Position numbers and translations under genes: made by a program. A stretch of 39,141 bases of DNA from NCBI GenBank assembly GCA_016186945.1, contig JACPKR010000063.1:1-39141 (forward strand), written 5' to 3'. Below the pieces are notes generated by a model that searched no databases, had not been told where the DNA came from, and saw only the letters and a program-made list of their open reading frames with translations. This document shows positions 1 to 39,141 of this stretch, one piece after another. Each line of letters begins with the position of its first letter. Position 1 is the first letter of the stretch. This DNA is from Deltaproteobacteria bacterium (GTDB lineage Bacteria > Bdellovibrionota_B > Oligoflexia > Oligoflexales > Bog-1112).

Positions 1-1
1 G

Positions 2-109
2 TTGAACTGGCAGCATCACGCAATAGACTCTGGTGTTTTTAACCAGCGAGTAGGTCAAAAGATAAATGTTATAGAAAGTACTGTTGCAAGAATTGGTCTT
101 GTCAACTAA
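2..109 (+). CDS. 3' end of an unidentified gene cut by the left window edge
   Basis: One frame is open from the first bases to a TAA at 107-109 and reads as 35 residues ending in ARIGLVN. It could be the C-terminus of a gene that begins to the left of the window. A frame this short stays open by chance fairly often, and no family is recognisable in it. It sits directly before a transposase remnant, so the gene may itself have been cut or fused by that insertion. Function unknown. Confidence 0.35.
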   Translation: MNWQHHAIDSGVFNQRVGQKINVIESTVARIGLVN

Positions 110-116
110 ATCTTAG

Positions 117-281
117 CAGACACAGATTTTACGACGGTCCCGACATACCATCGAGAATTTGTTTGCAAAGTTGAAACAATTTCGAGCTTTTGCGACCAGA
201 TTTGACAAATTAAAAAGAAATTATGAATCCGTTGTAGCTGTCGTTTGTTCAGAGACTTGGCTAAGGCTGACTACAAATTGA
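117..281 (+). pseudogene. C-terminal remnant of an IS5-family transposase
   Basis: The frame 117-281, ending in TGA, has no start codon and follows an in-frame TAG. It encodes about 54 residues including HTIENLFAKLKQFRAFATRF, then DKLKRNYESVVA and a final ETWLRL. This is the typical end of IS5-group DDE transposases: the (I/V)EN.F..LK.(F/W)R..ATR(Y/F)DK signature that carries the last catalytic Glu. The N-terminal DDE residues are absent, so it is a dead fragment, perhaps of an old insertion at the edge of the polysaccharide locus. The family call is from recall of the motif. Confidence 0.72.
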
Positions 282-454
282 GGACGCGCCGTAGTTAGTT
301 TTTCCCTTGACAACGTTCATGATAATCTCCCAAGATGAATTGTGCTGCGCTTGAGATACTGTCCTCTGATTTTGGGAACTCCATCTTGCGTGAGGTTAGA
401 TCAGAGAGGTGGCGAGTTTCAAGGTCCAAGTAAAAAGCACTAGCAGGAGCAATC
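282..454. other. Intergenic leader of the FkbM gene
   Basis: This is the noncoding end of a gap without an intact gene (110-454). A TTGACA box at 307-312 could be a -35 element, but the matching -10 at the right distance (CAAGAT, 331-336) is poor. AGGAG at 445-449 is the ribosome binding site of the next gene. The sequence just after the transposase stop (GAGGACGCGCC, 280-290) might be an insertion-sequence end. That cannot be confirmed without the other end. Confidence 0.3.
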
Positions 455-1366
455 ATGACGATTTTAGGGTACTGTCGGCAGCTGTTAACGAGACATGAAC
501 GAATTCGAGATGTTTATCGCCGCTGGGTGAGTCATACCCGATTTTACCCTCCTGAAAAAAGATATGACAAGAGAGTGGCACTGGAGCTTGAAGCACCCGA
601 AGAGGATGTTTCAACTGCCGTTGGTAATTATACTTTCTCATTTCCAAATAAATGCTTACCGGGGATTTACGCGGATATTTATGGCTCTTTCAAACCAAAA
701 GAATATGATACCGTTATTGAGTTATATGCTCCTTCAATCAGGAATGTAATTGAAGTTGGTGGAAATGTTGGAATAGACACAATTCCGTTCTGTGCTAAAT
801 TCAAGAATATTATTCATTATTACGTGTTTGAGCCTCATGATTCCTTCCAAAAATTCCTTAAGAAGAACTTAGAAACCAACGGATTTGATCAATTAGTTGA
901 AATCGCTCCGTATTTTGTTTCTAACGTAGCTAATGGTCAACAGAGACTTTACAGACATTTTACCTCGGCTAGTGTGGTACAACCCAATTACAAGTATTTC
1001 CCAACCATTGATAGCCAGGATTGTCCGACCGTGACTTTAGATGACTTCATATCCGAAAAGCAAATGTCCTCATTGGATTTTCTAAAAATTGATACGGATG
1101 GATGGGATCAGCATGTTCTAGAAGGAGCCAAGAAATCCATCGTCAAGTTTAAGCCACTTATACTTATTGAATATGCAGAACACCTGCTTGTGAAAGCAGG
1201 AAATTCAATGGTAAGTCTATCGAAGACTCTGCATGATTTGGGTTATGACCTTTTTGTCGTTTTAGATTTGAATGGCTCACGCATCGTTAATGAGTATCAA
1301 AAATTAAGTGAAGTGATTGACCCGAAAGGCTCAGTAGATGTGTTGGCAATTTCTATTAGTAGGTAG
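455..1366 (+). CDS. FkbM-family SAM-dependent methyltransferase
   Basis: A 303-residue methyltransferase that probably O-methylates a sugar of the surface polysaccharide. Residues about 98-109 (NVIEVGGNVGID) are the SAM-binding glycine loop, EPHD at 126-129 ends the second strand, and KIDTDGWD (211-218) with VLEGA (221-225) is the FkbM hallmark. There is no signal peptide or membrane segment, so it is cytoplasmic. The ATG has AGGAG five bases upstream. It is the first gene of a short plus-strand pair with the GT4 gene 240 bp downstream. FkbM enzymes are common in O-antigen and capsule loci, but the acceptor sugar cannot be read from the sequence. Family call secure, substrate unknown. Confidence 0.88.
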   Translation: MTILGYCRQLLTRHERIRDVYRRWVSHTRFYPPEKRYDKRVALELEAPEEDVSTAVGNYTFSFPNKCLPGIYADIYGSFKPKEYDTVIELYAPSIRNVIEVGGNVGIDTIPFCAKFKNIIHYYVFEPHDSFQKFLKKNLETNGFDQLVEIAPYFVSNVANGQQRLYRHFTSASVVQPNYKYFPTIDSQDCPTVTLDDFISEKQMSSLDFLKIDTDGWDQHVLEGAKKSIVKFKPLILIEYAEHLLVKAGNSMVSLSKTLHDLGYDLFVVLDLNGSRIVNEYQKLSEVIDPKGSVDVLAISISR

Positions 1367-1605
1367 GTAATTCAAGCACTTTTTTCTTTCTCATCTTCCA
1401 AGAAGTTGGTGTGAGCAGGTTCCCTGCTTTACTAAGACCTTTGCAGATCTTGAGAGTCGTTTTCCCCTCACGCCAGGCTCGATTGATGAAGAGGGCTGCA
1501 ACTCGAGGTATGACCAGATTTAGTGGGTGAGCGGAATCAGGCGGTGTAACCTCGCCCTCCACTGAATTTGACAATATCTCTTTTTTCGTTTAGGAGACGA
1601 TCTCT
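1367..1605. other. 239-bp gap between FkbM and GT4 genes
   Basis: No convincing gene. A TTG-initiated minus-strand frame (1574 to 1356, 72 codons) has a lysine-rich end and a stretch EGKTTLKICKGL that vaguely recalls serine-recombinase tails. It lacks a good ribosome binding site, so it is not called as a gene. TAGGAGA at 1591-1597 is the Shine-Dalgarno of the following glycosyltransferase. Confidence 0.4.
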
Positions 1606-2946
1606 TTGGATTTGCCAAGACCGCTAGAAGTGACTTTTTTTTCCTTTACCGAGAATCGCGGTGGAGCTGATAAAGCTGCATTTCGAATGCGGCAAATAGT
1701 TTCTGCTCTTGGAGTGAAAACAAAAGCTGTTGTTATTCGGCCTGAAAACTATTGCAATCAAAAGTCTACAATAGCACCTGCAATTCTTTTTCGCTTTTTC
1801 CATCTTTTATCTTGGGTCTACTCATTCTTAATAACGAAACTTATGATTACAAGAAATCATTTCAAACACTCATTAAATCTGTTTGGGACATCCTTTGCAA
1901 GGTCGCAAATAAAGAACGCTCAAATGCTTCACATTCACTGGATCAACAATGAAATGATCAAAGTTAAAGACTTTGGTCTGTTTTCGGGAAGATCTGTGAT
2001 AACCTTACATGATGAATGGTTCTATTGCGGAGCTGAGCATTATGCGATCGAACTTTCTGCCCCGGCTCGTTTTATAGATGGGTATGGTAGGGAAAACAAT
2101 GATACAATCGGATTTGATCTCAACCGCTATGTTTGGAAAAAAAAGAGACAATCCTATCAAAATCTAAAGAATGTCATATTCACTGTTCCTTCGACATGGA
2201 TGTTACAAAGGGCCAAATCAAGCCTTTTGTTGAAACACTTCGATATAAGGGTGGTCCCCAACCCTGTAAATACTGATGCCTTCAAAGCTGTGCGAACAAA
2301 TTCATTCTATCAGAGATATAAAATTGAACCGAATGACTTTATCATTGCGTATTGTCTCGGGTCCTCTAAGTTATCTCATCCAAAGGGTTTTGATCTTCTG
2401 AAAAAAGCTCTCAGTCTTTTTGACACTGTTCAAATGAATCGATCGATAAAGTTGGTCATCTTTGGAAAGCCTTTTCCGGTCACAGAATATCCAAATATTC
2501 CCTGCTTACATCTTGGGGAAATTTGTGACTATCGTATTTTATCGGAGATCTATTCTGCCGCAACAATAACAGTCGTCCCATCAAGAGCTGAATCGTTTGG
2601 TCAGGTTGCAGCTGAAAGCTTGGCTTGTGAAACCCCGGTTGTCGGTTTCGATTACTCCGGAATAAAGGATATCGTAATTCATAAAGAGACAGGGTATCTA
2701 GCGGAGCCGTTTAGTCCTGAGTCTCTTTTCGACGGTATTTATTGGTTTTATAAAAAGGATCGAGGGGATCTTCTAAAATATGGGAGAGCGGGGCGCGCTT
2801 TTGTCATGGAAAATTTTTCTTCAGCCAAGGTTGGGAAGCAGTTAGTCAGTATCTATGATGAGATCGATGCACGCCGTCGCGATAGTGCTATGCCTAGAAG
2901 AGTTCCAAGAAGAGGCGTTGCAAGTGGGACTGCTATAAATAAATAG
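1606..2946 (+). CDS. GT4-type glycosyltransferase
   Basis: A 446-residue GT-B glycosyltransferase, likely adding one sugar to the lipid-linked repeat unit at the inner membrane. The N-terminal domain has GGADKA (19-24), the Rossmann segments LHIHWIN (about 108-114) and VITLHDEWFYCG. The C-terminal nucleotide-sugar site is ESFGQVAAESLACETPVVGF from about residue 329, with the EX7E pattern of GT4. A TTG start is chosen because AGGAG (1592-1596) stands nine bases upstream and no in-frame ATG precedes the fold. The last 26 or so residues, rich in Arg, lie beyond the normal family end and overlap the converging polymerase gene by 94 bp, as if the native stop had been lost. Donor and acceptor unknown. 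Confidence 0.85.
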   Translation: MDLPRPLEVTFFSFTENRGGADKAAFRMRQIVSALGVKTKAVVIRPENYCNQKSTIAPAILFRFFHLLSWVYSFLITKLMITRNHFKHSLNLFGTSFARSQIKNAQMLHIHWINNEMIKVKDFGLFSGRSVITLHDEWFYCGAEHYAIELSAPARFIDGYGRENNDTIGFDLNRYVWKKKRQSYQNLKNVIFTVPSTWMLQRAKSSLLLKHFDIRVVPNPVNTDAFKAVRTNSFYQRYKIEPNDFIIAYCLGSSKLSHPKGFDLLKKALSLFDTVQMNRSIKLVIFGKPFPVTEYPNIPCLHLGEICDYRILSEIYSAATITVVPSRAESFGQVAAESLACETPVVGFDYSGIKDIVIHKETGYLAEPFSPESLFDGIYWFYKKDRGDLLKYGRAGRAFVMENFSSAKVGKQLVSIYDEIDARRRDSAMPRRVPRRGVASGTAINK

Positions 2947-4079
2947 AGAGATAGAGTAAGTCCAACAGCCCTACCGTTTCGGCCGCAATTCCAAAGTATG
3001 GCCAGTGTTGATATTGGAATTAATAGTCCAACAAACCCAAGTTCAAAAAGGGCTGCTCCATAGCCTGACATGATGCGGTTACCTCCTTGGTTAATAATCC
3101 AATCGAACTGATTCTTTTGATCAAGGCCGAATTCTGACCATGAATTAGTTCCATGACCTATCGCAAACGGAAGCTGCTTCAAAAAACCGACAATTGAATA
3201 AACAATATGCCCTAGTCTTTCTCTTGCGCTTTCATCCTTTATTAACATTTTGAAAGGATCGTCGTATGCGATGCGAAGGAGATAACTTAACCTTGAATGA
3301 GAAAAGGACACCAGGGCGAAGTAGACAGAAACCAGTATCCCCGACGTTGCGGCCACAATTTTTAATTTCAAATAACCTCGCTTTCCGCTCGTTATGACCT
3401 TGGATGCTAACCAAAGAACCAAACCGATCAGAGCAGTAAATGACTTTGCCAAAAAAATGATTTGAAAAAACAGAAGAGCCTGAAAAAACAGACGCTGCAT
3501 CTTATCTTTTTCTGTGAGCATATCAAATGAGAAAATCATAAAAAGACATGAAATCCCGTAATATGACGGCTCTGGAGCCAAACCGGTACTCCCCCTGAAG
3601 CCTTCTGTTCTGGTGTTGACAACCAGGAAGTCAAAAAGATATGAATTTCCTAGCAACTGCAAAAACCCCACAAGTAAGGTAATCATCGCTGTGGTTTTCA
3701 AAACCAATAAGAACAAACGGTTTTCCTTTTCGACCCACATTCCAAAAACCGAAAATAGCAATAGGCACAAATAATTACCGATACTCCTGATATTATATGA
3801 ATCCAATAGGCAAGAAATCGCAAAAGAATACACAACCACGCCAAGATAAATAAGGTGAAATTGGCTGATCTGTAAAACCCTCAGTCCTTTTCTAGAAATG
3901 AAAAAGTAAGTCAATATCCATAGCAAAGCAAATATTGCGGACTCCGGCTGCAAGTCTGAAGACATCAACCTAAATAAAGATATATAAGGATTGCAAACAA
4001 AGAAAAGTGCAAGAAATGTCAACCAAGGCAAATAGTCGCCTGAACTTTTCTCCCCAAGGTATGATAGCCTGTTATTCAT
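2853..4079 (-). CDS. Wzy-like O-antigen polymerase / ligase-family membrane protein
   Basis: A 408-residue polytopic membrane protein with about ten hydrophobic helices and a large loop around residues 270-340 (WSEFGLDQKNQFDWI...), the layout of Wzy polymerases and O-antigen ligases. Its position directly after a Wzz-like gene, with an 8-bp overlap (ATGAATAA), supports a Wzy polymerase that joins repeat units on undecaprenyl diphosphate in the periplasm. GGAG just before the ATG lies inside the end of wzz, so the two genes are probably translationally coupled. Sequence identity within this family is low, so the role rests on topology and context. A second ligase/polymerase-like gene lies at 31764-32981. 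Confidence 0.75.
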   Translation of the reverse strand: MNNRLSYLGEKSSGDYLPWLTFLALFFVCNPYISLFRLMSSDLQPESAIFALLWILTYFFISRKGLRVLQISQFHLIYLGVVVYSFAISCLLDSYNIRSIGNYLCLLLFSVFGMWVEKENRLFLLVLKTTAMITLLVGFLQLLGNSYLFDFLVVNTRTEGFRGSTGLAPEPSYYGISCLFMIFSFDMLTEKDKMQRLFFQALLFFQIIFLAKSFTALIGLVLWLASKVITSGKRGYLKLKIVAATSGILVSVYFALVSFSHSRLSYLLRIAYDDPFKMLIKDESARERLGHIVYSIVGFLKQLPFAIGHGTNSWSEFGLDQKNQFDWIINQGGNRIMSGYGAALFELGFVGLLIPISTLAILWNCGRNGRAVGLTLSLYLFIAVPLATPLLGTLLGIALSRRRASISS

Positions 4080-5337
4080 TTCTCCTTGTCTTTCCTAAAA
4101 TATTTAAGAAAAAGCAGAGAAAAACAAACAAGGCAAAACCTGCCGCAAACCCTCCTAAAAGGAACTTCCTAAGGTCAGAGGTAGATTCATTTATGTAGTC
4201 CGCATTTTGTATAATCGAGCCAGGATCGAAATCCACTTCGTCAAGAAGTGGTATAGCTCGCACATTGCCCCCCCTGGGAAGCTGACTTTGTGATAAAGCT
4301 TCCGTATATTTCTTGAAGATCTCATCAAATTTCACATTTGCTAGAGAGAACTCCCTATCTGCCCTGTTGTCTTCGGCAAGAATGCGACTGACCGAATCAA
4401 TAAGGTCTTTTTCTGTTTTCGGAGTCAAGATTTGCCTGTTGCGTAGAAATTGAATTTGTTCAAATAGAAGACCAGCTTCACTTAACTCTTTCGACACATC
4501 GACAATCCTACCCATCCTAATATCAATGTCTTTTTGAATGTTATTATGTTGCATGTCGTATTTCGACTGTAACCCATCTATTTTTAGCGGACTCAGCTCC
4601 AATATTTGTCTCTTAATTCTATAATAATCTAACATGTTTTGTATTTTTCGCCCTCGGAACGCTGAGAGCGCCTCGTCATTCGCTGTCTTACTTTCCATGT
4701 ACCTTTTTTCCAGAACCTTAAACGTATATTCGTTCAAATAGTCTTCTGAGCTAACTATTCTCCTATTATATGATTCGAGCATTCTGTTCAAAGAGCGACA
4801 CAAAGCGGGTGCCACAACACTCACGGTGTTCGCGTCTCGCGTAATATACTCAAGCTTGAACTTGTTTCCCACATCCACTGCATAAAACAAAAAGGAAAAA
4901 TTTCTAGCGTAGTTGATCTCGGGACCTGTTCTTGAATATTCTTCGAAGTCTATTTGTATACCTCTAGAGACGATCGACAGTGGGTCTTTGTTGTCATCTA
5001 CCAATCCACCAAGCATATTGTATAAACTCTGTTTAACACTTGCGTCTGCTGAACCCAAGTCTTCGAAAAAAACTTTGATAAACTCGAGACTTCTTGAGGG
5101 CTGGTTGAATAAATCGAAGATGACTTCATTTATATCTTTCGCCTTAGCAAGGGTGCTTGGTAGAGTTTTAGCTTTTGAGAATTGAATACTCGTCTTGAGG
5201 CGGTTTGTGTTTTTGTGAGCAACCCATGAAAGGATCGTGCTCAGAAGAATAAGAACTAAAAGGATCCATTTCAGACGATTGAAATACCACCAAACTTCCC
5301 CAATTGTCAAAAACTCACCGTTTCCTTGAGAATCCAT
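4072..5337 (-). CDS. Wzz-like polysaccharide chain-length regulator
   Basis: About 421 residues with the polysaccharide co-polymerase architecture: a short cytoplasmic N-terminus, a first membrane helix (WILLVLILLSTILSWVAH, about 28-45 counted from the upstream ATG), a long helical periplasmic domain rich in Lys/Glu, and a second helix near the C-terminus (FLLGGFAAGFALFVFLCFF). Such proteins set the modal chain length made by Wzy. No cytoplasmic tyrosine-kinase domain is present. The longest frame opens at 5349, but GGAG spaced six bases before the ATG at 5337 makes that the likelier start. It lies between the initiating transferase gene and the polymerase gene. Confidence 0.78.
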   Translation of the reverse strand: MDSQGNGEFLTIGEVWWYFNRLKWILLVLILLSTILSWVAHKNTNRLKTSIQFSKAKTLPSTLAKAKDINEVIFDLFNQPSRSLEFIKVFFEDLGSADASVKQSLYNMLGGLVDDNKDPLSIVSRGIQIDFEEYSRTGPEINYARNFSFLFYAVDVGNKFKLEYITRDANTVSVVAPALCRSLNRMLESYNRRIVSSEDYLNEYTFKVLEKRYMESKTANDEALSAFRGRKIQNMLDYYRIKRQILELSPLKIDGLQSKYDMQHNNIQKDIDIRMGRIVDVSKELSEAGLLFEQIQFLRNRQILTPKTEKDLIDSVSRILAEDNRADREFSLANVKFDEIFKKYTEALSQSQLPRGGNVRAIPLLDEVDFDPGSIIQNADYINESTSDLRKFLLGGFAAGFALFVFLCFFLNILGKTRRNE

Positions 5338-5367
5338 GACGTTCTCCATCAGTTAACGTTTATTTTT

Positions 5368-6297
5368 TTAGGAAGCTTTATAAATAGTTAACACTCCGCC
5401 AACTGTTGACATCAATGAATACAAAAGCGTGACGATCCCATGCCCCCATCTTGTTGCCAACCTTTGGTATATATGTGTTCTATGTGCTTCGAAAATATTT
5501 TCTTTCTTTATAAACCGAATCAGTATGGTAAATGATGTGTCAAAAAGAAAAGGCATATATATCGCCAATGTTGCCAAGGCAGACAAAGTATGACCATTAG
5601 AATGAATAATTAAAGGGATTGTCGCAAATAGAAAGCCGAGAAAAAGGCTACCACAGTCTCCCATAAAAACTTTCGCCTTTGGGAAATTAAATGGAAGAAA
5701 TCCGATCAAACTTCCTGCAATAGCTAACAGCAGAAGACAAATAGTGGTCTCTACATTTGCATAGGCTAGTACAGCCAGCACCGTTGCAAATATGATTCCA
5801 TTCAATGAAGCCATGCCATTTATGCCGTCCATAAAATTGAAAGTGTTCGTGACCCACATGATCCATAAAACAGTTAAAAACGGAGAGACAGACTCTGGTA
5901 AGATCACGCCAAATATTTCCAAGTCTCCCCAAGTTAGACCCCACAAAACCACTACAATTGATAATGTCAATTGAAACAGGAATCTTGTGGTTTTAGAAAC
6001 ACTCCTTCGATCATCTGCTAGTCCAACCGTGGCCAGAATGATCCCACAGATAAGAACTATCACCAACGAATCAGAAATCTTACGATCAATAATAAAAAGC
6101 AGGCAAGCCAGATAGGAAGAAACAATAAGGACAAACGAAAGCCCTCCCCCTCTTGGGGTTGGAGTTGAATGAGAACTTCTCTGCCCCGGAGTATCTATAG
6201 ATAATAATCCGAACTGTAGCAATAAGTAGGTGATTAAGCCAGTGGAAGTGGTAGTTGCGACTAGCGTGTAAACAAGAGACAATTGCAGACTATCCAT
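5368..6297 (-). CDS. WbpL/WecA-like undecaprenyl-phosphate HexNAc-1-P transferase
   Basis: A 309-residue member of the MraY/WecA polyprenyl-phosphate sugar-1-phosphate transferase family, which starts repeat-unit synthesis on undecaprenyl phosphate at the inner membrane. Visible family motifs are SSHSTPTPRGGG (41-52), ADDRRS (94-99), the aspartate motif NFMDGING (154-161), GDCGS (213-217) and the cytoplasmic HRTHIYQRL (272-280), close to the HR.H.YQRL of WbpL. About ten membrane helices are evident. It overlaps the epimerase gene by 8 bp. The order WbpM-like, WbpV-like, WbpL-like matches the FucNAc/QuiNAc initiation module known from Pseudomonas aeruginosa, so the first sugar is inferred to be a 6-deoxy-HexNAc. 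Confidence 0.88.
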   Translation of the reverse strand: MDSLQLSLVYTLVATTTSTGLITYLLLQFGLLSIDTPGQRSSHSTPTPRGGGLSFVLIVSSYLACLLFIIDRKISDSLVIVLICGIILATVGLADDRRSVSKTTRFLFQLTLSIVVVLWGLTWGDLEIFGVILPESVSPFLTVLWIMWVTNTFNFMDGINGMASLNGIIFATVLAVLAYANVETTICLLLLAIAGSLIGFLPFNFPKAKVFMGDCGSLFLGFLFATIPLIIHSNGHTLSALATLAIYMPFLFDTSFTILIRFIKKENIFEAHRTHIYQRLATRWGHGIVTLLYSLMSTVGGVLTIYKAS

Positions 6298-7207
6298 GGA
6301 AAAACTTTCTCATGCTATCTATTGGAGCGACGAGGGCTAGCATGTTGCTGTCGATCCTATGTTTTGACCGCATTGCGAAAGGCCTGAAAAGAGGCTCTAG
6401 AAGACGGAGATGTTCTAACGCTGATTTGATCCCTCCTGGTAGTTTCCAATGGAGGGTCTCGGGCATATTTTCGTCATGGGCAGCCAACCACAAATAAGTA
6501 TAGAACTTGCCAACAGATGTCGGCTGTCCTTCATGGGGTATGAGAATAGGTGTTTCAAGATTACCTCGAACACCCGCTTCTATAAAGCGAACCGCGTTTT
6601 CGATAGATAGAAACGTTCGATTATGCTCAAAACTTTCCACAGGTAGAGGCAAATAATAGCGCGCCGCCTTGAATAAATATTTGATGGCCCCACGCATTCC
6701 TGCGCCATAAATCGGTGGAAAGCGCAAAATGTTTATATGTATTTGTTGTCGCACTCGCATTAATTCGTCTTCTATCTTTAACTTCATTATCCCATAAGGA
6801 GTCAATGGCCTACACATGGAGTCCTCAGATAAAATAGCATTACCAGAGCTCTCTCCGTAAACCTTACAAGTGCTAGCAAATATAATTCTTTTGCATCCAG
6901 TCGCTAAGGCAGCGTTTAGGAGATTTAGGGACGTATCGTAAATCGCATTTTTGTAAGCGGACTTATCAATAGAGGAGCTTGGGTTGTGTGCAATGCCTGC
7001 AAGGTGTACTATGGTTTCGATTCCATCGAGTCTCTCAGCGAGCTGATGATGATCAAAATAGTTTACCTTTTCAAATCCTGGAAAGTCTCGTCGAGAATAT
7101 TTTGAAATATCGTAGCCGCCATCTTCCAAATAAGAGCACAAATTTTGACCAAGGAAGCCACTCGCTCCTGTAACTGCAATTTTCCCAAATTTCCGGTTAG
7201 AATGCAT
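6290..7207 (-). CDS. NAD-dependent epimerase/reductase (WbpV-like SDR)
   Basis: A 305-residue extended short-chain dehydrogenase. It has the Rossmann motif VTGASGFLGQNL (12-23), a Thr/Ser in ASTCKVYGE (111-119) and the catalytic pair Tyr138/Lys142 in YGIMK. Placed between a WbpM-like 4,6-dehydratase and a WbpL-like transferase, it most likely reduces the UDP-4-keto-6-deoxy-HexNAc product to UDP-QuiNAc or UDP-FucNAc, the WbpV/WbpK role. The start ATG overlaps the end of the upstream gene by 11 bp. A plain 4-epimerase is the alternative. Fold certain, exact product inferred from neighbours. Confidence 0.82.
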   Translation of the reverse strand: MHSNRKFGKIAVTGASGFLGQNLCSYLEDGGYDISKYSRRDFPGFEKVNYFDHHQLAERLDGIETIVHLAGIAHNPSSSIDKSAYKNAIYDTSLNLLNAALATGCKRIIFASTCKVYGESSGNAILSEDSMCRPLTPYGIMKLKIEDELMRVRQQIHINILRFPPIYGAGMRGAIKYLFKAARYYLPLPVESFEHNRTFLSIENAVRFIEAGVRGNLETPILIPHEGQPTSVGKFYTYLWLAAHDENMPETLHWKLPGGIKSALEHLRLLEPLFRPFAMRSKHRIDSNMLALVAPIDSMRKFFHG

Positions 7208-9155
7208 CCTTCACTGTATCCTCTGCAGTCGTTTGGTGGGAGTGAGAATCCGAGGGCAGTTTATAATCCTCTTCCGTAATTTCCATCAATTGCCTTATTG
7301 ACGCTTCTTCATCCTGATCCTCGGTGAATCTAAGTAGCTGTCTGACCTGATCTTGGATCTTTTTGGGAGACATCTGAACAGGGGTCGCTACATAGATATT
7401 GGAGTGAAGCGTTGTTTTCTCGGCACCGTCAATGATCAACTCTTCATGAAGTTTTTCGCCCGTTCTTAGTCCTATAATATCGATGTCAATGTCATAAAAC
7501 GGCTCTTTTCCATTCAAATGGATAAGCTGTCTTGCCATGTCATAAATCTTAACAGGATCACCCATATCGAGAACGAATATTTCCCCTCCTTTTGAATCGA
7601 CAACTGTTTGCAACACCAATCCGACAGCCTCCTCAGCAAGCATAAAAAATCGTGTTACATCCTTATCCGTTACTGTAACGGGACCTCCCGACTTTATTTG
7701 CTCCAAAAAAAGAGGAATTACGCTTCCCGAGCTTCCCAGAACATTACCGAACCTTACCGCGGAAAAGCAGCAGTTTCCTGCCTGGGAAAGCTGCATGGAC
7801 TGAATGAGCAATTCACAACATCGCTTGCTGTGTCCCATGATATTCAAGGATCGAACCGCTTTGTCTGTACTGATCAGTACGACTTTTTCAACTCCAAACA
7901 TTGCTGCCGCTCGTGCGATCTCATAGGTTCCCTTGACATTATTGCGGATGCCTTCGACGGCGTTTTCTTCGACAATAGGTACATGCTTGTAGGCGGCCGC
8001 ATGTAGAACAACCGAAGGCCGATACTTTTTAAAAACCTTTTCGACCAGCCCTCTGTTTGTCACGGATCCCAATATAGAAATGATTTCAAGTCTGTTTCCA
8101 CATAATTTTTCAAGTTTTTGATCAATCAAATAAAGATTGTATTCATTTGAATCCACAATCACTAATCTTTTTAATTTCGACCGTGCGACTTGAGTGCAGA
8201 TTTCTGAACCAATCGAGCCCCCTCCTCCCGTAACCATCACGGTCCTATCATGCAAATACCTCTCGATAGCCTCATTGCTCGTCGGCTTTGGAACTCGTCT
8301 AAGGAGGTCTCGTTCATTAATACTCCGAAGTCGGATGACTTCCTCGCCAAGAGAGTCTTCCATTTCCGGCATAATTAGGGAACGGACATTGGCCTGCTGA
8401 CACAAGTTGGTGATTTTTCGAGCTGTTTTTCCACCGATGGATCGAATTGCTATGATGACCGTACTAATTTCCAATCGTCCACAAATCTGCTTCAAGTCAT
8501 CCCCTGATCCCAAAATCTTAAAACCATGAAGCTTCTGGCCCAGTTTTTTTTGGTTATCATCAATAAAGCCAACAATCGAGTAGCCGAATTTCGGATTACC
8601 TCTCGCATACCTTGCCAGTATTTCTCCAGCCGATCCGGCACCATAGATTACACATCGGTGCCTCTGCCTTCCCTCTCCGTCCTTCTTTTTCGCAAAATGA
8701 CTTGCGTATAGTCGCCACGAAAATCGTGTGAATGTTATGGAGACTAAACTGAGAAGCATATGTAGAAAAAAAACGGACCTTGGCAAGCTTAGCTTTGGGG
8801 CAAAGATGTACTTCATCGCCAGAAACAACAAGGAACCCGCCACACAAAGTTTAGCCACCAAAATTGCATTTTCATAGTTAGCAAATCTCCAGACTTGCTG
8901 ATACATTCCTCCCACCAGGAAGACAATTATGTAGCTGACAAGCGCCAGAGGCAGGGAGCTAAGAAAATGGATCTGATAGCTATTTATTAAAAAGTCGTCG
9001 AAACGCAGCACGAAGGCAAACCAAAAGCAGAAGCTGAGGAGTACAGCATCTACTCCCAAAAGAATCGCTATCCGCCGAAATTTCCAAATGCTCTTGTTAA
9101 GATTGGGGAAAATTAGTTTTTTAGCAAAATCAAAACCAGAAATCCTCAATGGCAC
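7197..9155 (-). CDS. WbpM/CapD-type UDP-HexNAc 4,6-dehydratase, membrane-anchored
   Basis: A long-form (about 650 residues) nucleotide-sugar dehydratase. The N-terminal third has about four membrane helices, then a CoA-binding-like Rossmann domain (YGAGSAGEILARYARG). The catalytic SDR domain follows, with VTGGGGSIGSEI (about 315-326 from the longest start) and STDKAVRSLNIMGHSKR (about 437-453), where Met replaces the usual SDR Tyr as in WbpM. The enzyme makes UDP-4-keto-6-deoxy-GlcNAc, feeding the reductase and transferase genes downstream. The frame opens with TTG at 9182 without a ribosome binding site. GTG at 9155 has GGAG nine bases before it and is preferred. First gene of a five-gene minus-strand operon. 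Confidence 0.9.
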   Translation of the reverse strand: MPLRISGFDFAKKLIFPNLNKSIWKFRRIAILLGVDAVLLSFCFWFAFVLRFDDFLINSYQIHFLSSLPLALVSYIIVFLVGGMYQQVWRFANYENAILVAKLCVAGSLLFLAMKYIFAPKLSLPRSVFFLHMLLSLVSITFTRFSWRLYASHFAKKKDGEGRQRHRCVIYGAGSAGEILARYARGNPKFGYSIVGFIDDNQKKLGQKLHGFKILGSGDDLKQICGRLEISTVIIAIRSIGGKTARKITNLCQQANVRSLIMPEMEDSLGEEVIRLRSINERDLLRRVPKPTSNEAIERYLHDRTVMVTGGGGSIGSEICTQVARSKLKRLVIVDSNEYNLYLIDQKLEKLCGNRLEIISILGSVTNRGLVEKVFKKYRPSVVLHAAAYKHVPIVEENAVEGIRNNVKGTYEIARAAAMFGVEKVVLISTDKAVRSLNIMGHSKRCCELLIQSMQLSQAGNCCFSAVRFGNVLGSSGSVIPLFLEQIKSGGPVTVTDKDVTRFFMLAEEAVGLVLQTVVDSKGGEIFVLDMGDPVKIYDMARQLIHLNGKEPFYDIDIDIIGLRTGEKLHEELIIDGAEKTTLHSNIYVATPVQMSPKKIQDQVRQLLRFTEDQDEEASIRQLMEITEEDYKLPSDSHSHQTTAEDTVKDAF

Positions 9156-9182
9156 TGGAATTTTCTCCAAAAAAGTTGTCAA

Positions 9183-9257
9183 AATAATTGAAATATCTAA
9201 AAATGGTAAATCCTTTCCCTAGTATAGTCAATTTATTAAAAGGTTTTGGCGGGTAAT
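9183..9257. promoter_or_regulatory. Divergent intergenic region
   Basis: An A+T-rich spacer of about 60-100 bp, depending on start choice, separates the divergent dehydratase operon (-) and the GT4 gene (+). It must hold both promoters if each side is transcribed from here. TAGTATAGT near 9221-9229 resembles a -10 box for the plus strand, but no clear -35 partner was found. Confidence 0.35.
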
Positions 9258-10466
9258 ATGGCGCGAGTTGCAGTGTTTTACCAGTTTTTCTATCCAGATG
9301 AAATCGTTAGCGCACAGATAAAGACGGATCTTTGTCTTGGATTGAAGGAATTCGGATGGGAAGTTGTCGCATTTTCCAGCAATCGATCCTGTAGAACAAA
9401 ACGTGCCGCATTTCCTCTTTTCGAAGTTTGGAGAGGTATTGAGATCCACAGGGTTTGGCGACCTGATTTTTCACAGAATTCCGGCCTTGGCCGTATCATA
9501 AACGCTCTTTGGATGATTTGCGGGTGGTCTGCTTATGCTATTTCTAACGCTCGTAAATGCGATGTTATGATCGTCGGTACCGAGCCAATTTTTGGTATTA
9601 TGATTTCCCTTATTTGGAAGTTGGTCAATCCGAAAATCAAGGTGGCAACATGGACGTTTGACCTTTACCCGGAGGCTGCTGTTGCCGATCGCATTCTAAA
9701 AGAAACCGGTTTAGTTACGAGAACATTGCGATCGATTCTTACCCGTGTTTACAAGTCGGTTCATCTTGTTGTTAATTTGGGGCCTTGTATGAAAATAAAG
9801 CTGGATTCCTATGGCCTTCAGATGAAGCAAGTGACCATTGTTCCCTGGGCTCTTTATGAGCCTGAAAAAGTTGTTTTGATCGATGTCGCTGAACGGGAAA
9901 GTGTATTTGGAAAAGCGGAACTTGCTCTTTTGTACTCTGGAAGCTACGGACGCGCTCATTGCATTGATCATATACCTGAACTGGCGAAAACAATTGCTGC
10001 CTTTGGCAAAATTGTTTTCAGTGTCGGAGGTCCCTGTAAGAGAGATTTGATTGATGCGCTTGCCAAGTTTCACGTTCAAAACGTCAAAGTTATCGAAATG
10101 GCGGACCAATCGAGACTTCTAGAACGCTTGAGTTCGGCTGATATCCATATTGTGAGTTTACGGAGGGAATGGGTGGGTTCTGTTGTCCCATCTAAATTTT
10201 TTGGCGCCCTTTCCATAGGAAGGCCTATTCTCTTCATTGGCGACTCAAACTCGTCGCTAGCGATCTGGATCAGGGCTTATAAAATAGGTTGGGTTCTTGG
10301 TGCGGATCTAGAGTCGCAAGATGCTCGGTCCTTGATGGCCTTCAGTACACAACCAGCCCAAAAGGAACGAATGTTCGCGCACTGTTTTTCCGTATACAGG
10401 AAATATTTTTCTAGAAGAGAGAGTATTATTACCTGGAATTCAGAGCTAAAAAAGCTCTTGGGTTAA
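9258..10466 (+). CDS. GT4-type glycosyltransferase (WbuB/WcaI-like)
   Basis: About 402 residues, a GT-B glycosyltransferase for polysaccharide assembly. The N-terminus (FFYPDEIVSAQIKTDLCLGL) is the typical opening of WbuB/WcaI-like enzymes, with an acceptor-domain segment TFDLYPEAAV. The C-terminal domain has GSYGRAHCIDH and SVVPSKFFGALSIGRPILF, the region that binds the nucleotide sugar. The frame opens with TTG at 9246. The ATG at 9258 is chosen because the conserved first strand (ARVAVFYQF) starts right after it. It ends 18 bp from the convergent GT2 gene, with no visible terminator between. It may act on the first HexNAc made by the adjacent WbpM/V/L set, but this is inference. Confidence 0.85.
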   Translation: MARVAVFYQFFYPDEIVSAQIKTDLCLGLKEFGWEVVAFSSNRSCRTKRAAFPLFEVWRGIEIHRVWRPDFSQNSGLGRIINALWMICGWSAYAISNARKCDVMIVGTEPIFGIMISLIWKLVNPKIKVATWTFDLYPEAAVADRILKETGLVTRTLRSILTRVYKSVHLVVNLGPCMKIKLDSYGLQMKQVTIVPWALYEPEKVVLIDVAERESVFGKAELALLYSGSYGRAHCIDHIPELAKTIAAFGKIVFSVGGPCKRDLIDALAKFHVQNVKVIEMADQSRLLERLSSADIHIVSLRREWVGSVVPSKFFGALSIGRPILFIGDSNSSLAIWIRAYKIGWVLGADLESQDARSLMAFSTQPAQKERMFAHCFSVYRKYFSRRESIITWNSELKKLLG

Positions 10467-10484
10467 GGAAAATTATGAATTCTA

Positions 10485-11306
10485 CTAACCTTGAAGCCTT
10501 GAACGGATCTTGAGAACTACTTTCTCAGGTACTATCCAAAAGAACATGCTTTTTATACATGATCGAAGGAATGCGCCGAACCACCACAGAGCCGATTCCA
10601 GATTCCAATACGGATACGATGCTCTTCCGAATTCGAGCAGAACCCGGAAAGCATGTTTAGATTGAGTGGAAACCCCTCCCATAGCCATAAAACTAACTAT
10701 AATTTGACTCATGAAATAAGGAGGACTATTTAGTAGATGTCTGATCAAAATAGCGTAATCCCCCGCTACCCTAAAGCTAGAGTCAAAATAACCAAGGTTA
10801 TTGAATAAAGCTAGACGATGGAACACGGCCTGATGAGGAATACACATCTGAAACCTGAATCTCTTTTCTATTTTCGCCCAGTCTTCCCCAACCGTGCGCT
10901 CAGTGCCGAGCTGGCTCAATAAACATATTTTGCCATAGGCAACAAGTTGCTTTTCGGGAAGGCCTTTGAGAATATCGTTCACATTTTTAAGTACAGCTTC
11001 AGAGTAAAACCAATCATCTGATCCCAGAAAATAGACCCACTCCCTAGTTACCTGTCGAATCCCCTTGTTCCAGGCATCATAGATCCCGGTATCTCGTTCT
11101 GAAATCCAATAGTGAATCATTTTTTCATAGGCCCTAATAATACCTATGGTTCCATCGGTCGATCCGCCATCTATAATGATGAGCTGCGCCTCGACTATCT
11201 GGTTACGAATGCTCTCCAGGCACCTTCCCAGATGGTTCGCAGCATTTAATGTTGAGATGATTATCGATATACTGGCTGCCGGCTTGGCCATTGCTCTTTC
11301 GTCCAT
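10485..11306 (-). CDS. GT2 family glycosyltransferase
   Basis: A GT-A fold family 2 transferase of about 273 residues. Counted from the longest frame (start 11339), the key motifs are SIIISTLN (25-32), IDGGSTDGT (56-64), DTGIYDAWNKG (83-93) and the metal-binding GSDDW (106-110). These match the WcaA-like group that adds one sugar to a lipid-linked intermediate on the cytoplasmic face. The longest frame begins with GTG and no ribosome binding site. ATG at 11306 has GGA six bases upstream and is preferred, and ATG at 11291 is also possible. It stands alone on the minus strand, divergent from gmd. Donor sugar unknown. Confidence 0.85.
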   Translation of the reverse strand: MDERAMAKPAASISIIISTLNAANHLGRCLESIRNQIVEAQLIIIDGGSTDGTIGIIRAYEKMIHYWISERDTGIYDAWNKGIRQVTREWVYFLGSDDWFYSEAVLKNVNDILKGLPEKQLVAYGKICLLSQLGTERTVGEDWAKIEKRFRFQMCIPHQAVFHRLALFNNLGYFDSSFRVAGDYAILIRHLLNSPPYFMSQIIVSFMAMGGVSTQSKHAFRVLLEFGRASYPYWNLESALWWFGAFLRSCIKSMFFWIVPEKVVLKIRSRLQG

Positions 11307-11339
11307 TTCAAATCCAAATGCAAGGGGTTTTCTTCCCAC

Positions 11340-11475
11340 GATAACTATTCAGGGACTGCAATTCAATCGAATAGTTGTTGACTCCTTCTAATTGATACCT
11401 GAAGATAGACAGTAATAATGCCATTATGATTTTCGACTTTTTAAGGTTCTACCAAAAACCTATCCAGGGAACGAA
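11340..11475. promoter_or_regulatory. Divergent intergenic region upstream of gmd
   Basis: About 136 bp between the GT2 gene (-) and gmd (+). It is A+T-rich and is the only place for a promoter of the gmd-cupin-aminotransferase-phosphatase-NeuB operon. AGGGAA at 11466-11471 is the gmd ribosome binding site. No well-spaced sigma-70 pair is convincing by eye. Confidence 0.35.
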
Positions 11476-12651
11476 ATGGTACAGAAAGTAGCTCTAATTA
11501 CCGGAATTAACGGTCAAGACGGCGCCTACCTCGCTTCTTTTTTGCTAAAGAAAAACTATAGAGTTCATGGAATCAAGAGACGATCAAGTTCCTTCAACAC
11601 GCAAAGGGTTGATCACCTTATCGAGGGCAACTACGGAAAAGACGGTCTATTTTCAATGCATTTCGGAGACATGACCGATTCGACTGCACTGATTCGAATC
11701 GTTCAAGAGGTACAACCTGATGAAATTTACAACCTAGCAGCCCAAAGTCACGTCAAGGTTAGTTTTGAAACTCCAGAATATACGGCAAACGCTGATGCAT
11801 TAGGATGCTTGAGAATCCTTGAGGCCATTCGAATTTTAAATTTGATCCCTAAAGTCAGATTCTATCAGGCATCGACCAGCGAAATGTTTGGCAAAGTCCA
11901 AGCGATTCCACAGACAGAGCATACCCCTTTTTATCCAAGAAGTCCGTATGGCGTCGCAAAGCTCTTTGCCTACTGGATTACCGTCAACTATCGGGAGGCT
12001 TACAATCTTCATGCATCAAATGGCATTCTGTTTAACCATGAGAGCCCCATCAGGGGTGAAACATTTGTAACCCGCAAGATAACACGAGGGGTAGCTCGGA
12101 TTTGTTTGGGCCTGCAACGTCAAATCGAGGTGGGAAACCTCGATGCAGAGCGTGATTGGGGTCATGCAAAGGAGTATGTCAAAGGAATGTGGCTGATGTT
12201 GCAAAAGGAAAAACCAAACGACTATGTGTTAGCTACGGGAAAGACAACGACCGTTCGAGAATTTATACGAATGGCATTTTCTGTTATTGGACGTAACATA
12301 GATTTTTCTGGTAATGGGCTTGAAGAAAAAGGAATTTGCACACAGACCGGACAAGTTCTTGTTAAGGTGTCTGCTCAGTATTATCGCCCCACAGAAGTAG
12401 ACCTCCTTATAGGGGATGCCACCAAAGCTCGAAATCAACTGTCATGGGTCCCAGAGATTTCGCTCAATGACATGTGCAGGGAAATGGTGATTACCGATCT
12501 ACTTCGCGCCGAAAGGCAGCTGAGCGAAATTCGACGAAATAAATTTTCCATCGAAGAGTTGAGTCTCAATTCGGATGATGCTTACCCTGAAAATATATTA
12601 AGTGTTCTAAAGGAACGAGGGATAAAAACGGAAACGGGAGTTGAACTTTAG
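11476..12651 (+). CDS. gmd: GDP-mannose 4,6-dehydratase
   Basis: A 391-residue SDR enzyme that turns GDP-D-mannose into GDP-4-keto-6-deoxy-D-mannose. Diagnostic Gmd features are [12 protein letters not shown] (about 9-20), the [24 protein letters not shown]-binding stretch, STSEMFG, the catalytic Tyr158/Lys162 in SPYGVAK, and [18 protein letters not shown]. The C-terminus is about 20-30 residues longer than common Gmd proteins. AGGGAA precedes the ATG. No GDP-fucose synthase (Fcl) or Rmd reductase follows. Instead there is a DegT aminotransferase, which points to GDP-perosamine rather than GDP-fucose or GDP-rhamnose. First gene of a five-gene plus-strand operon. Confidence 0.95.
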
Positions 12652-12669
12652 GTTTTTTTTGGTGCAAAT

Positions 12670-13137
12670 ATGATCGAAGAGTTTGTATTTGAAAACAAGC
12701 TGTGTGCAATAATCATCAGGTCGCACTTTTCGCACGAAGGAATCAAGTTCTTTACCCCAAACGAATACTCTCAACAGCTTGCCTACATGAAGCGGCCAAG
12801 AGGTTACGTGATCGCGCCACATATCCATAATCCAGTAAAGCGTGTGGTAAACTATACAAAGGAAGTTCTTTTTGTCCGCTCCGGGCAGCTACGAGTTGAT
12901 TTTTATAGAGAATCACAGGAATACATAGAAAGTCGAATTCTCGAAACAGGAGATGTCATTTTTCTCGCTTTTGGCGGGCACGGTTTCGAGATTCTATCTG
13001 ATGCGGAAATTATTGAGGTAAAACAGGGGCCCTATGCAGGAGAAAATGACAAAACAAGATTTGCACCAGTCGAAAATAGAATGGTCAAAATCGGATCGTC
13101 CGCGATTCACTGTACCCGTCAACACCCCTCTCTTTGA
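12670..13137 (+). CDS. Cupin-fold protein of the sugar operon
   Basis: A 155-residue soluble protein with a single cupin barrel: a His pair in APHIHNP, a strand EVLFVRSGQLRVDFY, and GDVIFLAFGGHGFEIL, which resembles the two conserved cupin motifs with metal-binding His residues. Related small cupins occur next to sugar aminotransferases and nonulosonate genes, where they act as epimerases/isomerases or have no defined role. Its 3' end overlaps the aminotransferase gene by about 92 bp, so translation is probably coupled. The C-terminal 30 residues read through that overlap and may not be conserved. Substrate unknown. Confidence 0.7.
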   Translation: MIEEFVFENKLCAIIIRSHFSHEGIKFFTPNEYSQQLAYMKRPRGYVIAPHIHNPVKRVVNYTKEVLFVRSGQLRVDFYRESQEYIESRILETGDVIFLAFGGHGFEILSDAEIIEVKQGPYAGENDKTRFAPVENRMVKIGSSAIHCTRQHPSL

Positions 13138-14224
13138 GGGGAATGAGAAGCAATTTCTTATGAAATGTATTGAGACGGGTTGGATTTCAAGTGAAGGTCC
13201 CTTCGTTGCTCAATTTGAAAGCGAATTTGCAAAATACGTTGGGAGAGAATATGGAATTGCGCTTTCCAACGGAACAGCTGCCTTAGAAGTTGCGATTAAG
13301 GCTCTCGATATCAAGCAGGGAGATGAGGTCATTCTACCTACATTTTCAATTATTTCGTGCGCGGGAGCTGTTTTTAAAAGCGGCGCGTATCCAGTCCTCG
13401 TTGATTGCGAACCAAGTACTTGGAACATGAATTTAGATGAGGTCGAGGCAAAGATTACACCACAGACAAAGGCGATTTTGGTTGTCCACACCTATGGTTT
13501 ACCTGTTGATATGGAAAGAGTTCAAAACATTGCCGACCGACATAATCTTCGGATAATAGAAGACGCTGCCGAGATGCATGGACAGGAAATCAGAGGACGT
13601 CGGTGCGGCTCCTTCGGTGATCTTAGTGTTTTCAGCTTTTATCCAAACAAACATATCACCACGGGTGAAGGCGGCATGGTCGTTACCAATTGCCCCAAAT
13701 TAGCTCGACGATGCGCGCAAGCGAGGGACCTATTTTTTGCTCCACCAAGAAGGTTTGTTCATGAAGAACTTGGATGGAACTATCGGATGACAAACATGCA
13801 GGCGGCCATTGGTGTTGCCCAACTGGAGAACATCGAAAATGCCATCAGGAAGAAAAGAAAGATCGGTCTGTATTATCATGAATCTCTAAAAGACATCTCT
13901 AGCATTGAGATCCCCCGTCAAAGAACAGACTTTAGCGACAATATATATTGGGTTTTTGGAATCATTCTCGGTGGAAAGTATTCCTTTGATGCCTCTTTCG
14001 CAATATCGGAACTAGAAAAACGGGGAGTTGGGACCCGTCCTTTTTTTTGGTGCGTTCATGAACAACCAGTATTCCGGAAGATGGGCTTTTACAAGAATGA
14101 ACATTACCCTGTCGCGGAAAACATGGCAAGGCGTGGTTTCTACCTTCCTAGCGGATTGGGTTTGAAGCCAGAGGAACAAGAATACGTGTGTGGCCAAGTT
14201 AAGTCTTTTTTTCGGGCTTCTTAA
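13046..14224 (+). CDS. DegT/DnrJ/EryC1-type aminotransferase, probable GDP-perosamine synthase
   Basis: About 392 residues, a PLP-dependent sugar aminotransferase. TWISS-like GWISSEGPFVAQFE, SNGTAALEVA, EDAAEMHGQEIRG, and the PLP lysine in SFYPNKHITTGEGGM (Lys202 from this start) match the VioA/RfbE/Per group. With Gmd three cistrons' width upstream, the natural reaction is transamination of GDP-4-keto-6-deoxymannose to GDP-perosamine in the cytoplasm. A different 4-keto sugar, such as an intermediate of the ulosonic acid pathway, is the alternative. The frame opens at 13034, but GGAG directly upstream of the ATG at 13046 makes that the better start. It lies inside the end of the cupin gene and is followed at once by the phosphatase gene. 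Confidence 0.88.
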   Translation: MTKQDLHQSKIEWSKSDRPRFTVPVNTPLFEGNEKQFLMKCIETGWISSEGPFVAQFESEFAKYVGREYGIALSNGTAALEVAIKALDIKQGDEVILPTFSIISCAGAVFKSGAYPVLVDCEPSTWNMNLDEVEAKITPQTKAILVVHTYGLPVDMERVQNIADRHNLRIIEDAAEMHGQEIRGRRCGSFGDLSVFSFYPNKHITTGEGGMVVTNCPKLARRCAQARDLFFAPPRRFVHEELGWNYRMTNMQAAIGVAQLENIENAIRKKRKIGLYYHESLKDISSIEIPRQRTDFSDNIYWVFGIILGGKYSFDASFAISELEKRGVGTRPFFWCVHEQPVFRKMGFYKNEHYPVAENMARRGFYLPSGLGLKPEEQEYVCGQVKSFFRAS

Positions 14225-14239
14225 ATGCCTGAAGGGGCG

Positions 14240-14719
14240 ATGGTGGATATTCAAACCTTGGTTTTCGATTTTGATGGGGTTCTCACGGACGATCATGTCT
14301 GGGTGAATGCCGACGGGATGGAATTTGTTGCATGCAATCGACGAGATGGCCTTGCCTTCAGCGCTTTCAGAAGAATTGGATATAAAGTCTTTGTTGTATC
14401 CACTGAAAAAAACGGATGCGTTAAAGCAAGATGCGAAAAACTCGGCGTTCCCGTCTTTCAAGGTGTTGGGGACAAATTTCAGCAATTAAAATCGATGAGT
14501 ACTGAATTTGACATTGACCTTCAAACGACACTTTACGTCGGCAACGACCTAAATGACCTTAAGGCGATGCAGGAATGTGGATTTACAGCCTGTCCATCGG
14601 ATGCCCACCCCATGATCCAAGATCTTGCTAAATATAAATTGAAAACTAAGGGAGGTGAGGGTGTCGCGAGGGAAATACTGGAATCGATATTACACTATGA
14701 TCTTCTATCTTTAGAATAA
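14240..14719 (+). CDS. KdsC-like HAD phosphatase
   Basis: About 159 residues, a small C0-type HAD phosphatase like KdsC and the phosphatase domain of bacterial NeuA proteins. Nucleophile motif DFDGVLTDD is at the N-terminus, motif II is Ser/Thr in VVSTEKN, the lysine is in GDKFQQL, and motif IV is GNDLNDLKAM. The family removes the phosphate from 3-deoxy-2-ulosonic acid phosphates (Kdo-8-P, Neu5Ac-9-P) after aldol condensation. It stands right before a NeuB-like condensing enzyme, so that substrate class is likely. The longest frame starts at 14225, right after the aminotransferase stop. ATG 14240 has AAGGGG upstream and begins closer to the fold. Confidence 0.85.
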   Translation: MVDIQTLVFDFDGVLTDDHVWVNADGMEFVACNRRDGLAFSAFRRIGYKVFVVSTEKNGCVKARCEKLGVPVFQGVGDKFQQLKSMSTEFDIDLQTTLYVGNDLNDLKAMQECGFTACPSDAHPMIQDLAKYKLKTKGGEGVAREILESILHYDLLSLE

Positions 14720-14731
14720 AGGAACAATAAG

Positions 14732-15580
14732 ATGTCTATTTTCATTATCGCTGAAATTGGAATCAACCATAATGGGTCGATGGAGAATTGCAAAAAACTA
14801 ATAGATGTAGCTGCGAATGCAGGATGCAACGCGGTGAAGTTTCAAAAAAGGGACATTGAGCTGGTCTACACGAAGGATTTTCTAGATTCCCCTCGCGATA
14901 GTCCCTGGGGCACCAGTCAGAGGGACCAAAAACTTGCCCTTGAATTCGGTAAGGAAGAGTATGACGAGATCAATCGCTATTGTAAAAAATTAAATATCTA
15001 TTGGTTTGCATCAGCATGGGACATGAATTCCGTCAGTTTTTTAAAGCAATACCCTCTCAAATACAACAAAATAGCTTCTGCAATGGTTCCCTATAAGGAA
15101 TTTCTTGAGGAAAATGCTAGACTTGGTCGCTATACATTCATATCGACCGGAATGTGCACGATGAGTGATATCGAGCAAGCCGTCTCCATATTTAAAAGCT
15201 ACCAGTGCCCCTTCGAATTGATGCATTGCGTTTCGACTTACCCACTGAAGCCGCAGCATGCTAACCTAAATTCAATTAAAACGCTGAGAGATCATTTTAA
15301 CTGTAAGATAGGGTATAGTGGCCATGAGTCTGGTCTTGCCATTTCATACGCCGCTGCAGCTTTGGGGATCACTTCCCTCGAAAGACATATTACGCTCGAT
15401 CGCTCAATGTACGGTTCAGATCAGTCAGCGTCCATAGAGCCAAATGGACTAAAAATGCTTGTGGACGCTGTCAGGAAAATTGAGCAGGCGATGGGTGACG
15501 GTAAAATCGAAATTACTCCTGACGAGATTCCCATCGCAAAAAAATTACGTGCCCATATTCCCAACTATGTCTTAACTTGA
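14732..15580 (+). CDS. NeuB-family 3-deoxy-ulosonate synthase lacking the SAF domain
   Basis: A 282-residue PEP-dependent condensing enzyme with the NeuB TIM barrel: IAEIGINHNGS (5-15), AVKFQKRD, STGMCTMSDI, HCVSTYPL, GYSGHESG and ERHITLDRSMYGSDQSAS with the metal and PEP ligands. Normal NeuB, LegI and PseI proteins are about 335-350 residues and end in an antifreeze-like SAF domain that reaches into the partner active site. Here the protein stops right after the barrel, at KLRAHIPNYVLT, and no SAF sequence follows in any frame before the converging gene 28 bp away. The precursor could therefore be unusual. Works with the adjacent phosphatase and the CMP-transferase at 16658. AAGGAAC precedes the ATG. 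Confidence 0.88.
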   Translation: MSIFIIAEIGINHNGSMENCKKLIDVAANAGCNAVKFQKRDIELVYTKDFLDSPRDSPWGTSQRDQKLALEFGKEEYDEINRYCKKLNIYWFASAWDMNSVSFLKQYPLKYNKIASAMVPYKEFLEENARLGRYTFISTGMCTMSDIEQAVSIFKSYQCPFELMHCVSTYPLKPQHANLNSIKTLRDHFNCKIGYSGHESGLAISYAAAALGITSLERHITLDRSMYGSDQSASIEPNGLKMLVDAVRKIEQAMGDGKIEITPDEIPIAKKLRAHIPNYVLT

Positions 15581-15608
15581 CTTTCTTTTGACCTGCTTCG
15601 CGCCTAGC

Positions 15609-16661
15609 TTAGCTGCTTTGGTCCTCGAAACTATCACTTATGCCTATAACTTTACCAAGTTCCGAGGAACGCTTCGCCGCGGCAGCGAACTCCAAACTCG
15701 CTCTCGCGTCTTCAAAAGTCACTCTTGGCAAAGCTTTGGTGTGAACGCAATCCAGGAAGTGTCGGACTTCCTCGATGAAAGCAAAATTTCGATCTGTTGC
15801 GAATTCCTCAACCATCGTTTCTTTTTTTGAATCATCCGCAATTTCCAGTACATTTCTAACAAGGTCCCACTGAATCGAACCCTTTTCGCAAGTGATATTC
15901 CAAATCCTTTGTTTCTTTTTTTGAATGAAATCGAGGGAGATTTGAACTGGAAACCGTCGCACTCCGCTGGTATGTTCAGCGAGAATGTAAGCGCAGTCCT
16001 CCACATCAAGTTCAAGACTGCTTGAATGGGACGCTACACAATAGACACTATCCGGCTTTCCGAAAAGCTTAACCGCGGCATCCAGTTCATGAATGAAACA
16101 TAGTAGGACACCACCTCCCAATTCCTTTCTAGCAGCATAGCCTTGCCGGTAGTCCTCGTAGGGGTGAGCATTCGGTAGATATTCGCCAAACTGGAGATGG
16201 GCTGCTATTATATTTCCTAATTTCTGGCCTCGTAGGATATCCTCAATTTTCTCGAACGCTGGATGGAAGCGAAGCTGATAACCTACATAGATTAAAGACC
16301 CCTTGTCTACAGAATCTTGTAAAGCTTTTAGATCGGAAAGATTGTTAGATAGGGGTTTTTCTATAAAAAGAGGTATATTTTGTTTAGCAATGGGAATGGC
16401 ATATTCGGCATGAAGGCTTGAAGGATTTGTAAGAAAGACTGCTTCTGGCTGAATATTAATTACATCCTGGACATCAACAAGAGGCTTTATTGAATAAAAT
16501 TTTTCAGGATCCCCCTCTTCTGCAATCATTCCCTCCTTGATGACGATGTTTCTTTTCTTTTTTCTTAATGCATACAATTCCAGGTCGTCTCCGAGGATCG
16601 CTCTCAGATTTCGAGCATGACGCTGACCGACAGATCCCAGTCCGACAATAACAATCTTCAT
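15609..16661 (-). CDS. Gfo/Idh/MocA-family NAD(P)-dependent sugar oxidoreductase
   Basis: A 350-residue two-domain oxidoreductase. The N-terminal Rossmann fold is IVIVGLGSVGQRHARNL (3-19), followed by the catalytic-type EKPLSNN motif and the GG(G)VLLCFIHELDAA segment, where the His is usual for the active site. It probably oxidises or reduces a nucleotide-linked or free sugar of the polysaccharide pathway. It is the last gene of a five-gene minus-strand operon and overlaps the cytidylyltransferase by 4 bp (ATGA), with AGGGA as ribosome binding site. Homologues occur in legionaminic, Kdo-derivative and other acidic sugar clusters, but the substrate cannot be read. Confidence 0.85.
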   Translation of the reverse strand: MKIVIVGLGSVGQRHARNLRAILGDDLELYALRKKKRNIVIKEGMIAEEGDPEKFYSIKPLVDVQDVINIQPEAVFLTNPSSLHAEYAIPIAKQNIPLFIEKPLSNNLSDLKALQDSVDKGSLIYVGYQLRFHPAFEKIEDILRGQKLGNIIAAHLQFGEYLPNAHPYEDYRQGYAARKELGGGVLLCFIHELDAAVKLFGKPDSVYCVASHSSSLELDVEDCAYILAEHTSGVRRFPVQISLDFIQKKKQRIWNITCEKGSIQWDLVRNVLEIADDSKKETMVEEFATDRNFAFIEEVRHFLDCVHTKALPRVTFEDARASLEFAAAAKRSSELGKVIGISDSFEDQSS

Positions 16662-17419
16662 GAAGGATCCCTGTACGATACAGAAAAAGGCGTTTTCTCT
16701 CCCTTCTGTATAGAGCAGAGAAGCTTTTCCGCATGAGAAAAACTTTCCTCATAGTCGATATCGACCGACCTTTCACTCACGAAAAAAGGCAAGATGGTTT
16801 TTCCATTCATAGAACCGTTCAAAATTGTCGCTGCACGTGTTAAATCCAAATAGCCATTTTGCCAATAGATGCGAGGAAGCACCTGCCGTGGAAGGTTGAA
16901 AGGTTCTGGATAATTTGAAAACGAGAGTAGAGGCTTTAGAAAACCCTCCTCGAATCGCCACATTTTGTACGGTGTTTCCTTGGGAGAGGTGACCGATCTC
17001 ATTGAATCCGCCTCGGGATGAGATTTGAATTCCTCAATTGCCTTCTCTACCAGATCTACATTTCGAATTGGGCAGGTTGGCCTCAAATGAACGATAATCT
17101 CGGGAACCGATTGTTCGTGCTCCCCTAGCCAGGTGAGTGTGTGTTTGAATACGTCGATATCTAGACTCAGATCTTCCGAAAATTCCTTCGGTCTATAGAA
17201 AGGCACTTCGGCCTTAAATTTTTTGGCAATTTGCGCAATTTCCTCATCATCTGTAGAGACAATAACTCGATTAATATTTTTCACCAAAAATGCTGTTTCA
17301 ATCGAATGAGCAATCAATGGTTTTCCGGCAAGGAGACGGATGTTCTTTCTCGGAACTCCCTTTGACCCACCGCGTGCAGGAATTAGTGCTAGAACTTTAT
17401 TTTTTTCTATTTTAAACAC
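16658..17419 (-). CDS. Acylneuraminate/ulosonate cytidylyltransferase (NeuA-like)
   Basis: A 253-residue CMP-sugar synthetase, which activates a 3-deoxy-2-ulosonic acid with CTP. The nucleotide-binding P-loop-like motif ALIPARGGSKGVPRKNIR (11-28) is followed by GKPLIAHSIE, VIVSTDDEEIA, and the later HLRPTCPIRN and DIDYEESF motifs, all typical of NeuA/LegF/PseF. This is strong evidence that the locus makes a sialic-acid-like or Kdo-like sugar together with the NeuB-like synthase and KdsC-like phosphatase at 14.2-15.6 kb. GTG start, with GAGGAA upstream; the start overlaps the preceding gene by 8 bp. Confidence 0.9.
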   Translation of the reverse strand: MFKIEKNKVLALIPARGGSKGVPRKNIRLLAGKPLIAHSIETAFLVKNINRVIVSTDDEEIAQIAKKFKAEVPFYRPKEFSEDLSLDIDVFKHTLTWLGEHEQSVPEIIVHLRPTCPIRNVDLVEKAIEEFKSHPEADSMRSVTSPKETPYKMWRFEEGFLKPLLSFSNYPEPFNLPRQVLPRIYWQNGYLDLTRAATILNGSMNGKTILPFFVSERSVDIDYEESFSHAEKLLCSIQKGEKTPFSVSYRDPS

Positions 17420-18221
17420 CCGTTATTTCCTCAAGCAAATTTATAGTAAAAGAAATATGTCTTTTCGCAAATTTGTTTGGTGAATCCCCAGGGGTAGTCT
17501 CAAGCACCCAGGGACCTCTATAGGGAAGATTTAGAAGGCCTCTAAAGCTTTTTCGAAAATTGACGGATCCCTCACCAATGGGAACGTTTCCGCCCATAAA
17601 AACTCTGTCTTTTATATGTACCCCGGAAATCCATGGCCCAAGCTGTTTTAATTCCTCATCCAAATTAAATCCAAAGGCTGCCGAGTTCCCGATATCGTAA
17701 TAGAATCTTAGTGGTACTTCCCAGACCGGTTGAAACAAAAACAGATTCTTATGAGCTGGCAAAGTCGTTTCGAGACAAAGCTCGACATTCATCTCAGCTG
17801 CATATTTCAGAGGGACTTCTAAAGAAGACCTCAAAATTGCTGCATCTTCATTGACATGAATTTCCGCATGATCAAAAAGAGGAATCAAAATTCTTTCAAT
17901 TTCAAGAGACTTACTCCGTTCAATTATCCGCATCAAAATTGAAATATTGGTCTCTCTCTCCTGCTGATTCCTATGAGTAAGGCCGCCAAGTTTGAAGTGA
18001 TCAACATTTATAGACGGAATCGCAACGCAATGTTCTAACGACCACTGCCGTAGCCGCGAGATTCCAAGATCCGACCAGAAAAGGTGGTTCCTGGTATCTC
18101 CCTCAGATAAACGTAATTCCAAACATTGAAATCCAAGTCTTCTGGCCGAACTGAACTCCTTTTCATCTGTGCAGCCCAATCTACCCTGAAGGATACCTAT
18201 TTTTGGTTTCTGTAATTTCAC
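17412..18221 (-). CDS. TIM-barrel sugar isomerase/epimerase (xylose-isomerase-like)
   Basis: A 269-residue AP-endonuclease-2-like TIM barrel, as in sugar-phosphate isomerases and epimerases. The opening KIGILQGRLG and the C-terminal edge residues LCLETTL, FYYDIGNSAAFG, SGVHIKDR and WVLETTPGD carry the Glu, Asp, His and Glu that normally bind the metal ion. It likely prepares the precursor sugar for the ulosonic acid synthase, but the actual reaction is not known. It uses a GTG start that overlaps the TylF-like gene stop by 4 bp (GTGA), so translation should be coupled. Confidence 0.8.
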   Translation of the reverse strand: MKLQKPKIGILQGRLGCTDEKEFSSARRLGFQCLELRLSEGDTRNHLFWSDLGISRLRQWSLEHCVAIPSINVDHFKLGGLTHRNQQERETNISILMRIIERSKSLEIERILIPLFDHAEIHVNEDAAILRSSLEVPLKYAAEMNVELCLETTLPAHKNLFLFQPVWEVPLRFYYDIGNSAAFGFNLDEELKQLGPWISGVHIKDRVFMGGNVPIGEGSVNFRKSFRGLLNLPYRGPWVLETTPGDSPNKFAKRHISFTINLLEEITGV

Positions 18222-18889
18222 GGTTTTATTAGATAGGCAGTTGGACGACTACTAAATGGAACTGTTTTGATCTCAATTGCCTTTTCTCTGAAAAACTCAT
18301 CTACCGCATCAGATTCTCCCCATCCACGCGCGGAATATTCATCTAGGACAATTACACCACCTCTTGACACCACCGGATAAAATTTTTCAAGGGAAACTTT
18401 CGTTCCTTCATATGTATCTACATCCAGGTTAAGAAGTGAAATTCGGAATCCAGGATTCCGAATGACGTAATCTCCAGCTGTGGTTAAAAGATCACCAACG
18501 ACCAACTCAGCCCTTCTGGTCAAACCAAGATCCTCTGCCCTCTGCATAATAGCCTCTTTGCTCGTTCCAGAAAATTCCGCTTCAGTTACAAATGCATCAA
18601 CACTTTTTTGTTCATATGGTTTGTATGAGTTAGCGAATTCCGAAAATGTATCGAAGCCCACAACCTTTTTAATTGAACCTGGATCGTAAATTGCAAGTAG
18701 TTTTAACCAGTAGATAAAGCCCGTTCCCTTAAACACACCACATTCGACAAGATCACCAGGAATATTCTTAGCTAACTGGAACAAATCATACCTGACCAGG
18801 AGCTTTCTTATTCTATCTATGTCTGCGGACAAGAGAAGCTCATTATAACTAGACCAGATCTTACTCTCATTCATCCTAGCATTTGACAT
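18218..18889 (-). CDS. TylF/MycF-like sugar O-methyltransferase
   Basis: A 223-residue class I methyltransferase of the TylF (macrocin O-methyltransferase) family, metal-dependent in characterised members. SAM-binding motif DLVECGVFKGTGFIYW is at about 45-60, followed by GFDTFSEF, LNLDVDTYEGTK and VLDEYSARGWGESDAVDEFF, in which Asp residues bind Mg2+. It probably methylates a hydroxyl of a sugar in the polysaccharide. GGAG nine bases upstream, inside the previous gene's end, supports the ATG at 18889. Confidence 0.87.
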   Translation of the reverse strand: MSNARMNESKIWSSYNELLLSADIDRIRKLLVRYDLFQLAKNIPGDLVECGVFKGTGFIYWLKLLAIYDPGSIKKVVGFDTFSEFANSYKPYEQKSVDAFVTEAEFSGTSKEAIMQRAEDLGLTRRAELVVGDLLTTAGDYVIRNPGFRISLLNLDVDTYEGTKVSLEKFYPVVSRGGVIVLDEYSARGWGESDAVDEFFREKAIEIKTVPFSSRPTAYLIKP

Positions 18890-18895
18890 GCGTCA

Positions 18896-19615
18896 TCACT
18901 CCACAACTTGTTTTTCTGCAACGACCAACAACATCCATTCCTTCGAAAATTTAACTACCTTGCTTTTTTTAAAATAGTCGGGAAGCAATTCCAAAATATC
19001 CGAAAAAACACGAAAATACGGCCGTGCCCACAAAAAAGGAAGTTGACGAAAATATCTTGACTCCAAAATTGTAAAATCATGTGCCAATACAACATCATCA
19101 AGTCCCATTTTTGTGAAGGGCTTGACATGCGTATAATCATCAAAAAAGTTCCGATAGTGAGTGGACCAATCAGGGGTCATAATGATATTAATACCACCAG
19201 GTTTTAATAGTCGATAAGATTCTGAAAGCAAGGTATCTGTATCATGAATATGTTCAATTACCGATTTCGAAAACACGACATCAAAGCTTTCATCTTCAAA
19301 TGGCAACTTCTTTCCGTCAATATCTGCGCATACCGTTTGGGAGGCTAACAAGTGATCGGGATGGTTCGAATTGTCTATTCCTGTAACATTAAGACCACAA
19401 TTTTTAAATTCCTTCAGAAAGTCTCCCCTCCCACAACCGAGATCAAGGAGACTCTTTAAATTTCTGTCTCTAATGTAGGTTTGATACAGGAACCGACACA
19501 ACTGAGCCGGGTACTTGGTTTGAGGTCGACGCTCCTTTGTATACCTAACTTTCAAATAGTTACTGACACCTTTGTCTCTCGCCAAAATAGAAACAGATGT
19601 TCTACTAGTACTCAC
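18896..19615 (-). CDS. Class I SAM-dependent methyltransferase
   Basis: A 239-residue methyltransferase with the Methyltransf_11 layout: SAM motif LLDLGCGRGDFLKEF (about 57-71), an acidic second strand (VTGIDNSN), VVFSKSVIEHIHD and RLLKPGGINIIM. Its role is presumably N- or O-methylation of the polysaccharide or its ulosonic acid. It is the first gene of the minus-strand operon down to 15609. GTG start with AGGA upstream. Together with FkbM and TylF-like genes it makes three methyltransferases in the locus, so the repeat unit is likely multiply methylated. Confidence 0.85.
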   Translation of the reverse strand: MSTSRTSVSILARDKGVSNYLKVRYTKERRPQTKYPAQLCRFLYQTYIRDRNLKSLLDLGCGRGDFLKEFKNCGLNVTGIDNSNHPDHLLASQTVCADIDGKKLPFEDESFDVVFSKSVIEHIHDTDTLLSESYRLLKPGGINIIMTPDWSTHYRNFFDDYTHVKPFTKMGLDDVVLAHDFTILESRYFRQLPFLWARPYFRVFSDILELLPDYFKKSKVVKFSKEWMLLVVAEKQVVE

Positions 19616-19735
19616 GATTTTTCCTTGACTGCCTTGCTCTTGCTTTTAATCGAGGCTAGCAGTTTAAGCACTCTCCCGCAAGCGAATCTAATCGGGTTTC
19701 GCAAAGCGTAAACCAACCGGGGCAAGGAGGTGGTT

Positions 19736-19764
19736 TGGAGGAAACTGCGCAGCTGGTTCCTCCA
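19736..19764. repeat. Inverted repeat (hairpin)
   Basis: Perfect 8-bp arms TGGAGGAA and TTCCTCCA enclose a 13-base loop that itself contains CTGCGCAG, a perfect palindrome. It could act in RNA as a terminator for the 625-residue gene, although it has no T-run. Confidence 0.55.
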
Positions 19765-19775
19765 AGAAATCCTTT

Positions 19776-19843
19776 GGGGGAGCGACCCTTCGCTTTGCTC
19801 AGGGCAGGCTTTTCCCTCGCCCCCCCAACCCCCCCCTCCCTAT
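19776..19843 (-). repeat. Family 2 repeat, copy 1 (expanded)
   Basis: GGGGGAGCGA ... TCCCTCGCCCCCCC and the pyrimidine tract ending TCCCTAT match copies at 26159-26203 and 33711-33755. The loop is enlarged by about 26 bases (19787-19812) reading CCTTCGCTTTGCTCAGGGCA, absent from the other copies. That inserted piece is partly palindromic and looks like a second element nested in the first. Confidence 0.65.
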
Positions 19844-19943
19844 TTGCCCCAAGTGGCTTACGCATTACCTGGTTTCCGAATTTCTCCCCAAGGACAAACT
19901 GCTCTTTAGTCAATAGAGAAAGGTCCCATGAATCATCGAAAGA

Positions 19944-21821
19944 CTACGGCGTTTGGTTTCCCTTCTCCCTCTTCTCTCTCTCTATTTCCTTGAACCTCTC
20001 GAGTTGCTCGGAATAGACGCCGCCGGACTTTTCGTAATGCTGTGCCAGGTAGGGGATGGTTAGGGTGAGGAGGATGAGGAGGCCGAGGCTGATGACGAGG
20101 AAGATGAGGAACTTTTTGAACGAGTCGGACGTTAAAGCAGCGACGAGTCTTTCGCTGAAGGGCTGCGGGATGGGTCGTCGGATAGGGATCGGTTCTTGCT
20201 CTTCCTCCTCAGACGAAGGGACAGGGGCAATGAAAGGTGGTACCAGCTTCGGGCCTGCTTCACCCACAGGTCTTATTTCAAGTTCCTTGCCTTCTTCTCC
20301 TGCCTGCGCTTTGAGTAGTTCCTCTAAGGCGGCATGGTGACTTGCTTCCTCTATTTCCTGCTCGAAGACTGATGATTCGGTTTTGTGCGGGTCAAATTGA
20401 TAGGATGTCAAATGCTTGTGTATCCAATCACCGAGCGCTTGGCCGAGGGCCTCTCTCTTAGGAATTTCTATGTCGGCAAGGATTCCCTCCAAACGCTCTG
20501 GGAAAGAAGGGTCATCGGGACTAACAGCAGGACGTGTTCCTGTCACCTTGATCCAAAGGTCCCGGCCCAATATTTTTTGCAGAAGAGGGGACTTGAGGTG
20601 AGCAAGTGCAAAGCGCTTAACCTTGTAGGGGCAGGACACTTCAACTGCAAATGGGTGGATTTTGCTCAGACGAGCAGGGCATGAAACCATCGCGAACGAT
20701 TCGTCGGACGACTTTTCGAAATAAAAGGCGTCCTCGTCCAGAGCTTTCTTCACTGACGGTTCAGAAAGATATTCGCCTGCCAAGGCATCCAGCACCTCTG
20801 TCGTCAGTTCCGACATGAAGATCAAATGATGCTCAGGCCCCACCCTTCTAATTTTCTCTGCGTGAATTCCGTCGTCGACTATTATAATGGGAAGTTCCTT
20901 GCTAACAACCGCAAGCATCTGCGAAAAATATCCGTTCTCCACACAGAGGTCGGCGTCCATGAAGATGATGTCCGGAGTAAAAAACTTCGGCTCGTACCCA
21001 ATACTCTTCACGAAGAGCGCAATGCTCACTTCGGCACCCAGCTGCCCCTCGAAGTAGTCGGCTAGAAAATGTTTCCGCACCTTGTCTTTCATCGCGATAT
21101 AGACCCGATGACCCGCAGAGGGTGCTTTGTTCCGCAAGCCCTTCAGAACCGCCTCGATATGAGCCTGAAACGCCGGCTCGACACGCCAACGCCCCACGAC
21201 AGCAGTTGAAAAGCGGTACTTCAGTTGTTCATGCTTAACCCCCTCCACAACGAACAGTATATGCGGGACCCGCAATTCCCTCGCCAGATTCCCCACCACT
21301 GCCAAGCGGGACCCTACTGCAGGAAATATCTCCGTCTCAATACACATCCGCGTGGGACTCATCCAAATCAAGCGCGCAGGTAAATCCAGCTTCGCAATGC
21401 TCTTTAAAGTAATCTGACCGGTCGGCAAAGGAAAAGGTCGCTCCCTGCCAGCACTCGAATAGCCAATCCGAAACACCCACTCGTCCTCAGGAAGATTCAG
21501 AGGGATCAAGTCTCGGAAATTCAGACTTGCCGCTAATTCAAGAAGGTCGGCATCATACTTCTCGACAATCAATATAAAGCGTGCCCCCCAAATCTCCGGC
21601 AAAGCCCGTATACCAATGATGCTCTCTCGAACCTTTTTATCGTCGCCGCCATCTCCCAGAAGGATGATCGGATATTTCCTTTGCTGCAATTTTTCCCGAA
21701 AATTACTGAGAGAACTTGCAATTGTGACTTCCCGCCCCGCCATTTCCAAAGCTCTGACCTTGCGCAAATGGCGGTCCGAAGCGTCCAACTGAAGCCAGAT
21801 GATCTGTTTTCCCTGCGACAC
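19944..21821 (-). CDS. Unknown 625-residue protein: receiver-like, PilZ-like, receiver-like, C-terminal membrane helix
   Basis: Not recognised as a named family. The N-terminus (1-125) has the alternating strand/helix pattern of a receiver domain with Asp at the end of strand 3 (PIILLGDGG). Residues about 130-245 contain a beta-rich PilZ-like segment (LPARLIWMSPTRMCIETE). Residues about 255-365 look like a second receiver domain (PDIIFMDADL, then LPIIIVDDG). An acidic Pro/Glu linker follows, then one membrane helix (FLIFLVISLGLLILLTLTI, about 573-591) and a charged 33-residue tail. GTG start. It may be a membrane-tethered signalling scaffold. The domain calls are by pattern only and no kinase or output domain is visible. 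It sits alone, divergent from prc. Confidence 0.6.
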   Translation of the reverse strand: MSQGKQIIWLQLDASDRHLRKVRALEMAGREVTIASSLSNFREKLQQRKYPIILLGDGGDDKKVRESIIGIRALPEIWGARFILIVEKYDADLLELAASLNFRDLIPLNLPEDEWVFRIGYSSAGRERPFPLPTGQITLKSIAKLDLPARLIWMSPTRMCIETEIFPAVGSRLAVVGNLARELRVPHILFVVEGVKHEQLKYRFSTAVVGRWRVEPAFQAHIEAVLKGLRNKAPSAGHRVYIAMKDKVRKHFLADYFEGQLGAEVSIALFVKSIGYEPKFFTPDIIFMDADLCVENGYFSQMLAVVSKELPIIIVDDGIHAEKIRRVGPEHHLIFMSELTTEVLDALAGEYLSEPSVKKALDEDAFYFEKSSDESFAMVSCPARLSKIHPFAVEVSCPYKVKRFALAHLKSPLLQKILGRDLWIKVTGTRPAVSPDDPSFPERLEGILADIEIPKREALGQALGDWIHKHLTSYQFDPHKTESSVFEQEIEEASHHAALEELLKAQAGEEGKELEIRPVGEAGPKLVPPFIAPVPSSEEEEQEPIPIRRPIPQPFSERLVAALTSDSFKKFLIFLVISLGLLILLTLTIPYLAQHYEKSGGVYSEQLERFKEIEREKREKGNQTP

Positions 21822-22204
21822 GCGAGTGAAAATCCCTACGAAGTTCGCTATCAGTTAGCGCTTCGGTAGAGCGGAGGGATGAGTTAAGTTTGGCTCCCAC
21901 TCTTAGAAGGGTGAAATCTTGCTTGAACGCACAACATTCTCCTTAAAATTTCCATTTTCCTAAACTATAAATTCTCATCTATAGTGTTCAAGATAATCAA
22001 TTTGGGGACAAACTTTTTGAAAAAAGTTATTTCCCCAGCCCCTTTTCAAAAACTTCAATATCTAAAGTTTTTTGGGGGGAGGCGTGGATGGGAACTTTTT
22101 TTCAAAAAAGGTCCTCTCCACAAATTCTTTTTCCCAAATACCATAGGGGAAAAAATGTGCGAAAATAGTAAAAGCACTCCCCCTTTCAAGTAAGAGAGAC
22201 GATT
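21822..22204. other. 383-bp divergent gap containing a full family 1 repeat
   Basis: Between the 625-residue gene (-) and prc (+). About 165 bp of ordinary A+T-rich spacer, which should hold the promoter of the minus-strand gene, is followed by the 154-bp repeat at 21987-22140. The remaining 60 bp before prc contain an A-rich stretch and AGAGAG, the likely prc ribosome binding site. No small gene is credible. Confidence 0.6.
21987..22140 (-). repeat. Family 1 repeat, copy A (full length)
   Basis: The most complete of four copies, in minus orientation relative to the others. Read on the minus strand it consists of a left module with a 38-bp near-palindrome (22084-22121), a core CCTCCCCCCAAAAAACTTTA followed by GATATTGAAG, and a right module with a hairpin (22004-22036) that ends ATTGATTATCTTGAA. 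Matches copies at 24368, 30167 and 32987. It lies in the leader region of prc. Confidence 0.85.
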
Positions 22205-24361
22205 GTGACTAAAATTCCCGGATTTCTGAAGAGACAGTGGCTTTTCACCTTTGTCGCGTTCGCCGTCAGCCTCCCGCTTTTTGCCCTGGATTGTAAAAGC
22301 GTCAAGCTGATCACGACTCTTTACCTCCAGACCCATTTTTCCCAGCATGTCCTGGATGAAACAATCAGCGAGCGGACCCTTAAAAATTTCATCACCGCCT
22401 GGGACCCGGGGAAAGTCGTTTTTCTGAAGAGTGATGTGGAACGCTTCTTCGCCGATTACAAAAAAAGACTGCCCCAAATGATTGCGCAATCGGACTGTAG
22501 CGCGCTTAACGATATCTTCAACATTTACTCCCAACGCTTCGAGGAAGGGTTCAAGGACATCAAACCACTGATTGACTTAAAGCACGACTTTACGCTCGAC
22601 GAACACATGAACATCGACCGAAAATCACTCGCCTACGTTAACGATCGCAAGGAGCTAAAAGAGCGTTGGCGAACAAGAATCAAATTCCAACACATGCAGC
22701 TCAAGGAAACTATCCCCGACGACAAGGAAATCAGAGAAAAGCTATACAAACGCTACGACCTCCAACTCAAACGTCACCACGAAATCAATTCGGACGAAGT
22801 CTACGAGATATTCCTCGATTCTGTGGCGACAGCCCTGGATCCTCACTCCGACTATTTCTCGCCTTCCCAGCTGGAAGATTTCCACATCTCAACACGCCTA
22901 TCGTTGGAAGGTATCGGCGCTCTCCTGCGAAGCGAAGAAGGGATCACTCGCATCCATAGCCTTGTTCCCGGCGGAGCAGCCGAAAAGTCAGGCAAAATCA
23001 TGGTCGGTGACAAGATCGTCGCCGTTGCTCAGGGAAAAGAAACCCCGGTCGACGTTATCGACATGGACCTTCGCGAGGTTGTCAAACTCATCCGTGGCCC
23101 ACGGGGGACTGAAGTTCGCCTTACCATCCGAAGAGACGGGTCGGAATTCATCGCCCCTATCATCCGCGAAAAAATCGAACTCAAAGATCGCGCGACAAAG
23201 TCAGTCCTCCATGAAGTCCAGGAAATGAAGGCAAGCCCCCAAGGCCCACTCCTCAGAGGGCATGAAAAAACTAGGCATGAAAAAATTGCAAAAACTTACA
23301 AAATCGGAGTCATCGACCTTCCCTCCTTTTATATAGACTTCGAGGGAAGGCATGCAAAAAAGGACGACTTTCGAAGCTCCTCCCGCGATATTGCTAAGGA
23401 AATCAAGAAACTGGAAGGGCAAAAAGCCGACGCCATCATAGTCGATCTCCGCTCAAACGGAGGAGGCGCCCTTGATGAAGCTATAGACATCGCGGGTCTT
23501 TTCCTCGGCCCAGGCCCCATCGTGCAAGTTAAGAAAGCGCAAGGAAACCCCTACATTAACACCTACTCGGGGAAGCAAATCTACCAAGGCCCTCTCATCC
23601 TGATGATCAACCAGCAGTCGGCAAGCGCAAGCGAAATTATGGCTGCTGCCATCCAGGATTATGAACGCGGTCTGATCGTCGGAGGTTCCCACACTTTCGG
23701 TAAAGGGACCGTGCAAAACGTGAACGACCTCGACCCCAAACTGGGAGCGATCAAAGTGACCATCTCGAAATTCTACCGAGCCTCGGGCGGTTCCACCCAA
23801 CTCAAAGGGGTAGCGTCCGATATCGTCCTGCCGTCGATCATCGAGCATTACGACATCGGAGAAAAATTCTACGACTACGCCCTGCCGTGGGAGATGATCA
23901 AACCCGTCCCCCACCGCAACTTCAATATGATCCGCGGCCACCTTTCGGCCCTACAACTGGCTAGCGCCAAGCGACTGAAAGCTGACGAAGGGTTCGTGAA
24001 AATTCAAGAAGCCATCAAGGAATACAAAGAGAAGGAAAAAGAACGCTACCTTGTCGACCTAAAGATAAAGAAGAAAGAAAAAGGCAAAGAAACAGAAAAA
24101 CTGGAAGCCGAGCTGGAAGAAGATGAAGATGTCGAAACGAAACTGTCTGACGACCTTCACCTTCAAGAAACTCTACGAATCGCCACCGACTACGTCAGGC
24201 TTCTTAAAAAAGAAAAGCTAAGTGACCTGGAAATCGTAAGCCTAAAGAAGGAAGCAACGAAAACCGCAGAGAAGAAAAAATCCAGCCCAAGGAAAACCGA
24301 GATACCCTTGGATAAACCAGAGTCACCACCCAAGGAACTCATCCACGAAGTCACTCCCTAG
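22205..24361 (+). CDS. prc: Tail-specific (C-terminal processing) periplasmic protease Prc/Tsp
   Basis: A 718-residue S41 serine protease like E. coli Prc, which degrades or trims periplasmic and lipoprotein substrates. An N-terminal signal peptide (hydrophobic LFTFVAFAVSLPLFAL, then D-C) is followed by a helical domain, a PDZ domain (LSLEGIGALLR ... GKIMVGDKIVAV, about 238-320) and the catalytic domain. Ser474 in SASASE, Asp485 in IQDYERG and Lys500 in TFGKGTVQ fit the Prc catalytic triad. The C-terminus is very rich in Lys/Glu. An insertion of about 25 residues with a duplicated (R)HEK motif lies between PDZ and protease core (about 339-363). GTG start. It is flanked on both sides by family 1 repeats. 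Confidence 0.93.
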   Translation: MTKIPGFLKRQWLFTFVAFAVSLPLFALDCKSVKLITTLYLQTHFSQHVLDETISERTLKNFITAWDPGKVVFLKSDVERFFADYKKRLPQMIAQSDCSALNDIFNIYSQRFEEGFKDIKPLIDLKHDFTLDEHMNIDRKSLAYVNDRKELKERWRTRIKFQHMQLKETIPDDKEIREKLYKRYDLQLKRHHEINSDEVYEIFLDSVATALDPHSDYFSPSQLEDFHISTRLSLEGIGALLRSEEGITRIHSLVPGGAAEKSGKIMVGDKIVAVAQGKETPVDVIDMDLREVVKLIRGPRGTEVRLTIRRDGSEFIAPIIREKIELKDRATKSVLHEVQEMKASPQGPLLRGHEKTRHEKIAKTYKIGVIDLPSFYIDFEGRHAKKDDFRSSSRDIAKEIKKLEGQKADAIIVDLRSNGGGALDEAIDIAGLFLGPGPIVQVKKAQGNPYINTYSGKQIYQGPLILMINQQSASASEIMAAAIQDYERGLIVGGSHTFGKGTVQNVNDLDPKLGAIKVTISKFYRASGGSTQLKGVASDIVLPSIIEHYDIGEKFYDYALPWEMIKPVPHRNFNMIRGHLSALQLASAKRLKADEGFVKIQEAIKEYKEKEKERYLVDLKIKKKEKGKETEKLEAELEEDEDVETKLSDDLHLQETLRIATDYVRLLKKEKLSDLEIVSLKKEATKTAEKKKSSPRKTEIPLDKPESPPKELIHEVTP

Positions 24362-24367
24362 CTATAA

Positions 24368-24463
24368 TATTTGAGAAAAAGAATTTGTGGAGAGGACCTT
24401 TTTTGAAAAAAAGTTCCCCTCCACGCCTCCCCCCAAAAAACTTTAGATATTGAAATTTTTGAC
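24368..24463 (+). repeat. Family 1 repeat, copy B (left module and core)
   Basis: Left module TATTTGAGAAAAAGAATTTG, the 38-bp near-palindrome (24387-24424) and the core (CCTCCCCCCAAAAAACTTTA and on) are present. The right module is missing after TGAAATTTTTGA. It fills the space between convergent prc and ABC exporter genes, so the palindrome may serve as a two-way terminator. The core's last 20 bp are coding sequence of the ABC gene. Confidence 0.85.
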
Positions 24464-26143
24464 AAGTTCCGCCTTGCCCCGTTCAAATCTAAGAATCTTC
24501 TTGCAATGTTCGATCGTGGAAAGGCGATGGGCAATCACAATCACACTCTTCCTGGAAAAGATATTGTCGATTGCTTTCTGCACCAAGCGCTCACTCTCAG
24601 GATCCAAAGCTGACGTCGCCTCATCTAATACAACAAGGTCCGGATTGCGTGCCAAGGCACGTGCAAAAACGATAAGCTGCCTTTGTCCAAGTGATAGATT
24701 CGAACCGTCTTCCCTCACCCACTCCTCATATTGACCGGGTAGTGATGTCACGAATTCATGAATTCCGACCAAGTTAGCAGCAGCCACGATTCCTTCTCTG
24801 TCAAGTTCCGGATGATCCAGGCTGATGTTAAACGCCACAGTCCCGTTAAACAAAACAATATCCTGCGGTACAATGGCGATTCGTTTTCGCAGCTCGAAGG
24901 GTTCCAAGTCCGCAAGTTCCCGTCCATCTATGTAAATGTGTCCCCGGTAACCTTCATACTGCTTGGTGAGAAGCTTAACCACCGTCGATTTTCCTGCTCC
25001 CGTAGGTCCCACAAGGGCCAAAGACTCTCCTGGCTTCAGCTCGAAGTTAATTCCCTCGAGCGAAAAGTCAGCGCTGTTAGCTGCCCGCTTACGCATCGGG
25101 TAGGTGAAATTCACGTCCGAGAACTCGACATGCCCCGCAATATTCGCAAGCTTCCTCTCTCCTCCGATGACTTCACTATGGTCCATCAACTTGAAGATGC
25201 GGTCCATCGACGTAAACACGCCCTGCAAGGTCGAAATCGTCTGCCCGAGCTGTTTGAGTGGGTCGAAAATCTGCTGCACGTAACGTACGAACGCCACCAC
25301 CACCCCTGCCGTTAGTGTGGGATCCGCCCCAAATCGCATGAATATTAACCAGAGAATCATACCAATCGTAACAGACGCTATGCCGTCCAAAACCGAGAAG
25401 AGGAATGAATCGAAGACTACCGACACCATCTGCGCATCTCGAAAACGCGCACTTAAGTCCTTGTGCTTCCTGAGAATAGCCCCCTGGGAACCAGTTAGCT
25501 TTATCGTGGCCACGCCCTGCAAACTTTCTTGCGTAAACGCATTCAGAAAGGCCAAATTCTTCCTTGCTTCCAGGTAAGAATGTTTTATCTTTTTCGAAAA
25601 CCAGGCAACGATGACCAACACGAGAGGCAAGCTAAGGGACGCAAGAACTCCCAGGAAGGGATGCAGAACAATCATACCCACGATGCAGCCCAGAAGAACC
25701 ACTATGTCGACCAAAGACTGCAAGGTTCCCTGAGTCAACGAATCCGACAGTGCGTCAAACTCACTTGTCGTCCTGGTGACTAAAACACCACTCAGATGCC
25801 GGTGGTGAAAATGCTGCGACTGTCGCAATAGATGCCTGCTCAACGCACCCCGCAAACTCCTAATCATTCGCTGGACCACAAGAGCTGATCCTATCGCCTG
25901 CACCCCGCGAAAAACATATTCCAGAAGGATCAAGCCCAGAAAGATCCCTGAAAAATAAACGAGAGCAGTGATGTCATTGATCATCACACCGTCATCAATC
26001 GCATATTTCAAAACGATAGGTTGGAAAAGCTGGACTACAGAAATCAGAGGAATCAGAAATATACTAAGGATCAAAATTCCACGCTGATCACGGACATAAG
26101 GCCAGAGCTTCTTTAATTCTTTTAATTCATTTAGAAGTTGCAT
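24443..26143 (-). CDS. Heterodimeric ABC exporter subunit (canonical Walker B Glu, degenerate signature)
   Basis: A 566-residue half-transporter: six membrane helices (about 15-310), then an ATPase domain with Walker A GPTGAGKST (about 378-386), signature LSLGQRQL (about 482-489) instead of LSGGQ, Walker B LVVLDEATSALD (about 503-514) and the switch His in AHRLST. It resembles YheH/LmrB-type type IV exporters that export lipids or drugs. It overlaps the partner gene by 17 bp. The protein ends LVKNFNI-stop, and these last codons and the TAA are the core of a family 1 repeat, which has replaced or extended the native end. Confidence 0.9.
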   Translation of the reverse strand: MQLLNELKELKKLWPYVRDQRGILILSIFLIPLISVVQLFQPIVLKYAIDDGVMINDITALVYFSGIFLGLILLEYVFRGVQAIGSALVVQRMIRSLRGALSRHLLRQSQHFHHRHLSGVLVTRTTSEFDALSDSLTQGTLQSLVDIVVLLGCIVGMIVLHPFLGVLASLSLPLVLVIVAWFSKKIKHSYLEARKNLAFLNAFTQESLQGVATIKLTGSQGAILRKHKDLSARFRDAQMVSVVFDSFLFSVLDGIASVTIGMILWLIFMRFGADPTLTAGVVVAFVRYVQQIFDPLKQLGQTISTLQGVFTSMDRIFKLMDHSEVIGGERKLANIAGHVEFSDVNFTYPMRKRAANSADFSLEGINFELKPGESLALVGPTGAGKSTVVKLLTKQYEGYRGHIYIDGRELADLEPFELRKRIAIVPQDIVLFNGTVAFNISLDHPELDREGIVAAANLVGIHEFVTSLPGQYEEWVREDGSNLSLGQRQLIVFARALARNPDLVVLDEATSALDPESERLVQKAIDNIFSRKSVIVIAHRLSTIEHCKKILRFERGKAELVKNFNI

Positions 26144-27857
26144 TTTTTTCCTTTTCGAGGGGAGCGACGGTTTCCTCGCCCCCCTCGATCTTCCCCTCTC
26201 CCTTCTTTAAAATGAGGAACTTGTTGCAAGCATGAAGTGAGATGGGCCGGTGGCTCACAAGAATCACGCTGCTCCCCATTTTCCTCAGCTCATCTACCAA
26301 ACGCTTCTCCGTCTCTTGATCGACAGCTGCTGCCACATCATCTAGCAGTAAGACGGGAGGCTTACGGAGAAACTGCCTCGCCAAGGCGATACGCTGCTTC
26401 TGTCCCCCCGATAGACGGACCCCCTTCTCTCCCACGAGAGTTTCCAGCCCCTCATCCATCCTTTGAATTTCCGGAAGAATCTGCGCTCTCCGCAAACTGT
26501 CTTCAAGTTCCACCCCGGACACGTCCCTTCCCATCGCAAGATTCTCAGCAATGGAACCCGAGAAGATAAAGGGTGTCTGAAACACCAGGCCCAAGCTCTC
26601 CCGCAAGTTCCCCAGTGGGATTTCTAAAATATCCTGCCCCCGAAAAAAGATCGTCCCAGGGGGAGGATCATAGAGGCGTGTCAATAAATGAAGAAGTGTA
26701 CTCTTTCCCGTTCCAATCGGCCCCGAGATTCCTAGAAACTCACCCTCCTGTAAGTCAAAACTGAGGTCTCGCAAAACCGGCAGCCTTTCGCGCTCATAAG
26801 TGAACGTCAGGTTTCGCACAGAAAGGAGAGGCCCCGACTCACCTAGCTGACTCTTCGTCCCTTCTTTTTCCAAAACCGACTTTTCTTTCTCTATTTCCTC
26901 CAGCTCGTTCAATCGTTCACCTGCCGACCGGGCACGTTGGTACAAAGCGAGTATGATGCCAATCGCCGTAAGAGGAAAACTGAGCAAGGCAATATAAATG
27001 TTGAACGCAAGGATATCTCCCACCGTCAGCTTGTTTTGGATAATCTCTCGGCCCCCATAAAACAGGATCGCAAGGTAGGACAAGCCCGTAAAAAAAGTCG
27101 AGAGAGGGAACGTGAACGTACGCACCATGACAAGTTTGATATTGGCATCGTAGACGTCTTGCACCGACCTTGCGATTCGCCGGACGAAACTTTCGACGGC
27201 ATCGTTAGCCTGGACTATGTCCACATGCCGATATGCCTCCGTTACACTGTGGGTCAGATCGCCCAAGGTCGACTGTTGCAATTTCGAATATTTGTGGAAC
27301 AGAGGAGAGGCCAGCTTTGCTACGGCAATCATGCAAAAGAGGGGCGCCAGGGAAAGAATAGTCAGCACAGGGTTAACGCGCCACATGTTATAAATCGCAA
27401 AACTAAAGAGAAAGAGGAAGTTCACAACCTGCAAGACACCAAATGCAAAGAAGGCTCGCAACTGCGCAACGTCGTTCGCCAGACGGGACACAAGGTCTCC
27501 AAGCGTCCGTTTCTGAAAAAAAGGCAGGGGTAAATCGAGAAAATGCGCAAAATAGTGGTCCTTGATTTCCGTCTCAATCTGCCTTCCTGGCCAAAAGAGA
27601 AAAAGTCGAGACAGAGCGCGGATGATCATCTGCAAGAAACCTAAGCCTATGATGAGGTAAATGGTCTCTTGAATACTATTCGCTTCTCGAAATTGAAAAA
27701 AACCGTCAACTACCCGCTTGGAAAGGTAGGGGATGTAAACCGTCACCCATGTGGTCCCAAGAAGAGCAAGAACTCCCACAAGATACCAAAGCCAATGAGG
27801 CACAGCAAAACGCCTGCCGATCTCCCATACCGCCTGCTTAAAAAAAGTGCCTCTCAA
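26127..27857 (-). CDS. Heterodimeric ABC exporter subunit (degenerate Walker B)
   Basis: A 576-residue half-transporter like YheI/TM287. Six membrane helices are followed by Walker A GPIGTGKST (about 378-386), a perfect signature LSGGQKQR (about 483-490) and Walker B LLLDDVAAAVD (about 503-513), in which the catalytic Glu is Asp. Together with the LSLGQ signature of the partner this makes one degenerate and one canonical ATP site, the pattern of known heterodimeric exporters. TTG start with AGGA upstream; overlaps the ATPase gene before it by 20 bp. The C-terminal tail 552-567 is encoded by a family 2 repeat. Confidence 0.9.
   Translation of the reverse strand: MRGTFFKQAVWEIGRRFAVPHWLWYLVGVLALLGTTWVTVYIPYLSKRVVDGFFQFREANSIQETIYLIIGLGFLQMIIRALSRLFLFWPGRQIETEIKDHYFAHFLDLPLPFFQKRTLGDLVSRLANDVAQLRAFFAFGVLQVVNFLFLFSFAIYNMWRVNPVLTILSLAPLFCMIAVAKLASPLFHKYSKLQQSTLGDLTHSVTEAYRHVDIVQANDAVESFVRRIARSVQDVYDANIKLVMVRTFTFPLSTFFTGLSYLAILFYGGREIIQNKLTVGDILAFNIYIALLSFPLTAIGIILALYQRARSAGERLNELEEIEKEKSVLEKEGTKSQLGESGPLLSVRNLTFTYERERLPVLRDLSFDLQEGEFLGISGPIGTGKSTLLHLLTRLYDPPPGTIFFRGQDILEIPLGNLRESLGLVFQTPFIFSGSIAENLAMGRDVSGVELEDSLRRAQILPEIQRMDEGLETLVGEKGVRLSGGQKQRIALARQFLRKPPVLLLDDVAAAVDQETEKRLVDELRKMGSSVILVSHRPISLHACNKFLILKKGEGKIEGGEETVAPLEKEKNATSK
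26159..26203 (-). repeat. Family 2 repeat, copy 2 (inside coding sequence)
   Basis: On the minus strand it reads GGAGAGGGG, then GGGGGGCGAGGAAACC and GTCGCTCCCC, matching 33713-33752 almost base for base over about 40 bp. Here it is in frame within the exporter subunit gene and encodes KGEGKIEGGEETVAPL. The other two copies are between genes. Confidence 0.7.
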
Positions 27858-28551
27858 TACGTTTTTCCTTTTCCTCGGAACTCAGGGAGTCCCAGCCTAT
27901 AAGAGGAGACAAAAGCCCCTCATCCAAGAGAAACACTTTCCGACAGAGTTTGACAACAAATGAAAGTATATGGGTGGAAAGAAGGGTGCTTTTTCCTTCC
28001 GCATGTCTCCTTTGAATCGCTTGCTCCAACGTGTGAATGTGATAGAGGTCAAGTCCGGAAAATGGCTCATCCAAAACTAAGCAAATGGGATCATGCAGGG
28101 TGGCAAGAGCAAGTCCTACCCTCTTTTGCATCCCGAAGGAACATACCGCCAGAGGTCTCTTCTGAAATTCCTCGCAATCCCAGAAGGCGAGAGACTCCTT
28201 CACCCTCTGCTTTCTATCAGACAACCCATAGAGAGATGAGGCATAGGACAAGATTTCGCAGGCTGTCACCCACTTCGGCAAATGCATGATCTGGGGAAGA
28301 TACCCAATCTGCCTTTTCAACAGAAATCGCTCCGGAAGGAGCCTCTCACCCCTGAAGAAAACCTCCCCCTCACTCGCGTCCATATTACCCGTGAGAAGCT
28401 CGAACAGCGTTGACTTACCCGACCCATTTGCCCCTAAAAAAGCGACTGTCTCGCCATACCCAATACTTATATCCCTCCCCGCAAATACAAAATTCGGAGG
28501 AAAAGACTTTTTCAAATACTCTGCCTCTATCAGGGGACTTCCCTCACGCAC
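27838..28551 (-). CDS. ABC transporter ATP-binding protein
   Basis: A 237-residue ATPase of the ABC-2 (CcmA/NodI-like) group. Walker A GANGSGKST (about 38-46), Q-loop in LPQIMHLP, an atypical signature CSFGMQKR in place of S-S-G-M, Walker B CLVLDEPFSGLD and switch His in LLSTHIL are visible. It overlaps the permease gene upstream by 8 bp and the exporter gene downstream by 20 bp, so the four minus-strand genes form one operon. It powers the 373-residue membrane protein. Substrate unknown. GTG start. Confidence 0.88.
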   Translation of the reverse strand: MREGSPLIEAEYLKKSFPPNFVFAGRDISIGYGETVAFLGANGSGKSTLFELLTGNMDASEGEVFFRGERLLPERFLLKRQIGYLPQIMHLPKWVTACEILSYASSLYGLSDRKQRVKESLAFWDCEEFQKRPLAVCSFGMQKRVGLALATLHDPICLVLDEPFSGLDLYHIHTLEQAIQRRHAEGKSTLLSTHILSFVVKLCRKVFLLDEGLLSPLIGWDSLSSEEKEKRIERHFF

Positions 28552-29665
28552 GATAAAACCTCCCCTCCTGGGACTGATAACCGTAGTACACTATGAGCGG
28601 CATCAAAAGTAGAGAAAACCAAGTGGCATAAACTGCCGTCGCCGCAAAAATGCCAGACAAAAAGGTTAGCAGAATCGTCAGAGCCGCTCGTCGGGCATCG
28701 ATTTGAAATAATGCGAAAGGGACCATCCACACAGGAATGAACGTCACGGCGAACGCTCTCAATCCTTGGTCGAAAAACTGACCCGCGTCACTATTCGCCG
28801 CACCTATGCACCAAGCAAAGGCATTACAGACTGCCAGAAGCAACGCAAGGATCGTAGCTGTCAACGTCAAGTTATGCATATAGAGCCTATGAGAGACCCC
28901 CAGACTTTTCTCAACCCACCCATATTGAACGTCATCCGAATATTGGAACGCTAAGGCACAAGCCCCCAAGAATCCGACCATAAACGACGAGCCAAAGACT
29001 GCCACAAACGGAATTTCCGCTACACCGACAAGAAATGAGATCCCCATAAACAAAAGAGACAAACCCAGGCAAAATTGCGTGATACGGTTCCGAAAAAAGA
29101 TTTGCCACAGGCGCCATTGAACGAGGGCCAGCAACGGAGAACCCGCAAACATGGAAAGCTTCCCCCCCTCCCTAGCTCCTCGCTCCTTCATAAGCCAGGA
29201 ACCCAGGCTCACCAGCAGCAAGATGGAGAACACCACGGCCGTCTTGGCTCCCATCCAAGCAACCAGAACAGTGTCCACAAACCACCACAAGGGGCCGTAG
29301 ACTCCCATGAACAAAAGGAAGACGTGGAACACTCCGAGAACCCTGATTACCCCTGGGCGTTCTCCCAGAATTTCAATCCTGTTGACAAGGCTGCTCGGCA
29401 TCGCATAGAAAGTCCGGCACCAACGCCCGATCGAAAAAGCTCCTCCAAGGAGGAGGCCCCAAGCGAGGACTTCAGCAAAACGATCACGCATGGCCATCGA
29501 CAACTTCGCTAGCTCACTATTGAGAAAATCATCGAATATATAGTAAAACAGACCAAGCAATACCAAGCTGCACAAGCCCACAATAAGCTCCCGAATAAAA
29601 TCGTGACGCAGCCTATGCACAAAACTGAATAGGTGAATTTTTAGAAGAAGCAAGATTCGGAACAT
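28544..29665 (-). CDS. ABC-type permease partner, polytopic membrane protein
   Basis: A 373-residue hydrophobic protein with about nine to ten membrane helices and short charged loops. It has no ATPase motif and no clear family motif by eye. The 8-bp overlap with the following ATPase gene identifies it as the permease of that transporter, probably ABC-2 type. The ATG start lies 81 bp after the stop of the histone-like gene, and that gap contains two hairpins. Substrate unknown. Confidence 0.75.
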   Translation of the reverse strand: MFRILLLLKIHLFSFVHRLRHDFIRELIVGLCSLVLLGLFYYIFDDFLNSELAKLSMAMRDRFAEVLAWGLLLGGAFSIGRWCRTFYAMPSSLVNRIEILGERPGVIRVLGVFHVFLLFMGVYGPLWWFVDTVLVAWMGAKTAVVFSILLLVSLGSWLMKERGAREGGKLSMFAGSPLLALVQWRLWQIFFRNRITQFCLGLSLLFMGISFLVGVAEIPFVAVFGSSFMVGFLGACALAFQYSDDVQYGWVEKSLGVSHRLYMHNLTLTATILALLLAVCNAFAWCIGAANSDAGQFFDQGLRAFAVTFIPVWMVPFALFQIDARRAALTILLTFLSGIFAATAVYATWFSLLLMPLIVYYGYQSQEGRFYRA

Positions 29666-29686
29666 GGTGGTTTCTCTGGAAAATGC

Positions 29687-29723
29687 GAGGCAGAGGGAAT
29701 CTGCCTCGGAAAGGGAGCCCTTT
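29687..29723. terminator. Two tandem hairpins after the histone-like gene
   Basis: GAGGCAG/CTGCCTC (29687-29693 and 29701-29707, 7-bp perfect stem, 7-base loop) and AAAGGG/CCCTTT (29710-29715 and 29718-29723) stand between the histone-like gene and the permease gene, both on the minus strand. No long T-run follows, so they may be partial terminators or mRNA-stabilising stems. Confidence 0.45.
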
Positions 29724-29746
29724 CACTGAGAGGCAGTAACGGGAAG

Positions 29747-30010
29747 CTATTCCATCTCAGCCATTTCCATTGGATTAACGGCGACTGCTTTAGGAGCGCG
29801 CTTTTTTCTGCGAGAAGCTTTCTTCTTGGCTTTACGCTTTCCTGCTTTAGAAGCTTTCCTGCCAGCTTTTTTACGAGCTTTCTTTGCGGCTTTCTTCTTC
29901 TTGGCCTTCCTAGCCTTTTTAGCAGGTTTACGTGCTGCTTTTTTCCTAGAAGCCTTTTTTTTCCTAGAAGCCTTCTTCTTCGCTTTCCTAGCTTTCTTTA
30001 CCAAAACCAT
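29747..30010 (-). CDS. Histone-H1/Hc2-like lysine-alanine-rich DNA-binding protein
   Basis: A small (about 87 residues) extremely basic protein made of Lys/Ala/Arg repeats such as KKARKAKKKASRKKKA, ending in an acidic-neutral tail NPMEMAEME. This composition matches bacterial histone-H1-like proteins (chlamydial Hc2, Bordetella BpH1, AlgP tails) that bind and compact DNA. A frame continues upstream to 30079, but GAGGAGG (30011-30017) fixes the start. ATG at 30010 lies directly after it, while TTG at 30004 has the better spacing. The gene has internal tandem repeats (CCTAGAAGCCTTTTTT-like units, 29945-29975). Its leader is unusual (see the features at 30036 and 30061). Confidence 0.85.
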   Translation of the reverse strand: MVLVKKARKAKKKASRKKKASRKKAARKPAKKARKAKKKKAAKKARKKAGRKASKAGKRKAKKKASRRKKRAPKAVAVNPMEMAEME

Positions 30011-30035
30011 CCTCCTCAAGTTGAAAAGAGTGTTT

Positions 30036-30054
30036 AAAAAAACCCGACACCGGG
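30036..30054 (-). terminator. Terminator-like hairpin in the leader of the histone-like gene
   Basis: On the minus strand CCCG-GTGT-CGGG is followed by seven T. The stem is only 4 bp. It lies between possible upstream promoter sequence and the ribosome binding site of the histone-like gene, so it may act as an attenuator. A chance motif is possible because the stem is short. Confidence 0.45.
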
Positions 30055-30060
30055 ATTTGA

Positions 30061-30097
30061 AGACAATTCTTAAAGACAATTCTTAAAGACAATTTAA
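30061..30097. repeat. Tandem 13-bp repeats upstream of the histone-like gene
   Basis: AGACAATTCTTAA occurs at 30061-30073 and 30074-30086, followed by a third partial unit AGACAATTTAA (30087-30097). On the coding (minus) strand each unit reads TTAAGAATTGTCT. Spacing just over one helical turn would suit repeated protein binding. Confidence 0.7.
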
Positions 30098-30166
30098 TCA
30101 TAACACAACACGAGAAATGCTTTAACAATTTTTAACAACAAAAAAATAATACGTAACCCGTTTATG

Positions 30167-30263
30167 GCCTCCCCCCAAAAAACTTTAGATTTTGAAGTTT
30201 TTGAAAAGGGGCTTGGGGAAAGAACTTTTTTCAAAAAGTTTTTCCCAAAATTGATTATCTTGA
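30167..30263 (+). repeat. Family 1 repeat, copy C (core and right module)
   Basis: The core CCTCCCCCCAAAAAACTTTA with TTGAAG is followed by the right hairpin GGGGAAAGAACTTTTTTCAA...CCC (30215-30246) and the end ATTGATTATCTTGAA, which matches copy A exactly. The left module with the 38-bp palindrome is missing. It sits between the divergent histone-like (-) and flippase (+) genes. Confidence 0.85.
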
Positions 30264-30277
30264 ATATTACATAGGCT

Positions 30278-30305
30278 TTGACAGTCAAGGTTTTCGTGGT
30301 ATCTT
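30278..30305 (+). promoter_or_regulatory. Possible sigma-70-type promoter for the flippase-ligase operon
   Basis: TTGACA (30278-30283), a 16-base spacer and TATCTT (30300-30305). It directly follows repeat copy C. If used, it overlaps the putative TTG start at 30304, so translation would have to start further downstream. Confidence 0.35.
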
Positions 30306-31767
30306 GCCCTGTCAAAAATTGCCAAAATTCAACGCTTGGTTCTATGTGATTTACAAAAAAAGAGTTTCCATTGCCGTGCTTTCTGGGTTGCTGGTTGAGA
30401 TGCTCAATAAGGTAGCCCCGCTGATCATCATTCATTTTGCCCAGAAGCGTTTGGGGATCGAAAAATTCGGTTTTGCTCTGTTCGGGATTTCTGTCATCGA
30501 GCTTGTCACGCCTTTCATTGTGTTTGGTTATAATCAGTTTGGCATCCTTGCGGCGGGTAAAAACCAGGTCTCCATGGACCGTCTCATTGGCAATATGTGG
30601 TTTTTGAAATGTTTCCATTTTCTTCTACTTCTTGTCTTTTTATTTATGTTTTTCTTTTTTGTTCCCGCTTACCGAAGCTATTTTTCGCTCATAGCAGCGG
30701 TGAGTTTTGTCCTTGCCTTCGGTGTCATTGAGTCTATCTGGGTTCAGACAGCAAGTCAGAGGGTCTTCGTTACCAACATCATTGTCGGTCTGTGCCGTTT
30801 TGCAGGTGTCATCCTCATTCTCCTTTTTGTGCGTGATCCAGACGATGCCATTCTCTTTGCGATTCTGTCTCTACTTCCCCCCGCGCTGGTCAACCTCCTC
30901 TCTGCCATTTACAGTCTGCACCGTTTCGGTATCAGAATGCCCGAGAGGGACCAATGGAAACTCATGTTTCGCAATGCCAGGCCCTTTTCTCTCATTGTAC
31001 TGTTTGCCATCTGTTTAGAACGAATGGACATTTTTATTGCGGAACATTTTGGGGGTCTAGTCTGGGCAGGACTCTATGCAGGTTGTTCACGCCTGGCACA
31101 CAGTCTTCAGCAGATTGCGAATACCATCAATACAGCATTTTTTTCCGAAATGATAGCTGTTGACGATAGAAATTCCCTGAGCACTCACATGAAAGTCAGT
31201 ATCTGGAGCCTTCTTTTTTTCCTATCTCCGATCATCTTTGGCGTCTGGTTTGTGGACGAAGAGATACTCACCTTAATCTTTGGCGATCATTTTAGGCCGG
31301 TAGCGAAGCTCCTCGGTTGGCTTTTCCTTTCGGCCTCCTTAAGCCTTGTCATCGTCTCATTCGGAGAGCAGGTTCTCCTTGTCAATCAGCAGACGCGAAA
31401 ATATTCTAAAGCCCTCTTCCTTGGTCTTGTGAGTGGCTTGTCCCTTTCCTACCTAGGTGGGAAAAGTGGCAACTTGCTGTACATTGCATGGGGCATGTGT
31501 GGAGGGAAATTGATCGCTACATTATTAATAGCAAGAGAGTCAAAAAAATACCTGACGGATTTTCCCTGGGGGGCCATCATAAAGGCACTCTCCCCTGGCA
31601 TGCTCATGGCTTTTTTTCTCAAACTTCTCAAGCTGGACGGACTGGTGCCCAACCTCTCTGTAGGGGCAGCGATTTTTCTCCTCGCTGGGTATTTCTTCAA
31701 TAGGCAGGAATTTTTGAATGTTTTTCGTATCTACCGTCACATGATGTCAAAGGAAACGACCCCATGA
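30304..31767 (+). CDS. Wzx-like polysaccharide flippase (MATE/MOP superfamily)
   Basis: Up to 487 residues, with about twelve to fourteen membrane helices and short loops, as in Wzx flippases that move undecaprenyl-linked repeat units across the inner membrane. The N-terminal segment with GFALFGISVIELVTPFIVFG matches the oligosaccharide flippase pattern. No other flippase is in the window, so this one may serve the locus at 1-19.6 kb. The start is doubtful: the TTG at 30304 lacks a ribosome binding site and overlaps a possible promoter -10, and GTG at 30346 is an alternative. It is joined to the next gene by a 4-bp ATGA overlap. Confidence 0.82.
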   Translation: MPCQKLPKFNAWFYVIYKKRVSIAVLSGLLVEMLNKVAPLIIIHFAQKRLGIEKFGFALFGISVIELVTPFIVFGYNQFGILAAGKNQVSMDRLIGNMWFLKCFHFLLLLVFLFMFFFFVPAYRSYFSLIAAVSFVLAFGVIESIWVQTASQRVFVTNIIVGLCRFAGVILILLFVRDPDDAILFAILSLLPPALVNLLSAIYSLHRFGIRMPERDQWKLMFRNARPFSLIVLFAICLERMDIFIAEHFGGLVWAGLYAGCSRLAHSLQQIANTINTAFFSEMIAVDDRNSLSTHMKVSIWSLLFFLSPIIFGVWFVDEEILTLIFGDHFRPVAKLLGWLFLSASLSLVIVSFGEQVLLVNQQTRKYSKALFLGLVSGLSLSYLGGKSGNLLYIAWGMCGGKLIATLLIARESKKYLTDFPWGAIIKALSPGMLMAFFLKLLKLDGLVPNLSVGAAIFLLAGYFFNRQEFLNVFRIYRHMMSKETTP

Positions 31768-32981
31768 TGAACTTGCTACACGCTCCTCTTTTTCCAATCT
31801 ATCTGCTACTTGTGTCGCTTCCCTTTGGGCCGGCCGTACAGAATTTCATCGCAGGAATCGTGTTTGCACTTCTTTTGTTTCGCTTTGTGAGTCTTCCCAA
31901 GGGTGAACGATTTTCGATTCCCCCTACCGTTATGGGAGCGACTCTTGCAGGCCTTACTTATGCAGCTTGGCTGCTGATCAGCACGCTTGTTAACCCTCTG
32001 ACACACCCCTCCCTTGCAGGCAAATTCACCGGCATTCTTTTCTGGCCACTGCTCCCCCTTCTGTTCGCCAAAACCACCCCGTCCCTTCGTACCGAGCAAA
32101 TACGGACACTGGGAAAGGTTCTCGCAGTCCTCTCTTTTCTTTGGGGCCTTGTCATGATTTCCCAATCGCTGAGTGGTTGGAGAGTCTCTGGCGCAACCTT
32201 TATATTTGATGAACCCCGACCAAGGGGGTTTTACTCCCATCCCCTCACACTGGCTTACACCCTCGTCATTTTCTGGCCCCTTGCTGTCAACTGGATAAAA
32301 CGAGATCGCTCCCATCTCTGGTCCTGGCTTTTTTTCCTGGGTATCTGCTCGGGCATCATCCTAACCCAGTCTCGTACGGTTCAAATCGTTGCTGTTTTTG
32401 CCGGAGCCTATGTGTTTCTCAAACGTAGTACGTGGACATTTAAGGTTGGGACACTTGCCGGTTTGTGTTTGGCCGGCGCACTCCTTTTCTCCACCGACAA
32501 CGCTCTTACCCGAAAATACCGGGACACCTTCACGGAAAAAGGAGTCGACAAACATAGCAACTATGCCGACGATCGCTTGGCGTTTTGGCATGTACACATG
32601 GGAATGATCGGCGAACGTCCCATTCTCGGACATGGGTGGGGCATCGACGACGATTACCGCAGACCTTACTATGCGAAGATTGGATTAATAAACTTCATCA
32701 AGCCCTATCCGGCCCATAACACCTATCTTGAAATCCTTACGGAAGGTGGCGTAGTCGCCCTACTCGTCTTTTTCGTGTGGCTTATCTGCTTTCTGGCTTT
32801 TTTCGCCCAACTTTCCGAGCCTATAAGAAGCATAGCCTTCCAAACCTTCGCCTGCCTCTTCCTTGCTGCACTGACGCAAAACGCCTTCCAAGACTTCGAA
32901 GTCAGATGGGCCCTCACTCTTTTTTGTGTAGGCACCATATTGTCTGCTCGTGAACTTCGTCGCCAATCTGCGTTACAATAA
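31764..32981 (+). CDS. O-antigen ligase/polymerase (WaaL/Wzy_C family)
   Basis: A 405-residue membrane protein with about ten to twelve helices. The large periplasmic loop in the C-terminal half holds RLAFWHVHMGMIGERPILGH and PAHNTYLEILTEGG, the conserved RX...HN.YL pattern of WaaL and related ligases. It therefore either joins finished polymer to lipid A-core or polymerises repeat units. It overlaps the flippase stop (ATGA) and ends six bases before family 1 repeat copy D. Compared with the product of 2853-4079 it is the closer match to the ligase family. No waa core genes are nearby. Confidence 0.85.
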   Translation: MMNLLHAPLFPIYLLLVSLPFGPAVQNFIAGIVFALLLFRFVSLPKGERFSIPPTVMGATLAGLTYAAWLLISTLVNPLTHPSLAGKFTGILFWPLLPLLFAKTTPSLRTEQIRTLGKVLAVLSFLWGLVMISQSLSGWRVSGATFIFDEPRPRGFYSHPLTLAYTLVIFWPLAVNWIKRDRSHLWSWLFFLGICSGIILTQSRTVQIVAVFAGAYVFLKRSTWTFKVGTLAGLCLAGALLFSTDNALTRKYRDTFTEKGVDKHSNYADDRLAFWHVHMGMIGERPILGHGWGIDDDYRRPYYAKIGLINFIKPYPAHNTYLEILTEGGVVALLVFFVWLICFLAFFAQLSEPIRSIAFQTFACLFLAALTQNAFQDFEVRWALTLFCVGTILSARELRRQSALQ

Positions 32982-32986
32982 TATAG

Positions 32987-33103
32987 TATTTGGGAAAACG
33001 AATTTGTGGAGAGGACCTTTTTTGAAAAAAAGTTCCCCTCCACACCTCCCCCCAAAAAACTTTAGATATTGAAGTTTTGGAAAGGGGCTTGGGGAAATAA
33101 CTT
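32987..33103 (+). repeat. Family 1 repeat, copy D (left module, core, start of right module)
   Basis: The left module with the 38-bp palindrome (33006-33043), the core, and GGGGCTTGGGGAAATAACTT of the right module are present. It breaks off exactly at the ATG of the ImmA-like gene. It is the entire intergenic space between the ligase gene and that gene. The GGGG at 33091-33094 lies nine bases before the ATG and may serve as ribosome binding site. Confidence 0.85.
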
Positions 33104-33712
33104 ATGTTTGCCATCTTCCCGGAACTCATCCGTGCCGCTAAGGCTGGTCAGATCGAACAACTTGCCCTTCTCGTTCACCGTTACCACGGAAGCGGAGAAC
33201 CCCTCAGACTTCGGCCGGAGTGGGAATGCCTCCTTGCCGATGTGGGAATTGCACTGCACTACGACCGTCTTGAACGACACGGTGCCCTACTCGTCAAAGA
33301 CGAGAAAGGCACGCCCTTTCCCGCTATCCTACTACCGCAGGCGATGGACTGGGTGGAGCAGAAATTCCTCCTTGCCCACCTGCTCGGCCACTTCTTTCTC
33401 GACTACCAGGCAAAAATTGCCGCGGGAACGCAACGCACGAGCGGGCTGAGGGAACTTCACTCACCCTACGAACGATACTTACAAGCTAGACATGATTTGC
33501 ATGCAAGGGACGCGAGAACCGAACTGCAAGCAGACGCCTTTGCTGCAGCCTTTCTCACACCCAAAAGCTGGCTTCAGGAGCTTTCGCAGAAGGAAAAAGA
33601 ACCCCAGCGTATCGCAGAACATTTCAACGTCTCTATTGCATTCCTCACAAGACGACTGGTCAAGATGCAAACCGCTCAGCGGAAGCCCAATACCGCAAAT
33701 AAAAATGCATAG
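33104..33712 (+). CDS. ImmA/IrrE-like protein with inactivated zinc motif
   Basis: A 202-residue protein whose fold resembles the ImmA/IrrE (M78) metallopeptidases that cleave phage and stress repressors. The zinc-helix region is LAHLLGHFFLD, i.e. His92-Leu-Leu-Gly-His96 where the family has HE..H: both zinc histidines remain but the catalytic Glu is Leu. The downstream ligand motif ELQADAFAAAFLTP (140-153) is intact, as in ImmA. No repressor-type helix-turn-helix gene is adjacent. It may bind zinc and a partner without cutting it, or be a decaying toxin-antitoxin component. The stop (TAG, 33710-33712) is inside a family 2 repeat. Confidence 0.72.
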   Translation: MFAIFPELIRAAKAGQIEQLALLVHRYHGSGEPLRLRPEWECLLADVGIALHYDRLERHGALLVKDEKGTPFPAILLPQAMDWVEQKFLLAHLLGHFFLDYQAKIAAGTQRTSGLRELHSPYERYLQARHDLHARDARTELQADAFAAAFLTPKSWLQELSQKEKEPQRIAEHFNVSIAFLTRRLVKMQTAQRKPNTANKNA

Positions 33713-33755
33713 GGAGAGGGGGGTTTGGGGGGGCGAGGGAACCGTCGCTCCCCCA
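33711..33755 (+). repeat. Family 2 repeat, copy 3
   Basis: AGGGAGAGGGGGGTTTGGGG, then GGGCGAGGGAACCGTCGCTC and CCCC. GGGGGCGA and TCGCTCCCCC can pair into a hairpin with one bulged base. It fills most of the 51-bp space between two convergent genes and so may act as a transcription terminator in either direction. Matches 26159-26203 closely and the flanks of 19776-19843. Confidence 0.7.
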
Positions 33756-33763
33756 ATGAATTT

Positions 33764-35281
33764 TCACTGGAAGAATTTCTCACAGCGTTCTTTAAGAGGA
33801 CCCTCGCTCAGCGCGCATCTCTGCGCGTAGAATTTGAAGGTCTCCTGTAAGAGGGGGTCTTTGAGTTTTCCCAACGCTTCTTTCACCCGTGCTGCTCGGC
33901 TTGCGTTGCGACCTAGAAAACCCTCGGGGAGGGAAAAGGCGAGGTCATAGTATTCCCTCACTATTTTGTGAATCGCATGTGGGTTGTCAGACGCTAGCTC
34001 TATAGTCCGAGCCAAGTCGGCTTCTATCCACTGAAGCCGGGTGGAGTTCCCTTTTGCCGATTCTCTCGCCAGGTGCGACCAAATGAGGGCATCTTTATGG
34101 TTCCCCTGTTTCTGTTCCAACTGAGCGAGGGAACTTTGGTAGTACCATGGCGTGTCGGTGGTCCGTATTTCTTTCAGAAGTAGGCTGCGGGCATTTTCAA
34201 AGTCACCGATGTCACCTAGAAGCCACGCCGCCCCGGACATAACGCTATGCCTCTGAAACTCTGTAGTGGCCTCCCTTTCTGCTCGGGCGACTGCTGTTCT
34301 GACGGCCGTCTTTAATGCCTTTGGCAAGGCCTTGTCCGTGGCTATCAGCCTTGTGATCACTAGTTGCGGGTAGACGGCCCAAAGCTGCAAGTCGACAGAC
34401 GCCTGCCCGCGCGTTCTCACAAATTCCGCCGCACGGATCCAGCGTAGGAACAAGCTATCTCGCTCCTTTTTTTCAAAATGTTTCTGTGCCCATTCCAGGA
34501 TGGTTTTTGCCTGGTAGGTGACCAGATCACGCGCGGCCCAGATGCTTTCCTCATTATTCAAGACTGTGTGTAAATAGGAGGGTGCCAGCGTCACCGTCCG
34601 CTGCCAAAGCCCCACGACGGATGGGTGATATGCTTTGTCCTCCGATGCAACGTCTTCGACAAGCCCCGCGACGAGGAGTGCTTTTTCTTTTGCAAACGAT
34701 GCAGGTATGAGTTCGATAAGTTTTTCTCTATCGAGGAGCAGAAGGGCCTTCTCCTCATCCTTCATGAAGGGGTGTGTCCAACGGCTATAAGCGAGAAGTT
34801 TCCATACTGAAGGGGGGACCTCACCCCCGCTGAGTGCCTGAGCCAATGCCCCTGCAAAACTTCCGCCCTCTTTCAAAGCGAGAGAGAAGGTTTCCGCAAA
34901 TTCTTCCCAAGAAACGCTTTCTACAACGCGCAGCAATTCGTCTCCCTGGGACGATAAAAGAAGAACCGTGGGGTAACCTGAAACTTTCAAGCGGTCGGAC
35001 CAGTTCTGAGCGTTTTCCTGGTCTCCGTCCTGGTAGACGCGGATGACGGAAGATGTTAAAGCTGCGAAATCAGGATGGGTGAAAACCTGCGCCTTCAGCT
35101 CGTTGCATGGCGGACACCATACAGCCCCCCAGTAAAGCAGGATGGGTTTGTTCTGCGCCTTGGCTTCCGAAAAAGCTTCTGCCGTTGAACCCTTAAACCA
35201 CAGTTGATCGAAAGCTGGGTCCGCGGAAGCAGTACTGCCCAGCAGGGTGCAAACATACATAGCGAAGAAAATGGTTTTCAT
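33764..35281 (-). CDS. Secreted thioredoxin-fold protein with helical repeat domain
   Basis: A 505-residue exported protein. The signal peptide MKTIFFAMYVCTLLGSTASA ends in an A-S-A-like site. A thioredoxin-like domain follows with active site WCPPC (55-59) and the cis-Pro region VSGYPTVLLLSSQG, the Thioredoxin_7/DUF255-like type. About 350 residues of alpha-helical, TPR-like sequence make up the rest (AWLLGDIGDFENARSLLLKE, then YQSSLAQLEQKQGNHKDALI). It is likely a periplasmic thiol reductase or isomerase carrying a protein-protein interaction domain. AGGAGG six bases upstream supports the start. It is divergent from folB with only 37 bp between. Confidence 0.78.
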   Translation of the reverse strand: MKTIFFAMYVCTLLGSTASADPAFDQLWFKGSTAEAFSEAKAQNKPILLYWGAVWCPPCNELKAQVFTHPDFAALTSSVIRVYQDGDQENAQNWSDRLKVSGYPTVLLLSSQGDELLRVVESVSWEEFAETFSLALKEGGSFAGALAQALSGGEVPPSVWKLLAYSRWTHPFMKDEEKALLLLDREKLIELIPASFAKEKALLVAGLVEDVASEDKAYHPSVVGLWQRTVTLAPSYLHTVLNNEESIWAARDLVTYQAKTILEWAQKHFEKKERDSLFLRWIRAAEFVRTRGQASVDLQLWAVYPQLVITRLIATDKALPKALKTAVRTAVARAEREATTEFQRHSVMSGAAWLLGDIGDFENARSLLLKEIRTTDTPWYYQSSLAQLEQKQGNHKDALIWSHLARESAKGNSTRLQWIEADLARTIELASDNPHAIHKIVREYYDLAFSLPEGFLGRNASRAARVKEALGKLKDPLLQETFKFYAQRCALSEGPLKERCEKFFQ

Positions 35282-35318
35282 GTCGCTCCTCCTTTCTTTA
35301 AGGTAATGAAGACGGACG
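35282..35318. promoter_or_regulatory. 37-bp divergent spacer between thioredoxin-like gene and folB
   Basis: It holds the AGGAGG of the minus-strand gene, leaving little space for two separate promoters. At least one promoter must lie inside the opposite coding region or overlap the other. Confidence 0.4.
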
Positions 35319-35696
35319 ATGCGTATACATATTTCACGATACCCTGTTTTTATGAAGCTTGGCTATTTTTCCACCGAAAGGATCATGGGCCAGGAAGTGC
35401 TCGTCTCCCTCTCTGCGGAATTCAATTTGGCAGAAAACGAGAAAATAGGGGATCATTTAGAACGAAGCGTCGATTACGGAATCATTTTGAACATCATCGA
35501 CGAAACTCTCAGGGATCGAGAAGTGAAACTCATTGAAAACGCCGTGGAGACTGTTGCCGTAGCGATCCTCAAACAATGTCCCCGGATCGAATCACTTTGC
35601 CTGACAATTGAAAAACCAATACTCCCTCATGGAATGAGTAAGGGTGCTAAGGTAAGCGTGTCTGAAACGTTCCGACAGGAATATCTATGCTCGTAG
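35319..35696 (+). CDS. folB: Dihydroneopterin aldolase (FolB)
   Basis: A 125-residue folate-pathway enzyme that splits 7,8-dihydroneopterin to 6-hydroxymethyl-dihydropterin and glycolaldehyde. Family residues are visible: Glu20 in YFSTERIMGQ, SVDYGIILNII (50-60), Glu73 in LIENAVE and the catalytic Lys99 in IEKP. The first ATG is kept because the first beta strand (RIHISRYPVFMKLGYF) begins right there. The gene overlaps pdxA by 10 bp. The rest of the folate operon (folK, folP) is not in the window. Confidence 0.83.
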   Translation: MRIHISRYPVFMKLGYFSTERIMGQEVLVSLSAEFNLAENEKIGDHLERSVDYGIILNIIDETLRDREVKLIENAVETVAVAILKQCPRIESLCLTIEKPILPHGMSKGAKVSVSETFRQEYLCS

Positions 35697-36670
35697 TCAC
35701 ACTAGGAGACCCTTACAGCATCAATTGCGAACTGGTGTCCTCCGCGCTCTCGCAAAAAAGCCACACGCTTACACGTTTTGCCATGACAGAAAACGTCATA
35801 CTTGTGGGAAGTTTCTGGCACTGGAACGATCAAACAAAGGAACTTCGGACACTTCCCCCTCTGAAAAACATTCGCTCCTTGCAAGAAGCTCGCCCGCTTG
35901 GCCTGTCGTTCCTTGACATAGGAGGAGAAGAAAGGCGAGCCTCCGAACTTTCTCCGAAAGAACGGGGAGCCATCGCCGTACGTTCCTTGACGGTCCTCGA
36001 AACGATCCCCACCGAGAACCATCCTGGACTTAAACTCCTCACTTGCCCCATCGACAAGAAGGCTTGTCATGAGGCTGGCTTTCTTTTTCCAGGACACACG
36101 GAATATTGCGAAGCCCTTGGCCGGTCTTCTGCTCTCATGCTTTTAGCGGGTGAGCGTTTGAAAGTTGGCCTCGTTACCAACCACGTAGCCGTCCAAGGTA
36201 TTTCTCCCGCAATCACGGCTCCACTCATCGTAAAAAAACTGTCTATCCTCTATAAAACGCTCGTGCAACGTTTCAAACTTGAACGTCCCCGCATCGCCGT
36301 CTGCGGACTCAACCCCCATTGCAGCGACGGGGGGCTTTTTGGTCATGAGGAGGAGGAAGTGATCGTCCCGGCTCTTGAGAAGTTTCGACAGGACGAGAAA
36401 CTTTCCCCTGGCACCATTGCAGGCCCTCTCGCTGCCGACACGGTGTTCTACAAAGCGTTATCCGGGCACTTTGATGCTGTCTTGGCCATGTATCACGATC
36501 AGGGCCTTGGTCCCTTGAAGACGGTTCATTTCGACGATGCGGTTAACATTTCCTGTGGTCTTCCTTTTCTGCGCCTTTCCCCAGATCACGGTCCGGCACA
36601 GGACCTGTTCTTGAAAGGGCTAGCATCGAGACGAAGTTTTGATCTCGCAGTAAAATGGGTCACCCTATGA
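35687..36670 (+). CDS. pdxA: 4-hydroxythreonine-4-phosphate dehydrogenase (PdxA), divergent
   Basis: A 327-residue NAD-dependent enzyme of vitamin B6 synthesis that oxidises 4-phosphohydroxy-L-threonine. Landmarks are TLGDPYSINCE (the GDP.GIG.E motif with changes), LVTNHVAVQ (first metal His), VCGLNPHCSDGGLFGHEEEE (second His) and AMYHDQGLGPLKTVHF (third His), then SPDHGPAQDLF. It diverges from E. coli PdxA at several conserved positions, but all three metal-binding His are kept. ATG with AGGA upstream overlaps folB; the stop overlaps uvrA by 4 bp (ATGA). Three-gene operon folB-pdxA-uvrA. Confidence 0.85.
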   Translation: MLVVTLGDPYSINCELVSSALSQKSHTLTRFAMTENVILVGSFWHWNDQTKELRTLPPLKNIRSLQEARPLGLSFLDIGGEERRASELSPKERGAIAVRSLTVLETIPTENHPGLKLLTCPIDKKACHEAGFLFPGHTEYCEALGRSSALMLLAGERLKVGLVTNHVAVQGISPAITAPLIVKKLSILYKTLVQRFKLERPRIAVCGLNPHCSDGGLFGHEEEEVIVPALEKFRQDEKLSPGTIAGPLAADTVFYKALSGHFDAVLAMYHDQGLGPLKTVHFDDAVNISCGLPFLRLSPDHGPAQDLFLKGLASRRSFDLAVKWVTL

Positions 36671-39141
36671 CGGTTTCATCTAACATCATTATAAGGGGAG
36701 CCTCTGAGCATAACTTAAAAAACGTCAACTTAGAAATCCCCCGGCAGGCGATCACGGTCATAACCGGTGTAAGCGGATCGGGTAAGAGTTCCCTCGTCTT
36801 TGACACGATCCTTGCGGAAGCCCAGAGGCGTTTTTTCTACACACTTTCTCATTACACCAGGCAGTTTTTGGACCTATCGACCAGGCCACACGTCCATGTA
36901 TTGAAGGGCCTTTCTCCCGCAATTTCCCTCGCACAAGTGGAGACACCGCCGTCTGTAAGAGCCACTGTGGGGACCTTGACGGACCTTTCGGAACTTCTCG
37001 GTGTCATGTTTGCGCGGTTTGGAGACAGACACTGCCCCCGTCACGGTTTGCCGACGGAAGCTTTGACGGACGACGAGATCCTACGGTTCATCGAAAGCAA
37101 ATTCTCGAACAAACTAATAGCCATATGCGCCCCGCTGGTCGAAAAAAAGAAGGGACAGTTTCGAGCACCGTTAACAGCATGGGCTGAGAAAGGCTTTTTA
37201 AAAGCTTTTGTCGACGGAGCTACGGTCCCGCTCACTCCCATCCCTGAACTTGAGAAAGAAGGAAAGCACACTATCAAACTCATCGTCGATTTTGTGAGAG
37301 TGGGGGAGTCGCAGAAGAATCGCCTCATGAGAAGCCTTAAACTTGCCTTTACGGAAAGCGACGGTTACGCGGAGTGCTTGGTTGCAGATCAGACGGGGAC
37401 ACTAGACCTTAAAAGCGGGGCCATGATCTCATCGAAGGGAGGGTGTGCGACATGCGGGTATAGTTGGCCTGAACTAGATTCCCGCTACTTCTCTTCAAAC
37501 TCGCTGGGCCGATGTTTGGAATGCGATGGCTTGGGGACTCTCGTCTCAGACGAGGAGGAGAATCGGGTAACTGAACTTTGTAAAGAATGCATGGGAACAG
37601 GTTTAGACGTACGCCTTTCTGCTATCACTTTGGGGGCTATGTCCCCGCTTCAACTTTCCCTAATGCCGCTGCAGAACCTGGAAGTTTTCTTCAAAACTCT
37701 CAACCAAAGATCCCTTGCCAAAAATCCTGCCTTTCTGCGAGTCATTGGGGAAGCCTTGAGTCTTTGCGAGAGAATCAATCGTGTCGGTCTTGGTTATTTG
37801 CACCTGGCACGTCGGGTGCGTTCCTTGTCAGGAGGCGAAGCAGGCCGCCTAAAACTCACAGGCATCCTTTCGGAAAGCCTTAGAGGAGTTCTCTTTGTCC
37901 TGGATGAACCGAGCCAGGGGCTGCACCCGAATGAAATAGACAAACTGGTTCAAAATTTGGTCCACCTGAAGTCACTTGGCAACACGATCCTTGTTGTCGA
38001 TCACGATGAGTTCCTTATTCGACATGCTGACCTCATCGTGGAACTGGGACCAGGGGGAGGAGCGAAGGGTGGGCAGATTGTTGCGAAGTATGCGCCCAAG
38101 GACGCACCTGCTTTTGTAAGAGAGTCGCTCACTGCTGCGTACTTGGAAAAAGCCTTAAAGCTGCCACTTCCGGAACGGACAACAAACGTAAACGACTCGT
38201 GGATTCACCTTCGGGGCGCCTCCCTTCACAATCTTCAACTTGACTCTGTAAAATTTCGACGCCCTGCGTTCAACGTCGTATGCGGAGTTTCGGGAGCGGG
38301 GAAAAGCTCACTGGTCATCCACACTTTGTTCAAGAACATTAAAGCGCAAATGGATGTACAGGGAAAACGAAAGATCCCCCCTCTTTCTCATGTGCAGTCG
38401 TTATCGGGAGGCGACGGTTTTGAAAAGGTTGAGCTTATCGACCGCCGCCCCTTGGCAAAAAGCAGTGTCAGCATGCCTGTAACTTACCTCGGGGTCTTTT
38501 CTCACATACGCGAACTCTATGCCAAGCTTCCCGACGCACAGATTCGTGGGTTGACCGCACGATCCTTCTCAGTTCAAGTCCCAGGCGGGCGCTGTGAGGA
38601 ATGTCGGGGCAGGGGAGAAATCCTCCTCAGTATGAAATTCCTGGCAGACGCCCGTGTACGTTGCGAGGTCTGTGGGAGCAAGCGTTACCGAGACGAGGTG
38701 CTTGATGTCACGTACAAGGGCCTTTCCATCGCTGATGTTCTTGATTTGACCATTGAAGAAGCATGTGATCATTTCAAGTATCAGAAGCTCATAACGAGGA
38801 AACTTCAGCCTGCCGTCGAACTTGGTCTGGGCTACCTGAAACTAGGGCAGACAACCCTCTCGCTGTCCGGAGGAGAGAACCAGAGGTTGAAGCTTCTGCC
38901 TTACATGGTGGGAAACCAGCAAGCACCAAGCCTTCTGGTGTTGGATGAGCCGACACGTGGCCTGCATTTTGCCGATGTAGAAGCTCTGCTCAAAATACTT
39001 CATAAACTTGTCGATGACGGAACCACCATCGTTTGCATCGAGCATAGTCCTGATGTTATTGCCCACGCAGACTGGGTTGTCGAACTCGGCCCAGGCGCCG
39101 CTTCTGAAGGGGGCAGACTTGTTTTTGAAGGTGATGTCGCA
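36667..39141 (+). CDS. uvrA: UvrA-like excinuclease ATPase, 3' end beyond window
   Basis: Open for 825 codons to the window edge with no stop. Two ABC ATPase halves: Walker A GVSGSGKSS (35-43) and GVSGAGKSS (540-548), signatures LSGGEAGR (about 388-395, Gly for Gln) and LSGGENQR (about 733-740), Walker B VLDEPSQGLH and VLDEPTRGLHFAD. Two zinc fingers C260-x2-C263-x19-C283-x2-C286 and C643-x2-C646-x19-C666-x2-C669. It belongs to nucleotide excision repair, recognising lesions with UvrB. Compared with E. coli UvrA it lacks about 100 residues between the first zinc finger and the first signature. The RSNPATY segment reads SVSMPVTY. The UvrB-binding region is present by length. A paralogue (UvrA2-type) is possible. 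Confidence 0.88.
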   Translation, partial: MTVSSNIIIRGASEHNLKNVNLEIPRQAITVITGVSGSGKSSLVFDTILAEAQRRFFYTLSHYTRQFLDLSTRPHVHVLKGLSPAISLAQVETPPSVRATVGTLTDLSELLGVMFARFGDRHCPRHGLPTEALTDDEILRFIESKFSNKLIAICAPLVEKKKGQFRAPLTAWAEKGFLKAFVDGATVPLTPIPELEKEGKHTIKLIVDFVRVGESQKNRLMRSLKLAFTESDGYAECLVADQTGTLDLKSGAMISSKGGCATCGYSWPELDSRYFSSNSLGRCLECDGLGTLVSDEEENRVTELCKECMGTGLDVRLSAITLGAMSPLQLSLMPLQNLEVFFKTLNQRSLAKNPAFLRVIGEALSLCERINRVGLGYLHLARRVRSLSGGEAGRLKLTGILSESLRGVLFVLDEPSQGLHPNEIDKLVQNLVHLKSLGNTILVVDHDEFLIRHADLIVELGPGGGAKGGQIVAKYAPKDAPAFVRESLTAAYLEKALKLPLPERTTNVNDSWIHLRGASLHNLQLDSVKFRRPAFNVVCGVSGAGKSSLVIHTLFKNIKAQMDVQGKRKIPPLSHVQSLSGGDGFEKVELIDRRPLAKSSVSMPVTYLGVFSHIRELYAKLPDAQIRGLTARSFSVQVPGGRCEECRGRGEILLSMKFLADARVRCEVCGSKRYRDEVLDVTYKGLSIADVLDLTIEEACDHFKYQKLITRKLQPAVELGLGYLKLGQTTLSLSGGENQRLKLLPYMVGNQQAPSLLVLDEPTRGLHFADVEALLKILHKLVDDGTTIVCIEHSPDVIAHADWVVELGPGAASEGGRLVFEGDVA

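Follow-up and report, generated by a model that had tools for sequence, protein, structure and literature searches.

The four repeat copies found in the window (the whole stretch of 39,141 nucleotides analysed here, contig C58 of the source genome G000; 2.66 Mb, 76 contigs, 91% complete) very probably belong to a lineage-specific family of non-autonomous MITEs of the IS630/Tc1-mariner type (probability roughly 0.9). The anatomy of the element is of this type: a length of 167 bp, imperfect terminal inverted repeats, TA ends in a cTAg context and three hairpins. The original prediction had ventured a MITE, and this guess was borne out by the dispersal of the family, by the inverted repeats and the TA at the two element ends, and by an unoccupied orthologous site in a same-genus relative.

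Copies in the Window and the Consensus Element

All four copies described in the original prediction are present at essentially the positions it gave, with refined boundaries that count in the terminal TA. Their common core, the 38-bp left palindrome in copies A, B and D, the right hairpin in A and C, and the location of every copy at a gene border were likewise confirmed. The features are as follows:

21980-22145, minus strand: copy A, complete (166 bp), with both terminal repeats and three hairpins; divergent genes on either side
22084-22121, minus strand: left hairpin of copy A, a 38-bp near-palindrome
22205-24361, plus strand: tail-specific protease gene (TSP_NTD, PDZ, Peptidase_S41, DUF3340), whose 3' end was used for the unoccupied-site comparison with the same-genus genome G001
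24363-24466, plus strand: copy B, left-anchored, consensus about 1-104; between convergent genes; the ABC exporter gene has its last codons and its stop here
24387-24424, plus strand: left hairpin of copy B
24443-24445, minus strand: TAA stop of the ABC exporter gene (24443-26143, minus strand), supplied by copy B
30167 to about 30271, plus strand: copy C, right-anchored, consensus 63 to about 165-167; between divergent genes
32982-33103, plus strand: copy D, left-anchored, consensus 1 to about 124-125; tandem genes on both sides
33006-33043, plus strand: left hairpin of copy D

A profile built from 28 complete copies gave a 167-bp consensus, which reads TATAGTATTTGGGAAAAAGAATTTGTGGAGAGGACC...CCCCAAATTGATTATCTTGAACACTATA. 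The element ends are imperfect inverted repeats of roughly 25 bp, and the left, central and right hairpins occupy consensus positions 25-62, 63-107 and 108-142. In the profile alignment the window copies cover 2-166 (A, minus), 2-104 (B), 63-165 (C) and 1-125 (D), that is, one complete, two left-anchored and one right-anchored state of a single element, and the predicted core is the portion that all four have kept. Copy C matches without mutation to 30269 (consensus 165), and its mutated right end, ...ATATTACA, extends to about 30271. Copy D begins directly 3' of the TAA of one gene and stops at the ATG of the next.

The element contains no transposase gene and has no coding capacity. Two-ended copies form a sharp length class, mostly 166-168 bp; in the 68 copies of this class the mean divergence from the consensus is 4.6%, in part at subfamily-diagnostic sites. 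The ends differ more among copies than the interior does, which plain transposon decay does not predict and which may result from end erosion. On either strand the RNA folds into a structure far more stable than those of shuffled sequences (z -5.5). No matching family was found in Rfam, where the only matches lay far below gathering scores. One copy (L115) was checked for an interrupted tRNA or tmRNA, and none was found.

Copy Number and Distribution

Pattern searches of the 2.66-Mb G000 genome, allowing up to 3 mismatches, returned 160 matches to the core (4 for the reversed-pattern control), 174 to the left hairpin (control 1), 124 to the right hairpin (control 0) and 291 to the terminal repeats (control 0), both ends fitting one 25-base pattern. 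From these module counts we estimate about 175-200 copies per genome. In 1.49 Mb of stretches picked around copies (about 56% of the genome, with about 78% of the copies) we identified 157 copies, 92 of them two-ended, 46 left-anchored, 16 right-anchored and 3 with core only, together making up 1.5% of the sampled sequence. The module proportions are not visibly biased by this sampling, because the share caught is alike for each module (76-79%).

The 167-bp element has no copy in 57 other genomes of the phylum, and the phage, plasmid and viral-contig collections yielded neither a copy nor a similar sequence; accordingly, the family seems to have been amplified in this lineage only. G001, the only same-genus genome, has a 146-bp MITE of its own with similar ends. 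The original prediction had also remarked that no copy lies in the 19.6-kb polysaccharide part of the window; this is true and is not significant (2.1 copies expected, P(0)=0.13).

Insertion Sites

Both element ends carry TA, flanked by C at -1 in 47% and by G at +1 in 59%, which gives a preferred cTAg. Flank comparison detected no duplication longer than TA. The TA is presumably a target duplication rather than part of the element. Such a duplication was shown for a purified IS630-family transposase (PMC2170065), and the preference of IS630 for TA within CTAG is indicated by the title of Tenzen and Ohtsubo (1991) in the reference list of the same paper. Only 9 of the 157 copies lie mostly inside genes called by a simple gene caller, though 86% of the sequence is coding. 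A joined-flank search for empty sites within G000 returned self matches only.

G001 keeps the convergent pair of tail-specific protease and ABC exporter genes that surrounds copy B. The protease ends ...ACTCCCTAG in both genomes and is followed by TTAATGAG in G001 vs. C-TA plus the element in G000, so that the junctions read ...ACTCCCTAG-TTAATG and ...ACTCCCTAG-CTA-element, respectively. G001 thus has the orthologous site of copy B in its unoccupied state, and the junction contains TA; the comparison covers the left side, with few conserved bases, at one site between different species rather than in a within-species filled/empty pair.

The exporter C-terminus is ...GKVLEEGSHEKLISNRGLYYKLSQSLI in G001 vs. 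...GKAELVKNFNI in G000, where the last residues and the stop fall within copy B. Copy B, or the deletion of its right half, has thus shortened the conserved C-terminus of a real gene. Such gene ends are frequent: in the sampled 1.49 Mb, 49 gene stops lie inside copies, and 37 of them belong to genes entering from the left end. The element-borne stops cluster at positions 3-5 (15 TAG stops) and at positions 10-12 (8 TGA stops, found in the TTTGAG subtype).

Link to an IS630 Transposase

A MITE need not have its transposase in the same genome, as it may persist after the partner element is gone. In the 91% complete G000 assembly, a profile search detected no DDE_3 (IS630) transposase and homologue searches gave nothing credible. 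G001 holds an IS630 (DDE_3) transposase fragment, and about 115 bp downstream of it sits the end TATAGTTTTCGGGAAAATTAATTTGGGG, which is identical to each G000 MITE end at 23 of 28 positions. A second IS-like end similar to the G000 MITE ends was found at a contig edge of G001. The searches by terminal-repeat pattern and for the transposase were independent of each other, and the IS630 loci of other genomes gave no good match to the MITE ends. The transposase genes of G001 are fragmentary; with a degraded IS630 relative there and none detectable in G000, the family is likely orphaned at present. The contig ends C29 and C64, considered as possible termini of a collapsed autonomous IS, proved to be MITE variants that carry REPs, in one of them as a tandem array.

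Deletion States, Interior Variants and REP Cargo

The separable modules of the original prediction arise in two ways, by deletions after insertion and as true interior variants. In the window they are mainly deletion states of the one 167-bp element (B and D lack the right part, C the left), and elsewhere in the genome there are true variants that combine the same ends with other interiors. The broken ends of partial copies adjoin neighbouring genes, and several copies classed as left-only retain the last few right-end bases and are therefore internal deletions.

Between the same ends we observed interiors giving elements of 83 bp (without the core), 167 bp and 176-334 bp. The 176-334-bp forms have, in place of the core, a palindrome pair, (T/C)GTC-ATCCCGCGG-CTTGA-CCGCGGGAT-CCA, sometimes in tandem. 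This cargo, with its TGTC/CGTC tag, 9-bp stem from AT, 5-nt loop, CCA tail and tags-out dimers, fits the published definition of CGTC REPs (CGTC or TGTC tag, stem of 8-9 bp from AT, loop of 4-5 nt, CCA tail, dimers mainly tags-out; PMC3733652). With a search pattern that fixed tag, stem and tail (up to 4 mismatches) and left loop, stem perfection and dimer type free, we found 80 REP units in the 1.49 Mb, 77 with TGTC and 3 with CGTC tags. The loop is CTTGA in 74 of the 80 and the 9-bp stem is perfect in 74 of the 80; dimers are tags-out in 24 cases vs. 1 tags-in. Thirty-seven units are enclosed by a MITE end on each side, 17 have one MITE end nearby and 26 have none.

In one case the entry of a 30-bp REP into the MITE can be seen as an exact unit without visible target duplication. 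Five loci whose flanks differ carry the identical 30-bp REP at one and the same place within the 167-bp element; the element therefore multiplied after REP entry. By reading of its sequence, the 146-bp MITE of G001 holds a different CGTC-like pair, which suggests that the REP-MITE association may be general in this lineage. CGTC REPs have been reported without a dedicated transposase, and some REP dimers are located in longer palindromes (PMC3733652). We tentatively propose IS630-type MITEs as a dispersal vehicle for CGTC REPs, copied by IS630 transposition in trans; this is plausible and unproven, and we would put it at somewhat below even odds.

Alternative Explanations

A local segmental duplication limited to the four window copies, which the original prediction had named as the refuting outcome, can be dismissed. 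The four copies within 11 kb are mildly clustered relative to the genome average (P=0.03), but the genome-wide scatter of about 160 core copies in unrelated flanks refutes it. A second reading, in which a tyrosine (RAYT/IS200) transposase spread a palindrome family of REP/BIME type, accommodates the hairpin-rich, intergenic nature of the element and the REP units of some variants. We consider it very improbable, given the inverted terminal repeats, the TA/CTAG sites, the fixed 167-bp length and the match of the element ends to an IS630 element. The REP-type likeness noted in the original prediction holds for the cargo palindromes inside some variants and fails for the element as such.

The more serious alternative, which we still regard as rather unlikely, is that the copies are MITEs by origin and are now kept as functional RNA hairpins, either terminators or mRNA 3'-end stabilisers, with the left hairpin downstream of genes. 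The strong folding on both strands agrees with it, as does the excess of left over right hairpins in the genome-wide counts given above. Copies also point along tandem genes more often than against them (61:30, P=0.0015), and left-anchored copies outnumber right-anchored ones (40:13, P=0.0003). These two biases could each be explained by selection for the left hairpin, by the left-end stop codons or by a deletion bias, and the stop codon at the left end offers another cause of the orientation bias. Against a kept hairpin, only 5 compensatory changes were counted vs. 192 broken pair cells, and an apparent several-fold extra conservation of the left hairpin vanished after subfamily-diagnostic columns were excluded. 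The mobile terminator considered in the original prediction is not supported in its intrinsic form, since the terminator scan gave no site (GC-rich stem plus T-run) in any of the four window copies. The element may have a role in RNA stability or Rho-dependent termination.

Proposed History of the Family and Known Systems

For the IS630-type MITE family we infer the following order of events. Acting in trans, an IS630-family transposase would have recognised the imperfect terminal repeats of ~25 bp and placed the element at TA sites, with a preference for CTAG and a presumed duplication of the TA. This genus probably harboured the founding IS630 element, whose transposase would since have been lost from G000. 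Insertions would have survived in intergenic positions and at the 3' ends of genes, which can take a TAG or TGA stop from the element end. Subsequent deletions would have taken one side as far as the neighbouring gene and produced the modules seen in the window, and interiors would have been exchanged or invaded by CGTC/TGTC-type REP palindromes, such variants then multiplying with the MITE.

We conclude that the family is new and lineage-specific and that it belongs to a known kind, the IS630-type bacterial MITE, like RUP, NEMIS and BOX. RUP of pneumococcus is likewise a short intergenic MITE with about 110 copies and TA ends, attributed to the IS630-family element IS630-Spn1 because the terminal repeats match (PMC2229807, PMC3049150). 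RUP differs in its length (107 bp), its host (Streptococcus) and the absence of reported REP cargo, and its sequence is called unrelated as compared by description; its partner IS is in the same genome, whereas that of the G000 MITE is in the sister species only. The Correia/NEMIS element is a TA-ended MITE with two length classes that differ by an internal block, and it is found fused to ORFs (PMC2229807); it is set apart, by description, by its 24-bp terminal repeats, its lengths of 107 and 155 bp and its different sequence. BOX is a modular interspersed repeat with variable internal units that provides the stop codon of 36 pneumococcal genes (PMC3049150), but it consists of boxA, boxB and boxC modules with ISSpn2-like terminal repeats, and its sequence is called unrelated on comparison by description. 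QMITE1 and QMITE2 of Coxiella burnetii (~50 copies each) also overlap gene 3' ends and supply C-termini; their direct repeats are variable, 2-3 or 7-11 nt, and not TA (PMC5896051).

The family adds a well-populated lineage-specific MITE to a poorly studied bacterial lineage, with ends that tie it to a same-genus IS630 transposon. A single genome displays a MITE that shortens genes, donates stops, breaks into apparent modules, and acquires and multiplies REPs. The REP cargo is the most interesting feature, and its multiplication by a MITE is relevant to how CGTC REPs can spread without a known transposase of their own. In Anabaena variabilis, GTAG-15 REP dimers lie within TATAGG...CCTATA palindromes, and in H. 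neapolitanus CGTC-1 REP dimers lie within 41-bp palindromes; in these two species the outer palindrome was not identified and REP-free copies were not found (PMC3733652). In G000, by contrast, versions with and without REPs occur side by side, and the carrier can be identified as an IS630-type MITE.

Sequence variation of the MITE, and other repeats

Private changes were about 3.5 times as common in the outermost bases of the 167-bp MITE (consensus 1-12 and 155-167) as in its interior (25-142). Such an excess of end changes is the opposite of what would be expected if the ends were needed for transposition. It may stem from erosion of the ends, from gene conversion, or from selection that acts on the interior. 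At one locus of the source genome, L115, a lone right-end remnant (CTATAGTGTTCAAG) was found ∼90 bp upstream of a near-complete copy, which suggests that one site was hit by repeated insertion, or that decay took place there.

L115:14810-14823, right-end remnant
L115:14905-15062, near-complete MITE copy

The same-genus genome G001 carries a 146-bp MITE with ends similar to those of the element described here and with a different CGTC-like palindrome pair within it.

L169:2311-2456 (contig C142), 146-bp MITE of G001

CGTC/TGTC-type REP units, whole or partial, were also detected in three tandem arrays, one of which contains a run of N, indicating that these arrays are unstable or difficult to assemble.

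L093:3823-4058, REP tandem array
L127:13640-13795, REP tandem array
L069:18784-18932, REP tandem array

Further dispersed repeat families of the source genome, GGGGGCGAGGGAACCGTCGC and CAAACCACCTCCTTGCC, occur in the window at 19721-19835, 26158-26184 and 33718-33763. Across 1.49 Mb of this genome they gave 122 matches (vs. 1 for the control) and 299 matches (vs. 4), respectively.
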